Shown here piece after piece: positions 1 through 64,000 of a DNA stretch of 64,000 nt; position 1 is the first letter of the stretch, and every line of letters begins with the position of its first letter. The position numbers were made by a program, and so were the translations under genes. Origin of the DNA: Porticoccaceae bacterium (lineage in GTDB: Bacteria; Pseudomonadota; Gammaproteobacteria; Pseudomonadales; Porticoccaceae); NCBI GenBank assembly GCA_024639885.1, contig JAHEGD010000004.1:46182-110181 (forward strand), in the 5' to 3' direction. The notes under the pieces are model-generated. The model made no database searches and was not told the DNA's origin. It worked only from the letters and a program-made list of their open reading frames with translations.

Positions 1-296
1 GCGATAGAGCAGAGTGCGGTGATCAGCGGGTTCAAGTTGGTGCGCATATTGGCGGCCAGCTCCGCCCCGGAGCCATTCAGATTCTGCTCTGGGCTGAGAT
101 CAGCGCCGGCGCAGAAGCCGCTGCCGGCACCTTGGATCAGTACCGCCCGCACCGCGCTGTCGCCGCCGAGCTCTTCAAGCGCCTCGCGCAGCGCCACCAC
201 CAACTCGTTGTTGAGCGCGTTCATACGCGCTGGGCGGTTGAGGGTAATAACGCCGACCGCGTCGAGACGTTCGATTAATAGGACTGGTTCACTCAT
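1..296 (-). CDS. enoyl-CoA hydratase/isomerase family protein (N-terminal part)
   Basis: Only the first 98 codons are inside the window; the gene runs off the left edge. The ATG at 296 is preceded by a GGGAGAA ribosome site. The visible protein has the crotonase N-terminus, with the early NRP motif after the first beta strands and the FCAGADLS stretch that forms the oxyanion hole and CoA pocket. Members hydrate 2-enoyl-CoA or carry out related CoA-thioester reactions in the cytoplasm. It lies 19 bases downstream of an HSD10-like dehydrogenase on the same strand, so the two probably act together in acyl-CoA beta-oxidation. The family is secure; the substrate is not. Confidence 0.9.
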   Translation of the reverse strand, partial: MSEPVLLIERLDAVGVITLNRPARMNALNNELVVALREALEELGGDSAVRAVLIQGAGSGFCAGADLSPEQNLNGSGAELAANMRTNLNPLITALCSI

Positions 297-315
297 GTTG
301 TTCTCCCGGTTGCGG

Positions 316-1089
316 TTAGCGCGGCTGCATACGGATCGCGCCATCCATCCGCACGCACTCGCCGTTCATGTAATCGTTGTCGACCAGGTAGGCCGCCAGC
401 TTGGCGATCTCGCTGGTTTTGCCGAGCCGCTGCGGGTAGACCACGGTCGCCTCTAGCGACTGGTAGACCTCTTCGCCGAGCGCTTCAAACAGCGGCGTGT
501 GGATCAACCCCGGCACAATGGTGTTGACGCGGATACCGTAACCGGCCAGCTCGCGCGCCATCGGCAGGGTCATGCCGACCACGCCGCCCTTACTCGCGCT
601 GTAGGCCACTTGGCCGATCTGGCCCTCGTAGGCTGCCACGGAGGCGGTGTTGATCAGCACGCCGCGGCCGCCGTCGTCGTTGAGCGGCTCATTGTTAGCC
701 ATCTGCTCGGCCGCCAGCCGGCAAACATTAAACGTGCCGACCAAATTAATATCGATCACCTTCTTAAAGTCGGCCAGCAGGTGCGGCCCCTGCTTGCCGA
801 GCGTCTTGCTACCGATGGCGATACCGGCGTAGTTACAGGCAATGTGCAGCCCACCCCAGTTGGCAACCAGCGCATCGATCGCGCTGGCGACCGACTCTTC
901 GCTGGTGACATCGACCGCGTAAAACGTGCAGCGGTCGGCGCCAAGCTCAGCGACCAAGGCGTTGCCCGCCGCCTCGTTGAGATCGAAAATGGCCACTTTG
1001 GCACCGGCCGCAACAAAATGCTCAACGGTCGCCCGGCCAAGCCCCGAGGCGCCGCCGGTGACGATCGCCACTTTACCGACAATATCCAT
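316..1089 (-). CDS. SDR, 3-hydroxyacyl-CoA dehydrogenase type 2-like (HSD10-like)
   Basis: A 257-residue short-chain dehydrogenase. The NAD-binding glycine motif TGGASGLG is at 11-18, the NAG-type motif is NYAG at 86-89, and the catalytic Ser150, Tyr163 and Lys167 (YSASK) are present. The long loop before the catalytic serine and the overall pattern match the HSD17B10/type 2 3-hydroxyacyl-CoA dehydrogenase group, which oxidises 3-hydroxyacyl-CoA with NAD+. I chose the ATG at 1089 because AGGAG sits 5 bases upstream; the GTG two codons earlier overlaps that site. The enoyl-CoA hydratase gene follows after 19 bases, as expected for consecutive beta-oxidation steps. Confidence 0.85.
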   Translation of the reverse strand: MDIVGKVAIVTGGASGLGRATVEHFVAAGAKVAIFDLNEAAGNALVAELGADRCTFYAVDVTSEESVASAIDALVANWGGLHIACNYAGIAIGSKTLGKQGPHLLADFKKVIDINLVGTFNVCRLAAEQMANNEPLNDDGGRGVLINTASVAAYEGQIGQVAYSASKGGVVGMTLPMARELAGYGIRVNTIVPGLIHTPLFEALGEEVYQSLEATVVYPQRLGKTSEIAKLAAYLVDNDYMNGECVRMDGAIRMQPR

Positions 1090-1165
1090 ACTCACTCCTG
1101 ATGATTGACTGTTTTTAGAGCGGTTATGCTAACAAGTTAGCGGCGCTATTGCCCCCTTTAATCCA

Positions 1166-1189
1166 CTCGCTAATAGCCTCGCTAATAGC
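1166..1189. repeat. tandem 12-base repeat, two copies
   Basis: CTCGCTAATAGC occurs twice head to tail in the 197-base divergent gap between the HSD10-like gene and the SnoaL-like gene. It may be an operator or a slippage product. I see no convincing -35/-10 pair in this gap. Confidence 0.5.
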
Positions 1190-1286
1190 CTTACTACAGG
1201 CGGCCAGTAGCTGGAATTTATTCCCCTAAGGCGGTCAAAGCGGCTAACCTAGCCACTCTAATTTTGTACATACCAGGAGCCATACC

Positions 1287-1748
1287 GTGACCACCTCTTT
1301 TGTACCGCTGCAGCGTTTTATCGACTTCTACCAACAGCCGGTGACGGTCGCCACACTCAGCCAGCTCGGCGAGCTCTACCACCCCAGCATCGTCTTTATC
1401 GACCCGGCCCACCGGGTAGAGGGGTTCGACGCCTTTGAGCGCTACTTCCAAACCATGCTGGGTACAGTTAGCCACTGCCAGTTTGTGGTCCACCACTGCG
1501 CGACCGACCTCACCGCAGCACAGCCGGTTGGCTTTGCCGACTGGACGATGACACTCGGCCACCCGCGCCTTAACGGCGGCCAACGCTTTGAGATGGCCGG
1601 CGCCACCAGCCTGCTGTTTAGCGGCAGCGACAGCGCTGCCACCATCGTCCACCACCGCGACCACTTTGATCTCGGCGCAATGCTCTACGAGCGGCTGCCG
1701 CTACTCGGTGCTGTGGTGCGGCGCATACGCAGTAAACTGGGCCAGTAA
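1287..1748 (+). CDS. SnoaL-like / NTF2-fold protein
   Basis: A 153-residue cytoplasmic protein with no signal peptide. Its pattern is that of the SnoaL-like NTF2 superfamily: an N-terminal helix with a FIDFYQQ-type motif, a central HPSIVFIDPAH segment and paired beta strands ending in hydrophobic residues. The GTG start at 1287 has AGGAG 8 bases upstream. It is the first gene of a tight plus-strand operon (SDR, DUF2878, chalcone-isomerase-like, DUF3833). In other gammaproteobacteria this gene set normally accompanies cyclopropane fatty acid synthase-like genes, so a role in membrane-lipid modification or stress is likely. The reaction is unknown. Confidence 0.75.
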   Translation: MTTSFVPLQRFIDFYQQPVTVATLSQLGELYHPSIVFIDPAHRVEGFDAFERYFQTMLGTVSHCQFVVHHCATDLTAAQPVGFADWTMTLGHPRLNGGQRFEMAGATSLLFSGSDSAATIVHHRDHFDLGAMLYERLPLLGAVVRRIRSKLGQ

Positions 1749-1769
1749 CCGACCAAGCGGAGACTTTTT

Positions 1770-2489
1770 ATGCGAGTGTTAATTACCGGCGCCTCGTCGG
1801 GTATCGGCCTACAACTGGCCCGCGACTACGCCGCTGCCGGCCACCAACTGATCGCCTGTGGCCGCGACCGCGACAAACTGACCAGCAGCTGTGGCGACAT
1901 CGCCAGCCAGCTGGTGGTGGCCGACAACGCCGACCGCGACGCCACCCTGGCGGCGATGGCGGGACTTGGCGAGATCGATCTGGCGATACTAAACGCCGGT
2001 GGCTGCGAGTACATAGACGACGCCCTGCAGTTTGACAGTGCGCTGTTCCGGCGGGTTATCGATACCAACCTCAACGGCACCGCCTACGCACTGGAGGCAC
2101 TGCTGCCGCAGCTGCGCCGCGGCGGCCGGGTGGCGATAATGAGCAGCACCTCGACGCTGCTGCCGTTCAGCCGCGCCGAGGCCTACGGCGCCAGCAAGGC
2201 TGGGCTCGACTACCTCGCCAACTCGCTGCGTATCGATCTGCGCCGCCACGCGATTGGCGTCTCGTTGATCCGTCCCTGTTTTGTCGACACCCCGCTGACC
2301 GCCCGCAACACCTTTGCCATGCCGGGCATCATCAGCCCGGCGCGCGCGAGCCGTATCATTATCAAACAGTTAGCGCGCGGCCGCGACGAGATCAACTTTA
2401 CCCGGCCCTTTGTAGCTTTTCTGCGCCTGGTGGCGTGGCTGCCGAGCGCGCTCAACAATCGCCTGCAGGGCGGCAAGCGCCAATCGTGA
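1770..2489 (+). CDS. SDR family NAD(P)-dependent oxidoreductase
   Basis: A 239-residue classical short-chain dehydrogenase with TGASSGIG at 6-13, NAG near 75-77, and catalytic Ser125/126, Tyr139 and Lys143 (YGASK). A GGAG ribosome site lies about 9 bases before the ATG. The final TGA overlaps the GTG of the next gene, so translation is probably coupled. It belongs to the conserved SnoaL-SDR-DUF2878-CHI-DUF3833 neighbourhood. The substrate cannot be read from the sequence; a lipid or fatty-acyl substrate is inferred from context only. Confidence 0.85.
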   Translation: MRVLITGASSGIGLQLARDYAAAGHQLIACGRDRDKLTSSCGDIASQLVVADNADRDATLAAMAGLGEIDLAILNAGGCEYIDDALQFDSALFRRVIDTNLNGTAYALEALLPQLRRGGRVAIMSSTSTLLPFSRAEAYGASKAGLDYLANSLRIDLRRHAIGVSLIRPCFVDTPLTARNTFAMPGIISPARASRIIIKQLARGRDEINFTRPFVAFLRLVAWLPSALNNRLQGGKRQS

Positions 2490-3031
2490 GCAAGCTTGCC
2501 GAGTTACTCCGTCGCTACCCGGTACAGCAGGTTGCCGGCTTTCAGCTGCTCTGGCTCAGCTGTGTGCTGGGTGGCAACCGCTGGCTGTGGCTACCGCTAC
2601 TGCTGATTGCCGGCCACCTCTACCTGCACCGCAGCCAGTGGCGTCAAGAGCTGGCGATCGCACCGTTGGCGGTCGTCGGCCTGGCGGTCGACGTAGGCCT
2701 GACCGCCGCTGGCATCTACCAGTTTGACCACACGCCGTTCTGGCTACTGGCGCTGTGGCTGGGGTTTGTTTACACGCTGGATGCAAGCATGGTCTGGCTG
2801 CGTAAGTTGCCGCTGGCGGCACTGGCCGGGTTTGGCGTGGTCGGGGGTACCAGCTCGTACCTGGCTGGCGAGCGGCTCGGCGCGGTGGTCATCGCCACCC
2901 CGCTGCTGCACTCGGTGGCGATCATCGCTCTCTGCTGGGCGGTGCTGCTGCCGCTGCTGGTGCGGCTTGATCTGGCGCTGCGGCGCCCCCATCTAACTAC
3001 CATCAGTCCTCAGCAGGTAGACAGATTATGA
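2486..3031 (+). CDS. DUF2878 family membrane protein
   Basis: Roughly 180 residues, with five or so hydrophobic helices rich in Leu, Trp and Ala and few charged residues between them: an inner-membrane protein. The GTG at 2486 overlaps the stop of the SDR gene and begins SKLAELLRRYP; an in-frame start farther upstream would lie inside the SDR gene. The length and helix pattern match DUF2878, whose function is not established. The final TGA overlaps the ATG of the next gene by 4 bases. Confidence 0.75.
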   Translation: MSKLAELLRRYPVQQVAGFQLLWLSCVLGGNRWLWLPLLLIAGHLYLHRSQWRQELAIAPLAVVGLAVDVGLTAAGIYQFDHTPFWLLALWLGFVYTLDASMVWLRKLPLAALAGFGVVGGTSSYLAGERLGAVVIATPLLHSVAIIALCWAVLLPLLVRLDLALRRPHLTTISPQQVDRL

Positions 3032-3537
3032 GCCGACCCCGCGACGTCCTCGCCTACCTAACCGCACTGCTACTGGCAGCTGGACCGGCCAGTGCCGCGG
3101 TACCCGACCAGCTGCAGCTGGTCGGCAGCGGCAACGCGCGCTGGCTCACCTTTACCCTCTACCGCGCCGAGCTCTATTCGCCGACTGGCGCCTTTACCGC
3201 ATTAGAGCAGAGCGACTACCCGCTGGCGCTGAGTATCACCTACCAGCGCAACATTGCCGGCCAGCGGCTGGTCGATGCCACCGAGCAGGAGTGGCAGCGG
3301 CTAGCGGTTGGCCACCGCCAAGAGTGGGTGAGCGAGCTTACGGTGCTTTGGCCGGATGTCGGCCCTGACGACAACCTCACCTTTATTGCCCACAGCGCTG
3401 ACCGCGGCGAGTTCTTTTTTAACCAACAGCCACTGGGCAGCATTCAAGGCGAACGCTTTGCCGCCGCCTTTTTGACTATCTGGCTGTCACCAGAGACCCG
3501 CGACGCGCGCCTGCGCGCCGCCCTGATAGGAGCCTAA
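3028..3537 (+). CDS. chalcone isomerase-like family protein, exported
   Basis: A 169-residue protein with a signal peptide (positive N-terminus, Leu/Ala-rich core, cleavage likely after ASA near residue 24). The mature part has the bacterial chalcone-isomerase-like fold signature: LQLVGSGNARWLTFTLY near the start, a central LSITYQRNI strand, and a C-terminal FLTIWLSPET segment. Bacterial members are not flavonoid enzymes, and their ligand is thought to be fatty-acid-like (family knowledge). The ATG overlaps the upstream stop (ATGA) and the DUF3833 gene follows after 3 bases. Confidence 0.8.
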   Translation: MSRPRDVLAYLTALLLAAGPASAAVPDQLQLVGSGNARWLTFTLYRAELYSPTGAFTALEQSDYPLALSITYQRNIAGQRLVDATEQEWQRLAVGHRQEWVSELTVLWPDVGPDDNLTFIAHSADRGEFFFNQQPLGSIQGERFAAAFLTIWLSPETRDARLRAALIGA

Positions 3538-3540
3538 CCG

Positions 3541-4074
3541 ATGTTGAGAATCGCCCTGCTGGCGCTGGCCGCCAGCCTATTGCTTACCGCCTGCACACCC
3601 ACCACCGACAGCTACCGCGAACAGGGCCCAGCGTTTGCGTTGGAAGAGTTCTTTGATGGCGAGCTGGTCGCCTACGGCATGATTCAAGACCGCTCGGGCA
3701 CCGTGCTGCGTCGCTTTGAAGCGACCCTAGAGGGCAGCTGGGAGGGCAACAGCGGCGTCTTGGCCGAGTGGTTTGTCTACGACGACGGCGAGCGCCAAGA
3801 GCGCACCTGGTACCTAACCAAACACGCCGATGGCAGCTACAGCGGCACCGCCAGTGATGTGATCGGGGAAGCGCGCGGCACCCCCGAGGGCTTTGCACTG
3901 AACTGGCGCTACACCCTGCAGGTGCCGATGGATGGTGAGCTCTGGGAGTTCCAGCTCGACGATTGGATGTACCTGATCAACGAACGCGGGCTGATCAACC
4001 GCACCGCCATGAAAAAGTTTGGCATCCGCGTCGCTGACCTTACTCTGTGGATAGAGAAGCGGCCGGCGCAGTGA
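3541..4074 (+). CDS. DUF3833 family lipoprotein
   Basis: A 177-residue protein with a type II signal peptide; the lipobox LLTAC puts the lipidated cysteine at residue 18. The mature part is a compact beta-rich domain with several Trp and Tyr residues (for example DGSYSGTASDVIGEA), as in DUF3833, and resembles a lipocalin-like lipid carrier. It is the last gene of the plus-strand operon. A periplasmic lipid-binding or membrane-maintenance role is an inference. Its stop abuts the convergent transporter gene with no visible terminator. Confidence 0.8.
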   Translation: MLRIALLALAASLLLTACTPTTDSYREQGPAFALEEFFDGELVAYGMIQDRSGTVLRRFEATLEGSWEGNSGVLAEWFVYDDGERQERTWYLTKHADGSYSGTASDVIGEARGTPEGFALNWRYTLQVPMDGELWEFQLDDWMYLINERGLINRTAMKKFGIRVADLTLWIEKRPAQ

Positions 4075-4812
4075 TCAGTCGCGCAGCCTAAACGGCGTGA
4101 AGTTGGTGTCGGTGTCGTAGATATCGACCTGCTCGCGGGCTTTCAAGAAGCCTACCACCTTGTAGGTGACCGGCGTCATCAGCACCTCGACCGAGACTTT
4201 AAAGATGAAGTTGAAGGCGATCACCATCAGTAGGCTTTCAGTGGACCAGATACCGGCGAACGCAATCGGGTAGAAAATTAGGCTGTCGACCCCCTGCCCT
4301 GCGATGGTGGAGCCGATGGTGCGCATCCACAGATGGCGGCCCTGCGTCCACACCTTCATCTTCGCCATCACGTACGAGTTGACGAAATCGCCCGCCCAGT
4401 AGGCGACCATTGAGCCGAGCACAATCCGGTAGGTATTGCCAAACACCAGCTCTAGCGCCGGCTGCAGCGCGCTGTTGAACGGCTCGTTGGGGTCGGCTGG
4501 CAGCGCGATCACCACCGCCGACATAATTGTCGCAAACACCAACCCGAACAGGCCGGCCCAGATCACCCGCCGCGCGCGCGCGTAGCCGTACACCTCGGTG
4601 AGAATATCGGCAAAGATATAGCCGATCGGGAAGAACAGGTTGCCGGCGCCAAAACTGAACGGCTGGTCCAAGCCGGGGATCGACAGCAGCGCCACCTTGG
4701 CTGGGCCGATCAGGTTAGAGCAGATCAGCACCACCACAAAGCCGACCATGATTAGGTCGTAATACTGGTAGCGGCGGCCGCTCTGCGGCGCCTGCAGCGG
4801 CGTATTAGTCAC
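4075..4812 (-). CDS. VUT family queuosine precursor transporter (YhhQ-like)
   Basis: A membrane protein of about 245 residues with about six transmembrane segments. The signature FFPIGYIFADILTEVYGY and the later GSTIAGQGVDSLIFYP are typical of the VUT/YhhQ family, which imports preQ0/preQ1 for queuosine tRNA modification. I prefer the GTG at 4812, which overlaps the end of the FolM-like gene and has GAGGA a few bases upstream; the ATG at 4830 lacks a ribosome site. Overlap with the pteridine reductase gene implies co-translation. Both deal with pterin or deazapurine chemistry, but a functional link is only an inference. Confidence 0.85.
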   Translation of the reverse strand: MTNTPLQAPQSGRRYQYYDLIMVGFVVVLICSNLIGPAKVALLSIPGLDQPFSFGAGNLFFPIGYIFADILTEVYGYARARRVIWAGLFGLVFATIMSAVVIALPADPNEPFNSALQPALELVFGNTYRIVLGSMVAYWAGDFVNSYVMAKMKVWTQGRHLWMRTIGSTIAGQGVDSLIFYPIAFAGIWSTESLLMVIAFNFIFKVSVEVLMTPVTYKVVGFLKAREQVDIYDTDTNFTPFRLRD

Positions 4813-5554
4813 CCTGGTAATCCTCGGCATTTAAGCCGATATGCTGGACAGTCTCGCCACCGTCGACAAACAGCTGCTGGCCGGTCACGTACTCGTTGTC
4901 GAGCAGGTAGAGCAGCGCCTTGCCAAGCTCTTCGGCTTCGCCTTTGCGGGCCAGCGGAATACCCTGGTTGCGCCACTCGATGTAGGCGTCAGAGCGGGTC
5001 ACGCCGGGCATGATCACCCCCGGTGCTATGCCGTTGACGCGAATCCGCGGGGCAAACTCCATCGCCGCCATTTTAGTCAGCTCGCCCAGTGCCTTTTTGG
5101 CCGACAGATAGGCGCCATACTGGTACTGCTGGAACTGGATTTTATTGTCGAGAATATTGACGATGTTGCCGCGCTCAACGTGGTCGGCAAACGCGCCACA
5201 GAGCATAAACGGGGCAAAGAAGTTCACCTGAAACTCGTCCTGGAGCATCTTCAACGAGGTCTCGGCAATCGGTGCCGCGTTGTAGATAGAGGCGCAGTTG
5301 ACCAGCACAGCAAGCTTAGGGAAGCGTTCAGCGACCGCATCGACCAGCGGCGCGGGGTCGCCGCCGTGCAAGAAATCACACTGAAAAATCTCGCACTCTA
5401 CGCCGTGGGCGCGCACCTCGTCTGCGGTCTGCAGCGCGGCATCGGCGGAGTTGGCATAGTGGATGGCAATGTCGTAGCCCGCTCTGGCCAGTGTCAGGGC
5501 AAAGTGTCGCCCCAACCGAATCGCGCCGCCGGTCACCAGTGCTGCTTGTCTCAT
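4805..5554 (-). CDS. SDR, pteridine reductase / FolM-like
   Basis: A 249-residue short-chain dehydrogenase. The glycine motif is TGGAIRLG: an Arg replaces the middle Gly (TGX3RXG), a hallmark of pteridine reductases and dihydromonapterin reductase FolM. The catalytic motif is YLSAK near residues 148-152. Members reduce dihydromonapterin or dihydrobiopterin with NADPH. The gene is the last plainly GC-rich one before the lower-GC block begins, so it marks the left edge of the accessory region. Confidence 0.8.
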   Translation of the reverse strand: MRQAALVTGGAIRLGRHFALTLARAGYDIAIHYANSADAALQTADEVRAHGVECEIFQCDFLHGGDPAPLVDAVAERFPKLAVLVNCASIYNAAPIAETSLKMLQDEFQVNFFAPFMLCGAFADHVERGNIVNILDNKIQFQQYQYGAYLSAKKALGELTKMAAMEFAPRIRVNGIAPGVIMPGVTRSDAYIEWRNQGIPLARKGEAEELGKALLYLLDNEYVTGQQLFVDGGETVQHIGLNAEDYQGD

Positions 5555-5647
5555 GGTTTTGCCTCAATAGGAAAAATTGAGCGGCTAGCATAGGCAGTCC
5601 GGCAGGCGGCATCAACCGGTAAACTGTGGGTGTTAATTAGCATAACA

Positions 5648-5662
5648 GCCGTCAACGACGGC
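5648..5662. other. perfect 6-bp hairpin
   Basis: GCCGTC-AAC-GACGGC lies in the gap between the FolM-like gene start and the hppD end. It has no adjacent T-run. It may add to hppD termination or mark the island edge. Confidence 0.4.
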
Positions 5663-5670
5663 CATGTTCG

Positions 5671-5701
5671 AAAACGGGTGCACATATACCCTATCCGTTT
5701 T
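5671..5701 (-). terminator. probable hppD terminator
   Basis: AAAACGG at 5671-5677 pairs with CCGTTTT at 5695-5701, with additional GGGT/ACCC pairing inside. Read on the minus strand, the stem starts in the last codons of hppD and ends in TTTT. It is a reasonable but short rho-independent terminator. Confidence 0.45.
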
Positions 5702-6788
5702 CTATGGACTCTTGATCGGCTACATTTAATACACCGCGGCGGACCTGGTCACGCTCCATCGACTCAAACAACGCTTTAAAATTACCCTCGCCAAATCCCT
5801 CGTCACCCTTACGCTGTATAAATTCAAAGAAAATTGGCCCAATTGCATTCTCTGAGAAGATCTGTAACAACAAGCGTGGCTGCTCGCCGCTTGTATCACC
5901 ATCAAGAAGAATACCGCGCGACTGAAGCTCATCGACCGACTGACCGTGGCTGGGCAGACGCTCAGCGAGCATTTCGTAGTAGGCTTTTGGCGGCGCAGTC
6001 ATAAACTTCGTACCAGACTCCCTCAAGCGGTCCCAACAGGCCGGCAAGTCATCACAGATAAAGGCGATATGCTGTATCCCCTCACCATTATAGGCCATAA
6101 GAAACTCCTCGATCTGACCGTTGCTCCCTGACTCCTCGTTGAGTGGAATACGAATTTTTCCATCTGGAGCCGTCATTGCCTTGGATGTAAGCCCGGTGTA
6201 CTCGCCCTTGATATCGAAGTACTTCAGCTCCCTGAAGTTAAAGAGTTTTTCGTAGTAATCAGCCCAGTACTGCATCCGGCCCTTATAGACATTATGAGTG
6301 AGGTGATCAATCAAATTGAATCCACAGCCAACTGGATTTCTATTGACCTCAGGAAGGTATTCAAAGTCAATATCGTAGATTGACCGCCCCTCATCGTAGC
6401 GATCAATAAAGTAAATGATAGCGCCGCCAATGCCACGGATCGCAGGCATTTTAAGCTCCATGGGACCACACGGAATATCAATAACTTGTGCGCCGAGATC
6501 GGTGGCGCGACGCAGTGCGGCACCTGCATCTCTCACCCTAAACCCCATTCCACAAGCGGATGGTCCGTGTTCGTCGGCATAGTAAGCGGCTGGCGCGCCA
6601 GCTTGATAATTTATAATGAGGTTAATACCTCCTTGGCGCCACAAATCGACATCTTTAGAGCGGTGTTTAGCTATCAGTGAAAAGCCCATCGCAGTAAAAA
6701 TAGGCTCGATCACGCCATGCTTTTTTGCGGAAAACTCGATAAATTCAAAACCATCCAAACCCATTGGATTATCAAACAAGTCGCTCAT
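5691..6788 (-). CDS. hppD: 4-hydroxyphenylpyruvate dioxygenase
   Basis: A 365-residue cytoplasmic non-haem iron enzyme that converts 4-hydroxyphenylpyruvate to homogentisate. It has two VOC-type halves. The iron ligands are His162 (in LIDHLTH), His240 (in GIQHIAF) and Glu322 (in FFEFIQR), at the positions known for Pseudomonas HPPD. The C-terminal gating helix with [13 protein letters not shown] is complete. AGGAG lies 6 bases before the ATG. It is divergent from an Lrp/AsnC-type regulator, which probably controls it. No homogentisate dioxygenase, maleylacetoacetate isomerase or fumarylacetoacetase is in the window. Confidence 0.95.
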
Positions 6789-6811
6789 TACTTTCTCCTG
6801 GTATTTTCTAG

Positions 6812-6840
6812 AAAACGGCTGTAGCCACCATAAAACGGCT
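6812..6840. promoter_or_regulatory. spaced direct repeat in hppD-regulator gap
   Basis: AAAACGGCT occurs at 6812-6820 and 6832-6840, 20 bases apart start to start (about two helical turns), within 55 bases of the hppD start. It is a candidate operator for the divergent Lrp-type regulator. Only the repeat is seen; binding is inferred. Confidence 0.35.
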
Positions 6841-6948
6841 AAATTTTAACTCCTACAAATAGCAATTATTCGTCTATTTTTAATGATAAATGTGTTAAAT
6901 TTGGCACGAACCAGGCTAAACTTACAAAAAATAGATGGATTACGCCTT

Positions 6949-7416
6949 ATGACACTTGACGATGCCGAACGCAGGATTCTCTTTCATTTACAAACCAACG
7001 GACGTCTCTCCAATGTAGAGCTTTCACATAAGCTCGGCCTTTCGGAATCGCCGTGTTTGCGACGCGTCAAAGCACTCGAAGCCGACGGTGTGATCGAATC
7101 CTACACAGCGAACCTGAATCGACGACTAATCGGATTACAGGTAATGGCTATTGTCTTGGTCTCCCTCGACAAGCAGCACGACAGCGAAAGAATGGCGTTT
7201 ATCGAGCAGGTTAATAATCAGGAGTACATCGTCGAATGCCACGCAATGACCGGTCCCTATGACTATCTTATGAAGGTAGTCGCCACTAGCATGGATCATT
7301 TTTCCGATCTGTGTATGAACAAGATACTTAAATTTTCCGGGGTCACCAACATAGAATCTCAGTTCAGCCTTCAAGTTATAAAAGAGCGAAGCATTTTGCC
7401 CGTCGGTCGCAATTAA
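6949..7416 (+). CDS. Lrp/AsnC family transcriptional regulator
   Basis: A 155-residue regulator with an N-terminal winged helix-turn-helix (about residues 5-55, with LSNVELSHKLGLSESPCLRRV) and a C-terminal RAM ligand domain that includes the GPYDYLMKV strand. The ATG at 6949 gives the usual family length and starts directly with the DDAERRIL helix; in-frame starts upstream add an atypical tail. It is transcribed away from hppD with a 160-base shared gap, so control of tyrosine breakdown in response to an aromatic amino acid is likely. Confidence 0.88.
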   Translation: MTLDDAERRILFHLQTNGRLSNVELSHKLGLSESPCLRRVKALEADGVIESYTANLNRRLIGLQVMAIVLVSLDKQHDSERMAFIEQVNNQEYIVECHAMTGPYDYLMKVVATSMDHFSDLCMNKILKFSGVTNIESQFSLQVIKERSILPVGRN

Positions 7417-7545
7417 ACAGTACTCGCCAACAAAATATTCTATATAAGCGGTTTACGCTATAGCATTTAAATGAGCAACCCGATAATGTCATGAATTGAT
7501 ACGCCTATCGTCAATCGCGCACACTAATCACAGCTAAGGGTAACC

Positions 7546-7944
7546 ATGAAATTATCACATAAATTATTATCACTGCTCGCGCCTTGGATATTTAGCTCGA
7601 CACATGCTACGCCATCAACTGAACCACCAATTCCAGCCTACATGATTATCAGTGTCGAAGAGTTAGCGCCCGAAAAAATGACCCCATACAAGCAAGCAGT
7701 TGGCCCGGTCGCGAAAAAATTTGGGGGAATAGAACTTCTTGCATTTGCCAACCCAGACCAAATCCAAGTAATGGAAGGCAGCTGGGACCACTCCGGGCTG
7801 CTGCTAATCGAAGAATACGTGTCGATGGCACAGCTCAAAGCATTTTGGTACTCCAACGACTACCAAGAAGTGAAAAAACTTCGCGAACACTACGCCAAGG
7901 TCAATTTTTTTATCGCAGTGAATGGCCGATCTAGACCTGAATAG
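7546..7944 (+). CDS. DUF1330 domain protein, possibly exported
   Basis: A 132-residue protein with a short hydrophobic N-terminus (KLLSLLAPWIF) that could be a signal peptide cleaved after THA. The rest has the DUF1330 ferredoxin-like dimeric alpha/beta-barrel pattern: a YMIISVEE strand, a K-YKQAVGPVAKKFGG helix, EGSWDHSG, and a late FWYSNDYQEVKKLRE motif. Members resemble small monooxygenase-like proteins, but no function is established. It follows the regulator gene after 129 bases and may be independent. Confidence 0.75.
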   Translation: MKLSHKLLSLLAPWIFSSTHATPSTEPPIPAYMIISVEELAPEKMTPYKQAVGPVAKKFGGIELLAFANPDQIQVMEGSWDHSGLLLIEEYVSMAQLKAFWYSNDYQEVKKLREHYAKVNFFIAVNGRSRPE

Positions 7945-7959
7945 CTGAAGTTAACCCGA

Positions 7960-7987
7960 CAGGCTGCAAGTAATTTACTCCAGCCTG
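7960..7987. terminator. hairpin in convergent gap
   Basis: CAGGCTG (7960-7966) pairs with CAGCCTG (7981-7987), with a nested AGTAA/TTACT pair inside. It lies between the convergent DUF1330 and aldehyde dehydrogenase genes and could end either transcript, but no T-run follows on either strand. Confidence 0.4.
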
Positions 7988-8006
7988 CCCGGAAACATAG
8001 CAGTCG

Positions 8007-9434
8007 TTATTGGTAGCCAAACATTGACTTGATTTCCAGGTATTCCTCGAAGCCATGTTGACCCCATTCACGACCTAGCCCCGACTGTTTGTAGCCACCA
8101 AAGGTCGCGGTAAAGTCTGGTGCGGCACCATTGATATGTACATTACCAGTGCGTAGCTGTGATGCTATCCGATTCGCACGAGCCGAGTCGGCACTCGCGA
8201 CATAGCCTGAAAGGCCGTAGTTACTATCGTTTGCAATGTCAACCGCCTGCTGCTCATCGTCGTAGGGAATAAGAACCAACACTGGACCAAAGATTTCCTC
8301 ACGGGCTATAGTCATTTGGTTGTTAACCTCGCTAAATACTGTTGGGCGAGCGAAATACCCATCAGCCAGATTAACCGGCCTACCCACTCCTCCCGCAACT
8401 AACTTGGCACCCTCGTCGATGCCAAGTTGAATGTATCGCTGCACTTTCTCAAACTGTTGTTCATTAGCGATAGGCCCCATGGTCGTTGCTGGATCGTCTG
8501 GCATACCGACCACAATATTGTTAGCTGCCGCTGCGGCGATCGTCTCGGCTTCCAGCAGCCTATCGGCTGGCACCAACATCCGCGACGGCGCATTACAACT
8601 CTGCCCACTGTTATGCATCATCGCGGCAACTCCACCACTCACAGCTGCTTGCAAATCGGCGTCATCGAGAATGATATTGGCTGACTTGCCGCCGAGCTCA
8701 AGGGCTACTTTTTTTATAGTTGGCGCCGCAGCAGTAGAAACCGCTATTCCAGCGCGGGTCGAGCCAGTAAACGAGACGAAATCGACATCGGGATGTGATG
8801 ATAGCTCTGCGCCAACCGTTGGGCCGTCGCCGTCGACAAGGTTGAACACACCCGACGGGAACCCTGATTCATGAATGATATCCGCGAAAATATGTGCCGC
8901 AAGAGGCGCCAACTCACTCGGTTTTAGTACCATGGTACAGCCGGCCGCTAATGCCGGCGCAACCTTGCAGCCTAATTGATGGACCGGCCAGTTCCACGGA
9001 GTGATCATACTGCAAACTCCTATCGGTTCCCGCTGTATACGCGTTCCATTTTGGTCGGAGTCGAACGAATAATCTCGAAGAATTTGCAGTGCAACTTGCA
9101 AGTGTCCCAACATAGCACCCGCTTGTAGTGGTAGCGCTAGCGAGGAGTATGGTGCACCCATTTCCAGGGAAATAGCATGCGCTACTTCTTCGATGCGTCG
9201 CTCATAAACCACTATCAGTGAACTAAGCAGTTCAATACGCTCTGTTTTAGACGTGGCACTGTAACTCGGGAAAGCTTGCCTAGCAGCGGCAATTGCTTGC
9301 TGTGCGTCTGCCGCGGTGCCAAGCGCAATTGTTGCCACTTGTGTGCCTGTCGCTGGATTGATGATTGACTTGCGCAAAGTTGACTGGGGCGCCACCCATC
9401 TACCACCAATGTAAAACTGCTGAAAATTATCCAC
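8007..9434 (-). CDS. aldehyde dehydrogenase family protein
   Basis: About 475 residues with the full ALDH fold. The oxyanion Asn is in TPWNWP, the general base Glu is in LELGGKSAN, and the nucleophile Cys is in SGQSCNAPSR. FTGST marks the NAD-binding region. It oxidises an aldehyde to an acid with NAD(P)+. I prefer the GTG at 9434, which has AGAGG 5 bases upstream; a GTG two codons earlier overlaps that site. It is the last gene of an MFS-FAD dehydrogenase-ALDH operon divergent from a LuxR regulator. Context suggests a small aldehyde such as glycolaldehyde, released by the class I aldolase of the opposite arm; this is an inference. Confidence 0.9.
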   Translation of the reverse strand: MDNFQQFYIGGRWVAPQSTLRKSIINPATGTQVATIALGTAADAQQAIAAARQAFPSYSATSKTERIELLSSLIVVYERRIEEVAHAISLEMGAPYSSLALPLQAGAMLGHLQVALQILRDYSFDSDQNGTRIQREPIGVCSMITPWNWPVHQLGCKVAPALAAGCTMVLKPSELAPLAAHIFADIIHESGFPSGVFNLVDGDGPTVGAELSSHPDVDFVSFTGSTRAGIAVSTAAAPTIKKVALELGGKSANIILDDADLQAAVSGGVAAMMHNSGQSCNAPSRMLVPADRLLEAETIAAAAANNIVVGMPDDPATTMGPIANEQQFEKVQRYIQLGIDEGAKLVAGGVGRPVNLADGYFARPTVFSEVNNQMTIAREEIFGPVLVLIPYDDEQQAVDIANDSNYGLSGYVASADSARANRIASQLRTGNVHINGAAPDFTATFGGYKQSGLGREWGQHGFEEYLEIKSMFGYQ

Positions 9435-9458
9435 GCTCACCTCTTCGTCTAGGATTAG

Positions 9459-10847
9459 TTATCGGTTGTCTAGATCTATGACTCGACCTGCATTTAGCAA
9501 ATTGTTAGGATCGAAGAGTCGTTTCAGACGCTCCATCCACAAAATTTCTGTGCGATTGCGAGCCAGCGGCAAGAAACTCCGCTTGCTAACACCAATACCG
9601 TGCTCTGCCGACACTGCCCCTTGGAACTCTTCCAGGCGCAGATAAACTAGCTCACAAAGCCGGTTTTTATCAGCAGCGCAACCGCCACCAAGCGACCAAC
9701 AAAAGTGTAAATTACCGTCGCCGATATGGCCGAACACAGCGCGACGGGCAGCTGGAAACTCAGCCATGACATCTCTAGTCGCCGCTGCAACATAGGCCTC
9801 CATGTCACCTATCGGCAGGCTCACATCGAATGGAATTGGCGGGTTTAATATTTCGAAGAGTGTGTCTATATCTTCTCTAATAGCCCACATTGCCTCGCGC
9901 TGCGCGAGCGAGGTTGAGACCGCCGCATCGATCGCCAGGCCGGTATCTATCGTTCGACCTAGCACCTCGGTAAACTCGTCATCACCGGCTGACGTCCCAC
10001 TAATCATCTCGACGAGAACATAGAATGCATGGCCGAACGGCAAAACCTTGGCGTGATTGCCCGCGGCTACGACTCCCTCGTAATGGTCCTGCCACATCAC
10101 CTCGAAAGCGCTCAGTGCGCCGCCGAAACCCCTATCCAACTCCCACAAAATTGAAACTACGCTAGCAAAATCAGCCACTGCAAGCAGCGCCGTTTGACTA
10201 GTCGTCGGCGCGGGCCGCAATCGCACGACCGCCGTGGCGACCACGCCGAGCGTGCCCTCGCTGCCAATAAACAGCTGCTTGAGGTCAAAGCCGCTGTTGT
10301 TCTTTAACATGTGGTTCATTGAAGATACCACTGTGCCATCCATTAACACCGCTTCAAGACCCAAAACCTGTTCACGCATCATACCGTAGCGCAATACGCT
10401 ATTACCCCCAGCGTTAGTGGCTATGGCGCCGCCGATGGTGGCCGATCCTCGTGCACCCCAATCAACTGCAAACAGCAATTCCTCTTTAGCTGCCGCTTCC
10501 TGTAATTCCTGAATGGTGGTGCCGGCGCTGACCAGGGCCGTGCGGTTGACGGTGTCGATTACCACTGGACTGACCAGCCTTTCCAGCGAAACTGCCACTT
10601 CGTCTACAGCCGCCGTTGCGCCGTCCACCAGGCCAGACATCCCACCTTGGACGACGACTTTTTGCCCGTTCACATTACAGCATGCTAGCACCGCCGAAAG
10701 CTCAAGAACGCTTACCGGACGCACCAAGCAAAGCGCCGCGTGCGAGCTAGCATCAGTTAGTGACGCCGCTCGTTGACGTAAGTCAGCGCCTTTTACTATG
10801 CCATTTTTGCCGACTATTGACTCGAGTTTATTAAGCAGCTCCAACAT
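9459..10847 (-). CDS. FAD-linked 2-hydroxyacid dehydrogenase (GlcD / D-lactate dehydrogenase-like)
   Basis: 462 residues. The N-terminal half is a PCMH-type FAD domain (VVQGGMSGLVDG, then GARGSATIGGAIATNAGGN) and the C-terminal half is an FAD-oxidase C domain with GHIGDGNLHF, AEHGIG and a terminal DPNNLLNAGR. The family oxidises D-lactate, glycolate, D-2-hydroxyglutarate and similar 2-hydroxyacids, passing electrons to quinones or other acceptors. GAGAGAGG precedes the ATG. It sits 18 bases upstream of the ALDH gene, so the acid made by ALDH (for example glycolate) could be its substrate. No GlcE or GlcF partner is present. Confidence 0.85.
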   Translation of the reverse strand: MLELLNKLESIVGKNGIVKGADLRQRAASLTDASSHAALCLVRPVSVLELSAVLACCNVNGQKVVVQGGMSGLVDGATAAVDEVAVSLERLVSPVVIDTVNRTALVSAGTTIQELQEAAAKEELLFAVDWGARGSATIGGAIATNAGGNSVLRYGMMREQVLGLEAVLMDGTVVSSMNHMLKNNSGFDLKQLFIGSEGTLGVVATAVVRLRPAPTTSQTALLAVADFASVVSILWELDRGFGGALSAFEVMWQDHYEGVVAAGNHAKVLPFGHAFYVLVEMISGTSAGDDEFTEVLGRTIDTGLAIDAAVSTSLAQREAMWAIREDIDTLFEILNPPIPFDVSLPIGDMEAYVAAATRDVMAEFPAARRAVFGHIGDGNLHFCWSLGGGCAADKNRLCELVYLRLEEFQGAVSAEHGIGVSKRSFLPLARNRTEILWMERLKRLFDPNNLLNAGRVIDLDNR

Positions 10848-10888
10848 GTCCTCTCTCTAAATGTGATCACTCTATCCGCCATAGCAGC

Positions 10889-12088
10889 CTACGATGCCGG
10901 TATATTCTCGTCACCTTGTTCATTGTTTAGCCTGATGATCGGTACAAGTAACGCTATGGACACGGCAAGACAGCTAAGACCTAAGTAAATGACACTGCTG
11001 AAATCGGTTACAGCACCATCCGCCTCACCACTGCCGAGTAGCCAAGCCGCAATAGCTGGTCCGCCACCCAGCCCTACACCGATGACAAAATTGGTTAAAA
11101 TCGCGACACGACCAGAAGGGTCCAATCGCGTCATGTTAGCTAGCAAGTAGGGCGACAAGAACCACCAAGCGAACTTAAACAGCAGCGATGCGGCCAGAAA
11201 CAACAGGCCGCCAACATAACCAGCATACAATGCTACGGATAGGCCAATCAGGAGATAGCCCCCTAATACTGGCAATAATCGTCCCATCCGCGTACTCAGC
11301 CAGGTGGCGACGCCAGCACCAATCACCCCTATCACCGAGGACGCAGATAATACGTAGCCAACAAATTCAGCTTCCAGGCCGGCCTGATCGCCAATTCTCT
11401 CAACATACGCCCAGACGCTACCGATGCCGATGTAGAAGAATAACAACGCTAATAACGCTACCGGTGCCAATCGCCTCGCCTGAGGTGACAGCCCCGCCAC
11501 ACCATTTTGATGGGCATAGTTACCTGCAGCTGGAACACGGCCTACCACCATTTGGAGTAAAGCCATTACCGCGGCCATGCCTAAGAAAAAGCCACTCACA
11601 CCAACTACTGGAACTAACTGTGGAAACACCGCGAAACCAATTACTGCAAAGACCACTTGCCCCATCGACCAAGCGCCGAAATTTCGCTCTTGAGCTTCTG
11701 TCATGCCGACTATCACAATGGTCATGGTCATAATCGTACCTACCGCAAGTCCGGTGGCAAACCGTACCGGGACCAGCAGTGCGAACTCGCTAAGCAGCGC
11801 TGAGGCGATGTTAGTCAGCGTGCCTAACAGCAGCGCCAAACGCAAAATACTATGCCAGTTAAACCGACTCACCGCGAAATAAGCGATAAAAGTGGCAAGA
11901 CCAGCACCTAGCAACTCAGCGGAAATAAGATACCCCGCCTGCTGCACAGAAAAACGGAGGTCAGTGACATAGGCTCCAACAATAATTGGCCCCAGAACAA
12001 CTGTGGCTGGCACCACCGCTGCGATCATTGCCACTGCGAAGATACAGCTAACGCTGTTGACGTCGACCAACCGCTTTATTTGAACCAT
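10889..12088 (-). CDS. MFS transporter
   Basis: About 400 residues with 12 hydrophobic segments in two halves, separated by a loop near the GNYAHQNGVAG segment. It is a major facilitator superfamily inner-membrane permease. The ATG at 12088 has GGGG 6 bases upstream; the GTG two codons earlier abuts the ribosome site. It is first in the operon with the FAD dehydrogenase and ALDH genes, facing a luxR-type gene across 170 bases. A role in uptake of the polyol or sugar acid handled by the cluster is an inference; the sequence does not show the substrate. Confidence 0.85.
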   Translation of the reverse strand: MVQIKRLVDVNSVSCIFAVAMIAAVVPATVVLGPIIVGAYVTDLRFSVQQAGYLISAELLGAGLATFIAYFAVSRFNWHSILRLALLLGTLTNIASALLSEFALLVPVRFATGLAVGTIMTMTIVIVGMTEAQERNFGAWSMGQVVFAVIGFAVFPQLVPVVGVSGFFLGMAAVMALLQMVVGRVPAAGNYAHQNGVAGLSPQARRLAPVALLALLFFYIGIGSVWAYVERIGDQAGLEAEFVGYVLSASSVIGVIGAGVATWLSTRMGRLLPVLGGYLLIGLSVALYAGYVGGLLFLAASLLFKFAWWFLSPYLLANMTRLDPSGRVAILTNFVIGVGLGGGPAIAAWLLGSGEADGAVTDFSSVIYLGLSCLAVSIALLVPIIRLNNEQGDENIPAS

Positions 12089-12160
12089 ACTCACCCCTTA
12101 CCGACCGTGTTGTTTTGAGTTGTGTAGATTCTATCGATCAGTCTCGAATTCAGCCAATAG

Positions 12161-12189
12161 CGTAATGTACTCTATTAGAGACTACGTTA
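12161..12189. promoter_or_regulatory. candidate LuxR-regulator operator (imperfect dyad)
   Basis: The minus strand of 12161-12173 reads AGAGTACATTACG and the plus strand of 12177-12189 reads AGAGACTACGTTA, giving a facing imperfect dyad in the middle of the MFS/luxR divergent gap. The core GAGTACATTACG recurs, with 1-3 changes, upstream of the exported CMD gene (23770) and of the TonB receptor gene (38647). This suggests a shared regulator, possibly the adjacent LuxR protein. Confidence 0.45.
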
Positions 12190-12265
12190 TACCTTCCAGA
12201 GCCTACTCGCTTTTTTACCCGCATGCGGCTGTGCTAGACTCCAGCATATCTACCGGAGTGCTCCC

Positions 12266-13357
12266 ATGACATACCGACCGCTACCCTTCTCTGCTTTACT
12301 CGACGCTCTGCCACGCTGTCACTCAACCACCCAATTTAAAAACTACTTTTTACCTCTAATCTGTGAATTTTTTTCTGCCTCTACGGCTGTGATGCATTAC
12401 TACACTGGCAGCAGTGACTACGGTACGTTTCATGATCCTGTTTATGTCAATATCGACCCCTCATATATTGACAAATTCCGGGACAGCTTCGCCAATATCG
12501 ACCCCTTTCCCCCCGCCGCCTTGCGCGGCTATCAAGAGGGCGCGGGGCACGCTTTTTCGTCTGCAGCATTGATCAATATGGAAGAATTCTCAGGAACTGA
12601 TTTCTACCGCAGTTTTTTGAAGCCGCAGGGGATTTACCATATGTTGATCGTGGTCATAGCCCGCGACGACAAGCCTTTTGCGTTTTTGGGCATCCATCGA
12701 GGTATTGACCAGCCAGCGTTCAGCGCTGACGAGGTAGAGCTCGCCAATCAACTGGGCCCGTACCTGTCCTCGGTAGCCGACCGTGTCCACATGGCCGATG
12801 AATTAGCGCTGTATAAACGCACCGTAGAGACACTTTCGTACGGGTTAATGAACAAGGGCGTACTGATTCTCGATCCATCCATGAGGCTTATCTATGCTAA
12901 CGAATACGCCGGCCTAGCGATGGCCGATTGCGATGACTTCGACAGTGATACGCGCCGGTTTCCTGATGTGATTGCGCAGGCTTGTCAATCGCTGCTTGCG
13001 CTAGGAGAAAACCTCAATGTTACCAGTAGCGCCAACTTCACGTTAAATATTGATGCACAAACCATAAATGGCTATGTGCGCGCCAATCATCACCAACAAC
13101 AACCGATGCTATTTTTAGCTTTTTTTAACTCCGATGAATATGGCGTGGTTAACCCAAAAGTGTGCGACGAGTTTGGCATAACTGCCCGCGAACTAGCCGT
13201 GGTGCGTTGCGTGGCAGAGGGCAAGACCAATCCAGAGATAGCTGACGAATTATTTATCAGCGTTCGTACAGTACAAAATCATTTACGCTCGATCTTTACA
13301 AAATGCGACGTACACAACCGCACCAGCTTGACCAACAAAGTCTTATCTGTCAGCTAA
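12266..13357 (+). CDS. LuxR-type HTH transcriptional regulator
   Basis: 363 residues. The C-terminal 65 residues are a GerE/LuxR helix-turn-helix (ITARELAVVRCVAEGK, then NPEIADELFISVRTVQNH and a closing LRSIFTKCDV). The N-terminal ~290 residues look like a GAF/PAS-type sensor region without a recognisable autoinducer-binding or receiver motif. GGAG precedes the ATG. It lies between two divergent metabolic operons and most likely regulates both in response to a pathway metabolite. It is also the best local candidate to bind the repeated GAGTA..TT.CG motif. Confidence 0.85.
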   Translation: MTYRPLPFSALLDALPRCHSTTQFKNYFLPLICEFFSASTAVMHYYTGSSDYGTFHDPVYVNIDPSYIDKFRDSFANIDPFPPAALRGYQEGAGHAFSSAALINMEEFSGTDFYRSFLKPQGIYHMLIVVIARDDKPFAFLGIHRGIDQPAFSADEVELANQLGPYLSSVADRVHMADELALYKRTVETLSYGLMNKGVLILDPSMRLIYANEYAGLAMADCDDFDSDTRRFPDVIAQACQSLLALGENLNVTSSANFTLNIDAQTINGYVRANHHQQQPMLFLAFFNSDEYGVVNPKVCDEFGITARELAVVRCVAEGKTNPEIADELFISVRTVQNHLRSIFTKCDVHNRTSLTNKVLSVS

Positions 13358-13475
13358 CACACCGAGAACAGCTCTAGCCTAACCCGGCAAATGAGTCTTT
13401 TGCGCTATTGAGACAACTGGTGCCCAGCCATATCCTGCAATCCTAGCCGAATGAAGGTTGATTGGAGAGGGCTGT

Positions 13476-14240
13476 ATGAAGAGACGCTTTGAGTCCAAAG
13501 TTGTACTAATTACCGGTGGCACTTCCGGAATGGGCTGGGCCACTGCACTGGCATTTGCGAGCCAAGGTTCAACGGTGGTGCTCGCCGCACGTAGAAGTGA
13601 GGGCAGCGACGAATTAATCGCCGCGCTAAAATCCTATGGCGGCGAAGCATTGTTTGTTCAGACAGACATCACTGACGCCTCGCAAGTCGAACAACTGATA
13701 AACACAGTCGTTGAGCATTACGACCGGCTAGATATCGCCTTTAATAACGCTGGCTACGGCGGCATGACTGTGCCCTGTGCAGACTTCCTCGAAAGCGTTT
13801 GGGACGCCACTATCGATGTCAATTTAAAAGGCGTCTGGCTGTGCATGAAGTACCAGATTCGCGCCATGTTAAAAACGGGTGGCGGCGCAATTGTGAACAA
13901 CTCTTCGGCTGCGGGACTCAATGGTGGGCCAGCTACTGGGGTCGCCTACTGCGCGAGCAAACATGGGGTGGTTGGGCTCACCAAGGCCGCGGCGGCGGAA
14001 TATGCCAAGAGTGGCATTCGCATTAACGCGATCTGCCCTGGAGTCATCGGCACACCGATGGCCGAACAGTCGTTTGGCCAAGCTGCTGGCAATCAGTCCC
14101 TCATTGATCGCCACCCCATCGGTCGTATTGGCCGACCTGAGGAGATCGCTAGCACTGTTTTATTTCTCTGCTCTGAAGAAGCACCATTTTTAATCGGCGC
14201 CGCCATCCCCATCGATGGCGGCCTTACCCTAGATAACTAA
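13476..14240 (+). CDS. SDR family oxidoreductase
   Basis: A 254-residue classical short-chain dehydrogenase: TGGTSGMG at 13-20, NNAG at 90-93, catalytic Ser143/144, Tyr158 and Lys162 (YCASK), and a C-terminal PIDGG. GGAGAGGG ends 5 bases before the ATG at 13476, which rules out the TTG upstream. It is the first gene of a five-gene operon with an aldolase, a Zn polyol dehydrogenase, an FGGY kinase and a VOC protein. It probably oxidises or reduces a polyol/ketose or its derivative. Confidence 0.88.
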   Translation: MKRRFESKVVLITGGTSGMGWATALAFASQGSTVVLAARRSEGSDELIAALKSYGGEALFVQTDITDASQVEQLINTVVEHYDRLDIAFNNAGYGGMTVPCADFLESVWDATIDVNLKGVWLCMKYQIRAMLKTGGGAIVNNSSAAGLNGGPATGVAYCASKHGVVGLTKAAAAEYAKSGIRINAICPGVIGTPMAEQSFGQAAGNQSLIDRHPIGRIGRPEEIASTVLFLCSEEAPFLIGAAIPIDGGLTLDN

Positions 14241-14262
14241 CTTGACCGCAACAGGACTAGAC

Positions 14263-15249
14263 ATGAGCAAAACACTTGATCAGAAGCTGGCGATACTTAA
14301 TAACGACCGCGCTGCTAACGAATTTATCCTATGCTACGCGGCAGATCCGGATATTGCCGCAGGTATCATTCCGATCAGCGAATCATTTTCGTCATTAAAG
14401 GCTTACTATAGGCACCTAGAAGAGCTTGTGGTACAAGCGCAGCTCGATATCCTGCTGACCTCTAATCACACCATGGATGAACTAGCCCGCAGCCGTAATT
14501 TATTTGTAAATTCGCCCGTCACTCCCGCCATACGCGCCAACGATGCCACTGATAACTGGCATGTACGTGGGAGCCAGTACGAAACACAACTGAGTCGCGG
14601 ATTTTCGTCGACTACGCTAAACGAAGCCATGTATGGCACACTTTCACCGAGCATTAGTAGTACTCCCGAAGTGGATCTCGGCCTCTACTCTGTGACCTTC
14701 AACAATGACACAGAGAGCGATTTAAAATCACTCGAAACCTTCAAGGAATTCCGACAAGAAGCAACCAGTAAAGGATTTCGCTACTTCTTAGAGGTATTCA
14801 ACCCCAACAAGCCGACTGGCTTGAGCCCTGAACAGATTCCCGATTTTGTGAACGACTGCGTATGTAGAATGCTAGCGGGTATTTCGCGATCGTCACAGCC
14901 TGCATTCATCAAAATGCAATATAACGGCGCGCGCGCTATGCATGATCTAATTGCCTACACAAACGCCGTGGTCGGTATTCTCGGCGGCCCGCCAAGCACC
15001 ACCTATGATGCATTCAAACTACTAGAAGTCGCCCAGGCCAACGGAGCGCGGCTGGCACTGTTCGGTCGCCGGATCAAAGTGAGCGAGCACCCCGCTACTT
15101 TTATAACTCTGCTACGCGAAATTGCCAATGGCAACATCAACGCAGAAGAAGCGGTCAAGCAATACCACGGTCGACTTCAGTCGCTCGGAATACAAGCAAA
15201 TCGCACACTCCAAGATGACATGGTTATTGTCACCCCAGAATTACTGTAA
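14263..15249 (+). CDS. class I aldolase-like TIM-barrel protein (DhnA/DeoC superfamily)
   Basis: 328 residues from the ATG at 14263 (AGGA 8 bases upstream). The C-terminal half has the class I aldolase signature: a Schiff-base lysine candidate Lys217 in FIKMQYNG, then the phosphate-site strand VVGILGGPPS (GG at 241-242) and a last-strand LFGRRI. The FLEVF strand near 175-179 could supply an acidic residue. This matches the FbaB/LsrF/DhnA superfamily, which cleaves ketose phosphates to DHAP plus an aldehyde. The N-terminal 130 residues are unusual for the family. Between dehydrogenase and kinase genes, a ketose-1-phosphate aldolase role is the best inference. Confidence 0.65.
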   Translation: MSKTLDQKLAILNNDRAANEFILCYAADPDIAAGIIPISESFSSLKAYYRHLEELVVQAQLDILLTSNHTMDELARSRNLFVNSPVTPAIRANDATDNWHVRGSQYETQLSRGFSSTTLNEAMYGTLSPSISSTPEVDLGLYSVTFNNDTESDLKSLETFKEFRQEATSKGFRYFLEVFNPNKPTGLSPEQIPDFVNDCVCRMLAGISRSSQPAFIKMQYNGARAMHDLIAYTNAVVGILGGPPSTTYDAFKLLEVAQANGARLALFGRRIKVSEHPATFITLLREIANGNINAEEAVKQYHGRLQSLGIQANRTLQDDMVIVTPELL

Positions 15250-15278
15250 CCATTTTCGTACCCAACAAGGGAATCATT

Positions 15279-16376
15279 ATGACTAGCCTGCGATTAGATG
15301 CCCTACCACAGACCATGCCTGCCGTTGTCTGTCACGGCCCGGCGGACTATCGGTTCGAGCACGTACCGACACCGACGCCGGGACCAGGCGAAGTACTGCT
15401 CAAAGTTCACAGCGTGGGCATTTGTGCCAGCGACATTGCCTGCTATCTCGGCACGCCTGGGTATTGGCCGCTAGAGGGCACGCCCGGCTATGTTCAGCCG
15501 CCAGTGACGCCTGGCCACGAATTCGTAGGCACTGTAGCTGCACTGGGTGAGGGTGCCGCGCAAAAGTACCACTTAAACGTCGGTGATACCGCGATCTCTG
15601 AGCAAGTAGTACCCTGTCGAGAATGCAGATTTTGCCACCGCGGCCAGTATTGGATGTGTGCTAGCGGTGATACTTATGGCTTCCGCGCCGCCGCACAAGG
15701 CGCTATGGCAGAATATATCCTACTGCCAGCCAACGCTATAAATCATAAAATTCCCGACACCGTACCAATTGAGCATGCTGTCTACATAGAGCCACTCGCT
15801 TGCGCCATTCACGCTGTTCAGCGTGGTGATATCCAGTTTGAAGATGTTGTCGTAATTGCTGGTGCAGGTCCTATTGGCATGGGAATGATCGCCGCAGCTA
15901 AATTGAAAAATCCTAAACTTTTAATTGTCACAGACGTCAACGAAGATCGCCTAGAAATGGCAAAAATAGCCGGTGCCGACCAGGTTTTCAATCCGGCAAC
16001 CTGTGACGCTATAGCCGAAGTGAAAGCACTGACAGATGGCTACGGCTGCGATGTTTTTATCGAAGCTAGCGGTCATCATAGCGCCATAGAGCAAGGGCTA
16101 GAAATGATCCGCAACTTGGGCAACTTGGTTGTATTTGGCGTTTTCAAAAAGCCAGTCACTGTCGACTGGAGTATTATTGGTGACCGCAAAGAGCTCAATA
16201 TTTACGGCGCGCACCTTGGACCACACTGTTACCCCGTAGCGATAGATATGCTCGCCAAAGGCTTTTTGCCTATGGACATGATTCTCTCCCACACACTGCC
16301 TTTAGCCGAGTACCAGCAAGGTATCAATCTTGCTCGTGGCGGCTCAAAAGCGCTCAAAGTCGTGCTTAAACCGTGA
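15279..16376 (+). CDS. zinc-dependent polyol dehydrogenase, erythritol/L-threitol dehydrogenase-like
   Basis: 365 residues, medium-chain dehydrogenase. The catalytic zinc ligands are Cys49 and His80-Glu81 (GHEFVG), with a later Glu in the IEPLACA motif. The structural zinc cysteines are 113, 116, 119 and 127 (VPCRECRFC). The NAD site GAGPIGMG is near 200. The PCRECRFCHRGQYWMC region and the long GTPGYWP insertion resemble tetritol dehydrogenases (EltD type) rather than general alcohol dehydrogenases. It would oxidise a C4-C5 polyol to a ketose with NAD+. It is 3 bases from the kinase gene, implying coupled translation. Confidence 0.82.
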   Translation: MTSLRLDALPQTMPAVVCHGPADYRFEHVPTPTPGPGEVLLKVHSVGICASDIACYLGTPGYWPLEGTPGYVQPPVTPGHEFVGTVAALGEGAAQKYHLNVGDTAISEQVVPCRECRFCHRGQYWMCASGDTYGFRAAAQGAMAEYILLPANAINHKIPDTVPIEHAVYIEPLACAIHAVQRGDIQFEDVVVIAGAGPIGMGMIAAAKLKNPKLLIVTDVNEDRLEMAKIAGADQVFNPATCDAIAEVKALTDGYGCDVFIEASGHHSAIEQGLEMIRNLGNLVVFGVFKKPVTVDWSIIGDRKELNIYGAHLGPHCYPVAIDMLAKGFLPMDMILSHTLPLAEYQQGINLARGGSKALKVVLKP

Positions 16377-16379
16377 CCT

Positions 16380-17945
16380 ATGATGACTAGTGTACTCCTA
16401 GGTGTCGACATTGGCACAACCAACCTTAAGGCAGTCGCCTTCTCTCCACAAGGCGAGGCGCTGGCGACGGCAAGCCAATCGACGCCAACGCACCACCCCC
16501 GTACCGACTGGGCCGAATATGACCCTGAAGAACTCTGGACGGTGCTATGTGAGATTATTGGCAAGGTGGTTAAAACCCTGGGCGATGGATCACCCGTGGC
16601 TGCAGTGGCGTTTACTGGCATGGCGGAAGCCGGCGTCCCACTAGACAAACAGGGTACTCCGCTGTTCCCCGCAATCAGCTGGTTCGATCGGCGCGCGCTA
16701 AAACAGCTTGACCATTGGATTGCGACCATCGGTGTCGAGCGCACAGCTCTCATTACCGGCTTACCAACAGCTCCGGCCGCTGGAGTGTTGCGATTATTAT
16801 GGTTCCGCGACAACCACCCTGAACTTTTCAATCGCACAGCCCGCTGGCTCAATCTGCCCGACTACGCGGCTTACCGTCTCTGTTCTGAGCAAGCCACCGA
16901 ATTCTCACTCGCATCGCGAATGATGTTGCTGGACATCAATCAGCGCAGCTGGTCCGAAGAACTTCTTAGTGAACTCGATTTGCCAGCAGAGATCCTTGCA
17001 CCGCTGGCTGAAAGCGGCTCTGTGATTGGACTAGTAACCGCCGAAGGCGCGGCACAGACAGGGTTACCGGCTGGGATACCTGTTTGCGCAGGCGGGCACG
17101 ACCATCTCTGTGCTGCGGCGGCCTTGGGCGTCGTCAATTACGGGGATCTCTTTGATTCCATTGGCACAGCAGAGGCCCTAATTGCAGCCGTGCCTCCCGG
17201 CCCAGTCGACCCGACAAATGCAGAAGCCGGCATAGCACAGGGAATCCATATACTGCCAGACCAGCACTACGTTATTAGCGGAAATGTGTACGGTGGTGGA
17301 AGTTTCGAATGGGTGACGCAACTGCTGTGCTCATTGGCAGCGGCACAGGATATCGATAACTTTAACGAGGTTATACGCCGGGCGACTGACGCACCACTGG
17401 GGAGCGGCGGAGTTTTCTTTTTAGCCCACCTCCGCCAGGCTAACCCCCCGACGATGGACCCACTATCGCGTGGTGCTTTTATTGGCTTATCCAGTCAGAC
17501 GGAAAGCGGGCATATAGCACGCGCTGTCATAGAGGGTCTTGCCTACGAATACCAGATAATTCTCGATGAGGTCACTACTCGTTTCGATTTTGAGAGCCGG
17601 CGGCTGGTAGCAACAGGTGGTGGTACGCGCAATGCGTTGCTCATGCAAGTAAAAGCTGATGTCTCGGGGCTGCCAGTCTCTATACCTAGCGTTGACGAGG
17701 CTACTTGCTTAGGTGCTGCCATAGCAGCTGGCATCGGTGTCGGAGTTTACCAAAACTACCGTGACGCACACCAACACATGGTCTTGACTGAGCGAGTGGT
17801 GATGCCTAACGCCATAAACCACCGCCGGTACAAAATCTATTACAACAATATCTACCGCCATTTATACGAGGCACTACGTGGCATGAATCGCAAGATATCC
17901 GCCCAAGAACCTGATGCCCAATTAAGCATCGAAGACAGTTTCTAA
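16380..17945 (+). CDS. FGGY-family carbohydrate kinase
   Basis: 521 residues with both FGGY/actin-fold halves: the phosphate-1 loop GVDIGTTNLKA near residue 8, the substrate-side WFDRRA segment, a central GGHDHLCAA motif with the catalytic Asp, and the ATP-side ATGGGTRN. It phosphorylates a sugar or ketose with ATP in the cytoplasm. It follows the polyol dehydrogenase gene, so a ketose such as erythrulose or a pentulose is the expected substrate. If the aldolase acts next, phosphorylation at O-1 is implied. The position of phosphorylation is an inference. Confidence 0.87.
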   Translation: MMTSVLLGVDIGTTNLKAVAFSPQGEALATASQSTPTHHPRTDWAEYDPEELWTVLCEIIGKVVKTLGDGSPVAAVAFTGMAEAGVPLDKQGTPLFPAISWFDRRALKQLDHWIATIGVERTALITGLPTAPAAGVLRLLWFRDNHPELFNRTARWLNLPDYAAYRLCSEQATEFSLASRMMLLDINQRSWSEELLSELDLPAEILAPLAESGSVIGLVTAEGAAQTGLPAGIPVCAGGHDHLCAAAALGVVNYGDLFDSIGTAEALIAAVPPGPVDPTNAEAGIAQGIHILPDQHYVISGNVYGGGSFEWVTQLLCSLAAAQDIDNFNEVIRRATDAPLGSGGVFFLAHLRQANPPTMDPLSRGAFIGLSSQTESGHIARAVIEGLAYEYQIILDEVTTRFDFESRRLVATGGGTRNALLMQVKADVSGLPVSIPSVDEATCLGAAIAAGIGVGVYQNYRDAHQHMVLTERVVMPNAINHRRYKIYYNNIYRHLYEALRGMNRKISAQEPDAQLSIEDSF

Positions 17946-17956
17946 AAGGTCTCACT

Positions 17957-18439
17957 ATGAACGCTATCACCGCAGCCTTAGGAAAACCCGATCAGCTAGG
18001 CTATGTCTTTTCCGACTTGGAGAGCGCAATTGAGTTATTCTCTGGACTTTACAAATTTACCGAAACGCGAAGGTTTGATTTTGAGGCTGAGCAGCATTGG
18101 GTTCGTGGCAAACACTTCCCAATCAAGCTAGATATTTTTCACGGTGTTGTAGATGGAACGGAATATGAGCTAATAAAGCCTCTAAGTGACGGGCCACACC
18201 AGTGGTTTCTAGACAAGTTCGGCGGCGGCCTTCAACACATCGGCTATAATGTACATAGCTATCAGCCCTACGCAGACCTGTTGGAATCTGCCGGATTTAA
18301 CGTACTCATGAACGTAAGGTGCCAAGTCTTCGCGCAGGGCATGGCAACTCCCGATCACGATTTGATTGCAGCCTACTTCGAACAACAGAAGTTTGGCAAC
18401 CTGCTTATAGAAATTGCCGCACGTACGCCGTGCGGGTAA
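17957..18439 (+). CDS. VOC (glyoxalase/epimerase-fold) protein
   Basis: 160 residues covering one pair of vicinal-oxygen-chelate modules. The metal-site pattern includes the GLQHIGYNV strand and a final NLLIEIAA strand with Glu; in the first strand the usual His is replaced by Gln (QLGYVFSDL). Family members include epimerases, isomerases and lyases. As the last gene of the polyol operon it may isomerise or epimerise a pathway sugar phosphate, but nothing in the sequence fixes the reaction. The stop is 9 bases from the convergent DAHP synthase stop. Confidence 0.75.
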   Translation: MNAITAALGKPDQLGYVFSDLESAIELFSGLYKFTETRRFDFEAEQHWVRGKHFPIKLDIFHGVVDGTEYELIKPLSDGPHQWFLDKFGGGLQHIGYNVHSYQPYADLLESAGFNVLMNVRCQVFAQGMATPDHDLIAAYFEQQKFGNLLIEIAARTPCG

Positions 18440-18448
18440 CGATATCGT

Positions 18449-19516
18449 TCAACTGCGTTGAACCGCCGACCTGCGCCTGACGACCGCTTGAGCTAGCCCC
18501 GCCAAGACTGCCTCTGTCTGCTCCCAGTCAATACAACCGTCAGTTATACTTTGGCCGTAATTTAGCGTTTGTCCGGCCGTCAAACTTTGTGCGCCACCCA
18601 CTAAATTACTCTCAACCATAACACCAAAAATCGCTTGACTCCCATCCTCTAGCTGCTGGCAGATATCACCACATACTTGCAGCTGTCGCAACGGTTCTTT
18701 GTTGCTATTAGCGTGACTGAAGTCGACCATCAACTTAGCTGGCGCGCCAGCTCGCTGTAGCTGATCCAACGCCAATTCAATATGCTCACGAGTGTAATTT
18801 GGTTTTTGGCCGCCTCGTAAAATAATATGGCATTCGCTGTTTCCTTGAGTCTCAACGATGGCTGCATGGCCAAATTTCGTCACCGATAAAAAGCTGTGAC
18901 GGCTGGCCGCAGCACTGATCGCGTCGATTGCGATCTTAACATTCCCGTCAGTACCATTTTTAAAACCTACCGGACAAGAAAGACCTGACGCCAGCTGCCG
19001 ATGACAATTACTTTCGGTAGTACGCGCACCAATTGCTCCCCAACTCATCAGATCGGCAGTATATTGGGGAGTAATCGTATCCAAGAACTCTCCGGCAGTG
19101 GGCAGCCCCAAGCAATTAATTTCCAATAACAATTTTCTCGCCAAACGCAAGCCATGATTAATATCGCAACTGCCATCAAGTCTGGGGTCATTAATCAAGC
19201 CTTTCCAACCAACCGTCGTTCGCGGCTTTTCGAAATAGACTCGCATTACAATTTCCAAGCTATCTATGTACTGCTTGCGCGCGCCATTTAACTTTGTCGC
19301 ATACTCCATAGCAGCCTCTACATCATGAATCGAGCACGGCCCTACTACAACAAAAAGTCGGTCGTCTTGACCGGCGAGAATTTTTTCAATGGATGCTCGA
19401 CTTTCCGCGACTACGGTCGATACTTGCGCGGAGAGTGGGAATCGCTCGAGCAGCGCAATCGGCGGCAAAAGCTCTCTTATTTGACGGATTTTTAAATCGT
19501 CAGTGTTGTATTGCAT
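18449..19516 (-). CDS. 3-deoxy-7-phosphoheptulonate (DAHP) synthase, AroF/G/H type
   Basis: About 355 residues; class I DAHP synthase, which condenses phosphoenolpyruvate and erythrose 4-phosphate in the first step of aromatic synthesis. Visible motifs are VVGPCSIHD, KPRTTVGWKG, the GARTTES segment and the later VDFSHAN metal/substrate region. The ATG at 19516 is preferred over a TTG four codons upstream. It is a second-copy style gene inside an accessory block that also carries hppD. It may boost aromatic supply, or draw on the erythrose 4-phosphate pool near a C4/C5 sugar cluster; both are inferences. Confidence 0.9.
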   Translation of the reverse strand: MQYNTDDLKIRQIRELLPPIALLERFPLSAQVSTVVAESRASIEKILAGQDDRLFVVVGPCSIHDVEAAMEYATKLNGARKQYIDSLEIVMRVYFEKPRTTVGWKGLINDPRLDGSCDINHGLRLARKLLLEINCLGLPTAGEFLDTITPQYTADLMSWGAIGARTTESNCHRQLASGLSCPVGFKNGTDGNVKIAIDAISAAASRHSFLSVTKFGHAAIVETQGNSECHIILRGGQKPNYTREHIELALDQLQRAGAPAKLMVDFSHANSNKEPLRQLQVCGDICQQLEDGSQAIFGVMVESNLVGGAQSLTAGQTLNYGQSITDGCIDWEQTEAVLAGLAQAVVRRRSAVQRS

Positions 19517-19594
19517 AAAAATATCCAAACTATGCTTATGGAAGTAGATATTGCGGCGCTGCGCAACGGCCGGATTTTTAACAGCAACCAGCCG

Positions 19595-21589
19595 CTATTG
19601 TTGCACCTGTGAATTGACACTTAGCCCTATTGCTACTAGCTGGCTTCGTACTTTGTCTGCATGATGCTCGGGAACGTTGCCAGCCACACTAATCATGTCG
19701 CCACTTTCATCGGCAAAAAATAGTTGTTCAAGTCGCCTGCCACCTTCTAGTTCGAAGCCGAGCAGTAGGGCCTCGCGCCCAGCATCCAAACTAATTTTAA
19801 TGGGACCGTAATCTAGGACTGCTGCCGTTGCAGCCATAGACTGCACCGTCGCAGCCACCATTTCTAATAAAGTACGACGGAGTGGCAGTTCTCTGTCCGT
19901 AAGCGCCAAGAATGGCGGAAGTTTCGACACCATAAAATAGCTATCTACTGTGGGATCAAAATTTTTCTGCCAAAATTGTTTGTCGTCACTCTCCGCGATC
20001 CAGTCGGTTTCGCCGTCCGTGACAGACCAAGCTTGTGGGATTCGATAGCTAATTTTATTAAATACACTGGTATGCTGGCTTTTCAACTGGGGCAGTGGCG
20101 CGAAATTCGCCACACTCAACCGTGGGTAATCGCTGCCAGGCGCTGCAGAATAACCTCCTGCCCACTTATTTACACCGGCAAGCTTGGCACTGACCATAGC
20201 GAGATGCGCGTCTAGCTTCTCCTCTAAATCTACCACAATCTCGGGGAACTCCTGGGCGATGTCACGCTGCTCACCAATATCATTACTTAGATCATAAAGC
20301 TCACTATGTTGGTCGTGATCGAAACGTATCAATTTATATTTTCCAGCTCGTACCGCCGACTGCGGGGTGGTCCCCTTGGCGGATAGATAATGCGGGAAAT
20401 GCCAAAACAGTGCGTCGCCATTTGGTCGTTGAATGTGGTCTACTGCGCCCACCGCCAAGTCGAGCAAAGACCCCCCTTCCAAACCGTCAGGAAGCGGTCC
20501 CTGGCACCCAGCCATAGCGCAAACGGTAGGGAAAACATCCCAGCCAATCACCAGCTGGTCACTCTGTCCGGGCTCAATACCTGGCCCCGACAGCATAAAT
20601 GGGACACGTATCCCACCTTCGTACACCCAGGTTTTCCCCTCGCGCAAAGGTGCGTTATTGGTCGATGGATTCTTTATATTTTTACTCCCTCCATTGTCAG
20701 ATGTATAAATGACAAATGTATTATCAGCGATACCCAATGCACCCAGCTCTGCCATTAGGCTGCCTATTGAGCTGTCAAGGTTTTCATTTAAAGCGGCGTA
20801 AATAGGGTTGTCATGCCGAATACCGGGCAACTTATTTCGGTACTTGTCGATAGTAGACTCTAGCGCGGTCAGTGGCACATGGTTCGCGTAGTGTGATACT
20901 TGTAAAAAGAACGGTCGCTTTGAATTGACCTGCGAACGCATGAAGGCAATCGCTCTGCCGGTCACACCAAACACATCTTTGGGATTAGGATCGGCGGAGT
21001 GGGCGGCCAAATTATGATTACCCGTGCTTCCGTCGTGAGCTTCAAACCCATGTTGTCCCGGTCCGCCAGCGCCGAGATGCCATTTTCCAAAATGCCCCGT
21101 CGCGTAGTCAGCGTCAACATTGTCGCGGATAAATTCCGCAATGGTTAACGCGCTATCCGGAAGACCAATCATCGGCTGCGGCGCGATCAAACGCTTTCCA
21201 GTATAGAGGTCGATAAACCGCCTTGAGCCGGGCTGTGATTCGCCGATATCGGTGAAGCCCATACTCTCTGGACTCTTACCTGTGAGCAAGCTCGCCCGTG
21301 ATGGGGTGCAAATCGGCGATGCCGAATAAGCTTGGGAAAATACTAGGCTCTGGCGAGCAAGATTGTCGATATTTGGAGTCTCGTAATAATCACTCGCGGA
21401 TCCGACCACTCGATTGTCCATTGCCGTAGTTAAGTCTGTCCAACCCTGATCATCGATTAAAATAACAATAATATTAGGCCGCTCATTGGTTAGTGGTTCT
21501 GCCACTCCACCTGTGGAAAAGAATAGCACTAGCACTAGCAATAACCATAAGCAACGCTGCTGCGCCCTAAATCGCGTTAGTTTTTTCAA
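19595..21589 (-). CDS. exported sulfatase with C-terminal extension
   Basis: 664 residues. A signal peptide (LWLLLVLVLFFSTGG core) precedes the sulfatase domain, whose metal Asp pair is in LIDDQGW and whose formylglycine motif is CTPSR with Cys94. FGKWHLG and YTSDNGG are also present. It hydrolyses a sulfate ester in the periplasm after maturation by a formylglycine-generating enzyme that is not in the window. Residues after about 500 form an extra domain of roughly 160 residues that is not part of standard sulfatases. Translation seems to start at a TTG, 12 bases after the DUF3604 gene, with AGGG upstream, so the two form an operon. Confidence 0.88.
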   Translation of the reverse strand: MKKLTRFRAQQRCLWLLLVLVLFFSTGGVAEPLTNERPNIIVILIDDQGWTDLTTAMDNRVVGSASDYYETPNIDNLARQSLVFSQAYSASPICTPSRASLLTGKSPESMGFTDIGESQPGSRRFIDLYTGKRLIAPQPMIGLPDSALTIAEFIRDNVDADYATGHFGKWHLGAGGPGQHGFEAHDGSTGNHNLAAHSADPNPKDVFGVTGRAIAFMRSQVNSKRPFFLQVSHYANHVPLTALESTIDKYRNKLPGIRHDNPIYAALNENLDSSIGSLMAELGALGIADNTFVIYTSDNGGSKNIKNPSTNNAPLREGKTWVYEGGIRVPFMLSGPGIEPGQSDQLVIGWDVFPTVCAMAGCQGPLPDGLEGGSLLDLAVGAVDHIQRPNGDALFWHFPHYLSAKGTTPQSAVRAGKYKLIRFDHDQHSELYDLSNDIGEQRDIAQEFPEIVVDLEEKLDAHLAMVSAKLAGVNKWAGGYSAAPGSDYPRLSVANFAPLPQLKSQHTSVFNKISYRIPQAWSVTDGETDWIAESDDKQFWQKNFDPTVDSYFMVSKLPPFLALTDRELPLRRTLLEMVAATVQSMAATAAVLDYGPIKISLDAGREALLLGFELEGGRRLEQLFFADESGDMISVAGNVPEHHADKVRSQLVAIGLSVNSQVQQ

Positions 21590-21601
21590 TTTCAGTGAGC
21601 C

Positions 21602-23572
21602 CTATTCAATTGTCTGTGACGCAGGCGAATACCATATCGGTGAGGAATAGGCACGCTCTTGAAGGGTTACCGGATGCTGCGTGTAATTCTCTGCACCGAG
21701 GGCTATGGCGTCGTAAAGGGAGTGTCGTGGGGTCGGTATCTCGAGAACGCGAAGGTAATAAAATGCGCGCTGTGCCGGATTAAACTCTGGGTCAATCCAC
21801 AGCGTAGATAGTATATTGCTACCCTGTGTGTTGCTATAGCTGGCCGTTGCAATATCCACGCTGCTGTCGATGGGTGGAAGTTTACCTGCGGAATTCAGCT
21901 GGCGATCGCCCGCCCAAACCACCTCGAATATTTTTTCTTGAGCTTCGCCGGTGCGATCAGTCCAGCCCTTGATCACTTGTACGCGGTCGAGGCCTGCCCC
22001 ATCTGGGTCTTTGACTGCCCGAACCAAAAAGTGCGGAGGCGTCGCGTTCGCGCTACCGAATAAATCGCCTCCCATCGGCACTCCCTTCGCATACCCAGCA
22101 GCCACCAAATTCTCGGCATCAACATCCTCTTCTGAAAAATGGTATCCAGCGAAGAAGCGCACGGAGATACGTGGCCCTGAGGTCCCGTAAACCTCTCGTC
22201 GCTTGAATGCAGCTACAATTTCTTCGCGAGTATTTTCTTTCGCCCATACCGCTGCCAAGCCCGAGCTAGAGAGATCCCAGTTGGTATAGCCATTGAAATC
22301 AGCGATCGGCTTGCCTCCTTCTTCGGGAGTTGAACCCTCGCCGTACTTGCCAAGAAAATTATCCTCTTCGGTGGAGGATAGCCCAGTGTGGGAGTCGGTC
22401 GAGCCAATCATTCCAAGTTTAAATGGATTAACGCCAAGACTGGCTTCTAGCTCAAGACCCGTTTTAAGTGCCGAGCGAATAAAATCTGCCTCGCTTACCG
22501 ACGGGTGCTTTGGCGCATCTTTAAATGATGCCAATTGGTGGTTAAAAACCTCGAAGCCGGCGAATTCGTCAGTTGGTGCCAGTAGCGGATGAGTTTCAGA
22601 GCTACCTTTCACCTGGGTAACCTCAGCTACAGTCTCCCAGTGGCTACGCTGCTCAGCGTAAGCGCGGCTTAATGGCTCGCCATTAAAGTCTACTCGTGAA
22701 AACATCGCTCCCATCGAAATATTGGAGTTATGTGGTATCGCTACAAAGTCGGCGCCGGTTTGTTTTTTTGTTGCGTCGAGCCAATCCCAGAGGTCAGCAG
22801 GATTATCGCTATCAAGAAATGAGAAAGGCGAGAATGTTTTTGCCACTACGCCATCCGCCGGTGTCAACACTACTCGGTGTAAGTTACCTCCGTTGGCCTG
22901 TGGCGAATACTCCCATCCGACCAACGCCGTAAACTGCCCCGGTTGGTTATACCGATCGGCTGCGTCAACGATTTTTTTCCAGTTGCTCGTTCTTACGCCG
23001 GCATTATTAAATTCCGCCCAAATGTCACGATTATCCAAGAGCCAGCCAACCAGGTCTGGGCTGACCTGCGGTGGTGGCGGCGGGAAACGGGTTGCCGCGT
23101 TTTCTTCGTTCGAGCCGGGCGGCGGTAGCATACTGGTCTGAAATGCTAAGATCATTGAAATTAACGCTTCGACACCCGGATGTTCTCCGCCGCGCTCATA
23201 GACTGCGGTAATGTACTTGCCTAGACGTGTGGCCGTTAGACGCGGGTCTTTGTCGGCGAGGAGACTGTAAGGAAGCCCTAGGAATTCCGCATGATCGGTG
23301 ACCGCCAAGAAATCTAATGGACGATCTATACGCACTCGAGCCCGGTGGAAAGGGTGCACCACAGGCAAGCCCTTGGCAAATCGGTAGGCAACATCTAAAT
23401 CACCTGTTTGGTTAGCGTTATAATAGGCATCCCAGGACATATTTGTATGGAGGTGAACGTCGCCCCACAGCAATTTATCGGGGCCCTGCTCAGCGATACT
23501 TAGCGACGACACAACAAGTAATGCTGCGATTGGGAGTCGTAAGAGCTTGCGCGCAAAAAATCCTATCATCAT
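21602..23572 (-). CDS. DUF3604 family exported protein
   Basis: 656 residues with an N-terminal signal peptide (LPIAALLVVSSLSIA). The PHP-like metal motif HLHTNMSWDA follows near residue 40, VTDHAEFLG lies near residue 100 and IGSTDSHTG is in the second half. These histidine/aspartate clusters point to a metal-dependent hydrolase of the PHP/amidohydrolase type, the accepted view of DUF3604. A ribosome site GAGA precedes two ATGs at 23572. It starts an operon with the sulfatase and is divergent from an exported CMD gene. Substrate unknown. Confidence 0.83.
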   Translation of the reverse strand: MMIGFFARKLLRLPIAALLVVSSLSIAEQGPDKLLWGDVHLHTNMSWDAYYNANQTGDLDVAYRFAKGLPVVHPFHRARVRIDRPLDFLAVTDHAEFLGLPYSLLADKDPRLTATRLGKYITAVYERGGEHPGVEALISMILAFQTSMLPPPGSNEENAATRFPPPPPQVSPDLVGWLLDNRDIWAEFNNAGVRTSNWKKIVDAADRYNQPGQFTALVGWEYSPQANGGNLHRVVLTPADGVVAKTFSPFSFLDSDNPADLWDWLDATKKQTGADFVAIPHNSNISMGAMFSRVDFNGEPLSRAYAEQRSHWETVAEVTQVKGSSETHPLLAPTDEFAGFEVFNHQLASFKDAPKHPSVSEADFIRSALKTGLELEASLGVNPFKLGMIGSTDSHTGLSSTEEDNFLGKYGEGSTPEEGGKPIADFNGYTNWDLSSSGLAAVWAKENTREEIVAAFKRREVYGTSGPRISVRFFAGYHFSEEDVDAENLVAAGYAKGVPMGGDLFGSANATPPHFLVRAVKDPDGAGLDRVQVIKGWTDRTGEAQEKIFEVVWAGDRQLNSAGKLPPIDSSVDIATASYSNTQGSNILSTLWIDPEFNPAQRAFYYLRVLEIPTPRHSLYDAIALGAENYTQHPVTLQERAYSSPIWYSPASQTIE

Positions 23573-23667
23573 CTCTTTTCCACTTCCGTCAAACTATCTT
23601 TTCTCTGCTAGCAATCTCAGCCCATCGCACTAGCCGCTCGGACACGACAGCGGCAATTTTAGCCCGA

Positions 23668-23784
23668 GATTGAGTACCCATTCATGACGTAATATGCTTA
23701 ATTTATGAACATCGCCCGCTAGCCACCGCAAGCGCACGTAAGACGACGATCAAGCTCGACACTTAGATTGAGTAATTTACGTTA
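23668..23784. promoter_or_regulatory. direct repeat and regulon-type motif in divergent gap
   Basis: GATTGAGTA occurs at 23668-23676 and 23766-23774. The second copy continues as TGAGTAATTTACGTTA (23769-23784), which matches TGAGTACATTTCGTCA upstream of the TonB receptor gene at 12 of 16 positions, and the dyad next to luxR. It is a candidate operator for the DUF3604-sulfatase and CMD-lactonase operons. Confidence 0.4.
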
Positions 23785-23851
23785 CGCCCACGCGAGCCGA
23801 TTTGCACTAAGATAATTGAATGGATACATTTTATCGACACTGAGACACGCT

Positions 23852-24484
23852 ATGCTCGCTTTGCCAATAAAAAAAGTGCTTAGCCACTCGCCGCTCTTAG
23901 CCGCCGTGGCGATCGTCATGGTGTTTGCGAGTATTCAGGTGTTAGCTCAAGCGGGGGCGAGGGTAGAGCCCATTCCGCTTGAAGCGCTAACCGAGCAGCA
24001 ACGTGCACTGATTGGCATTACCGAGGGGCAGCCAATGCCTCCTCGGGCCTATTCAAATCTTTTTCGAACGCTGCTTCACAACACAGAGCTAATGACCGCC
24101 TACACGCCGTTTGGTGACAGTATCAACCGAACAGCAAGTTTTACACCAAGATTACGCGAGTTGATCATCCTACGAGTCGCCTCGAACTACCAGGGCGAAT
24201 ATGAGACTCAGCGCCACCGTAAAAAAGCACTTCAAGTCGGCTGGAGTACCGCCGATTTGGCGAGAATAGAGCAATGGCCACATTCGGATGGTTGGTCGGA
24301 ACTGGAGACTGCCCTCATCATGGCAACTGATCAGCTGGCCAATAATGCTTACATCGAACAGCCCGTATGGAACATGTTGCGCCGTCATTACTCGGAGGCA
24401 GACATTCTCGCTATGATCGGCTTGGTTGCACATTATCATTGGGTCACTATGATGACCCAATCAATGCGTGTGCAACTCGAATAG
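23852..24484 (+). CDS. exported carboxymuconolactone decarboxylase-like (CMD) protein, paralogue 1
   Basis: About 210 residues from the ATG at 23852, which gives a clear signal peptide ending near VLAQA; a TTG 12 codons upstream is a weaker choice. The mature part is an AhpD/CMD-type helical domain: RELIILRVAS, then EYETQRH and a C-terminal VAHYHWVTMMTQS. There is no cysteine, so the AhpD CxxC redox chemistry is excluded. Two paralogues (26442-27128 and 34347-35024) share the E-x-x-x-H and H-aromatic-H-W pattern. It is followed by an exported SMP-30 lactonase gene. The reaction is not known. Confidence 0.8.
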   Translation: MLALPIKKVLSHSPLLAAVAIVMVFASIQVLAQAGARVEPIPLEALTEQQRALIGITEGQPMPPRAYSNLFRTLLHNTELMTAYTPFGDSINRTASFTPRLRELIILRVASNYQGEYETQRHRKKALQVGWSTADLARIEQWPHSDGWSELETALIMATDQLANNAYIEQPVWNMLRRHYSEADILAMIGLVAHYHWVTMMTQSMRVQLE

Positions 24485-24515
24485 CGCAACTATACCCTCA
24501 CTGGATTATCAGACG

Positions 24516-25442
24516 ATGAATGCACTGCTAAAAACTCTCGCACTAACCCTTGTCACCACATCCGCACTAGCCGGCCAATTGCAGCAGGGACCATCTGTGG
24601 TGTTTTTGGAGGGACCAGCGTGGCGCACTGATGGTGTGCTATTTTTTTCCGATATCCCCAACAGTAGAATTATGCGCTGGGATGGCAGCGGACCCGTAAC
24701 TGTTCACCGCTCGCCAGCCGGCCATGCCAATGGACTCGCCTTCGATAGTGCTGGGCGCTTGGTGATCGCCGAGGACGATGGACGGCTAATGCGCGAGGAG
24801 CTGGATGGTCGCATGAGCGTGCTTAGCGATAAATACCAAGGCCGGCACTATAACGCATTGAATGATCTGTTTATAGATTCCAAGGATCGTATATTCTTTA
24901 CGGATCCGGCCTACAATAACCGCGAATCTGCACCACAGCGTGATGAAGACGGAGCCGTAGTCGATGGCGTTTACCGTCGCGACCCCAATGGCCACGTGAC
25001 TCGTCTACTAGATCACCAAGTCAATATGCCCAACGGCATAGCGATCTCGCCGAATGAGGAATTTATCTACATCGCCGATAACGATGGCAAACGTGAGAAT
25101 GGTGTCCGAGTTTTATGGCGCTTCGCCTTGGATGCCGAAGGGAACATTGACAGTTCCAGTAAAAAACAACTATTCAACTGGGGAAACGACCGCGGTCCTG
25201 ACGGTATAACTGTCGACCACAGTGGTAACATCTACGTTGCGGCAGGCCGCAACTACCCGCATCGCAAGCAGCTCTCAAAGGTCTACAAAGCCGGCGTGTA
25301 TAAAATATCGCCCGACGGTGCACTTCTCGACTTTATTGCGGTTCCCGCAGATCCCGTTACCAATTTGACCTTCGGCGGCGCTGATGGTAAGACACTGTTC
25401 ATCACTGCCGGTGCGGCAATATGGACTTTAAAATTAGACTAA
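24516..25442 (+). CDS. exported SMP-30/gluconolactonase family protein
   Basis: About 308 residues with a signal peptide cleaved after ALA (near residue 19). The rest is a six-bladed propeller: EGPAWRTDGVLFFSDI with the first metal Glu, ALNDLFIDSKDRIFFTDP with the Asn/Asp ligands, MPNGIAISPNE, and GPDGITVDHSGNIYVAA. These are the calcium-dependent lactonase motifs of the SMP-30/LRE family. It would open a lactone in the periplasm. It shares a transcription unit with the preceding CMD gene; the stop is 24 bases from the convergent MBL-fold gene. Confidence 0.87.
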   Translation: MNALLKTLALTLVTTSALAGQLQQGPSVVFLEGPAWRTDGVLFFSDIPNSRIMRWDGSGPVTVHRSPAGHANGLAFDSAGRLVIAEDDGRLMREELDGRMSVLSDKYQGRHYNALNDLFIDSKDRIFFTDPAYNNRESAPQRDEDGAVVDGVYRRDPNGHVTRLLDHQVNMPNGIAISPNEEFIYIADNDGKRENGVRVLWRFALDAEGNIDSSSKKQLFNWGNDRGPDGITVDHSGNIYVAAGRNYPHRKQLSKVYKAGVYKISPDGALLDFIAVPADPVTNLTFGGADGKTLFITAGAAIWTLKLD

Positions 25443-25466
25443 GCGTCCTAGCTCAGTCGGTGATTT

Positions 25467-26381
25467 TCAATAAATATCTAAGTCGTTGGCTATGACAGCT
25501 GGCCCATCAAAACTTTGCTGAACCTCGGCAAGGATTTCGGCCTCGCTACAGCCAAACCAGAGCACATGGTTTAAAATCAGCATTTTTGGCTGCAGCAAAT
25601 TAGCAATGACGCCAAGGTCAACTGCTGAGGTATGGTTGTCCATCTGATAGTCCTGCCTCGCCTGCGAGCGTTTTTTATAGCCCGCGTCACAAATTACCTC
25701 GTGAATTAATAAATCAGCATTTTTTCCGTATTCAATGAGCTTTTCACTCGGCTTCAAATCACCCGAATAAACGATGACTTTGTCGGCCGTCTCTATACGG
25801 TAGCCAAACGCGTTGGGCCAGCTACCGTGGTGAACAGGGAAAGCAATTACACTGACCCGGTCATCTTTATATACCATGCCTTCGCTGACTATGTGGGTGT
25901 TTACGCGCCATCCGGCATCATTAGTTGGCTCTTTTCCGTAAAGCCGATATTTAATGTCATCCCGAAATGCTATCAGTGTTCCCTCGACTAAATCTTGAAC
26001 GCCATCGGGACCGTATAAATCTACCGAGTTGTCGCGCTGATTAGTCCATCCTGTCAATAGAAAATCTGCAAACCCACCTGTGTGATCTGAGTGCAAGTGG
26101 GTAATAAAAGCGATATCTAGCTGCTCCGGCCCGAGCGCCGAAATTTCGCCGCCCCAGCGGGGGGCAAAATAGGCGGCGCGGCGCATAAGACCAAAGCCTA
26201 AATCAAAAAGATAAGCCTTTTCATCAACGACAATCGCCACAGCAGGCCCTGCGCGATCGGGGTATGGAACGGGAGTACCAGTACCAAGCATCACTACCCG
26301 CGTTTTCGCTAGCACTTGTCCTGCCACCGACTGCGACAAGACCGCAATTACGGCCAATACCCACATTTTTTTTGATTTCAC
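25467..26381 (-). CDS. exported MBL-fold metallo-hydrolase
   Basis: 304 residues with a signal peptide (VLAVIAVLSQSVAG). The metal-binding motif THLHSDHTGG has His95, His97, Asp99 and His100; HHGSW, SGDLK and the late ILNHVLW supply further ligands. The layout is like ribonuclease Z/arylsulfatase-type MBL enzymes, but with export, so an ester or lactone substrate is more likely than RNA. The GTG start follows GAGAGCGG. It is the last gene of the long minus-strand operon that begins near 36000. Confidence 0.85.
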   Translation of the reverse strand: MKSKKMWVLAVIAVLSQSVAGQVLAKTRVVMLGTGTPVPYPDRAGPAVAIVVDEKAYLFDLGFGLMRRAAYFAPRWGGEISALGPEQLDIAFITHLHSDHTGGFADFLLTGWTNQRDNSVDLYGPDGVQDLVEGTLIAFRDDIKYRLYGKEPTNDAGWRVNTHIVSEGMVYKDDRVSVIAFPVHHGSWPNAFGYRIETADKVIVYSGDLKPSEKLIEYGKNADLLIHEVICDAGYKKRSQARQDYQMDNHTSAVDLGVIANLLQPKMLILNHVLWFGCSEAEILAEVQQSFDGPAVIANDLDIY

Positions 26382-26441
26382 ACCGCTCTCCGCTCGATTA
26401 AATTAAGGGTGGCTTCACTAGGTCTCGCAAACAAGCTTCGT

Positions 26442-27128
26442 TCAATCAAAACCGATGAGTTCTTGATTAAGGCCAACATGGAAACTTTTTGAGACCATCG
26501 CAGCCCAGTGGTAGTGCATTACGGTCGTGATCAAGGTCATTACTTCACTAGTCGAGTAATACTCTTGTAGATTCTCCCATTGGTCTTTTGATAACCCACC
26601 ATCTATTACCAATTGATCGACCGCCGACAAAATTACTTTGTCCTGTGCTCGCCAACTCGGGTGGCTGGAACCTATTTTGATATTGTTAATATCGGCAGGA
26701 GACAACCCCAATTCCAACGCTTTGGGATAGTGCTGAGACCACTCATATGGACTGTGGTACAACCATGAGACTCGCAGAATCACTAACTCTTTTTGTCGTG
26801 CCGCAGGGCGGCTTGAACGAACAACAAACTGACCTACGTGATCATATTTTTCAAATAGATCCGCATTGATTACTGCCGCCCGTAATAAATTCAGGGTTGC
26901 GCGCTTAGGGATTGGCTGACCATCAACCACACCGAGCAGCGCGCGCTGCTTTGGAGACATCGCCTCGATAGTCACCAAGTCCGTTCGCGGTGGCTCTTGT
27001 GAGCGACTGACGGTAGCGGTTAGTAAAAGCCATGCGGTCAACCCAGCTAATCCAGCTAATCCAGCTAATCGTGCAGGCGACATGGACCAGCGGAAGCGGC
27101 GTATATTACTTTTGTTTAAGTCATCCAT
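26442..27128 (-). CDS. exported CMD-like protein, paralogue 2
   Basis: 228 residues. A long positively charged N-terminus leads to a hydrophobic segment containing LAG repeats and LLLTATV, acting as a signal anchor or signal peptide. The CMD domain has KELVILRVSW, YEWSQHYPKALELG and the C-terminal VMHYHWAAMVSKS. No cysteine is present. It is closer to paralogue 3 (34347-35024) than to paralogue 1 in the YPKAL and SKS/TKS stretches. It lies between the beta-propeller and MBL-fold genes of the operon. Enzymatic role unknown. Confidence 0.8.
   Translation of the reverse strand: MDDLNKSNIRRFRWSMSPARLAGLAGLAGLTAWLLLTATVSRSQEPPRTDLVTIEAMSPKQRALLGVVDGQPIPKRATLNLLRAAVINADLFEKYDHVGQFVVRSSRPAARQKELVILRVSWLYHSPYEWSQHYPKALELGLSPADINNIKIGSSHPSWRAQDKVILSAVDQLVIDGGLSKDQWENLQEYYSTSEVMTLITTVMHYHWAAMVSKSFHVGLNQELIGFD
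27043..27069. repeat. three tandem 9-base repeats inside the CMD leader
   Basis: CCAGCTAAT occurs three times in a row and encodes the LAG-LAG-LAG stretch in the hydrophobic leader of the adjacent CMD protein. Copy-number change would keep the reading frame and only lengthen or shorten the leader. Confidence 0.8.
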
Positions 27129-27145
27129 TCAATGTGCAGCCCCGA

Positions 27146-28150
27146 CTAGTGCAGCGCTAATTTTAAAACTCGACCACTACTGCTCCAGTCGCTAACGTAG
27201 ATGGAATCATCTTCGCCACACGCCAAGCCATGCGGCCGATTGGCTAACCCCGCCACCCAGTCTGAGGGATGAGTCATCTTCGAAGGCCGCTGACCACGTG
27301 GCAAACTACCATAGTCACTGCTTTCGGAGAGCACTTTAGCAACGCCGCCCTTGTCGTCTAGCACCACTACCCTACCCTCCAATTCAGCAACGATAAAGGC
27401 CTCTCCACATTGCGCCATAGCGCTCGGCAAGCCAAGCTCAGCAGCAACTTCTTCAACCTCACTGCCGTCAAGACTGACGCTGAGGATACGAAAGTGCTCG
27501 CGGTCAGTTATCAATAGACGCTCTGGAAGCGCGCGCTGATCGATCATAATTTTATGGGCATTTTGTAAGTTCAGTGGCGCAATCTTACCAGCGAGAATGG
27601 CTATCAGTTCACCCTCAGCTGAGAACCGATAAATATCATCATCACCGTAACCATCAATCACAAATAAGCTACCATCGGAAGCTAGCGCGAGGCCCGACAA
27701 TCTAAGCGGCTTGTTTCGCGGCTGGCGTGTCGCGACCGCCGATCGCTCGACGATCTCGGCCACGTCGAGAGTTTTCAATCGGTTGCCGTGCAGATCAACA
27801 AACACTACCTGAGTCGGGAGGACTCCAATAATATATGCCGGTGCCGCTACCGGTTCAATCAACAAGAAATCGTGGAAGCCGCTACTGACATTAGGAATGT
27901 TGCCAAGATAATGGCCTTCATTATTATATTTCTGAATGCCGGGCCTGGGCCCAGCACGAACACTAACATAAAGTGTGGCATCAGCACTCAGCTCAATATC
28001 ACCGTGAGTTTCACCTATAGTTTCATCATATGGGAAATCTAGATCCCAATCTTTGTACGCTGTGTTACCTGCCATTAGCTGATTTGTTACGGCCACTAAT
28101 CCAATCAAAATAATTGAAAAATAGCGATTACATCTTGTCAATGGCGTCAT
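27146..28150 (-). CDS. exported NHL-type beta-propeller protein
   Basis: About 334 residues with a signal peptide ending near LMAG. The mature part has repeated blades (RLSGLALASDGSLFVIDGYG, RLLITDREHFRILSVSLDG, NRPHGLACGEDDSIYVSDW) of the NHL/6-bladed propeller type. Such proteins bind partners or act as lactonase-like or electron-transfer scaffolds; no catalytic set is visible. The ATG overlaps the TGA of the cytochrome b gene by one base, so it is translationally coupled to the cytochromes. Confidence 0.78.
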   Translation of the reverse strand: MTPLTRCNRYFSIILIGLVAVTNQLMAGNTAYKDWDLDFPYDETIGETHGDIELSADATLYVSVRAGPRPGIQKYNNEGHYLGNIPNVSSGFHDFLLIEPVAAPAYIIGVLPTQVVFVDLHGNRLKTLDVAEIVERSAVATRQPRNKPLRLSGLALASDGSLFVIDGYGDDDIYRFSAEGELIAILAGKIAPLNLQNAHKIMIDQRALPERLLITDREHFRILSVSLDGSEVEEVAAELGLPSAMAQCGEAFIVAELEGRVVVLDDKGGVAKVLSESSDYGSLPRGQRPSKMTHPSDWVAGLANRPHGLACGEDDSIYVSDWSSSGRVLKLALH

Positions 28151-28854
28151 CAAAAATCTCCGCTAAAAAATATTAAATAAATCACTATGACAGTGCATAG
28201 CAGCCAAACAAAAATAGCTAGGTACCGCCGTGCAGGAACAAACTGGTAATTTTCGGGAAGCGTATTCCGATGCTTAACGCCAGATATCATTGCCACTAGA
28301 AGATTATCTCGCTTTACCAAAACATAGTAAAAGACAGCCAGTAGATGAAGCCAAACCATTGCCTGAACAATATCAAAAAGCCAAGAGTGAGCAATCGCAG
28401 CGCGGTCCGAATCGGCTTTAGCCACCAAATCTGAAAGTGGCCCAGCGAAACCGAGGTCATTGTTGCTAAACAACCCAAGTAGCCCCTGAAGTGCCAATAT
28501 ACTTAACATAAAGACCACCATATACGCCCCCGCGGGGTTATGACCACCGTGATATTGATGGCTCTCTCCGAGCGACACCCGTAGGTAACTAATTGTTTTA
28601 GCCGGCCCCACCACAAAACTCACGAACCTTGCCGTAGAAGAACCCACTATCCCCCAAGTAACACGGAATGCTACTAAAACAAGTACTACAACGCCACACA
28701 CTAAGTGTGCCGTCGTCATTCCCAACTCAATTGTTAGCCAAGCCCCACAGACCGCCGTGACCAGAGACCAGTGAAAACACCGTACCGACAGGTCCCAAAG
28801 AATAGAGTAGGGCTCGCTCGACGCTACATCCTCACTGCGTTGTTCACCGCTCAT
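28150..28854 (-). CDS. cytochrome b561-type membrane protein
   Basis: About 234 residues with four main transmembrane helices. Haem-ligand histidines are visible in RCFHWSLV (helix 1), the second helix region, and in VWLHLLAVFYYVL (helix 4); GGHNPAGAYM is the typical loop of the Ni/Fe-hydrogenase and b561 group. It would pass electrons between periplasmic c-type cytochromes and the quinone pool. The ATG at 28854 has GGGGAG 9 bases upstream and overlaps the end of the cytochrome c gene by 11 bases. It is the only obvious membrane redox partner of the operon. Confidence 0.83.
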   Translation of the reverse strand: MSGEQRSEDVASSEPYSILWDLSVRCFHWSLVTAVCGAWLTIELGMTTAHLVCGVVVLVLVAFRVTWGIVGSSTARFVSFVVGPAKTISYLRVSLGESHQYHGGHNPAGAYMVVFMLSILALQGLLGLFSNNDLGFAGPLSDLVAKADSDRAAIAHSWLFDIVQAMVWLHLLAVFYYVLVKRDNLLVAMISGVKHRNTLPENYQFVPARRYLAIFVWLLCTVIVIYLIFFSGDF

Positions 28855-29773
28855 AAAGCACAACTCCCCTGCTCTTTGCCATGTACTTAATTGCGGTCGA
28901 GGCCAGTCCAGCTTCAGTCACTATTGCCTTAGCGCTTGAGTGCGTAACCAGTACTGCTAGGCCTTGCTGGGTTATATTGGTTCCGGCTATGCCAATGTGT
29001 TCAAGAGCGGGCATCGCTACTAACAACGATATAGCTTGATCAGTTATCGCCGTGTAGTTTAAGTCTGCCCACTCAATTACTGCAGCAAGTTGTGCTAACT
29101 CCGCGAGCACTATGTCATTGAGTTGCTCTCCGAGTGAAGCTCCGGTGATTACGATACTATTTCCACTATCAGATGCATAGCTCACCGCACTCGGATAGCG
29201 TTTTTTCAATATTGTGTACTGATCGCTCTGCGGCAAACGCAAAGCGGCCACTAGGCTCTGGTCGACCGCCGGAATCTGTACCTCCACAATGGCAGCTGGG
29301 GCTGATGGAAAGTCTGATTCGGGCGCACCAACAGGCGCCCCTGCTGCCAACCAAAGTTCCACCACCGCAATTTCCTTGGCAGTCGGTCGGCGATAGCCCA
29401 GAGGCGGCATTGCGAGAATATTATTCTGACTGAGACCTAATCGATACTGAATAATATTGCGCTGTGGGTCGCCACCCGCAGCCAAGGCAGAGCCTTCCTC
29501 TCCACCAATTTCGAGCAGCCGGTGATAATCCATACGTAGGCCATCCTTGGCTTTCTTAGCGCCATGGCAGGCAACGCAGTATTTTTCGAAGATTGGCGCC
29601 ACCCGCGCACCATAAAAACTAGCCCGATCTGCGGGGGCAAGAGTCACCCAGCCATTACCTGCTGCGACTGACATAAGTTTGGCCTGATGGCTAGCCGCCC
29701 ACCACACCGCCAGCACAAGCGAAAGAACTAATGCTGTTAAACCGTACTGTTGCCTCGTAAATTTTATTTTCAC
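28844..29773 (-). CDS. membrane-anchored PSCyt1-type cytochrome c with LRR-like tail
   Basis: 309 residues. One N-terminal transmembrane helix is followed by a planctomycete-type cytochrome c domain with a single haem site CVACH at 66-70 and a MPPLGYRRP methionine segment. The C-terminal ~130 residues resemble leucine-rich-repeat units (IEWADLNYTAITDQAISLL, LEHIGIAGTNITQQGLAVL). The GTG start lies 2 bases after the DUF1501 stop. It probably takes electrons from the DUF1501/DUF1549 partners and hands them to the b-type cytochrome encoded next. Confidence 0.83.
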   Translation of the reverse strand: MKIKFTRQQYGLTALVLSLVLAVWWAASHQAKLMSVAAGNGWVTLAPADRASFYGARVAPIFEKYCVACHGAKKAKDGLRMDYHRLLEIGGEEGSALAAGGDPQRNIIQYRLGLSQNNILAMPPLGYRRPTAKEIAVVELWLAAGAPVGAPESDFPSAPAAIVEVQIPAVDQSLVAALRLPQSDQYTILKKRYPSAVSYASDSGNSIVITGASLGEQLNDIVLAELAQLAAVIEWADLNYTAITDQAISLLVAMPALEHIGIAGTNITQQGLAVLVTHSSAKAIVTEAGLASTAIKYMAKSRGVVLYER

Positions 29774-29775
29774 GG

Positions 29776-31263
29776 CTAGGCCAGTATTTGGGAGATGATG
29801 CGAGGATGGTGGACACCAGTTAGCCGCTGGTCTAGGCCCTGAAAATGCACACTAAGGTCGTGATGGTTGTAGCCCAGTAAATACAATATAGTGGCATGAA
29901 AATCGGCCAATGACACCGGGTCATCGGCAACTTCATAGCCCATTTCGTCGGTAGAGCCGTGTGTATAGCCGCCTTTAACTCCTGCGCCTGCCATCCATAC
30001 AGTAAACGCTGATGGGTTGTGGTCACGCCCAATCCATGGAGTTTTTTGTCCATTTGCCTCTTCCTTCATAGGCGTACGACCAAACTCACTACCCCACACC
30101 ACTAGGGTATCTTCCAGTAAACCGCGCTCCTCCAAGTCGGAGAGCAGCGCCGCGATCGGACGATCAATGCCGTGACAGAGATTCTTGAAATTATGCTTTA
30201 GCGACGACGCCTCATCTTGGCCATGCGAGTCCCAATCCATATCAAACAACTGAACGAAGCGAACACCTCGTTCGACTAATCTTCTAGCTATCAGACAGTT
30301 TTTGCCAAAACTTTCCGATTGGGGGTCCGCCCCGTAAGCAACACGAGTCTTCTCGCTCTCTTGCGAAATATCGAAAACATCGCTGGCCTCTGCTTGCATC
30401 CGGAAACTCATCTCGTACTGCGCTATTCGCGTCAGTGTTTCCTGATCCATAAATTCACGGTAAGAGCTTTGGTTGATTTCATTAAGCGTATCTAATACCT
30501 GTCGGCGTATAGCGCTGGATACATTGTCAGGGTTGTCCAAGAAAAGTACTGGTTCACCTTGTGAACGACATTGCACGCCTTGATAAACACTCGGCAAAAA
30601 ACCCGAGCCCCACAATTGCTTGCCACCTCGCGGGGCTGAGGCTCCGGACAACATCACTACGTAGCCCGGCAGGTTCTGATTTTCGGTCCCTAAACCATAC
30701 GATATCCATGAACCCATTGATGGATAACCAAAACGCGACTGGCCGGTTAACGCCAACATTTGTGCCGGTGCGTGGTTAAACTGGTCGGTATGCATCGATT
30801 TAATAAAACAAATCTTATCGGCATGCTCGGCAAGATGAGGCAAACGGTCAGAGAACCAGGCCCCACTTGAACCGTATTGTTTAAACGGATACTGTGGCCC
30901 CATCAACTTGGGAATGCCTGTTAGAAATGCAAAATTCTTGCCCTCCAAGAATGAGAGCGGTGTGTCTTGACCATCACGCTTGGCAAGCTCTGGCTTGTAA
31001 TCAAACAGGTCAAGCTGGCTCGGCGCTCCAGCCATGTGTAAATAAATGACCCGCTTCGCTCGGGCCGGAAACTGTGGCGGCAAGGTCGCCAGCGGTTGAT
31101 CTGTAGGGCGCGAAAATTTCTTGCTACCAGCAGCGGCTGCAGCGACTTCGGTCGATCCAAAAAACGCTGCCGCTAATGCCGCACTGCTCCCAGTTAAGAA
31201 TGTCCGCCGCGAGTTGAGCATTAACCGTTCTAATTTAAGCTGGTCGAGATCCGCCTTTGTCAT
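29776..31263 (-). CDS. DUF1501 family protein, Tat-exported
   Basis: About 495 residues. The N-terminus carries a twin-arginine signal (SRRTFLTG followed by an Ala-rich core ending in AAAA). The body is DUF1501, an alkaline phosphatase/sulfatase-superfamily-like domain: IYLHMAGAPSQLDLFDYKP, FDMDWDSHGQ, VVWGSEFGRTP, GRDHNPSAFTVWMAG. Members occur next to DUF1549/DUF1553 proteins, mainly in Planctomycetes and Verrucomicrobia. The ATG at 31263 is preferred because AGGTG precedes it; the site overlaps the stop of the upstream gene. Tat export suggests a folded cofactor-containing protein. Confidence 0.87.
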   Translation of the reverse strand: MTKADLDQLKLERLMLNSRRTFLTGSSAALAAAFFGSTEVAAAAAGSKKFSRPTDQPLATLPPQFPARAKRVIYLHMAGAPSQLDLFDYKPELAKRDGQDTPLSFLEGKNFAFLTGIPKLMGPQYPFKQYGSSGAWFSDRLPHLAEHADKICFIKSMHTDQFNHAPAQMLALTGQSRFGYPSMGSWISYGLGTENQNLPGYVVMLSGASAPRGGKQLWGSGFLPSVYQGVQCRSQGEPVLFLDNPDNVSSAIRRQVLDTLNEINQSSYREFMDQETLTRIAQYEMSFRMQAEASDVFDISQESEKTRVAYGADPQSESFGKNCLIARRLVERGVRFVQLFDMDWDSHGQDEASSLKHNFKNLCHGIDRPIAALLSDLEERGLLEDTLVVWGSEFGRTPMKEEANGQKTPWIGRDHNPSAFTVWMAGAGVKGGYTHGSTDEMGYEVADDPVSLADFHATILYLLGYNHHDLSVHFQGLDQRLTGVHHPRIISQILA

Positions 31264-31268
31264 AGTAG

Positions 31269-34200
31269 TCACCTGTTTATCGCTTCATCACTATTGAGTA
31301 ATGTCATCGCTACTGCTTGCAACGCTTGCTGACTGTTACCTGTGGTTTCAACCACGCCATCATAGAGTCGCCGCAAACTTGCTTGCTCTTCCTCTCCCAA
31401 GCGCCGTGAAAATGTTCTTAGGGCCGCATTGTCAAAGGCTTGAAGCAGTGGCGCGCCAGCCTCGACTGACGCCCTCATCTTATCCGCCAGGCCACTACCG
31501 GCCTCAACATAGACAGGGTCATTGAGCATTACCAGTGCTTGCAGTGGTGTGTTGGTAGGCAACCTACGAACACTACTGACATCGCGGTTGACGTGATCAA
31601 AAATGAGAAAACTCGGGTAAGGTGCTGATTGTTTAAAATGGGTATAAATAGCACGGCGAAACTGGTCACCCCGCTCTGACAACTCCCAAACCCCGGTACT
31701 ATTTTTAGCGTTCCAAATCCCTTCGGGCTGCCAAGGCATCACCGGTTTACCGCCCAGTTTATGGTTGAGCAAGCCACTCGCTTGCAACGCCTGGTCGCGA
31801 ACCATCTCTGCACTGAGGCGCTTACGCGGCATACACGAAAGCAAAAGATTCTGCGCGTCATAATTCCTGCTTTTCTCGGCACAGACAGATGACTGGCGAT
31901 AAGCGTCGCTACTGACAATTAATTTGATCAGTGCTTTGCGATCCCAATTTAGCCGTTGCTGGAACTCTACTGCAAGCCAGTCGAGCAGCGCTGGGTGGCT
32001 AGGAGCAGTCCCGGAACTGCCGAAGTCTTCCTGGGTCTCTACCAAGCCACGCCCGAACAAGGACTGCCAAATCCGGTTAACTTCAACACGTGCTGTTAGT
32101 GGTTGCTGATCCGAGAAGAACCATTCGGCAAACTCCAAGCGGTTGTTAGGGGCTGCCAGGCCGCTCTGCTGGAAAATATTGGGCACGCCACCTACGAGGC
32201 GTTGGCCGGTTTTTGCCAGCATATCGCCGCGCTCAAAAAGTAGTGTGGCCAGCTTTTGAGGGGCCGAAAGCTCTTGCATAATAGGAAGATTCGCGCCGTC
32301 GAGCGCTTTGAGCTGATTGTTCAACCCCAGCAATTGCTCAACCACCACAAGTTGCTTGTTGCTTTTCACCCAGTTTTGCCATTGGGAATTTACGCTGGTT
32401 TGCACAGATAGGGAGCGCAATACAGGCGCGGGCTGACGCGGCCGCATAAGCTGTGCTTGTGTTAAATTAACAAACAGGCTGCCTCCCTTCTCAACAGTGA
32501 TTGGGGTGGCTGGAATCAACACTACCGACCGAGAGCTATGAATTTTTTCTGCTGAAAAACCACTAACAATGTCTCCCTCATGTGCCGCTCGCGCGAAGAC
32601 ATTGGTTAGTTGCTGTTCGACGTTATCGTCATTGTCAACCAAGATGGCCGCCAGTGGGATCTCCGCCCTAGTGCCATCGCTAGCAAAGCTGTGCAGCGTG
32701 AATTCCTCAACAGCGAAGCCCGCTTCGGGTGTATGCGCCGCTTTATCGCGATTCAATGGCTCCACCAAAATACGTATCGCGGTGACAGCTGAAACGGGGC
32801 TCATTTTTAACTGGTACACCGCAACAGCTGGGGTCTCATCGGGAAAAACGACACTGGCTCGGCTTACTCTCCCAGCTACAGTTACACTATCACTACTGAG
32901 TCCGACTTGATCTAGGGCCTCATCAGCGAACCGCTGGTATTTTTTTCTGTCGGCGTCGCTGATATCTAACGCCACTGCTTCAACCGCCGCACTGGCCAGT
33001 TGATAGCGTCGTCGCCACCCAGCCGCTCTATCGACCGTGGCCGATAATAGCTCGACATCGCTCCATACGCTGGCCAATGTATCGTTGCTTACGTCATTGA
33101 GATATTGTTTGATTAAGGTTTTTTTCTCGATAAAATATTGGTAAGCGACATTACGCAGTCCGCTCTCGAAGGGAATTTTTATAGTCGGGCTGTCAGTGAC
33201 AGTATCGTAATCCGCAGTACCGTTGAAGAATGATAATGACTGATAGTAATCGCTGTGATCAATGGGATCGTAGGGGTGCGAATGACATTGAACACAAGCC
33301 ATAGTGACCCCATTGAGCACCGACCAAGTGGTTGCTACACGATCCATCACCGCCACCATCCGATACTCCTCGTTATCAGAGCCGCCCTCCAAATTTGTGG
33401 GCGTTTGGCGATGAAACGATGTTGCGATGAGGCCGTCGAGCCCTGCCCCCTCAACCAGATCACCTGCGAGCTGCAGGGTAACAAACTGGTCATAAGGCAG
33501 ATTATTGTTATAGGCATTGATAACCCAGTCTCGATAAGGCCAGCTGTCACGAGGAAAGTCTCTAACATAACCCATGCTGTCGGTGTAGCGCGCGGCATCA
33601 AGCCACAGCGTCGCCCATTTCTCTCCGAACCGCGGTGACGCGAGCAACCGATCAACAGCCTCTAAATAATTTTCATCGCTTATAAACTTAAGCTCGTCAA
33701 CTGTAGGCGGCAGGCCAGTTAAATCCAATGTCAGTCTGCGTAACTGTTGCGCAATTGTCGCTCGCGGTGAATTGACGAGTCCCGCCGCGGCTATCTTGTC
33801 GCCAAGGAATCGATCAATAGGATTATCACCCCAGTCTGCCAGGCTGCGCGCAGGGATATCGATGGCAACCGGCGGCAAAAATGACCAATGGTCTTCCCAA
33901 TTTGCTCCCTCAGAAATCCACCGTTCTATAGTCGCGATCTCGTTGTTGCTCAACTTTGGTTTGCCCAGTGGCATACCGTGCAGCGGGTCATCAGTCTTGA
34001 TTCTAGCCACCAACTCAGAACGGCCAGGCTTGCCGGGCACAACATTCAATCGCCCAGAATTACCTCGTTTAATGGCCTCTTCGCGGAAAATATACGAGAT
34101 ACCGCCCTGCTTGGTAACACCACCGTGACAGCCCACACATTTGCTGTTGAAGATCGGCCGGATCTGCTCATTAAAGCTGACCCTGGGTGTCTCATCATGC

Positions 34201-34319
34201 GCTCCTGGCACGCTCAGCAGCTGCCAGCCGAACACCGCAAGACCACCTATTACAATAATGCCAACCAATTTTCGAAGGCGTTTTGAAACATCAAATTCTC
34301 TTAAAAAAAATTTCACCAT
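31269..34319 (-). CDS. PSCyt1-DUF1549-DUF1553 protein
   Basis: 1016 residues. An N-terminal transmembrane helix (about 18-33) leads into a cytochrome c-like domain with CVGCH at 61-65. DUF1549/PSCyt2 follows ([45 protein letters not shown] with a second CxxCH), then a carbohydrate-binding-like middle region, and DUF1553/PSD1 ([49 protein letters not shown]). The architecture is known from Planctomycetes, where it pairs with DUF1501 as here. It is a periplasmic, membrane-tethered haem protein of unknown substrate and the largest member of this operon. Confidence 0.9.
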
Positions 34320-34346
34320 AACTTTTCTAGTTCAATCTAGTCGACA

Positions 34347-35024
34347 TTAATCAAATTGAATTGGCTCACTGCCCGGATCTAACCTAAAACTTTTGGTCAT
34401 GGTTGCCACCCAATGGAAATGGGTCACCGTAGTGACAATGGTCAAAATCTCGGGCACCGAGTAAAAAGTCGAGAGTTCTTGCCACTGGTCATCGCCAATG
34501 ACTGCGTCTATAACAATCGCATCAACAGCCTTAAGTAACGCTGCCTCGCTACCGCTCCAATAAGCCGAATGTCCACCACGTTTTATCTGATCAACTGCCT
34601 GCTCGCTCCAACCCGCGGCGAGCGCTTTTGGATAGTGCCTAACCCACTCCCAACGGTCTTGATAGAGCCACACCGCGCGCAGTATCAAAAGTTCCTTGTC
34701 TCGCACAGAAAGCTCTGAATTGCGGAGCAACCTGTCGCCTAGTGGATAGTAAGCCGCCATGAGCTCAGGATTGTAGATGAGAATACGGTGTAGGTTAACC
34801 ATTGCGCGCCGAGGGATTGGCTCGCCGTCGATAATGCCCAGCACCTCTCGCTGACGTTGACTGAGCATTTCCAGCGCAATGGGCTCAACTCGCGGCAAGG
34901 CATCTTGTCGTGCGAAGATTTCGCGCTGCGAGGAATCATTCGCCTGTGGTAACCATGCACAGCTGGCCAGTGCTGCATAACCCAACAGGGCTAACCAGTT
35001 AATCTGGTATCTCACTGTACTCAC
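34347..35024 (-). CDS. CMD-like lipoprotein, paralogue 3
   Basis: 225 residues. The leader ends in a lipobox LASC (Cys22), so this copy is probably lipid-anchored; that cysteine is the only one in the protein. The CMD domain has KELLILRAVWLY, WEWVRHYPKALAAG and VTHFHWVATMTKS, matching paralogue 2 closely. The GTG start has AGGTG 5 bases upstream. It lies between the DUF8021-like and DUF1549/DUF1553 genes (28-33 base gaps). Different anchoring of the three paralogues (signal peptide, leader, lipoprotein) suggests distinct places in the envelope. Confidence 0.82.
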   Translation of the reverse strand: MSTVRYQINWLALLGYAALASCAWLPQANDSSQREIFARQDALPRVEPIALEMLSQRQREVLGIIDGEPIPRRAMVNLHRILIYNPELMAAYYPLGDRLLRNSELSVRDKELLILRAVWLYQDRWEWVRHYPKALAAGWSEQAVDQIKRGGHSAYWSGSEAALLKAVDAIVIDAVIGDDQWQELSTFYSVPEILTIVTTVTHFHWVATMTKSFRLDPGSEPIQFD

Positions 35025-35057
35025 TTCTCACCTCTAGGCTATCCGCTACGCGAGCGT

Positions 35058-35996
35058 TTACAATCTCTTCCAGTCGGGCCAACCCGAACTCTCCGCACCC
35101 CAAGTAAACGCCGGCGCCCATAAAAACTGGACACGGCCATTAACTATCTTAAATGCCTCAAACAGCGTCAATCCTGGAATACCGCCATCGCCAAACTGGT
35201 GAAATTGTGCCAGTGCCACAACAACACCCCGTGCTTCATCGGCGATGTAGTAGCGACGGTTGTCGACACGCCACCTAAACCGTGGGGCAAAATCAAGAAA
35301 CCAGCTACAACTCTTGCCGCGCTTTTCGACCCGCACGTAATCTAAAGGGCGCTGGTCATGACTATAAGCATTGTTGGTGGTGTACACGCCAAACTCGCTA
35401 CGCTGACAGTCTGGCGAGAATAGTGGCTTATCCCATTGGCCGCTATTTACCGCACTCCAGTAATCATCGGCAATAGCGATTAGCTCTGTGATCCCGACAC
35501 GCTCATCCTCAGGTAAGATGGCGTCGAAAAGATCTGACTCCTTAAATGGCACTTCGACTCGGCTAGCGGACTGAAAACCGCTCTCCGTAGCATGCTCTTC
35601 TACCTCAACAATACGACCTTTCGCGTCAACTTTCAGTCGCAGCGCGTAATGCCACCACCGCCTATTGGGCTGTGGTTGGCCGGCGATGGTAGCGAACACA
35701 ATGGCAATCCCTGTTGCCGAGTCGAAGAATGAATCGCGATTGACCACTGTAACCGCTGGCCCCCAGACTATTCCGGCACCTAACTCGACTTCCTGGCCGT
35801 TACTGGTCACCCTGAGTTCAGGCGCGAGCGACAGTCGACTGGTTTTATTATTAGTCAAAGCCTCGAGGTAAGAAGTAGCCGCGTCAGAGAGGCAGCGCTT
35901 GTCACAATCCGAAGCAGCCGCTGTAGTGTAACTGACCAATACTAATAAACTGCCAAATATACTTAGCCAACCTCGGTTACTCCTCGGCAAGCCCAT
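35058..35996 (-). CDS. exported DUF8021-like protein
   Basis: About 312 residues with a signal peptide (IFGSLLVLVSYTTAAA). The mature start CDKRCLSDAATSYLEAL with LAPELRVTSNGQEVELG resembles the DUF8021 domain, better known from fungal secreted proteins. A second, NTF2-like half starts near ELIAIADDYWSAVN and has NAYSHDQRPLDYV. The ATG at 35996 is chosen for its GGAGG site; an upstream ATG at 36011 has none. It is the first gene of the operon after the TonB receptor terminator. Function unknown; a small-molecule-binding or isomerase-like role is a guess from the NTF2-like shape. Confidence 0.6.
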   Translation of the reverse strand: MGLPRSNRGWLSIFGSLLVLVSYTTAAASDCDKRCLSDAATSYLEALTNNKTSRLSLAPELRVTSNGQEVELGAGIVWGPAVTVVNRDSFFDSATGIAIVFATIAGQPQPNRRWWHYALRLKVDAKGRIVEVEEHATESGFQSASRVEVPFKESDLFDAILPEDERVGITELIAIADDYWSAVNSGQWDKPLFSPDCQRSEFGVYTTNNAYSHDQRPLDYVRVEKRGKSCSWFLDFAPRFRWRVDNRRYYIADEARGVVVALAQFHQFGDGGIPGLTLFEAFKIVNGRVQFLWAPAFTWGAESSGWPDWKRL

Positions 35997-36030
35997 ACCA
36001 CCTCCAGACATTTAAATTTTATATGCTGAC

Positions 36031-36069
36031 AAAAAAACGGCTCATCGCCAACGGCGTGACGATGAGCCG
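36031..36069 (-). terminator. rho-independent terminator after the TonB receptor gene
   Basis: CGGCTCATCG (36038-36047) pairs perfectly with CGATGAGCCG (36060-36069), followed on the minus strand by seven Ts (36031-36037). It separates the receptor gene from the downstream operon, leaving only about 35 bases before the DUF8021-like start. Confidence 0.85.
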
Positions 36070-36117
36070 CCTACATGGGAAATGTGGTCTCAGCCACCAA
36101 ACACCATGAGCTAGAGA

Positions 36118-38499
36118 TTAAAAATCGTAGCTAAATGATGCCCCAAAGGTACGAGTTGAACCACGATCAACTCGACAACTCACCGCATAGCTGAAGCCAT
36201 TTAAACCACTTTCATAAGTAGTGTTGCCCTCGTTAAGGCCGCGGAATCCGCAGTAGTGCTCATCTGTCAAATTATTACCGAATAGAGCTACCGAGTATTG
36301 CTGTTGATCACCAAAGTTATAAGTAACATTAGCATTCAATAGCGTGTAAGCAGGCTGTGTACGCGCCGCCACAGTTTCACTGGAGCTGCTAACGATCGTA
36401 TTGCGGAGCGTATCGCCAGTGTGACTAATGTTGCCCATCAGCGTAAGCAACGCGCCGTTACTCAGTGTCAACTCCTGCGAGACCGTCGCCGCCATCGAGA
36501 ACTCAGGGCTGTTGGCTAACTCGCCGCCCTCCACGAACTGACTGCCGGCTACAACCGTGACCTCGGTATCTAGCAGCGAGACTCCCAAGTCGATGTAAAG
36601 GCCGTTATCACTAGCATATTTCACACTGCCATCAAAGCCAGAGATTTCAGACTCCGGTGCATTCACCAGAGTCGGCACGCCGGCAACGGTGGAAAACTGC
36701 TGTAGATTTTCGTAAACATAGGAAAATACTGCACCGTCGATCTGAACAGCATTATTCATATATGACGCTTTATACCCTAACTCTACAGCCTTGAGTGACT
36801 CCGGCTCTAGACGCGATGCCTCTAATCCAGTTTGCAAATTAGGCACAGGTACCAAGGCAAATACGGCACGGGTATCTGCAGCGCTGCCTTTGAAACCCTT
36901 TGAATAGCTCGCGTAGAGCAGCGAGTCTTCGGTCAGTTTCCAATCCAATTTAAGCGTATAGCCAACATCTTCGTTTGGCAGCGCCTGACTAACTTGTCGG
37001 CGAGTATCGTAGCCACCGGCGTCTTGGTTGGCATCATCAGGATTAGCTTGCGCCAACACTAGAGCAGCAACGTCGGCTGAAAACAGTGGAGTAGCCGAGT
37101 CGTACGATGTGGCCAATGGGCTTGAGGGCAGATAGTTAGCCCTAATCTCCTCATCAGACCAACGCACACCTGCCGTGACAGTTACCACATCGTTGATGTC
37201 GTATTCGCCTTGCAGGTAGATACCTAGATTTTCCTTGCTATGGTCAAGCTGGACGTTAGGATTTCTGGTGCCGTTAGCAAATTTGGGCGACCGTACCGCA
37301 GTATAAGACTGCGCGTCCTCATCCAACATGTAGGCTCCAGCTATCCAGCGAAAAGCGCCGTCCGCGGATGAAGTTAGCCGCACCTCGTGCTGAGAGATGT
37401 CGCGATCATCTTCTTGGAACTGATGAAGTAGTTGAATGCCAGTACCGTCAGAGTCAAATGCCACTTTCACATCTAAATTGTCAAACGCGGTAATCACATT
37501 GAGCGTTGCCCAAGAGAGATCATAGCTAAAATCGAAGTAATAGCCTGATGATTCAATGTCTTCATGACCAATGTTGCTAGTGATGCTTTCCCAATCACCC
37601 GTAGATGGATCGGTAGCGACCTCACCCGTGCCGCCGCCATTCCTACTCAGACAGTCGGTATCACGCTCAAAATCCAGCTCGCCGGGGCCAAAATCAACAC
37701 AAACGCCACCAAGTCCGTCTGGATCACGAGTCCCGAGCGCCTTAACAGCAGAACCATTGTTTTCGTTTTGCATACCGTGAATATTGACGTTCAACTGCGC
37801 ACGATCATTCGGCACCCAAACCAACGATGCCCGATAGGCACCCATGTCGTCACCACCATAGTCGCGACCATCCGTGGTCGAGACGAATGGCCCATCATTT
37901 TTATTGGTCTGCATCGCTAAGCGCGCAGCTACGGTGTCGCTAACGTCAAAACCCACGGCAGCTTCAGAACCAATTTGCGAGTCTGAACCAAACTTTATCG
38001 AGACACTACCGTTAGTTCCTACCCCAACTTCTGGCTTGTTACTAATATAATTAATCGCACCCCCGGTAGTGTTAAGACCGTAAAGCGTATTTTGCGGTCC
38101 TTTCAAAATTTCTACACGCTCCATGTCAAACAGCGCTGCCCGTGCCTGAAACCCGCTTGTTAGGCTAACGCCGTCGTAATACTGGCCAACCGCCGACGCG
38201 GCTGTTAAGTGCAAGTCTGCCGTACCCACACCACGCAGATAATAATTGCGATTAGAACCTGCTTGCGAACCTGAATTCAGGCCCGGCGTCACATTGGCTA
38301 ACTGGCTTGCTTCAACGATTCCCAGTGCCTTGAGAGACTCACTGGAATAAGCGGCGATAGCAATAGGTACGTCTTGCAGCGACTCTGATCGCTTTTGAGC
38401 CGTCACAATAATTTCTTCTAACGCGGCATTAGCCGCCAAGGGCATTGCCACAGCAATACCGATTGACAGTGCCTTGACTACATAAGTACTAGTTCGCAT
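36118..38499 (-). CDS. TonB-dependent receptor
   Basis: 793 residues. After a signal peptide ending in ANA, a TonB-box-like EEIIVTAQKR leads into the plug domain (LQDVPIAI, LRGVGTADLHL, NTLYGLNTTGGAINYIS). The C-terminal 22-strand barrel ends with GASFSYDF, the terminal Phe typical of BamA substrates. It imports a ligand across the outer membrane using TonB energy. The AQKRSESLQDVP signature is that of receptors for organic compounds (common in sphingomonads and marine gammaproteobacteria) rather than siderophores. AGGAGAGGG precedes the ATG. It heads the exported-protein cluster and most likely brings in its substrate. Confidence 0.93.
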   Translation of the reverse strand: MRTSTYVVKALSIGIAVAMPLAANAALEEIIVTAQKRSESLQDVPIAIAAYSSESLKALGIVEASQLANVTPGLNSGSQAGSNRNYYLRGVGTADLHLTAASAVGQYYDGVSLTSGFQARAALFDMERVEILKGPQNTLYGLNTTGGAINYISNKPEVGVGTNGSVSIKFGSDSQIGSEAAVGFDVSDTVAARLAMQTNKNDGPFVSTTDGRDYGGDDMGAYRASLVWVPNDRAQLNVNIHGMQNENNGSAVKALGTRDPDGLGGVCVDFGPGELDFERDTDCLSRNGGGTGEVATDPSTGDWESITSNIGHEDIESSGYYFDFSYDLSWATLNVITAFDNLDVKVAFDSDGTGIQLLHQFQEDDRDISQHEVRLTSSADGAFRWIAGAYMLDEDAQSYTAVRSPKFANGTRNPNVQLDHSKENLGIYLQGEYDINDVVTVTAGVRWSDEEIRANYLPSSPLATSYDSATPLFSADVAALVLAQANPDDANQDAGGYDTRRQVSQALPNEDVGYTLKLDWKLTEDSLLYASYSKGFKGSAADTRAVFALVPVPNLQTGLEASRLEPESLKAVELGYKASYMNNAVQIDGAVFSYVYENLQQFSTVAGVPTLVNAPESEISGFDGSVKYASDNGLYIDLGVSLLDTEVTVVAGSQFVEGGELANSPEFSMAATVSQELTLSNGALLTLMGNISHTGDTLRNTIVSSSSETVAARTQPAYTLLNANVTYNFGDQQQYSVALFGNNLTDEHYCGFRGLNEGNTTYESGLNGFSYAVSCRVDRGSTRTFGASFSYDF

Positions 38500-38561
38500 T
38501 ACCCTCTCCTATTAATTATTTTTGCAGCCAGCTTTGCCCCTTTGCAAAATTATCCACTTCG

Positions 38562-38573
38562 ATGACCTGTCAT
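38562..38573. promoter_or_regulatory. 12-base palindrome upstream of the TonB receptor gene
   Basis: ATGAC-CT-GTCAT lies 63-74 bases before the receptor ATG, next to a GATAAT-type -10 on the minus strand. It is a candidate operator. Confidence 0.35.
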
Positions 38574-38645
38574 TAAAGTCTAACTGGCGTCTACAGCAAT
38601 CTAATGCCGCAAGCAAAGGCTAAGCGAACTGAGCATGAAATTATA

Positions 38646-38661
38646 TGAGTACATTTCGTCA
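38646..38661 (+). promoter_or_regulatory. regulon-type motif upstream of the TonB receptor gene
   Basis: TGAGTACATTTCGTCA shares GAGTA-N2-TT-N-CG with the sites at 12161-12173 (minus strand) and 23770-23781. It lies about 150 bases before the receptor start. Confidence 0.4.
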
Positions 38662-38704
38662 TTTTTTCTAACTGAAACCGCAGCCACCGACCGCCCCGGG
38701 GACA

Positions 38705-38800
38705 GATGCAGATGCAGGTGCAGGTACAGGTGCATGTACAGGTGCATGTGCAGGTGCAGGTGCAGGTGCAGGTGCAGGTGCAGGTGCAGGTGCAGATGCA
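38705..38800. repeat. hexanucleotide tandem array, 16 units
   Basis: Sixteen consecutive 6-base units: mostly GGTGCA (10 exact), with GATGCA at both ends (3), and single GGTACA, TGTACA and TGTGCA variants. The array is in the 377-base gap between the exonuclease stop and the TonB receptor start, at the right edge of the lower-GC block. It carries no plausible gene. Apart from this array and the two short sites listed, I see nothing else in 38500-38876. Confidence 0.95.
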
Positions 38801-38876
38801 GAGTGATTATCTAGATATTTCTTAGCTAAGGTCTAACACACGACTTTTTGCTCATCACGACCAACCATAAACAGGT

Positions 38877-39488
38877 CTATAACCCGTGAAAGCTTTGCAC
38901 TGTAGACTTCACCCATTGTTTACTCGCCGCCTGTACCGCCAGCAGCAGCGCCGTTGGCGCCTCGGCCAGCTGGTAATCGCTGCACAGCTGGCGCTGCGCC
39001 GCGACCGCCAAGTGGGCGGTACACTCGGCGTCGGCCAGGGCACGGTGGTACTGCCCCGCCGCCGGCAGCCGAAGGCTAGACACCAGTGCCGACAGCCGGT
39101 AGCTGGCCAGATTGGGGAACACCCGCCGCGCCAGCTTGAGCGAACAGAGCCACTCGCCGCCGGAGCGACGATCCAGCTCGGCTAAGCCGGCTTGCCAAAA
39201 CTTGGCGTCAAACGAGGCGTTGTGGGCCAAAAGCGGCCGGCCGTCGACAAATGCTAGCGCCGCCGCCATCACCTCGCTGGTCGGTGGCGCACTGCGCACC
39301 ATGGCGTTGGTGATGCCGGTCAATTGCTGAATATCGTAGGGGATCGGCTGGCCGGGGTTGATCAAACTCTGGTAACTGTCGACGATGCGACCGCGCTCAA
39401 CAAGACAGATACCGATCTCGGTTGCCCGCGCACCGAGTGCCGGCGACATACCGGTGGTTTCAAAATCGATTACTGCGTAGCGGCTCAT
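38877..39488 (-). CDS. DEDDh 3'-5' exonuclease (DnaQ/PolC-epsilon-like)
   Basis: 203 residues from the ATG at 39488. Exo I is VIDFETTG, Exo II is LAHNASFDAKF and Exo III is YHRALADAEC, so all DEDDh residues are present. It removes nucleotides from 3' ends of DNA or RNA. An in-frame extension upstream of 39488 only translates a dispersed repeat and is rejected. The genuine DnaQ proofreading subunit is encoded separately at 51620-52330; this one is shorter and lacks the polymerase-binding tail. It returns to the GC-rich style of the housekeeping regions. Confidence 0.88.
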   Translation of the reverse strand: MSRYAVIDFETTGMSPALGARATEIGICLVERGRIVDSYQSLINPGQPIPYDIQQLTGITNAMVRSAPPTSEVMAAALAFVDGRPLLAHNASFDAKFWQAGLAELDRRSGGEWLCSLKLARRVFPNLASYRLSALVSSLRLPAAGQYHRALADAECTAHLAVAAQRQLCSDYQLAEAPTALLLAVQAASKQWVKSTVQSFHGL

Positions 39489-39551
39489 CGGGATTCTCAG
39501 AGTAAGAAAGCTCGCAGTGTAGCGAAACTGGCGCCCTGGCACAGCAGCAAG

Positions 39552-39615
39552 AGCTGGTCTCTTTTTGAAACGACTGAAGCACACCCAGTTTTTCAAGCCC
39601 GGCTGGCACTGGAGG
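39552..39615. repeat. 64-base direct repeat, copy A (higA side)
   Basis: It aligns without gaps to 40518-40581, with about 54 of 64 identical positions by eye, including a perfect 20-base right end. The two copies bracket higBA. Confidence 0.85.
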
Positions 39616-39703
39616 GCTGGTTGTCGAGCGTACCGATTCTGGGGGATACGGGGGTTAAGCTCCAACAACAGTACTATCCAAAATCAATAGATAAGCGAGG
39701 AAT

Positions 39704-40081
39704 TTACTCGCCGGTACTGTGCAACGGATAATCTTGCACCAGGCTTTCGGTGGGAATATTTAAGCCATCGTGTAACTTACGAATCATGGTCAGTGTTAGC
39801 TTTCTTCGGTAATTCATCACTTCGGACACACGCCCAGTACCGCCAATATAAGGCACTAAATCCTTATCTCTTAATCCAAATTGCTCCATACGAAAACGAA
39901 TAGCCTCGATGGGATTTGGGGTTTCGATGGGGTGGCGCTTAACTTCGTACGCTTCAATAAGGGTGCCCAGAATGTCTAACTCATCACCCTCTGGCGTGTC
40001 TAGCGCTGCATCCATCAGCATCATAGTGCGCTCTAAAGCAGCCTCATAATCGGCTTCTGTTTTAATTGGCTTAATGTTCAT
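39704..40081 (-). CDS. higA: HigA-type antitoxin, XRE family
   Basis: 125 residues. The N-terminal half has the HigA pattern (I-K-TEADYEAALERTMMLMDA, then ELDILGTLIEAYE and HPIETPNPIEAIRFRMEQ) that wraps the toxin. The C-terminal half is a Cro/XRE helix-turn-helix (LRDKDLVPYIGGTGRVSEVMN). It neutralises HigB and should repress the operon by binding the palindrome at 40391-40407. Its ATG overlaps the toxin stop by 4 bases. Confidence 0.9.
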   Translation of the reverse strand: MNIKPIKTEADYEAALERTMMLMDAALDTPEGDELDILGTLIEAYEVKRHPIETPNPIEAIRFRMEQFGLRDKDLVPYIGGTGRVSEVMNYRRKLTLTMIRKLHDGLNIPTESLVQDYPLHSTGE

Positions 40082-40377
40082 ACCGTCACCGCGTCTATTT
40101 CATCGTACATTTTGTGGCTTCCAACAAAGCGCACATACACCATTCTGTAAGGGTAATTAATCTTTACGATAAGCCGATAGTCATTACCCTTGATGTTAAA
40201 TACTACCCGGCTATCTTGAATAATACTGGCACTGCCAAATTGAGCCTTGAGCTCTTGAGGCGTTGACCAATCGGCTTTAAGTACCTCTTCATGCCATGCC
40301 TCTAGCTGTCCCTGGGAAGCGGAATATTGAGACTGCTCCCAGAACTCGCGCAACGTCTTTTTCGATACTATACGCAT
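40078..40377 (-). CDS. higB: HigB-type mRNA interferase toxin
   Basis: 99 residues, the HigB/RelE-fold toxin: MRIVSKKTLREFWE start, W-TPQELKAQFGSASII, then VVFNIKGNDYRLIVKINY and VYVRFVGSHKMYDEID. It cleaves mRNA on the ribosome. Toxin-first gene order is typical of higBA. A GAGGG site lies 8 bases before the ATG. Confidence 0.92.
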   Translation of the reverse strand: MRIVSKKTLREFWEQSQYSASQGQLEAWHEEVLKADWSTPQELKAQFGSASIIQDSRVVFNIKGNDYRLIVKINYPYRMVYVRFVGSHKMYDEIDAVTV

Positions 40378-40390
40378 CTCGCGCCCTCAC

Positions 40391-40424
40391 GCTCCCATTA
40401 TGGGAGCCGTTTTTTCGTTGTCAA
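40391..40424 (-). promoter_or_regulatory. higBA promoter with operator over the -10
   Basis: On the minus strand TTGACA (40419-40424), a 16-base spacer and CATAAT (40397-40402) form a strong sigma-70 promoter. The perfect 7-bp palindrome GCTCCCA-TTA-TGGGAGC (40391-40407) covers the -10, as expected for a HigA operator. Read on the plus strand, the same stem plus TTTTTT would also act as a terminator. Confidence 0.7.
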
Positions 40425-40517
40425 CCTCACTACATTAGTACTATTAGCCTGTATTCGCCCGTCCAGCACTGCATAAAAAGGTCAGTGGGCACTCTCCATT
40501 CTCCTCACACCAACGAA

Positions 40518-40581
40518 AGCTGGTGTCTTTTCGAAACGATGGCAGCACTCCCAGCGTATCCAGCCCGGCTGGCACTGGAGG
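40518..40581. repeat. 64-base direct repeat, copy B (higB side)
   Basis: The partner of 39552-39615, in the same orientation. Homology stops abruptly at both ends. The stretch 40425-40800 holds only this repeat and no convincing gene. Confidence 0.85.
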
Positions 40582-40807
40582 TCTGCGACCGTCTCCCGCA
40601 GGGACAGTGGGAGCCGAGCTTCTAGGGACGGATTCACGGCGTATCGCAGCACCCAGCGGCAGGCGGGCGGGCGGGTGATCGAGCAAAGCGATACTAGAGT
40701 GCGGCAATGCAGACGAAGCCCCAGATCTAGCCCTGCGCACGGTCTTGGATGACGGTGCATTGGATGTTTGCCCGTGAGGATTGTTACTCTTCATAAAAAA
40801 TTGGGTA

Positions 40808-40821
40808 GAGCCTAGCGGGAT
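40808..40821 (-). repeat. 14-base copy of the tRNA-Ala 3' region
   Basis: GAGCCTAGCGGGAT is identical to 41358-41371 in the T-arm/acceptor end of tRNA-Ala, in the same orientation, about 550 bases downstream of the tRNA. Weaker copies (GGAGCCTAGCTTGG at 41207, GGGGCCTCGCTTGG at 40991) lie between. It may be a relic attachment site or repeat-borne. Confidence 0.5.
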
Positions 40822-40826
40822 TATTC

Positions 40827-41347
40827 GTTTGCCTTGTGCGGCAAACTCCCCCCTTCGGGGGCGCTTCGCGCTCAAAACAACTTCGTTGTTTTGTGAAACC
40901 GCTTTCAGCGGTTCTGCTCACTGCGTTCGCCCAAACAAAAAAACCCCACGCTTCGCGTGAGGGTTGTTACTTTTTGTTTAGGGAACGGGCGGGGCCTCGC
41001 TTGGTCCCTCTCGGCCATCCATGGCCTCCCGGACATTTGTGCTTCCATGCACTTCGTCCCTCTCGGCCATCCATGGCCTCCGGGACATTTGTGCATCCAT
41101 GCACTTCATCGAACGCGCTTTCAGCGGTTCTGCTCACTGCGTTCGCCCAAACAAAAAAACCCCACGCTTCGCGTGAGGGTTGTTATTTTTTGCTTAGGGA
41201 ACGGGCGGAGCCTAGCTTGGTCCCTCTCGGCCATCCATGGCCTCCGGGACATTTGTGCATCCATGCACTTCATCGAACGCGCTTTCAGCGGTTCTGCTCA
41301 CTGCGTTCGCCCAAACAAAAAAACCCCACGCTTCGCGTGAGGGTTGT
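40827..41347. repeat. train of mini-hairpins and repeat blocks downstream of tRNA-Ala
   Basis: Back-to-back perfect hairpins start at 40827: GTTTGCC/GGCAAAC, then CCCCC-TTC-GGGGG, GCGC-TTC-GCGC, AAAACAAC-TTC-GTTGTTTT (40874-40892), AACCGCT-TTC-AGCGGTT (40897-40913) and CACGC-TTC-GCGTG (40947-40959). A block running from CGCTTTCAGCGG to the GAGGGTTGTT end recurs at about 40900, 41116 and 41280. A second block with GGCCAT-CC-ATGGCC and GTGCAT-CC-ATGCAC stems occurs three times (from 41004, 41056 and 41220). No protein is likely here. Confidence 0.85.
41317..41343 (-). terminator. tRNA-Ala rho-independent terminator
   Basis: On the minus strand a CACGC-GAA-GCGTG stem with flanking C/G pairs is followed by seven Ts, 10 bases after the tRNA CCA end. 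Near-identical copies lie at 41153-41179 and 40937-40963. Confidence 0.8.
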
Positions 41348-41352
41348 TTGTT

Positions 41353-41428
41353 TGGTGGAGCCTAGCGGGATCGAACCGCTGACCTCAACACTGCCAGTGT
41401 TGCGCTCTCCCAGCTGAGCTAAGGCCCC
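41353..41428 (-). tRNA. tRNA-Ala (GGC)
   Basis: 76 bases including an encoded CCA. The acceptor stem is GGGGCCT/AGGCTCC with the G3:U70 wobble pair that identifies alanine tRNAs. The D-arm TAGCTCAGCTGGGAGAGC is standard. The anticodon arm is CAACA-CTGGCAG-TGTTG with anticodon GGC, and the T-arm contains GGTTCGATCC. It reads GCC and GCU codons. Confidence 0.97.
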
Positions 41429-41443
41429 GAAAAAGGAAGGCGC

Positions 41444-41472
41444 ATATTAGGGGCGAGCTGCGGCCGTGTCAA
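41444..41472 (-). promoter_or_regulatory. tRNA-Ala promoter
   Basis: On the minus strand a perfect TTGACA (41467-41472), a 17-base spacer and TAATAT (41444-41449), followed by a GC-rich discriminator as in stringently controlled stable-RNA promoters. Confidence 0.8.
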
Positions 41473-41486
41473 GCGTACCGGGCCAG

Positions 41487-42983
41487 TTATTGCGCTAAAT
41501 CGCTACCCAATCCGTCGTACTGCTTCTGGAGCTTTTTGAGCTTTTTATTGCCCAGCCCGCCGAGCAGATCAATCGCATGGCGCAACCTGGCGCGGGTCAT
41601 ATCGGGGCCGAGCAGCTGCATAGAATCCATCACTGAGATCGAGGCAGCAGTGCCGGCGATAGCAATAAACAGCGGCGCCAAAAACGCTTTCAGTTTGATG
41701 CCAAGCTGGTCGGCCAACCCTTTTAGCTCGGCAAAAATCGCGTCGCGCTGCCACGCTTGCAGCGCCTCTAGTCGCCACAGTGAAAACTGCAATACCGCCG
41801 TCAGCTGCTCGTCATCGAGCCCGCTCTGCTGCAGCTGCTCGGCAGTGATGGCGAGGTTGCCTGAGATTAGATAGGCGCCGAGCGGGGCGATATCTGACAG
41901 CGTCTCCATGCGCGCGCGGGCGTGGGGAATAAACGCCATCAACTGCTCGCGGTTGAGCGCCCAGTTAATCAGCTGGTCGGCGAGCTGCTCGTCACTGAGC
42001 TCTTCTCGGATCCAGAGGCCGTTGAGCCAGCTCAGTTTCTCCACATCAAAGATCGGCCCGCCGAGCGAGATACGATTGATGTCGAACGAAGCGATCATCT
42101 CGGCCAGCGAGAACTTCTCGCTCTCGTCGGGCATCGACCAGCCCATCCGGCCGAGGTAGTTGAGCAGCGCTTCGGGCAGGTAGCCCATCCGCTGGTAGTA
42201 GAGAATACTGGTCGGGTTTTTGCGCTTGGAGAGCTTGCTCTTATCCGGGTTGCGCAGCAGCGGCAGGTGGCAAAACTCCGGCTGCTGCCAGCCAAAGTAC
42301 TGATAAAGCAAAATATGTTTGGGCGCCGAGTTGATCCACTCTTCGCCGCGGATCACGTGGCTAATCTCCATCTCGTGGTCGTCGACCACATTGGCGAGAT
42401 GGTAGGTGGGCAGGCCGTCGGCCTTCATCAGCACCTGCATATCCACCTGCGACCAGTCGATGATGATCTCGCCGCGCAGCATGTCCTGAAACCGGCATTC
42501 GCCCTCGCTGGGCACTTTCATACGGACAACGTGGCTCTCCCCTGCGGTCAGTTTGGCGTTGACCTCGTCGCTGGAGAGTGCCAGACAGTGGCCGTCGTAA
42601 CCGGTAGAGCGCTTGGCTGCCATCTGCTCGGCGCGCACCGCGTCGAGCCGCTCGGCCGAACAGAAACAGTGGAAGGCGTGGCCATCCTCAACCAGCTGGG
42701 CGGCGCGCTCGGTGTAGAGCGCGCTGCGCTCGCTCTGCCGGTAGGGGCCCTTGGCGCCACGGACGTCCGGGCCCTCGTCCCACTGCAGGCCGAGCCAGTT
42801 GAGCGCCTTGAGAATCTGCTGCTCTGACTCAGGAGTGGAGCGCTGCTGATCGGTGTCTTCAATCCGCAACAAGAACTCGCCGCCGTGCTGCTTGGCAAAC
42901 ACCATGTTGAACAGCGCCACATAGGCTGTGCCAACGTGGGGGTCGCCGGTCGGCGATGGGGCGATGCGGGTTCTAACGGTCAT
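41487..42983 (-). CDS. gltX: glutamyl-tRNA synthetase
   Basis: 498 residues, class I synthetase. It charges tRNA-Glu with glutamate. The HIGH-type motif is [13 protein letters not shown] near residue 9 and the KMSKS-type motif is SKLSKRKN near 248. [11 protein letters not shown] supplies glutamate-binding residues, and the C-terminal anticodon-binding helical domains are complete. It diverges from dusA and lies 58 bases upstream of tRNA-Ala on the same strand, but that tRNA has its own promoter. Confidence 0.96.
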
Positions 42984-43024
42984 TGGCGCGGCTCTCTTTT
43001 AAGGTGGCGGTGCGGTGGCCGGCT

Positions 43025-43056
43025 ATTATACGCGCTGGGCCTGAACTGGCTATAAT
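43025..43056. promoter_or_regulatory. two TATAAT hexamers in the gltX-dusA gap
   Basis: TATAAT occurs on the plus strand at 43051-43056 and on the minus strand at 43025-43030, one facing each gene. No good -35 element is seen for either. The plus-strand hexamer implies that dusA translation starts downstream of about 43065. Confidence 0.4.
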
Positions 43057-43091
43057 TGCAGCCTGTTCCGCGACGACAAGATACCCTGCCC

Positions 43092-44087
43092 GTGCCCACT
43101 ACCCAACACTCACCCGCTCCCGCGCTAGACCGCCGGCTCAGCGTTGCCCCGATGCTCGACTGGACCGACCGCCACTGTCGCTACTTTCATCGCCAGCTGG
43201 CGCCCAACGCACTGCTCTACACCGAGATGGTGACCACTGGCGCCCTGCTGCACGGCGACCGCGGCTCGCACCTGCGCGGCCACCCCGAGCAGGGCCCGGT
43301 GGCACTGCAGCTGGGCGGCTCCGACCCGGTGGCGCTGGCCGAGTGCGCCAAGATGGCGGCCGACTACGGCTACAGCGAGGTCAACCTAAACGTGGGCTGC
43401 CCGAGCGAGCGAGTCCAAAATGGCGCGTTTGGTGCCTGCCTGATGAAAGAACCGCAGCTGGTCGCCGACTGCGTGGCGGCGATGTGCGCGGCAACCCCGC
43501 TGGCGGTTACCGTCAAGCACCGCATTGGCGTCGACGACTGCGACTCCTACGCAGAGCTGGCCGCCTTTGTCAGCACCGTCGCCGCGGCCGGCTGCCAGCA
43601 CTTTATTGTCCACGCCCGCAAAGCGTGGCTGCAAGGATTGAGCCCCAAACAGAACCGCGAGATACCGCCACTCGACTACCCGATGGTGGCGGCGCTGGTC
43701 GCCGACTTCCCGGCAGTTGGGTTTACTCTCAACGGCGGTATCGACAGCGTAGCGGCAGCTAACAGCGCGTTGGAGCAGTTTGCCGGGGTGATGATCGGTC
43801 GCGAGGCCTACGCCAACCCCTACCTGCTGGCACAGCTGGCAGCGCCGCTCTACGGCCAGCCGCTACCGACCCGCCGCCAGGTTGTCGAGGCGATGAGCGG
43901 TTATATCGAGCAGGAGCTGGCGGCCGGCAACCGGCTCCACCACATCACCCGACATATGCTCGGGCTCTATCGGCAGCTGCCCGGTGCCCGGCAGTTTCGT
44001 CGCCACCTCAGCGAAAACAGCTACACTGCCAGCGCCAACCTCGACGTGCTGCGGCACGCCCTAGAATTTGTCCCCGGAGACCTCTAA
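43092..44087 (+). CDS. dusA: tRNA-dihydrouridine(20/20a) synthase
   Basis: About 330 residues. A flavin enzyme that reduces uridines 20/20a of the tRNA D-loop. Motifs are [25 protein letters not shown], the catalytic-Cys region [28 protein letters not shown] and the FMN-phosphate site [10 protein letters not shown] place the start at the GTG at 43092; a TTG at 43056 coincides with the probable -10 and is unlikely. The TAA overlaps the transaldolase ATG by one base. Confidence 0.93.
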
Positions 44088-45049
44088 TGGACCAGCCCTC
44101 TCTACTTGAGCAGTTAAAAACCATGACCACGGTGGTCGCCGACACCGGCGACTTTGCAGCTATCGAGCAGTACCAGCCGCAGGACGCCACCACCAACCCA
44201 TCGCTGGTGCTCAAGGCTGCACAGCTGCCCAGCTACCGGCCGCTGGTCGATGCCGCGCGCCGCGAAGCCGCCGCTAGCAGTGCCGATAGCAGCGCGCAGA
44301 TGAGCCTCTGCATGGATGCCTTAGCGGTCGCGATCGGCCACAAAGTGCTTGAAGTGATCCCCGGCCGAGTGTCGACCGAAGTCGATGCGCGGTTGTCTTT
44401 TGATACCGCCGGCTCAGTCGCCAAAGCGCGCCAGCTGATTGAGCGCTACCAGGCGCTTGGCATTAGCCGCGAGCGGGTGTTGATCAAAATGGCGACTACG
44501 TGGGAGGGGGTTCGCGCCGCCGAGCAGCTGGAGCGCGAAGGGATCAACTGCAACCTGACGCTGCTGTTTAACCTCATCCAAGCGGCCGCCGCCGCCGACG
44601 CCGGGGCACACTTAATCTCACCGTTTGTCGGCCGCATCCTAGATTGGCACAAAGCTCAGAGCGGCCGCGACCACTACTCGCCTAGCGAAGACCCCGGTGT
44701 GCTATCGGTCACCCAGATCTACAACTACTTTAAGCAGCGCGGCTACCCAACCGTGGTGATGGGCGCCAGCTTTCGCAACCTCGGTGAGATCACCGAACTG
44801 GCCGGCTGCGACCGGCTGACCATTAGCCCGGCACTGCTTGAAGAGCTGGCCACCACCCATGCGCCGCTGCCGCGCAAGCTCGACCCGAGCCAGACCGGTG
44901 CCAGCATCGGCTACCAGCCACCTAGCAGTGCCGAGTTTGCCTACCAATTGAACGATGATGCGATGGCGCACGCCAAGTTGGCGGAGGGGATTAGGGCGTT
45001 TGTCGCCGACCAGCAGAAGCTGGAGCAGTGGTTGGCCGAGCTCGGCTAG
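44087..45049 (+). CDS. tal: transaldolase
   Basis: 320 residues. Moves a dihydroxyacetone unit between sugar phosphates in the non-oxidative pentose phosphate pathway. The Schiff-base lysine is in the [11 protein letters not shown] strand, and [16 protein letters not shown] and [10 protein letters not shown] are the conserved barrel motifs. Length and motifs match the TalB subfamily. It overlaps dusA at its start, and its stop overlaps that of the convergent STAS gene by 4 bases. Confidence 0.95.
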
Positions 45050-45543
45050 TTGGCCTCGGCCTGTTCGCGCTCTAGCGCGGCGATCAGGTCGGTAAACTCG
45101 CCGTGTTTGTCTGGGTTGAGCTCAACCAGTGTGCGGTGCGCATCGAGTACCTGCTGGCGCAGCTCGTCGACCGGCGCATCAACGGCGGCCAGTTCGGTCA
45201 GTGGCTGGTCGCTGTCGGGCAGCTTACTGTGTACCGCGAACAGCTCATCGAGGCTCATACACTCGAGTAGCCGCAGCAGCCCTGGGTCGGCACAAAACAG
45301 CTGTGGCTCTATCGCATAGCGGCGCTGACAGTGCAGCGCCAACTTGGCCAACAGCCCCAGCGTGGTGCTGTCGAGCCCTTCGGTGTCGAGCAGGTCGACC
45401 ACCACCGAGCCGACTTCGTCGCTGGCAAAAATAGTCTCTAAGTAGCGGTTGAGCGAGCCGCACAGGGTCACCCGCAGGTCGCCGTTAAACTTCAGCAGGT
45501 AGTCGCCGCCCTGCTCTGCCACCAGTATTTTGCCTTGGCTCAT
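45046..45543 (-). CDS. STAS-domain anti-sigma factor antagonist with C-terminal extension
   Basis: 165 residues. The first ~100 form a STAS domain with the phospho-acceptor region [15 protein letters not shown]; the last ~60 are a helical extension rich in Glu/Asp/Leu. Such antagonists bind or release anti-sigma factors depending on Ser/Thr phosphorylation. The gene overlaps the phosphatase gene upstream by 4 bases, so that phosphatase probably dephosphorylates it. The pair resembles HsbA/HsbR of Pseudomonas, which links to flagellar sigma/anti-sigma control and biofilm switching; that assignment is an inference. Confidence 0.82.
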
Positions 45544-46736
45544 AGCGGGCTCTGCTGGCGTTGGCGCTGCAGCAACAGCATCGAAACATCGTCTTGCAGC
45601 TCGTCGACAAAGCTCACCCCAAGCCGGTCTTGCAGCTCATCCAGCGAGCTAACCCCGCCCTGCAGGGCGGCCAGCAGCTGCGCCTCTTTGGCGACCACAT
45701 TGGCGCCATCAATAAAGTCGAGCACACCGTCCGATACCAGCAGCAGCGCGGCGTCTTCCGGCAGAGTTAGCTCTTCGACCGTCCAGCTCGCCTCTTCAAA
45801 CAACCCGGCCGGGCGCCCCTTGCCCGGCAGGTAGCTGGCCTTGCCGGCGCTGATCAGCACCGGCGCCGGTAGCTGGGCGCCGACCACGTAGCGCAGCTGG
45901 TTGCTGTGCAGATCCAAAGAGCCGGCAAACAGGGTGAGGTGCTTGCCGAGCCCGGTCGCCAGCAACTGGGTGTTAATGTGCTCGACCAGCCCCTCTGGGG
46001 CACGCGCCAGCGACTCGTAATCGCGCTCGTAGGTGTGGCGGCGAATCACCCGGCCGATCATAAAGCGCAGCAGCACGGTGACAAACGCCGACGAGGCCCC
46101 GTGGCCAGAGACATCGGCAAAGTAAAATAGCAGGTAGCGGTCGAGCACAAAGTTGTAGCCGACAAAGTCGCCACTGAGGTAGAGCGACGGCCGCACCGAG
46201 TGCGAGATCTGGTAGTGGCCAAACTGCAGCGGGCTGTCTGGCATCAGGCTCTTCTGTACTTCGAGCCCGGCCAACTGATCCTGCTTGAGCAGCTGCAAAC
46301 TCTCTTGCAGCTGCTGGTTGGCCTCTTCAAGCTGAACGCTGTAGGCCGAGGCTTGGGCGCGCTGCTGGGCCGACTGCTGCAGCCGCGCGAGCAGCGTCGC
46401 GACCTCGTCGGCGGCGGCGGCCAGCGGCAGCACATCGACCGCACCGAGCCGAAAAAACTCGACACTACCGGCCTGCTCGGCTTGGCTGACCGCCACCACC
46501 AACAGGTAGTGGGCGGCCAGTTCGGCGACACTGGCGCGGCCGCTCTCGCTGTTCAAATCTAACTGGCTGGCTGCCACGACCACGGTGCGGCCGGCGCTGT
46601 TGGCGTCGCTCACCGCCGGCAGCGGCCCGCTGCTCAACTCCACTGCCCCCAACCCGGCCCGCAACCAGCCGACCAGCTCGGCTTGGCTGGCGGTCCAGCC
46701 ACCCACTAACAGCGGCGCGGCGGTAGCCCCACTCAC
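45540..46736 (-). CDS. PP2C/SpoIIE-type phosphatase with degenerate receiver-like N-terminus
   Basis: 398 residues. The N-terminal ~120 resemble a response-regulator receiver but lack an obvious acidic pocket and phospho-Asp. A coiled coil of about 45 residues (QLEEANQQLQESLQLLKQDQ) connects to a SpoIIE phosphatase domain with LSGDFVGY, LFYFADVSGHGASSAF and LLVSDGVLD metal-binding aspartates. It should dephosphorylate the adjacent STAS protein. Translational coupling (ATGA overlap) supports a partner-switching module. No switch kinase or sigma factor is in the window. Confidence 0.85.
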   Translation of the reverse strand: MSGATAAPLLVGGWTASQAELVGWLRAGLGAVELSSGPLPAVSDANSAGRTVVVAASQLDLNSESGRASVAELAAHYLLVVAVSQAEQAGSVEFFRLGAVDVLPLAAAADEVATLLARLQQSAQQRAQASAYSVQLEEANQQLQESLQLLKQDQLAGLEVQKSLMPDSPLQFGHYQISHSVRPSLYLSGDFVGYNFVLDRYLLFYFADVSGHGASSAFVTVLLRFMIGRVIRRHTYERDYESLARAPEGLVEHINTQLLATGLGKHLTLFAGSLDLHSNQLRYVVGAQLPAPVLISAGKASYLPGKGRPAGLFEEASWTVEELTLPEDAALLLVSDGVLDFIDGANVVAKEAQLLAALQGGVSSLDELQDRLGVSFVDELQDDVSMLLLQRQRQQSPL

Positions 46737-46754
46737 AGTGGCGCTACCCGGGCG

Positions 46755-47480
46755 TTAGAACTCGTCGAAGTCGCCAAAATCACCAAAGTCGTCCTCAATA
46801 ACCCCGTCGTTGATCAGATAATCGCGACGCTGTAGGTAAACCTCTTTAAACAGGATGTAGCGGTCACCGCTGAATGCCGCATCGGCGCCGAGTAGCCCAG
46901 CGCGGGTGTCCACCAAGCTCAGCCCAAGCAGAGCGTTGCGGGCGGCCACATCGTCTAGGTGGTAGCTCAGGCCGGCAAAGCGGTCGACAAACCGCGACGG
47001 CGCGTCGCGCAGCGTCGACGGGCCAAACAGCGGCAGCACCAGGTAGGGGCCCTCGGGCACACCCCAGACCGCCAGCGTCTGGCCAAAATCCTCACCGTCG
47101 CTCTCGGCCAGCCCCATCCGCGCAGCGACATCAAACAGGCCGCCGACACCCACCGTCGTGTTGATCAGAAAGCGGCTGCTGTCGTTGAGTGCCTGGCCAA
47201 ACTTGCCCTGTAAAAGGTCGTTGAGCACGTTCTGTAGCTCGCCGATATTGCCGAAGAAATTACCCACACCCAGCTGTGCGCGGTCGGGCACCACGGCTTT
47301 GTAACCGGTGGCGATCGGCTTGGCGACCGCTTTGTCGAGCGCTTCATTGAAGCGGAATACGGTCATATTAAAGCCGTCCAGCGGTGCGGCACTGTCGCTA
47401 GACTCGCCCCACACAGCCCCGCCGGCGGCCAACAGCGCCGCCATCGCGATTGCTCGTAAACTCTGTCCGCTGCCTTTCAT
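46755..47480 (-). CDS. mlaA: MlaA (VacJ) family protein lacking a lipobox
   Basis: About 241 residues from the ATG at 47480 (AGGTGG upstream). MlaA sits in the outer membrane and removes misplaced phospholipids for retrograde transport. Conserved stretches are PLDGFNMTVFRFNEALDK, FFGNIGELQNVLNDLLQGK, the GVGGLFDVA segment and GPYLVLPLFGPSTLRD. The leader (AIAMAALLAAGGAVWG) has no cysteine, and I see none in the whole protein, so it cannot be a lipoprotein as MlaA normally is. The C-terminus is acidic (DDFGDFGDFDEF). Other Mla genes are not in the window. Confidence 0.88.
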   Translation of the reverse strand: MKGSGQSLRAIAMAALLAAGGAVWGESSDSAAPLDGFNMTVFRFNEALDKAVAKPIATGYKAVVPDRAQLGVGNFFGNIGELQNVLNDLLQGKFGQALNDSSRFLINTTVGVGGLFDVAARMGLAESDGEDFGQTLAVWGVPEGPYLVLPLFGPSTLRDAPSRFVDRFAGLSYHLDDVAARNALLGLSLVDTRAGLLGADAAFSGDRYILFKEVYLQRRDYLINDGVIEDDFGDFGDFDEF

Positions 47481-47598
47481 CCGTCCCACCTACTCATTGC
47501 TAGATCCATTAGCCGCCATTTTACTGCCGTTGTTCAACCACTGTATAGAAAAACCGCCCCTCAATACGGCCGCCGAGTACTGCATTGTGGCCAGGCGG

Positions 47599-50500
47599 CT
47601 AAAGCCGCCGCAGCGCATCGTCGATGCTCGCCCAGCGCTTTTGCAGACGCACTGCCGATACCGGCTGAGCAGTTTTAAGCTGCTGGGCAAACAGCGATAC
47701 CCGGTACTCTTGGAGCACCACCAACAGCTCGTCGAGCTGCTCGCGGAGGTTGATCGGCAGCCAGCGGTGGTGGTTGGGGATCAGCGCAATGGGCAGCTGG
47801 TAGTCGGCCACCTCGGCCAGTGCTTGGTCGTCGCGCAACCGCTGCAGCGGCCGCTTCTCACAGCGGACGGCGATCGCTCGGGCGTAGCGCGGATAGTGGC
47901 GCAGGGTCGCCTCGCTGACCCGCGCCAGCGGCTTGCCAAACAGCCAGTCGAGCTGGGTGGCGATATCTTGTTGGGCGGCGCGGTCGGTCGCCGGCCAACT
48001 GCTGTAGAGCTGGCGCGCCTCGTGCAGCGGCGCCAGGCAGTTGCCGACCAATTGGGCCATCGCCTGGGCGCTGGCCACCACCTGGTTGAGCTTTTGCAGC
48101 CGTTCGTTAAATACCTGCTGGCTGCGCACGCAGCGCGCCTCGCCACTACCCGGGAACAGCTGCTCGCCGAGGGCGGCATCAATCAGCCGGTCGGCCAGCA
48201 GTTCGCGCTCGGGCAGGCCGGCGCCGCGCAGCGCCAGCTCGCTGCCGCGCAGCAGCTGCTTGGCAAGGTATTTAACCTCTTTACTGGCGAGCTGCTTGGC
48301 CAGTGCAATCTGGCCGCGCAGGTGGTCGGCAGCCGCGCGCTGCGGGTTGTCGCAGAGCACCAAGTCGACCCGCCCCTCGCTCGCCCGCAGCGCCGGCCAC
48401 GCCTTGACGGTGCGCTTGCCGGCGCGCAGCTCTACCTGCTCGGGCAGGTCGCCAAAATCCCAGCTCGCCACCCCCTCGCGCTGCCATTGGGCGCCGTCGG
48501 CGGTGGCGATCTGCTCGCTGACCTGGCGGCTAAACTCCGACTGCAGAGAGGCGAGGTCGCGGCGGCAGGCGAGCTGCTCGCCGGCGCTGTCGAGCAGCTC
48601 GATGTTCATTAGGTACCATGGATCGATCTGGGTATCGCGCTGCCAGCGCTGCCAATCGACATTGAGCCCGGTCAGCTGCTTGAGCTGTTCGGCGAGCGCC
48701 TCGCAGAGTGGCCGGTCGGCCGGTCGCAGCCGCGCCAACAACTTGTCGGCAAACAGCGGCAGTGGCACCAGCGCCTTGCGCTGCTGTTTGGGCAGCGCCT
48801 TGAGCAGCAGCAGGCACTTCTCTTTGAGCATCCCCGGCACCAGCCACTCAAACCGGTAGCGCGGCGCTTGGTGAAGCTGCTCGATAGCGATCGAGACGGT
48901 CACCCCATCATTGCTGCTGCACGGCTCAAAGTGGTAGCTGAGTGGGTAGCAGATATCCGCCTCGCTCAGCGAGTCGGGAAACTCGGCCAGCTCGTCGGCG
49001 TCGACATCGCGGCGCAACAGCTGCTCGCGGTCGAGAAACAGCAGCGCTGGGTTGGCCGCCTCGGCCTTTTTGCGCCACGCCTCAAAGCCGGCCCGGTTGA
49101 CTAACTCAAGCGGCAACCGCTCGGCGTAGAACTGGTAGATCACCTCGTCGTCGCAGAGGATATCGCGGCGCCGGGTGCGCGCTTCGAGCGCTTCGAGCTC
49201 TTCGATCAGGGCGCGATTGTGGGCGACAAACGGCGCTGCGCGCTGGCGGTCGCCAGTGTAGCCGCCCTCGACCAGTGCCTGGCGAATAAACACCTCGCGG
49301 GCGACCACCGGGTCGGTGGCGCCGTAGCTAACCCGGCGGCTCTCGACTACGGTCAGGCCAAACAGCGTCTGCCGCTCAGAGGCCATCACCTGACCGCTGT
49401 TGCGGTGGTAGAAGGGCTCGCTGTAGCTGCGTTTAATCAGGTGGCTGGCCTGCTCAGAGAGCCACTGCGGCTCAATCTTGGCGACCCCCACGGCAAACTG
49501 GCGGCTGGTCTCCAGCAGCTCGGCGGCCATGATCCACGGCGGCGGCTTCTTGTGCGGGCCGCTGCCCGGAAACAGCGCAAACTTGCGGTTGCGGGTGGCG
49601 TCGTATTCGCGGCCCTCGGCGCGCTTGGCGACCTGGCTGAGCAGCCCGGCGAGGATCGAGCGGTGCAGTGCCTCGTAGCTGGCCGGCTGGCGATTTTCGG
49701 CGAGCTTGAGCTGGCGGCAGGCCAAGTGGATCTGGTGGTGAAGGTCGCGCCACTCGCGGACCCGCAAATAGCTGACAAAATTTTGTCGGCAGTACTTGGC
49801 AAACTGGTTGCGCGACAGCGCCTGGCGCTGCTCTTCAAAGTGGTTCCAGAGCAGCACCAGCCCGGCGAAATCCGACTCTGGGTCGCGCCAGCGGGCGTGC
49901 GCCTGATCGGCGGCGGCGCGCTTGTCGGCCGGGCGGTCGCGCGGGTCTTGGATACTCAGCGCGGCGACCACCACCATGGTGTCGGCGAGCGCACCAAAGC
50001 GGCTGGCGTGGATCAGCATCGCCGCAAAGCGCGGGTCTACCGGCAGCAGCGCCAACTGTTTGCCGAACGCAGTCAGGCTGCCGCGGCCGTCGACCGCCTG
50101 CAGCTCTTCGAGCAGCTGGTAACCATCGCGGATCAGCCGACTGTCTGGCGGGTCGACAAACGGGAAGGCGCCGATGTCGCCCATCTCCAACTGCAGCATA
50201 CGCAAGATCACCGCCGCCAAGTTGGTGCGCAGAATCTCCGGCTCGCTAAACTCTGGGCGGTTGTTGAAGTCCTCCTCGCTGTAGAGCCGCACACAGACCC
50301 CGGCCGAGACCCGTCCACAGCGGCCAGCGCGCTGGTTGGCGCTGGCTTGGGAGATCGGTTCAATCGGCAACCGCTGCACTTTGCTTCGGTAGCTGTAGCG
50401 GGATACCCGGGCGCGGCCGCTGTCGATCACATAGCGGATTCCCGGCACAGTCAGCGAGGTTTCGGCGACGTTGGTACTGAGCACCACCCGGCGGCCGCGG

Positions 50501-51630
50501 TGCGGGGCAAAAATCTTCTGCTGCTCGGCACTGGTCAGCCGGGCGTAGAGCGGCACCACCTCGAGATCGCGTAGCTGGCGGCGACGCAGTGCATTGGTCG
50601 CTTCGCGGATCTCTCGCTCGCCGGCAAGAAACACCAGGATATCGCCCCCACCCGGGCGGCTGTTGAGCTCCTCGACGCTGTCGACAATCTGCTGATCGAG
50701 ATCGCCCTCGTCGTCGGCCGGGTCGCGGTATTCGATCGCCACCGGGTAGGTGCGACCCTCCACTTCGATAATCGGCGCGTCGTCAAAATGGCTGGAGAAC
50801 TTGGCCATATCGATCGTTGCCGAGGTGATGATCACCTTGAGATCGGGACGCTTGGGCAGTAGCTGGCGCAGGTAGCCGAGCAGAAAGTCGATGTTGAGGC
50901 TGCGCTCGTGCGCCTCATCGATAATCAGCGTGTCGTAGCGGCTCAAGAAGCGGTCGCGCTGAATCTCGGCAAGCAGTATGCCGTCGGTCATCAACTTGAT
51001 CAGGCTGCGCTCAGAGCTCTGGTCGTTGAAGCGCACCTGGTAGCCAACCTGCTCACCGAGCGGGCTATGCAACTCGCTGGCGATCCGCTCGGCTACCGAG
51101 CGGGCGGCGATCCGGCGCGGCTGGGTGTGGCCGATCTGGCCGTTGATGCCGCGCCCGGCGGCGAGACAGATTTTCGGCAGCTGGGTGGTCTTACCCGAGC
51201 CGGTAGCGCCGGCGACAATAATCACCTGGTGGCGCTGCAGCAGCTCGGCGATTTCGTCGGCGCGCTCGCTGACCGCCAGCTCTGGGTAACTCCAGCGCGG
51301 CAGGCTGGCGTGGCGCAGCGCGGTGAGCGCCAGCGACTGTTCAGCTTGGCGGCACCAGCGCTGCCACTGGCCCGGCTCGATCGGCCGGCGCGCGCCGCGG
51401 CGCAGTGCATTGAGCAGGCGGTGGCGGTCGCGGCTCTGCAGTGCCGGTGCTATCCAGTCGGCCAGCGCAGCCAGTTCACCGCCCCGCGGCGGCTGCTCGG
51501 GCAGCTGCCAATGCGGTGCAGCGCCAGCGCCAGCCAAGCCGGCCAGCGCATCGCTGCAGCTCTGCATCGAGAGCGGCGCGCTAGGGCTGGTGTCGCCGCT
51601 GGCTAGCGGGCTGCTGGCATCACTGGCCAC
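47599..51630 (-). CDS. hrpA: ATP-dependent RNA helicase HrpA
   Basis: 1343 residues, DEAH-box helicase. Motif I is GATGSGKTTQLPK, motif II is DEAH, motif III is SATID, and motif VI is QRAGRCGRVSAG; a long C-terminal region (helicase-associated, OB-fold and DUF3418) follows, giving the usual HrpA length. It unwinds RNA and rescues stalled ribosomes on mRNA. The GTG start overlaps the end of dnaQ by 11 bases. Very GC-rich third positions create long but spurious antisense reading frames here. Confidence 0.95.
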   Translation of the reverse strand: MASDASSPLASGDTSPSAPLSMQSCSDALAGLAGAGAAPHWQLPEQPPRGGELAALADWIAPALQSRDRHRLLNALRRGARRPIEPGQWQRWCRQAEQSLALTALRHASLPRWSYPELAVSERADEIAELLQRHQVIIVAGATGSGKTTQLPKICLAAGRGINGQIGHTQPRRIAARSVAERIASELHSPLGEQVGYQVRFNDQSSERSLIKLMTDGILLAEIQRDRFLSRYDTLIIDEAHERSLNIDFLLGYLRQLLPKRPDLKVIITSATIDMAKFSSHFDDAPIIEVEGRTYPVAIEYRDPADDEGDLDQQIVDSVEELNSRPGGGDILVFLAGEREIREATNALRRRQLRDLEVVPLYARLTSAEQQKIFAPHRGRRVVLSTNVAETSLTVPGIRYVIDSGRARVSRYSYRSKVQRLPIEPISQASANQRAGRCGRVSAGVCVRLYSEEDFNNRPEFSEPEILRTNLAAVILRMLQLEMGDIGAFPFVDPPDSRLIRDGYQLLEELQAVDGRGSLTAFGKQLALLPVDPRFAAMLIHASRFGALADTMVVVAALSIQDPRDRPADKRAAADQAHARWRDPESDFAGLVLLWNHFEEQRQALSRNQFAKYCRQNFVSYLRVREWRDLHHQIHLACRQLKLAENRQPASYEALHRSILAGLLSQVAKRAEGREYDATRNRKFALFPGSGPHKKPPPWIMAAELLETSRQFAVGVAKIEPQWLSEQASHLIKRSYSEPFYHRNSGQVMASERQTLFGLTVVESRRVSYGATDPVVAREVFIRQALVEGGYTGDRQRAAPFVAHNRALIEELEALEARTRRRDILCDDEVIYQFYAERLPLELVNRAGFEAWRKKAEAANPALLFLDREQLLRRDVDADELAEFPDSLSEADICYPLSYHFEPCSSNDGVTVSIAIEQLHQAPRYRFEWLVPGMLKEKCLLLLKALPKQQRKALVPLPLFADKLLARLRPADRPLCEALAEQLKQLTGLNVDWQRWQRDTQIDPWYLMNIELLDSAGEQLACRRDLASLQSEFSRQVSEQIATADGAQWQREGVASWDFGDLPEQVELRAGKRTVKAWPALRASEGRVDLVLCDNPQRAAADHLRGQIALAKQLASKEVKYLAKQLLRGSELALRGAGLPERELLADRLIDAALGEQLFPGSGEARCVRSQQVFNERLQKLNQVVASAQAMAQLVGNCLAPLHEARQLYSSWPATDRAAQQDIATQLDWLFGKPLARVSEATLRHYPRYARAIAVRCEKRPLQRLRDDQALAEVADYQLPIALIPNHHRWLPINLREQLDELLVVLQEYRVSLFAQQLKTAQPVSAVRLQKRWASIDDALRRL

Positions 51631-52330
51631 TGCGCCACAAACAGCCGGCGCCGCCCTTTTCCAGCTCGTCTAGGTAGGCGTTGTGAGCGGCCAACTCTTC
51701 GCTACTGAGCTGACTGATCGCCAGCGCCGGGCGGTCGCTGGCCAGCCGCCGAATAGCGCCGACCCCGCCACTGCCCTGCTCGCTCTGTGAGTCACCCATC
51801 ATCAGCGACACCTGGCCACCGGTCATCGCCAGGTAGACATCGGCGAGTATCTCGGCATCGAGCAGTGCGCCGTGCAGGTCGCGCTGCGAGTTGTCGACAA
51901 AGTAGCGCTTGCAGAGTGCATCCAAACTATTGCGCTGGCCGGGGTGCTTCTGGCGGGCCATCACCAGCGTGTCGGTGATCGCGCAGTGGTTTTCTAGCTG
52001 GGCGCGCTGCGGTTTGAGTTTAGCCAGTTCGTGGTTGATAAATCCGACATCAAACGGGGCGTTGTGGATAACCAGCTCGGCACCGTCGACAAAGGCCATA
52101 AACTCCTCGACCACGTGGTTGAACAGTGGCTTGTCGGCGAGGAACTCATCGCTGATGCCGTGCACTTCGAAGGCGCCGGCATCGACTGCGCGCTGCGGAT
52201 TGATGTACTGGTGGTAGTGGCGGCCGGTCAGCTTGCGGTTGACCACCTCGACGCAGCCGATCTCGATGATGCGGTGGTCTTGTGAGGTTTCAAGCCCGGT
52301 GGTTTCGGTGTCGAGGACAATTTGCCGCAT
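51620..52330 (-). CDS. dnaQ: DNA polymerase III epsilon subunit
   Basis: 236 residues. The proofreading 3'-5' exonuclease of the replicative polymerase. Exo I is VLDTETTG, Exo II is VIHNAPFDVGFINHE, and Exo III is DLHGALLDAEILADVYLA; the C-terminal ~55 residues contain the polymerase-binding tail. It follows rnhA after 3 bases, the order usual in gammaproteobacteria. Confidence 0.95.
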   Translation of the reverse strand: MRQIVLDTETTGLETSQDHRIIEIGCVEVVNRKLTGRHYHQYINPQRAVDAGAFEVHGISDEFLADKPLFNHVVEEFMAFVDGAELVIHNAPFDVGFINHELAKLKPQRAQLENHCAITDTLVMARQKHPGQRNSLDALCKRYFVDNSQRDLHGALLDAEILADVYLAMTGGQVSLMMGDSQSEQGSGGVGAIRRLASDRPALAISQLSSEELAAHNAYLDELEKGGAGCLWRSGQ

Positions 52331-52333
52331 CGG

Positions 52334-52792
52334 TCAGCTCCCCAACTCGTCGATACCGCGGTTGGCAAGCTGGTCGGCCAGCTCGTTTTCGGGGTGGCCG
52401 CTGTGACCCTTCACCCACTGCCAGTCGATAGTATGACCGGCAATCAGCTGGTCGAGCTGCTGCCATAGATCAACATTTTTAACCGGCTGTTTGCTGGCGG
52501 TTTTCCAGCCCCGTTTTTTCCAGTTTGGCAGCCACTCTTGAACCCCCTTCAGCACATAGGTGGAGTCGCTGGTAACCCGCACCGTACAGGGCCGCTGCAG
52601 GGCGCGCAGTCCCTCGATGACGGCGGTCATCTCCATGCGGTTATTGGTCGTCTCCGGCTCGCCACCACAGAGCTCTTTACTGTGGCTGCCGGCGCGCATC
52701 AGCACCCCCCAGCCGCCCGGCCCGGGGTTGCCGCGGCAGGCGCCATCAGTAAATAACTCGACGTCGAATGGGTTGCTGTCGGCACTGCTCAT
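52334..52792 (-). CDS. rnhA: ribonuclease HI
   Basis: 152 residues. Cleaves RNA in RNA-DNA hybrids. The DEDD residues are in [43 protein letters not shown] and [13 protein letters not shown] set the start at the ATG at 52792, where the vertebrate-free [10 protein letters not shown] leader gives the standard length; longer in-frame readings run into the methyltransferase gene. ATGA overlap with that gene couples translation. Confidence 0.95.
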
Positions 52793-53619
52793 CTGTCGTT
52801 TCTCTCTGTCTGTCGGCTCGGCTGTGCCGCGTGCTGCGGCCGCGCGGCCGGGGCCGCTAACGGATTGCGCCAGCGCGCCGGCTTGGGCGGCAGCCGGGCG
52901 ACACTGCGCTTGACCGCGTGAATCACCATACAGCTGCCCAGCGGCAGCTGGCGGGCCGCCAGCCAGCGCTGCCAGCGGCGGCCGCGGCGCTGTGCCCACG
53001 GCCACGGCAAAGGGGGATTGTAAGCGCCATAACTGACAGTGGCCACCTGTAACTGCAACAGTGCCAGCCAATCCGCCAACCGCGCTGCGCGCAGCTGATG
53101 AAAGCGCGCCAGCGGCTCAAATTGGCAGCGGCCGAGATGGCCGAGCCGGCCCAGCCACGGCGCCACCGCACCCCACGGACTGAGCGGATTAAATGCGACA
53201 ATGGTCAGCTGACCGCCGTCGCTGAGCACCCGGCAGCTCTCGGCCAGCACCTCGCGCGGGCGCCGCGAGTACTCCAGCGCGTGGTGCAGTAAGACGCTAT
53301 CGACCACCCCGCTGGGCAGCGGCAGTTCGGCAAAATCGGCCAATGCGCCGGTGCTGCGCGGCTGCCCGGCGCCGCCGGCAAGCGCGACCGGGTGCAACGC
53401 AAAGCGGTGGCAGTCGGCGTGGCCGGCGAGCTCAAACTGGGCACCAAAGCTACTCAGCTGCAGCGAGTGGTAGCCGGCGCGGCTCTCCAGCTGGGCCAAC
53501 AGGTCGGCCTGCTCGGCGGCCAAATAACGCCCACTCGGCCCCTGCCACCAAGCTGCCAGCGCGCTGGCGCGCTGGCTGAACGGCGGCATCTGGCTGTCGA
53601 GCAAGGTGGCGATGGCCAT
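52789..53619 (-). CDS. class I SAM-dependent methyltransferase (YafS-like)
   Basis: About 276 residues. A Rossmann-like methyltransferase with a central [21 protein letters not shown] segment (post-II motif), [17 protein letters not shown] and a basic Arg/Ala/Pro-rich tail. The ATG at 53619 is used; the longer in-frame start has no ribosome site. In many gammaproteobacteria a methyltransferase of this kind sits between gloB and rnhA, as here. The substrate is unknown. Confidence 0.85.
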
Positions 53620-53744
53620 AGGTTCTCTCAGTTTAACTGGGCTAAGTGGCAGTTGGCCGCGGCAGACGGCCACTGCCCTACCGTGTCATTTTGACCGTTG
53701 CCGTTTATCATGTCGAGACAGCTGGCCACCGATGAGAGCAGACT

Positions 53745-54542
53745 ATGCAGAGCCCAACTAACGCAGCGATCAATGTCGAGCCAATCGCCGCCTTTAACGA
53801 CAACTACATCTGGCTGCTGCAGAGCGCCGATCGCCGCGAGGCGGTAGTGGTCGACCCGGGCGACGGCCAAGCGGTACTCGACTATCTTGATGCGCGCGCG
53901 ATCACCCTGACCGCGATCTGGATCACCCACCACCATGCCGACCATGTCGGCGGTATCGCCCAGCTCTGTGAGCGCTGGCAGCTACCGGTCTATGGCCCGG
54001 CCGGCAGCCCAGCCGAGGCCCAGTTTAGCCATACGTTGAGCGCCGGCGACCAGCTCGAGCTGGGCGGCGTCGGTTTTAGCGTGCTGGCGATACCCGGCCA
54101 CACCCTCGACCATATCGCTTACTACGCGGCCGCCAGCGGCCAGCTATTTTGTGGCGACACCCTGTTTGCCGGCGGCTGTGGGCGGGTCTTTGAGGGCACT
54201 TATCCGCAGATGCATGAGTCGCTGCAGCAGCTCGCCGCGCTGCCGGCTAGCACGGCGGTTTACTGCGCCCATGAATATACGTTAGCCAATCTCGCCTTTG
54301 CGGTTGCCGCTGAGCCCGACAACAGCGCGCTGTTGCAGCGCCTTGCCGATGCCCAGCAGCGCCGCAGCCAAGCGCTGCCAACGGTGCCGTCGACGATTGG
54401 CTTGGAGTTGGCTACCAACCCATTTCTGCGCTGTGACCAGCCGGCCATCGCCGCGACACTGAGCGCCAGCGGTGCTGCCAGGCAAACCGCTAGCACGGCC
54501 GAACGGTTTGCCGCACTGCGCAGCTGGAAGGATAGTTTTTAG
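53745..54542 (+). CDS. gloB: hydroxyacylglutathione hydrolase (glyoxalase II)
   Basis: 265 residues. Hydrolyses S-D-lactoylglutathione in methylglyoxal detoxification. The binuclear metal motif is THHHADH (His62, His64, Asp66, His67), with GHTLDHIAYY, FCGDTLFAGGCGRVFEG and YCAHEYTLANL; the C-terminal glutathione-binding helical domain is complete. Divergent from the methyltransferase-rnhA-dnaQ set. Confidence 0.95.
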   Translation: MQSPTNAAINVEPIAAFNDNYIWLLQSADRREAVVVDPGDGQAVLDYLDARAITLTAIWITHHHADHVGGIAQLCERWQLPVYGPAGSPAEAQFSHTLSAGDQLELGGVGFSVLAIPGHTLDHIAYYAAASGQLFCGDTLFAGGCGRVFEGTYPQMHESLQQLAALPASTAVYCAHEYTLANLAFAVAAEPDNSALLQRLADAQQRRSQALPTVPSTIGLELATNPFLRCDQPAIAATLSASGAARQTASTAERFAALRSWKDSF

Positions 54543-54594
54543 AGGCTCTGCGACTATAATACGCCGCTGTAACTGCCCCTAAAGAGAGAGTATT

Positions 54595-56121
54595 TTGCGC
54601 CTAACCCGCTCTGCTACCAGCCGTATCACCGCCATTACCGCCTGCCTCTGGCTGACTGGCTGCAGCGCATTGCTAAGCCCACCGGCTGCGCCGCCCAGCG
54701 CGCCGCCGACGTCTGCCACTGTGGTGCCGGCCGCCGTGGTCACCGACGATCTATGGCAGCGTATTCGCAACGGCATGCAAATTGTCCCCAACGGCGGCGA
54801 CCGGCTGGCCAATGGCGAGCTGGCGGCGGCGGTTGCCAAGCAACTGCGCTGGTACCAGAACAATCCAAGCTACTTGGCGACCGTGTTTGAGCGCGCCGAG
54901 CCGTTTATCTTTGACGTGGTTGAACAGCTAGAGAGTGCTGGGCTGCCCCTCGAGCTCGCCCTGCTACCGGTGCTAGAGAGCACCTACGACCCGCTCGCCT
55001 ATTCCAACAGCCACGCGGTGGGACTTTGGCAGTTTATCCCGAGCACCGCCCGCGCGTTTGGTCTGGAGCGCAATGACCGCTACGAAGGGCGTCGCGACAG
55101 CGTCGCCGCAACCGCCGCGGCAGTGCGTTTTTTAACCTACTTGCACGGCCAATTTGACGGCGCGTGGCTGCTCGCTCTGGCCGCCTACAACAGCGGCGAG
55201 GGCAATGTCCGGCGCGCGGTTGCCAACAACCTAGCGGCGGGTGGCGACGGCCAGTTTTGGGCGCTACAGCTGCCCCGTGAAACACGCAACTACGTACCCC
55301 AACTGCTCGCGCTGTCGGAGCTGGTGGCCACCCCCGAGCGCTACGCTGTCGAGCTTCCAGAGCTGCCTAATCGGCCCTTTTTTACCGCCGTTGCGGTGAA
55401 CTCACCGATCGATCTCGCCATAGCCCAGCGGGTCAGCAACACCGACCCCGAGCTATTTACCCGGCTAAATGCCGCTTTCCGGCGTTCGGTCACCCCCGCC
55501 GATGGCGCGACGATACTGCTGCCCGCCGCCAACGCCGCTGCACTGAAAGCGTTTCTAGCGACCACCCCGCCAACCCTATGGGCGCCCTATCGGGAGGTAT
55601 TGGTAGCGTGGGGCGACACACTGTCTGAGCTGGCCGAGCGCCACAACTCTACCGTTGCCGAGCTGAAAGCCGCCAACCGGCTCAGCTCCAACCGGTTGCG
55701 GGTTGGTCAACGGCTGGTGATCCCCCCGCGCGGCGAGTTGACCGGCGCCGCCGCAGAGCTGCCGCGCGGCCACCACAGCTACCTGATTCAACCCGGCGAT
55801 TCGCTCTGGGAGCTTGCTCAGCGTTTTTCGACCAGCGTGGCCCTGCTGCGCAAACTCAACCGTCTTAGCGGCGATACACTGCGCCCAGGCCGCCGCTTAA
55901 TGGTGCCGGCCAACGCCGCGCCGAGCGCACCCAGCGGCCCCGCTCAGCCGAGCGTGCGCAAAGTGAGCTACCAAGTAAAAAGCGGCGATTCGCTGTCGCG
56001 CATCGCCGCTCATTTTGCGGTCCGCACCGCTCAGATTGTCAGCTGGAACCAGCTCGATGCTAGCCGCTACCTACAACCCGGCCAGCGCTTAACGATCTAC
56101 GTTAACCCGCTAGAAATTTAG
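54595..56121 (+). CDS. mltD: membrane-bound lytic murein transglycosylase D-like, with three LysM domains
   Basis: 508 residues. The lipobox LTGCSA puts the lipid-anchored cysteine near residue 23. The transglycosylase domain has the catalytic Glu in PVLESTYDPLA, then GLWQFIPSTARAFGL and AAYNSGEGNVRRA. Three LysM peptidoglycan-binding domains follow (from about 340, 395 and 455, with GDTLSELA, GDSLWELA and GDSLSRIA). It cleaves glycan strands in the periplasm. The start is a TTG at 54595 after AGAGAGAG; an exact TATAAT lies at 54555-54560. Its stop overlaps that of the convergent ppiD by 4 bases. Confidence 0.93.
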   Translation: MRLTRSATSRITAITACLWLTGCSALLSPPAAPPSAPPTSATVVPAAVVTDDLWQRIRNGMQIVPNGGDRLANGELAAAVAKQLRWYQNNPSYLATVFERAEPFIFDVVEQLESAGLPLELALLPVLESTYDPLAYSNSHAVGLWQFIPSTARAFGLERNDRYEGRRDSVAATAAAVRFLTYLHGQFDGAWLLALAAYNSGEGNVRRAVANNLAAGGDGQFWALQLPRETRNYVPQLLALSELVATPERYAVELPELPNRPFFTAVAVNSPIDLAIAQRVSNTDPELFTRLNAAFRRSVTPADGATILLPAANAAALKAFLATTPPTLWAPYREVLVAWGDTLSELAERHNSTVAELKAANRLSSNRLRVGQRLVIPPRGELTGAAAELPRGHHSYLIQPGDSLWELAQRFSTSVALLRKLNRLSGDTLRPGRRLMVPANAAPSAPSGPAQPSVRKVSYQVKSGDSLSRIAAHFAVRTAQIVSWNQLDASRYLQPGQRLTIYVNPLEI

Positions 56122-57974
56122 CGCTTCACCTCAGCGCCGGCAGAGAGCGCACCCTGATAGCCGCTCAACTCGGCCAGCACTGCGCTCTGGGTAAGCCCGC
56201 CGCGCAGCGCCGCCCGCCGCGCCGCTGACAGCTGGCTGGCGCTGCCCAGCGCCACTTCGCGCAGCGCAATCACCGCAACATCGCCAGAGGCCAGCTGCTG
56301 TTGGGCATAGCTGCCGCCCGCTTGAGGGCTGGCCATGGCGAAGGCGCGCTGCAGGATCTCGCGCTGTACTTGTGGCTCGGCCATCGTCGCGTCAGCCACT
56401 ACCTGCCAGCTGAGCTGGTCGCGCTTGGCGAGCTGCTCAACCCGGGCACCCTGCTCCAGCTCGGCTATATAGGCCATCGCGCGCGCGCTGAGCTGCTCTG
56501 CCACCTGCTGCTGGCGTAGCTCTGCCTCGATCTCTGCGCGCACCTCATCAAGTGCGATCGGGCTGGCTGGCAGCTGCTCGACTACCTTGACTACCGCGTA
56601 GCGATCATCGCCCAGCTCGATCACCTCACTGGCAAAGCCGTCGACACGCACATCGTCACTAAACGCCGCCGCAACCAGTGCTGGCTCTGCAGCAATGCCG
56701 CTGCCACCGCTGCGCGCGAACGGCGCACTGCGCTGGACGACGACACCGAGTTGATCGGCCACCGCGGTCAATGACTCGGCGTTGAAGCTCAACTCTTTGA
56801 GCGCAGCCAGCTGGGCTGCCAAATTGCTCTGGGCGAGTTCGGCGCGCAGCGCCCGCTCGACATCGGCACGCTGAAGTTGCGCGTCTACTGCTGCCGATTC
56901 AACTGCCAGCAACTTGATAAAGTGGATACCGGCATCGGTCTCTACCGGGCCAGAGACCTCGCCGACTGCCAAATCGGCCAGTGCCGCCTCAAAGGGCTCG
57001 GGGAAGGCGCTGCCATCGGTAAAGCCGAGCTCGCCACCGGCCGCAGCCGAGACGATATCGACAGAGTATTCACTGGCCAGTGCTGCAAATGACTCACCCG
57101 CCGCCAACTTGGCCGCGATCTCATCAAGTTGGGCCTGGTCGGGCTGTTCGAGAAGGATGTGTGCGGCGCTGCGCAGCTCGCTGGGGGCCGCGCTTTCGGC
57201 CAACTGTGCCAAACGCTGCTCGACCTGCTGCGGGGATAGCTCTACCGCTGCCGCGGCGGTCGCCAAAGAGAGCTCAATAGTATCGACTACCAGCTGCTCG
57301 GGGGTGCTAAAGCGCGCGCTGTTGGCCGCGTAGAAGGCCTCGACCGCTGCTGGCTCAACCACCACCTGCGCGGCCGCCGCCTCTGCTGACAGGGTCAAGT
57401 AGTAGTAGTTGCGGGTCTGTTCAATAATCTCGGCGAGCTGGTCGATCTCACTGGCGGTCACAAAGCTGCTGTTGAGCACGCCACTGCTGAACTGCTGGGT
57501 CAGTAGTTCGTCGGCCACGGTCGCTTTGAATTCGGCACTGGTGTAACCCTGGCTCTGCAATACATAGCGGTAGCGATCGGGGTCGAACCGGCCGCCACTT
57601 TGAAAGGCACCGATCTCGGCCAGCTGCTGGGCAACCGGGCGCGGCCCGATCGCCATACCGGCCTCGCGGGCGGCCTGGCTGAGCAGCGCCGCTGCTATCA
57701 GCTGCTGCTCCGCTCGCGGGCGCAGCAGTTCATCGCTGAGCAACTCGGCATCCAGACCGGGGTTGGCCTGAACGATGCTGTTACGCTCGCTGGCGATGGC
57801 GCGCTGAACCTGCAGCTCGGTGATCTTCTCGCCGTTGACGACCAGTGCCGACTCAGCGGCAGAGCCGCTCAACAGCAGTGAATCGACGCCGACGAAGGCG
57901 AACGGGATGGTCAGCAGACCGATCAGAAAGACGGCGGTAAACCCTTTGATGTTGTCACGAAAACTCTGCAGCAT
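56118..57974 (-). CDS. ppiD: periplasmic folding chaperone PpiD
   Basis: 618 residues. One N-terminal transmembrane helix (FLIGLLTIPFAFVGV) anchors a SurA-like N-terminal chaperone region and a parvulin-type PPIC domain (SAAHILLEQPDQ, FAALASEYSVD, GELGFTDGSAFPEPFEAAL, ETDAGIHFIKLL). It helps newly exported proteins fold at the Sec translocon. It follows hup and lon, the order usual in gammaproteobacteria. Confidence 0.93.
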   Translation of the reverse strand: MLQSFRDNIKGFTAVFLIGLLTIPFAFVGVDSLLLSGSAAESALVVNGEKITELQVQRAIASERNSIVQANPGLDAELLSDELLRPRAEQQLIAAALLSQAAREAGMAIGPRPVAQQLAEIGAFQSGGRFDPDRYRYVLQSQGYTSAEFKATVADELLTQQFSSGVLNSSFVTASEIDQLAEIIEQTRNYYYLTLSAEAAAAQVVVEPAAVEAFYAANSARFSTPEQLVVDTIELSLATAAAAVELSPQQVEQRLAQLAESAAPSELRSAAHILLEQPDQAQLDEIAAKLAAGESFAALASEYSVDIVSAAAGGELGFTDGSAFPEPFEAALADLAVGEVSGPVETDAGIHFIKLLAVESAAVDAQLQRADVERALRAELAQSNLAAQLAALKELSFNAESLTAVADQLGVVVQRSAPFARSGGSGIAAEPALVAAAFSDDVRVDGFASEVIELGDDRYAVVKVVEQLPASPIALDEVRAEIEAELRQQQVAEQLSARAMAYIAELEQGARVEQLAKRDQLSWQVVADATMAEPQVQREILQRAFAMASPQAGGSYAQQQLASGDVAVIALREVALGSASQLSAARRAALRGGLTQSAVLAELSGYQGALSAGAEVKR

Positions 57975-58031
57975 GGCTAACTCTTATTGGCGGTGGGGTG
58001 GGCAGTTTCAACGGCACTAATAATAAACCGA

Positions 58032-58077
58032 CTGGCAACAAAAAGGCGCACCCATTGATGCGCCTTTTTGTTGCCAG
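58032..58077 (-). terminator. strong terminator after hup
   Basis: A perfect 19-bp inverted repeat (58032-58050 and 58059-58077) with an 8-base loop. Each arm contains five A or T bases within a GGCGCA stem, so it could work in both directions. It separates hup from ppiD. Confidence 0.9.
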
Positions 58078-58109
58078 CCGCGCGGGCGCGGCTGGTATCG
58101 GTCAGACAA

Positions 58110-58385
58110 TTACTTGTTGACTGAGTCTTTCAGGCCTTTGCCAGCTTTGAAGCTAGGCACGGTGGCGGCGGCGATTTGGATCTCGGCGCCAGTCTTGGGG
58201 TTGCGGCCAGTGCGCGCAGCGCGGTGCTTAACAGCGAAAGTACCGAAGCCTACCAGCGAAACTGAATCGCCTTTTTGCAGGGCGCCAGTGACAGCGTCAA
58301 GTGCTGATTCCAGAGCGCGGCCAGCAGAAGCTTTAGAGATGTCTGCGCCAGCAGCGATTGCGTCGATGAGTTCAGATTTGTTCAT
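58110..58385 (-). CDS. hupB: HU family DNA-binding protein
   Basis: 91 residues. A small histone-like DNA-bending protein: [11 protein letters not shown] start, [23 protein letters not shown], the DNA-arm region [12 protein letters not shown], and a [12 protein letters not shown] end. It organises the nucleoid. Its own strong promoter and terminator flank it, consistent with high expression. Confidence 0.96.
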
Positions 58386-58476
58386 GGGTTATTCCTTATT
58401 TTAAGTAGTGTTTAAGTGCAGCCTAACGGATTCCTTTCGCTAGCCCGCGCCTTAACGATGGGCCGTAGCGATGAAC

Positions 58477-58505
58477 TTTATACCAACTGGCCGTGCCCGA
58501 ATCAA
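58477..58505 (-). promoter_or_regulatory. hup promoter
   Basis: On the minus strand TTGATT (58500-58505), a 17-base spacer and TATAAA (58477-58482), about 90 bases before the hup ATG. Confidence 0.7.
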
Positions 58506-58567
58506 GCTGCAACGGCCGTTTTTCCTAGATTCTTGGCGTGATTGGTTAATTTATAAACAATCGCGCC

Positions 58568-60973
<2,406 letters not shown>

Positions 60974-61002
60974 AGCCACCTCACTTGTCTTGGATACTAA
61001 AC

Positions 61003-61030
61003 ATATTGGGCCACGCTAGCGGATTACAAC
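61003..61030 (-). promoter_or_regulatory. possible sigma-32-like lon promoter
   Basis: On the minus strand GTTGTA (61025-61030), 14 bases, then CCCAATAT (61003-61010). It resembles the heat-shock consensus CTTGAA-N13-15-CCCATnT only partly. Confidence 0.35.
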
Positions 61031-61083
61031 CGCTGTTTAGCCAATTTAAGCAGCAAAACGGCGCACTCGGCTAGTTGCAAAGC

Positions 61084-61111
61084 AAAAAAAAGGGCGGCTA
61101 AAAAGCCGCCC
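61084..61111 (-). terminator. clpX terminator
   Basis: On the minus strand GGGCGGCT-TTTT-AGCCGCCC is followed by eight Ts (61084-61091). Textbook rho-independent terminator, 22 bases after the clpX stop. Confidence 0.93.
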
Positions 61112-61133
61112 GATTTAACCGACAGCGGCAAGA

Positions 61134-62414
61134 CTACTCGTCGCTGGCGGCTTTTTTATCGTGCTGCTGGTAGACCAGTAGCGGGTCGTTCTCGCCATTG
61201 ATCACCGCGGCGTCGACCACCACTTTAACCACATCGTCGGTCGAGGGGATCTCGTACATGGTGTCTATCAGCACCGTCTCGACGATCGAGCGCAGCCCGC
61301 GCGCACCGGTTTTGCGAGCAATCGCTTTTTCGGCAATCGCCTCGAGCGCATCGGCGCGCAGATCGAGCTCGACCCCTTCCATCTCGAACAGCGACTGGTA
61401 CTGCTTGACCAGCGCATTCTTGGGGGTGACCAGAATACTGACCAGCGCCTCGCGGTCGAGCTCCAGCAGGGTCGCTACCACCGGCAGGCGGCCGATAAAC
61501 TCGGGGATTAAGCCGTAACCGATCAGGTCTTCTGGCTCGACATCAAGCAGCGTCTCGCCGACCGACTTCTGGCTCTCTTTGCTTTTTACCTCAGCGCCAA
61601 AGCCGATACCGCCCTTCTCTGAGCGGTCGCGGATGACCTTTTCTAGGCCGGCAAATGCGCCGCCACAGATGAATAGTATGTTGGAGGTGTCGACCTGCAA
61701 AAACTCCTGCTGCGGGTGTTTGCGTCCGCCCTGCGGCGGCACCGAGGCGACCGTACCTTCGATCAACTTGAGCAGCGCCTGCTGTACGCCCTCACCAGAG
61801 ACATCGCGAGTGATCGAGGGGTTATCTGACTTGCGAGAAATTTTGTCGATCTCGTCGATGTAGACGATACCGCGCTGCGCCTTGTCGACGTCGTAATCGC
61901 ACTTTTGCAGCAGCTTTTGGATGATGTTTTCAACGTCCTCACCGACATAACCGGCCTCGGTCAGGGTGGTCGCATCGGCCATGGTGAACGGCACATCCAG
62001 CATCCGCGCCAGGGTCTCGGCGAGCAGCGTCTTACCGCTGCCGGTCGGGCCGATCAGCAGAATGTTCGACTTGCCCAGCTCGACGTCACCGCTGGCGCCC
62101 TTGTCCTGCACCTGAAGGCGCTTGTAGTGGTTGTAGACCGCCACCGAGAGAATCTTCTTGGCGCGCTCTTGGCCGATCACGTAGTCGTCGAGCCGCGCGC
62201 GGATCTCGGTCGGCGCCGGCAGCTTGCGGTCGGCCTCGCTGTCGCTGGCAACATCGACCTCTTCGGTGATGATGTCGTTACACAGGTCGACACACTCGTC
62301 GCAGATGTAGACCGACGGCCCGGCGATCAGACGGCGCACTTCATTTTGGTTTTTGCCACAAAAAGAACAGAACAGCAGCTTGCCGCTCTCGTCAGATGAC
62401 CCACTTTTAGACAT
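61134..62414 (-). CDS. clpX: ClpX ATPase subunit of ClpXP
   Basis: 426 residues. Unfolds tagged proteins and feeds them to ClpP. The N-terminal zinc domain has CSFCGKNQ and CDECVDLC; Walker A is [12 protein letters not shown], Walker B is VYIDEIDKI, and the ClpP-binding loop region IGFGAEV is present. The gene follows clpP after 82 bases on the same strand. Confidence 0.97.
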
Positions 62415-62496
62415 ATCTCTCTCCCACTAGAGTGGCTTGAGCCGTGGCGCCGGGCACTCTACACCGCGCGCCGCATTAATTTTGAGCCTAACTAAG

Positions 62497-63099
62497 CTAG
62501 CCGCGCTTGTCTAGAACCTCGTCGATCAGACCGTAGGCCTTTGACTCGTCGGCGCTCATAAAGGTGTCGCGCTCGGTGTCGCGCTCGATGGTGGCCAACT
62601 CTTGGCCGGTGTGCTGTGCCATCAGACGGTTGAGCCGCTCACGGATCTTGAGGATCTCTTGAGCCTGAATATGTATATCCGAAGCCTGGCCCTGCGCACC
62701 GCCACTTGGCTGGTGGATCATGGTGCGCGCGTTGGGCAGCGCAAAGCGCTTGCCGGCGGCACCGGCGCCAAGCAGGAAAGCGCCCATGCTGGCCGCTTGA
62801 CCGATACACATGGTGCTGACGTCTGGCTTGATAAACTGCATGGTGTCGTAGATCGACAGGCCGGCAGTGACCGAACCGCCTGGCGAGTTGATATAGAGGT
62901 GGATATCTTTGTCGGGGTTCTCCGACTCAAGAAACAGCATCTGGGCGACAATCAAGTTGGCCATGTAATCTTCCACTTGGCCGACCATAAAGATGACTCG
63001 CTCTTTGAGCAGCCGCGAGTAAATATCGAACGAGCGCTCGCCGCGCGAAGTCTGCTCGATCACCATCGGTACTAAGCCAACACTGTTGATATCCAACAT
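62497..63099 (-). CDS. clpP: ClpP protease subunit
   Basis: 200 residues. The serine peptidase of ClpXP/ClpAP. The catalytic Ser is in [11 protein letters not shown], His in TMIHQPSGG, and Asp in the [14 protein letters not shown] region. The N-terminus is close to the mature-like form ([22 protein letters not shown]). It lies between tig and clpX as usual. Confidence 0.97.
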
Positions 63100-63147
63100 T
63101 TTTCACTCTCCGGTTGAAGGTTAATTTCTGCTAAGTCTAGCAGAGAC

Positions 63148-63175
63148 AACAACGGCGGCCAGTGCCGCCGTTGTT
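63148..63175 (-). terminator. hairpin after tig
   Basis: A perfect 12-bp inverted repeat AACAACGGCGGC/GCCGCCGTTGTT with a 4-base loop, 8 bases after the tig stop on the minus strand. It lacks a clear T-run, so it may be a weak or partial terminator before clpP. Confidence 0.6.
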
Positions 63176-63182
63176 AGAGCAA

Positions 63183-64000
63183 TCACTCAGCGTCTGCTTG
63201 GGGCTCTGGGTCGGGCTTAACCGCGTCCTCGTAGCTCTCATTGACATCTTTGACACTGCCTTTGCCCAATACCAGCTCGGTCACTTGGTCTTCCAGCACG
63301 GCTGCTTCTACTGAGCCGAGCAGCTGCTGCTGGCTGTAGTAGTAGTCGACCACTTCGTTGGGCGACTCGTAGGTGGAGGCAATTTCGTCGATGCGCGCGC
63401 GCACCGCATCGGCATCGGCCTTGAGCTCTTCCTGCTTGACGATTTGGCTGACAATCACGCCCAGTGATGCACGGCGCTCGGCCTGCGGGGTGAACATCTC
63501 TTCGGGCAGCATGTTGAGGTCAAACTGCTGGCCACCGCCAAACTGCTGTAGCATCTGCTGCTTGAGCTGGTTGATCTCTGCTTTGACCAATGCGCTTGGC
63601 AGCTCGACGCTGTTCATGTCAAACAGCTGGTTCATGACGCGGGTTTTTACTTTGTTGCGGACCGCATTGCGCAGCTCGCGCTCCATGTTGTTGCGAACCT
63701 CTTCAAGAAACTTAGCCTCACCGCCGTCATTGACGCCGTAAAGCTTGAAGAACTCGTCATTGAGCTCGGGCAGGTTGCGCTCGGCTACCGCTTTAACTGT
63801 GACGGTGAACTCTACCGCAGCGCCCTTGAGCTCTTCGGCGTGATAGTCGTCTGGGAAGGAGAGTGCCAGCAATTTTTCGTCGCCAGCGGCGGCGCCGACC
63901 AGGCCGTCTTCAAAACCGGGAATCATGCTGCCAGAACCAAGCACCAGCGGCTGATCGTTGCCTGAGCCACCGGGGAACTCTTCGCCATCGCGACGGCCGA
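63183..64000 (-). CDS. tig: trigger factor (C-terminal part)
   Basis: The last ~272 codons are inside the window; the frame stays open to the right edge, so the gene starts outside. The FKBP-type peptidyl-prolyl isomerase domain is visible from GEEFPGGSG through LGSGSMIPGFEDGLVG and LALSFPDDYHAEELKG. The helical chaperone domain follows (LNDEFFKLYGV, MERELRNAVRNKVK, MNQLFDMNSVELPSALVKAE). Trigger factor binds the ribosome exit tunnel and shields new chains. The order tig-clpP-clpX-lon is conserved. Confidence 0.95.
   Translation of the reverse strand, partial: GRRDGEEFPGGSGNDQPLVLGSGSMIPGFEDGLVGAAAGDEKLLALSFPDDYHAEELKGAAVEFTVTVKAVAERNLPELNDEFFKLYGVNDGGEAKFLEEVRNNMERELRNAVRNKVKTRVMNQLFDMNSVELPSALVKAEINQLKQQMLQQFGGGQQFDLNMLPEEMFTPQAERRASLGVIVSQIVKQEELKADADAVRARIDEIASTYESPNEVVDYYYSQQQLLGSVEAAVLEDQVTELVLGKGSVKDVNESYEDAVKPDPEPQADAE

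What the first reader, a model, noticed from the sequence alone, without database searches (positions are those of the whole stretch)
40827..40963. Train of perfect mini-hairpins capped by the same triloop
Five consecutive stems (40848-40861, 40861-40871, 40874-40892, 40897-40913, 40947-40959) all have a TTC loop on the plus strand, that is GAA on the tRNA strand; four close with C-GAA-G. DNA mini-hairpins of the GCGAAGC type are known to be unusually stable. Stem sequences differ completely while the cap is kept, which suggests selection on structure. They follow tRNA-Ala and recur in part at 41116 and 41280.
Basis: partly seen in the sequence, partly recalled or inferred. Interest (0 to 1): 0.6.

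Follow-up and report, generated by a model that had tools for sequence, protein, structure and literature searches.

The report
Hairpin repeats trailing a tRNA gene
The string of tiny hairpins is real and belongs to tandem repeat units that follow transfer-RNA genes, of the kind long known behind one E. coli tRNA gene; neighbouring units here carry instead a conserved pair of hairpins that look built to bind the global regulator CsrA.

Summary
The five hairpins exist (ends off by 1-2 nt) and are not chance. They are not one free-standing object. On the tRNA-Ala strand the 3' flank holds three tandem units: an intrinsic terminator (hairpin 5), a T-arm palindrome (hairpin 4), a payload, and a copy or remnant of the tRNA 3' end.

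This is the architecture of the E. coli tyrT repeats (RtT RNA), but the window does not match RF00391. C-GNA-G caps mark such units: behind 140 tRNA/tmRNA genes of four genomes there are 94 non-terminator GNA hairpins against 10.2 expected; the opposite-strand form sits at background, 13 against 10.3. The exact GAA cap is not conserved.

Units 1-2 carry another payload: a two-hairpin module with GGA loops resembling CsrA/RsmA sites. Its stems covary (10 of 13 pairs). A model of it matches 45 of 112 family genomes; 66 of 109 places re-read lie near a tRNA or tmRNA gene, all 66 on its strand. Rfam gave only sub-threshold matches for it. RNA or DNA function, transcription and CsrA binding are untested.

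The parts
41353..41428 (-). tRNA-Ala (GGC), head of the array; an ORF I read as gltX lies upstream at 41487-42983 (-)
   Evidence: ARAGORN, RF00005 61.8 bits; ORF
41444..41472 (-). promoter-like site of the tRNA
   Evidence: consensus scan only
41317..41342 (-). terminator 1, GAA-loop stem plus T run, just after the tRNA
41279..41294 (-). unit 1 T-arm palindrome GAACCGCT-GAA-AGCG; GAACCGCTGA is the reverse complement of part of the tRNA T-arm
41220..41279 (-). unit 1 GGA two-hairpin module
   Evidence: R1 68.4 bits (this copy is in the model)
41204..41217 (-). remnant of tRNA-Ala 3' end closing unit 1
41153..41178 (-). terminator 2
41115..41130 (-). unit 2 T-arm palindrome
41056..41115 (-). 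unit 2 GGA module, first copy
   Evidence: R1 68.4 bits (nearly identical to a copy in the model)
41004..41055 (-). unit 2 GGA module, second copy with imperfect outer stem; the 52-nt tandem repeat
   Evidence: R1 49.1 bits (this copy is in the model)
40988..41001 (-). remnant of tRNA-Ala 3' end closing unit 2
40873..40893 (-). train hairpin A, 9 pairs, GAA cap
   Evidence: alignment A2
40861..40871 (-). train hairpin B, GAA cap
40849..40861 (-). train hairpin C, GAA cap; the hairpin whose C-GNA-G cap is kept in 13 of 14 aligned units
40804..40821 (-). displaced copy of the tRNA-Ala 3' end (A58 onward), decayed CCA

Best explanation
A unit is a terminator (present here, absent at tyrT by eye), an antisense-plus-sense copy of the local tRNA T-arm, a payload of stable hairpins on the tRNA-sense strand, then the tRNA 3' end from about A58. 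Shown: this anatomy, its recurrence at many tRNA genes, the strand-specific C-GNA-G caps and the interchange of payloads. Inferred mechanism: copying is anchored at the T-loop and 3' end, so the functional tRNA is always regenerated at the head of the array. RNA that reads past the terminator folds into compact hairpins that survive tRNA processing as an RtT-like fragment. Where the payload is the GGA module (units 1-2), that fragment offers paired GGA loops and would titrate CsrA/RsmA. CsrA binding and transcription of the array are not shown.
For: Same anatomy at E. coli tyrT (three RF00391 hits in L223) and in this genome's own tRNA-Tyr array (RF00391 42.0 bits against a gathering score of 45). 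Copies match the local tRNA: 23 of 119 flanks exceed the 99th percentile of other-tRNA controls for sense copies (1.2 expected), 11 of the 23 starting exactly 19 nt from the tRNA 3' end; antisense 8 of 119 (the window's own locus is not among them because its full copy lies beyond the 350 nt examined). GNA hairpins 94 against 10.2 expected, TNC 13 against 10.3. Consensus fold of 14 units: 9 of 10 pairs with two-sided changes. A train of the same plan behind tRNA-Ala in G095. GGA module: 10 of 13 pairs covary, score 0.421 against 0.109 shuffled, 0 of 500 shuffles as high; GGA in both loops in 85 of 94 distinct copies; csrA in this genome. Between tRNA-Cys and tRNA-Leu in G001 four modules lie with no terminator-like site, so they are probably transcribed.
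Against: In the window each unit starts with a strong terminator, so the payloads need read-through. Rfam scores stay below gathering: RF02902 32.4 of 39.8, RsmY 22.1 of 57, and no RF00391 match in the window region. The antisense acceptor copy is degenerate here. The wobble test for RNA selection on the trains is inconclusive. Of 109 distinct GGA-module places re-read, 43 have no tRNA or tmRNA within 600 nt. The module search used a model built from tRNA/tmRNA-linked copies, which favours that kind. 12 of 14 tRNA-Ala flanks of relatives printed show no such unit by eye. No expression or binding data exist.
Confidence: 0.6

Rival explanations
1. The trains are DNA-level elements: single-stranded DNA folds at GNA-capped mini-hairpins, which drives template switching and tandem copying next to tRNA genes; no RNA function.
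For: Perfect stems; GNA loops are the known extra-stable DNA cap (search listing only; otherwise recalled). Train loci show no significant G.T excess, 18 to 13 against background 268 to 306, p=0.27. Sense-antisense-sense tRNA pieces look like template switching. Many trains lie behind terminators. A 175-bp rtT tandem-repeat difference between Salmonella genomes is listed (PMC2658671, passage).
Against: One-strand bias of the caps and the conserved GGA loops with covarying stems fit RNA better; over all flanks the G.T excess is borderline, 30 to 18, p=0.05; RtT RNAs were seen on Northern blots in A. pleuropneumoniae (PMC4986893, passages).
Confidence: 0.25
2. Site-specific mobile mini-elements: an integrase inserts units at the tRNA T-loop, the unit carrying the 19-nt tRNA end that restores the gene.
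For: Copies start 19 nt from the tRNA 3' end in 11 of 23 significant flanks; the displaced distal tRNA end is decayed in the window; different tRNA genes are used.
Against: Units also contain an antisense copy of their own host tRNA, hard to explain for a travelling element (8 of 119 flanks significant); similar units sit at the tRNA 5' half. No integrase was searched for.
Confidence: 0.12
3. Plain tandem duplication of a tRNA-terminator segment that then decayed; hairpins are by-products of terminator-like sequence.
For: Three terminators identical over the 26 nt scanned and units 1-2 95-99% alike over the aligned repeats.
Against: Does not explain GNA and GGA loop enrichment away from terminators, shared architecture at many tRNAs, or conservation across genera.
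Confidence: 0.1

Closest known systems
RtT RNA / E. coli tyrT repeats (RF00391)
   Same: Tandem units after a tRNA gene; antisense T-arm, sense T-arm, GNA-capped mini-hairpins, then 19 nt of the tRNA 3' end
   Different: Window lies at tRNA-Ala, has a terminator in every unit, a degenerate antisense acceptor, mixed payloads, and no RF00391 match
AaHKsRNA22 (RF02902), Aggregatibacter sRNA
   Same: Window 40812-40904 (-) aligns over the whole model, 32.4 bits, E 4e-4
   Different: Below the gathering score of 39.8; function of the family unknown to me
CsrA/RsmA sponge RNAs (CsrB, RsmY; clan CL00106, with TwoAYGGAY RF01731)
   Same: Several GGA motifs in loops of short stems; RsmY weak match 22.1 bits at 40940-41061 (-), CsrC weak match 17.2 bits over the tRNA-Leu modules of L235; SELEX site RUACARGGAUGU in hexaloops (PMC7652899 passage)
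   Different: Sits in tRNA/tmRNA flanks in many genomes, paired in a fixed two-hairpin module with an outer stem; below gathering scores
3'ETS-leuZ tRNA-spacer sponge (E. coli)
   Same: A tRNA-transcript spacer acting as a sponge (PMC7154689 passages)
   Different: That one interacts with sRNAs such as RyhB; here the proposed partner is a protein
GNA-loop DNA mini-hairpins (GCGAAGC type)
   Same: Same cap
   Different: Seen here only as a search listing, mostly aptamer papers; no evidence here that DNA is the acting form

Membership tests
RtT RNA (RF00391) | Score at or above 45 bits | tested here: not met
   No RF00391 match in window 40750-41500 up to E 10. This genome's tRNA-Tyr array: 42.0 bits
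RtT RNA (RF00391) | Tandem units downstream of a tRNA, each ending in about 19 nt of the tRNA 3' end | tested here: met
   18-nt copy with one mismatch at 40804-40821; shorter remnants at 41204-41217 and 40988-41001
RtT RNA (RF00391) | Antisense then sense T-arm before the hairpins | tested here: inconclusive
   T-arm palindrome present; antisense acceptor/T-arm 3' part degenerate by eye
RtT RNA (RF00391) | Released from the tRNA transcript as RNA | not testable with these tools
   No expression data
AaHKsRNA22 (RF02902) | Score at or above 39.8 bits | tested here: not met
   32.4 bits
CsrA/RsmA sponge RNA | Several GGA motifs in hairpin loops | tested here: met
   Six GGA hairpins in units 1-2, one with an ATGGAA loop, one inside an imperfect outer stem
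CsrA/RsmA sponge RNA | Rfam score of a clan family at gathering | tested here: not met
   RsmY 22.1 of 57 bits
CsrA/RsmA sponge RNA | csrA present in the genome | tested here: met
   G000:C36:113816-113971, PF02599 92.5 bits
CsrA/RsmA sponge RNA | Binds and titrates CsrA | not testable with these tools
   None
CsrA/RsmA sponge RNA | GacA-controlled promoter | not tested
   None

The most novel reading that the evidence does not exclude
Leaders and trailers of tRNA and tmRNA genes in this family carry a conserved two-hairpin CsrA/RsmA-binding module, so that transcription of the translation machinery itself sets the level of free CsrA; RtT-type arrays are general carriers that swap payloads, here GNA trains and GGA modules.
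Probability: 0.35. Interest if true: 0.82.

Novelty: new variant of a known kind. Interest (0 to 1): 0.55.

Why it matters
The E. coli tyrT repeats have been known for decades (recalled) without an agreed role that I know of. Showing the same architecture at many tRNA genes in distant relatives, with strand-specific caps and exchangeable payloads, turns them into a comparative problem. The GGA module adds a testable proposal: tRNA and tmRNA transcripts as CsrA sponges, linking translation capacity to a global post-transcriptional regulator.

Tried and rejected
Constant GAA cap: rejected by the sister genome. Genome-wide GAA enrichment: not seen, 6 of 630 in 240 kb. Phage origin: of 59 phage records with a match, the 20 listed all match the tRNA part of the query (query 3-95, one to 129; tRNA at 13-88). 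Search by DNA in the family gave 8 of 112 genomes, because stems diverge. GGCCANGGANGGCC as a sponge tag in the whole family: mixed, with many hits in other contexts and the reversed control also matching in some genera. RNA-versus-DNA test on trains: inconclusive; terminator stems in the same loci behaved as RNA (8 to 1), as a positive control.

On the GGA module the raw wobble count is 20 G.T to 74 A.C, which taken at face value speaks against RNA selection. 66 of the A.C cells come from one column pair that I take to be misaligned in the tRNA-Leu type (its inner stem is one pair shorter); leaving that pair out gives 19 to 8. The exclusion was made after seeing the result.

Left out before counts: alignment A3 (model R1) holds 13 modules; not entered were the near-identical window copy 41056-41115, second or later copies in L089, L262 and L235, and the degenerate G001 tmRNA copy. 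Alignment A2 holds 14 of 18 units tried: ArgACG (cut by contig end), LeuTAA and SerGGA (longer) were left out and Pro was not located. One search listed 122 places; 109 distinct ones were re-read. One search's 113 placements held three counted twice (L341 and L355 overlap) and one repeat of a partial match; one search is the corrected tally. Two rows in G064 were assigned to an ARAGORN permuted-tmRNA call that I take to be false; the true tmRNA lies just upstream.

Literature: in the rows listed I saw no paper on CsrA-binding modules in tRNA flanks. That RtT RNAs come from tyrT and other tRNA operons is in print (PMC4986893 passages, citing Bosl and Kersten 1991, which I could not read). Only an open-licence subset is held.

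Full report
WHERE. The window lies in a 2.2-Mb draft genome (G000, 39 contigs, 97.8% complete). The nearest named gltX relatives are HTCC2207/SAR92-clade and other Porticoccaceae. The finding lies in the 3' flank of tRNA-Ala(GGC), minus strand 41428-41353, which follows the gltX-like ORF.

OBSERVATION. The five hairpins are there with small coordinate errors. GAA/TTC triloops are not common in this genome: 6 of 630 triloop hairpins with stems of 5 or more in 240 kb. The cluster is therefore not chance. Two members are parts of repeated modules: 40947-40959 is the stem of an intrinsic terminator present in three identical copies, and 40897-40913 is a palindrome made from the tRNA T-arm, also in three copies.

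ANATOMY (read on the minus strand). tRNA-Ala is followed by three units. Unit 1: terminator 41342-41317, GGGCGAACGCAGTGAGC, T-arm palindrome 41294-41279, GGA module 41279-41220, tRNA 3'-end remnant 41217-41204. Unit 2: terminator 41178-41153, the same elements, two GGA modules 41115-41056 and 41055-41004, remnant 41001-40988. Unit 3: terminator 40962-40937, T-arm palindrome 40914-40897, mini-hairpins A-D 40893-40827, then a tRNA 3'-end copy from A58, 40821-40804, with a decayed CCA. GAACCGCTGA of the palindrome is the exact reverse complement of part of the tRNA.

THE SAME KIND ELSEWHERE. In G095 the tRNA-Ala flank has a train of the same plan twice; the first ends in the tRNA 3' end and a terminator, the second does not, and its caps are GAA, GCA and AAA. 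The sister genome G001 keeps terminator and T-arm stems but has loops ACC, GGC and GAC, so the cap as such is not conserved. The E. coli MG1655 tyrT flank, read as a yardstick, has the same order: antisense T-arm, sense T-arm, GNA-capped hairpins, then the 19-nt tRNA end, and scores as RtT (RF00391). RF00391 matches 66 of 369 genomes drawn from the class, 23 of them over its cut-off, and this genome's own tRNA-Tyr array at 42.0 bits. The train itself aligns to RF02902 at 32.4 bits; 5 of 112 family genomes, this one included, have matches to that family, none over its cut-off. PMC4986893 (passages) describes RtT RNAs as released from tyrT and other tRNA transcripts, and two members near tRNA-Asn and tRNA-Lys (there said to lie upstream of them) seen on Northern blots in A. 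pleuropneumoniae; PMC2658671 (passage) lists a 175-bp rtT tandem-repeat difference between Salmonella genomes. Not all relatives have it: of 14 tRNA-Ala flanks printed, some cut short by contig ends, only two (L008, L017) show a comparable unit by eye.

STATISTICS. Flanks of 140 tRNA/tmRNA genes in four genomes (38.8 kb downstream; not every tRNA gene is included) were compared with 400 kb from two of those genomes. Away from terminators: GNA triloops 94 against 10.2 expected, TNC 13 against 10.3; GNRA 19 against 4.1, its opposite-strand form 5 against 4.2; TTCG 0 against 0.6; ANGGAN hexaloops 11 against 0.15 in 6 loci (6 of the 11 are in the window's own array), opposite strand 2 against 0.15; AGGAN pentaloops 8 against 0.24 in 7 loci, opposite strand 1. 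Copies within one array are not independent, so loci are the safer measure: 37 of 140 flanks have a GNA hairpin and 13 of 140 a TNC hairpin, against 366 of 4000 random 350-nt windows for GNA. Own-tRNA sense copies exceed the other-tRNA 99th percentile in 23 of 119 flanks, 11 of them starting 19 nt from the 3' end; antisense copies in 8 of 119. The window's own flank is in neither list, since its full copy lies more than 500 nt downstream and only 350 nt were examined. Fourteen aligned units keep C-GNA-G in one hairpin in 13 of 14, and 9 of 10 consensus pairs show two-sided changes.

RNA OR DNA. In train loci terminator stems show G.T over A.C mismatches 8 to 1, as RNA should; the other stems show 18 to 13, not different from the background of 268 to 306 (p=0.27). 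Over all flanks the figures are 15 to 2 for terminators and 30 to 18 for other stems (p=0.05). The one-strand cap bias fits RNA or one DNA strand. I cannot decide.

THE SECOND PAYLOAD. Units 1-2 contain GTGC[ATGGAT]GCAC and GTCCC-GGA-GGCC[ATGGAT]GGCC-GAGA-GGGAC. The same two-hairpin plan, with other stems, sits behind tRNA-Ala in G001, behind tmRNA in G000 and G064, and before tRNA-Leu in G000, G001 (four in a row) and G061, there attached to copies of the tRNA-Leu 5' part. In 13 aligned modules 10 of 13 pairs have two-sided changes, score 0.421 against 0.109 shuffled and at most 0.123 when slid. The loops resemble the CsrA SELEX site (RUACARGGAUGU, mostly hexaloops; PMC7652899 passage); csrA is present. 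Model R1 finds the module in 45 of 112 family genomes; all 5 hits in G000 and all 9 in G001 are at tRNA or tmRNA genes by position. Of 109 distinct places re-read, 66 lie within 600 nt of a tRNA or tmRNA gene (61 before tRNA-Leu or between tRNA-Cys and it by label, 5 at tmRNA), all 66 on its strand; 43 do not. Five of those 43 carry the tRNA-Leu 5' fragment TGGTAGA on contigs that end nearby and three resemble the tmRNA type; others, such as L362 and L368, are stand-alone between genes. GGA is in both loops in 85 of 94 distinct rows, but the rows were found by a model that favours it. In 14 loci with the module Rfam reported only tRNAs and one weak miRNA match at E 0.1; elsewhere only weak RsmY and CsrC matches.

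MECHANISM. Shown: architecture, recurrence, strand bias, covariation. Inferred: copying anchored at the tRNA end; read-through or leader RNA; CsrA titration by GGA modules. In the window a terminator heads every unit, which argues that transcription of the payload is conditional. Between tRNA-Cys and tRNA-Leu of G001 no terminator-like site intervenes, the best natural place to test the sponge.

VERDICT. An RtT-like tRNA-flank array in a new place, with a second payload that I have not found described. I do not file it as RF00391, RF02902 or an RsmY-type RNA because scores at the curated cut-offs were not met.

Noticed in passing
L110 and 17 others of the 30 loci L097-L126 (genus g6 relatives): A perfect GGCC[ANGGAN]GGCC hairpin follows the same gene end in 18 of the 30 loci by eye; in L110, the only one translated, the gene reads by eye as pyruvate kinase. 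A possible conserved CsrA site at a glycolysis gene's 3' end.
   Followed up: partly
L148, L153 (G061), upstream of tRNA-Ser: Hairpin trains also follow tandem copies of the tRNA 5' half (acceptor to D-arm), so the phenomenon is not limited to tRNA 3' ends.
   Followed up: partly
L101 about 1338-1630: A GGCC[ATGGAT]GGCC hairpin sits between two glycine riboswitch aptamers in G008.
   Followed up: no
L017 2830-2926 (-): Gilvimarinus locus with a TwoAYGGAY RNA (RF01731, 46.1 bits) about 0.6 kb past tRNA-Ala on the other strand.
   Followed up: no
window 39704-40377 (-): Two overlapping small ORFs that look by eye like a HigB-type toxin and HTH antitoxin pair next to the array; not tested against any library.
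   Followed up: no
L197 and L205 downstream of tRNA-Asp and tRNA-Val (G000): A dispersed repeat reading CGTCATCCCGGA...GATCCGGGATCT abuts the tRNA arrays.
   Followed up: no
window 40836-41417 (+) and 40957-41340 (+): Long ORFs across the array look like by-products of the repeats.
   Followed up: no
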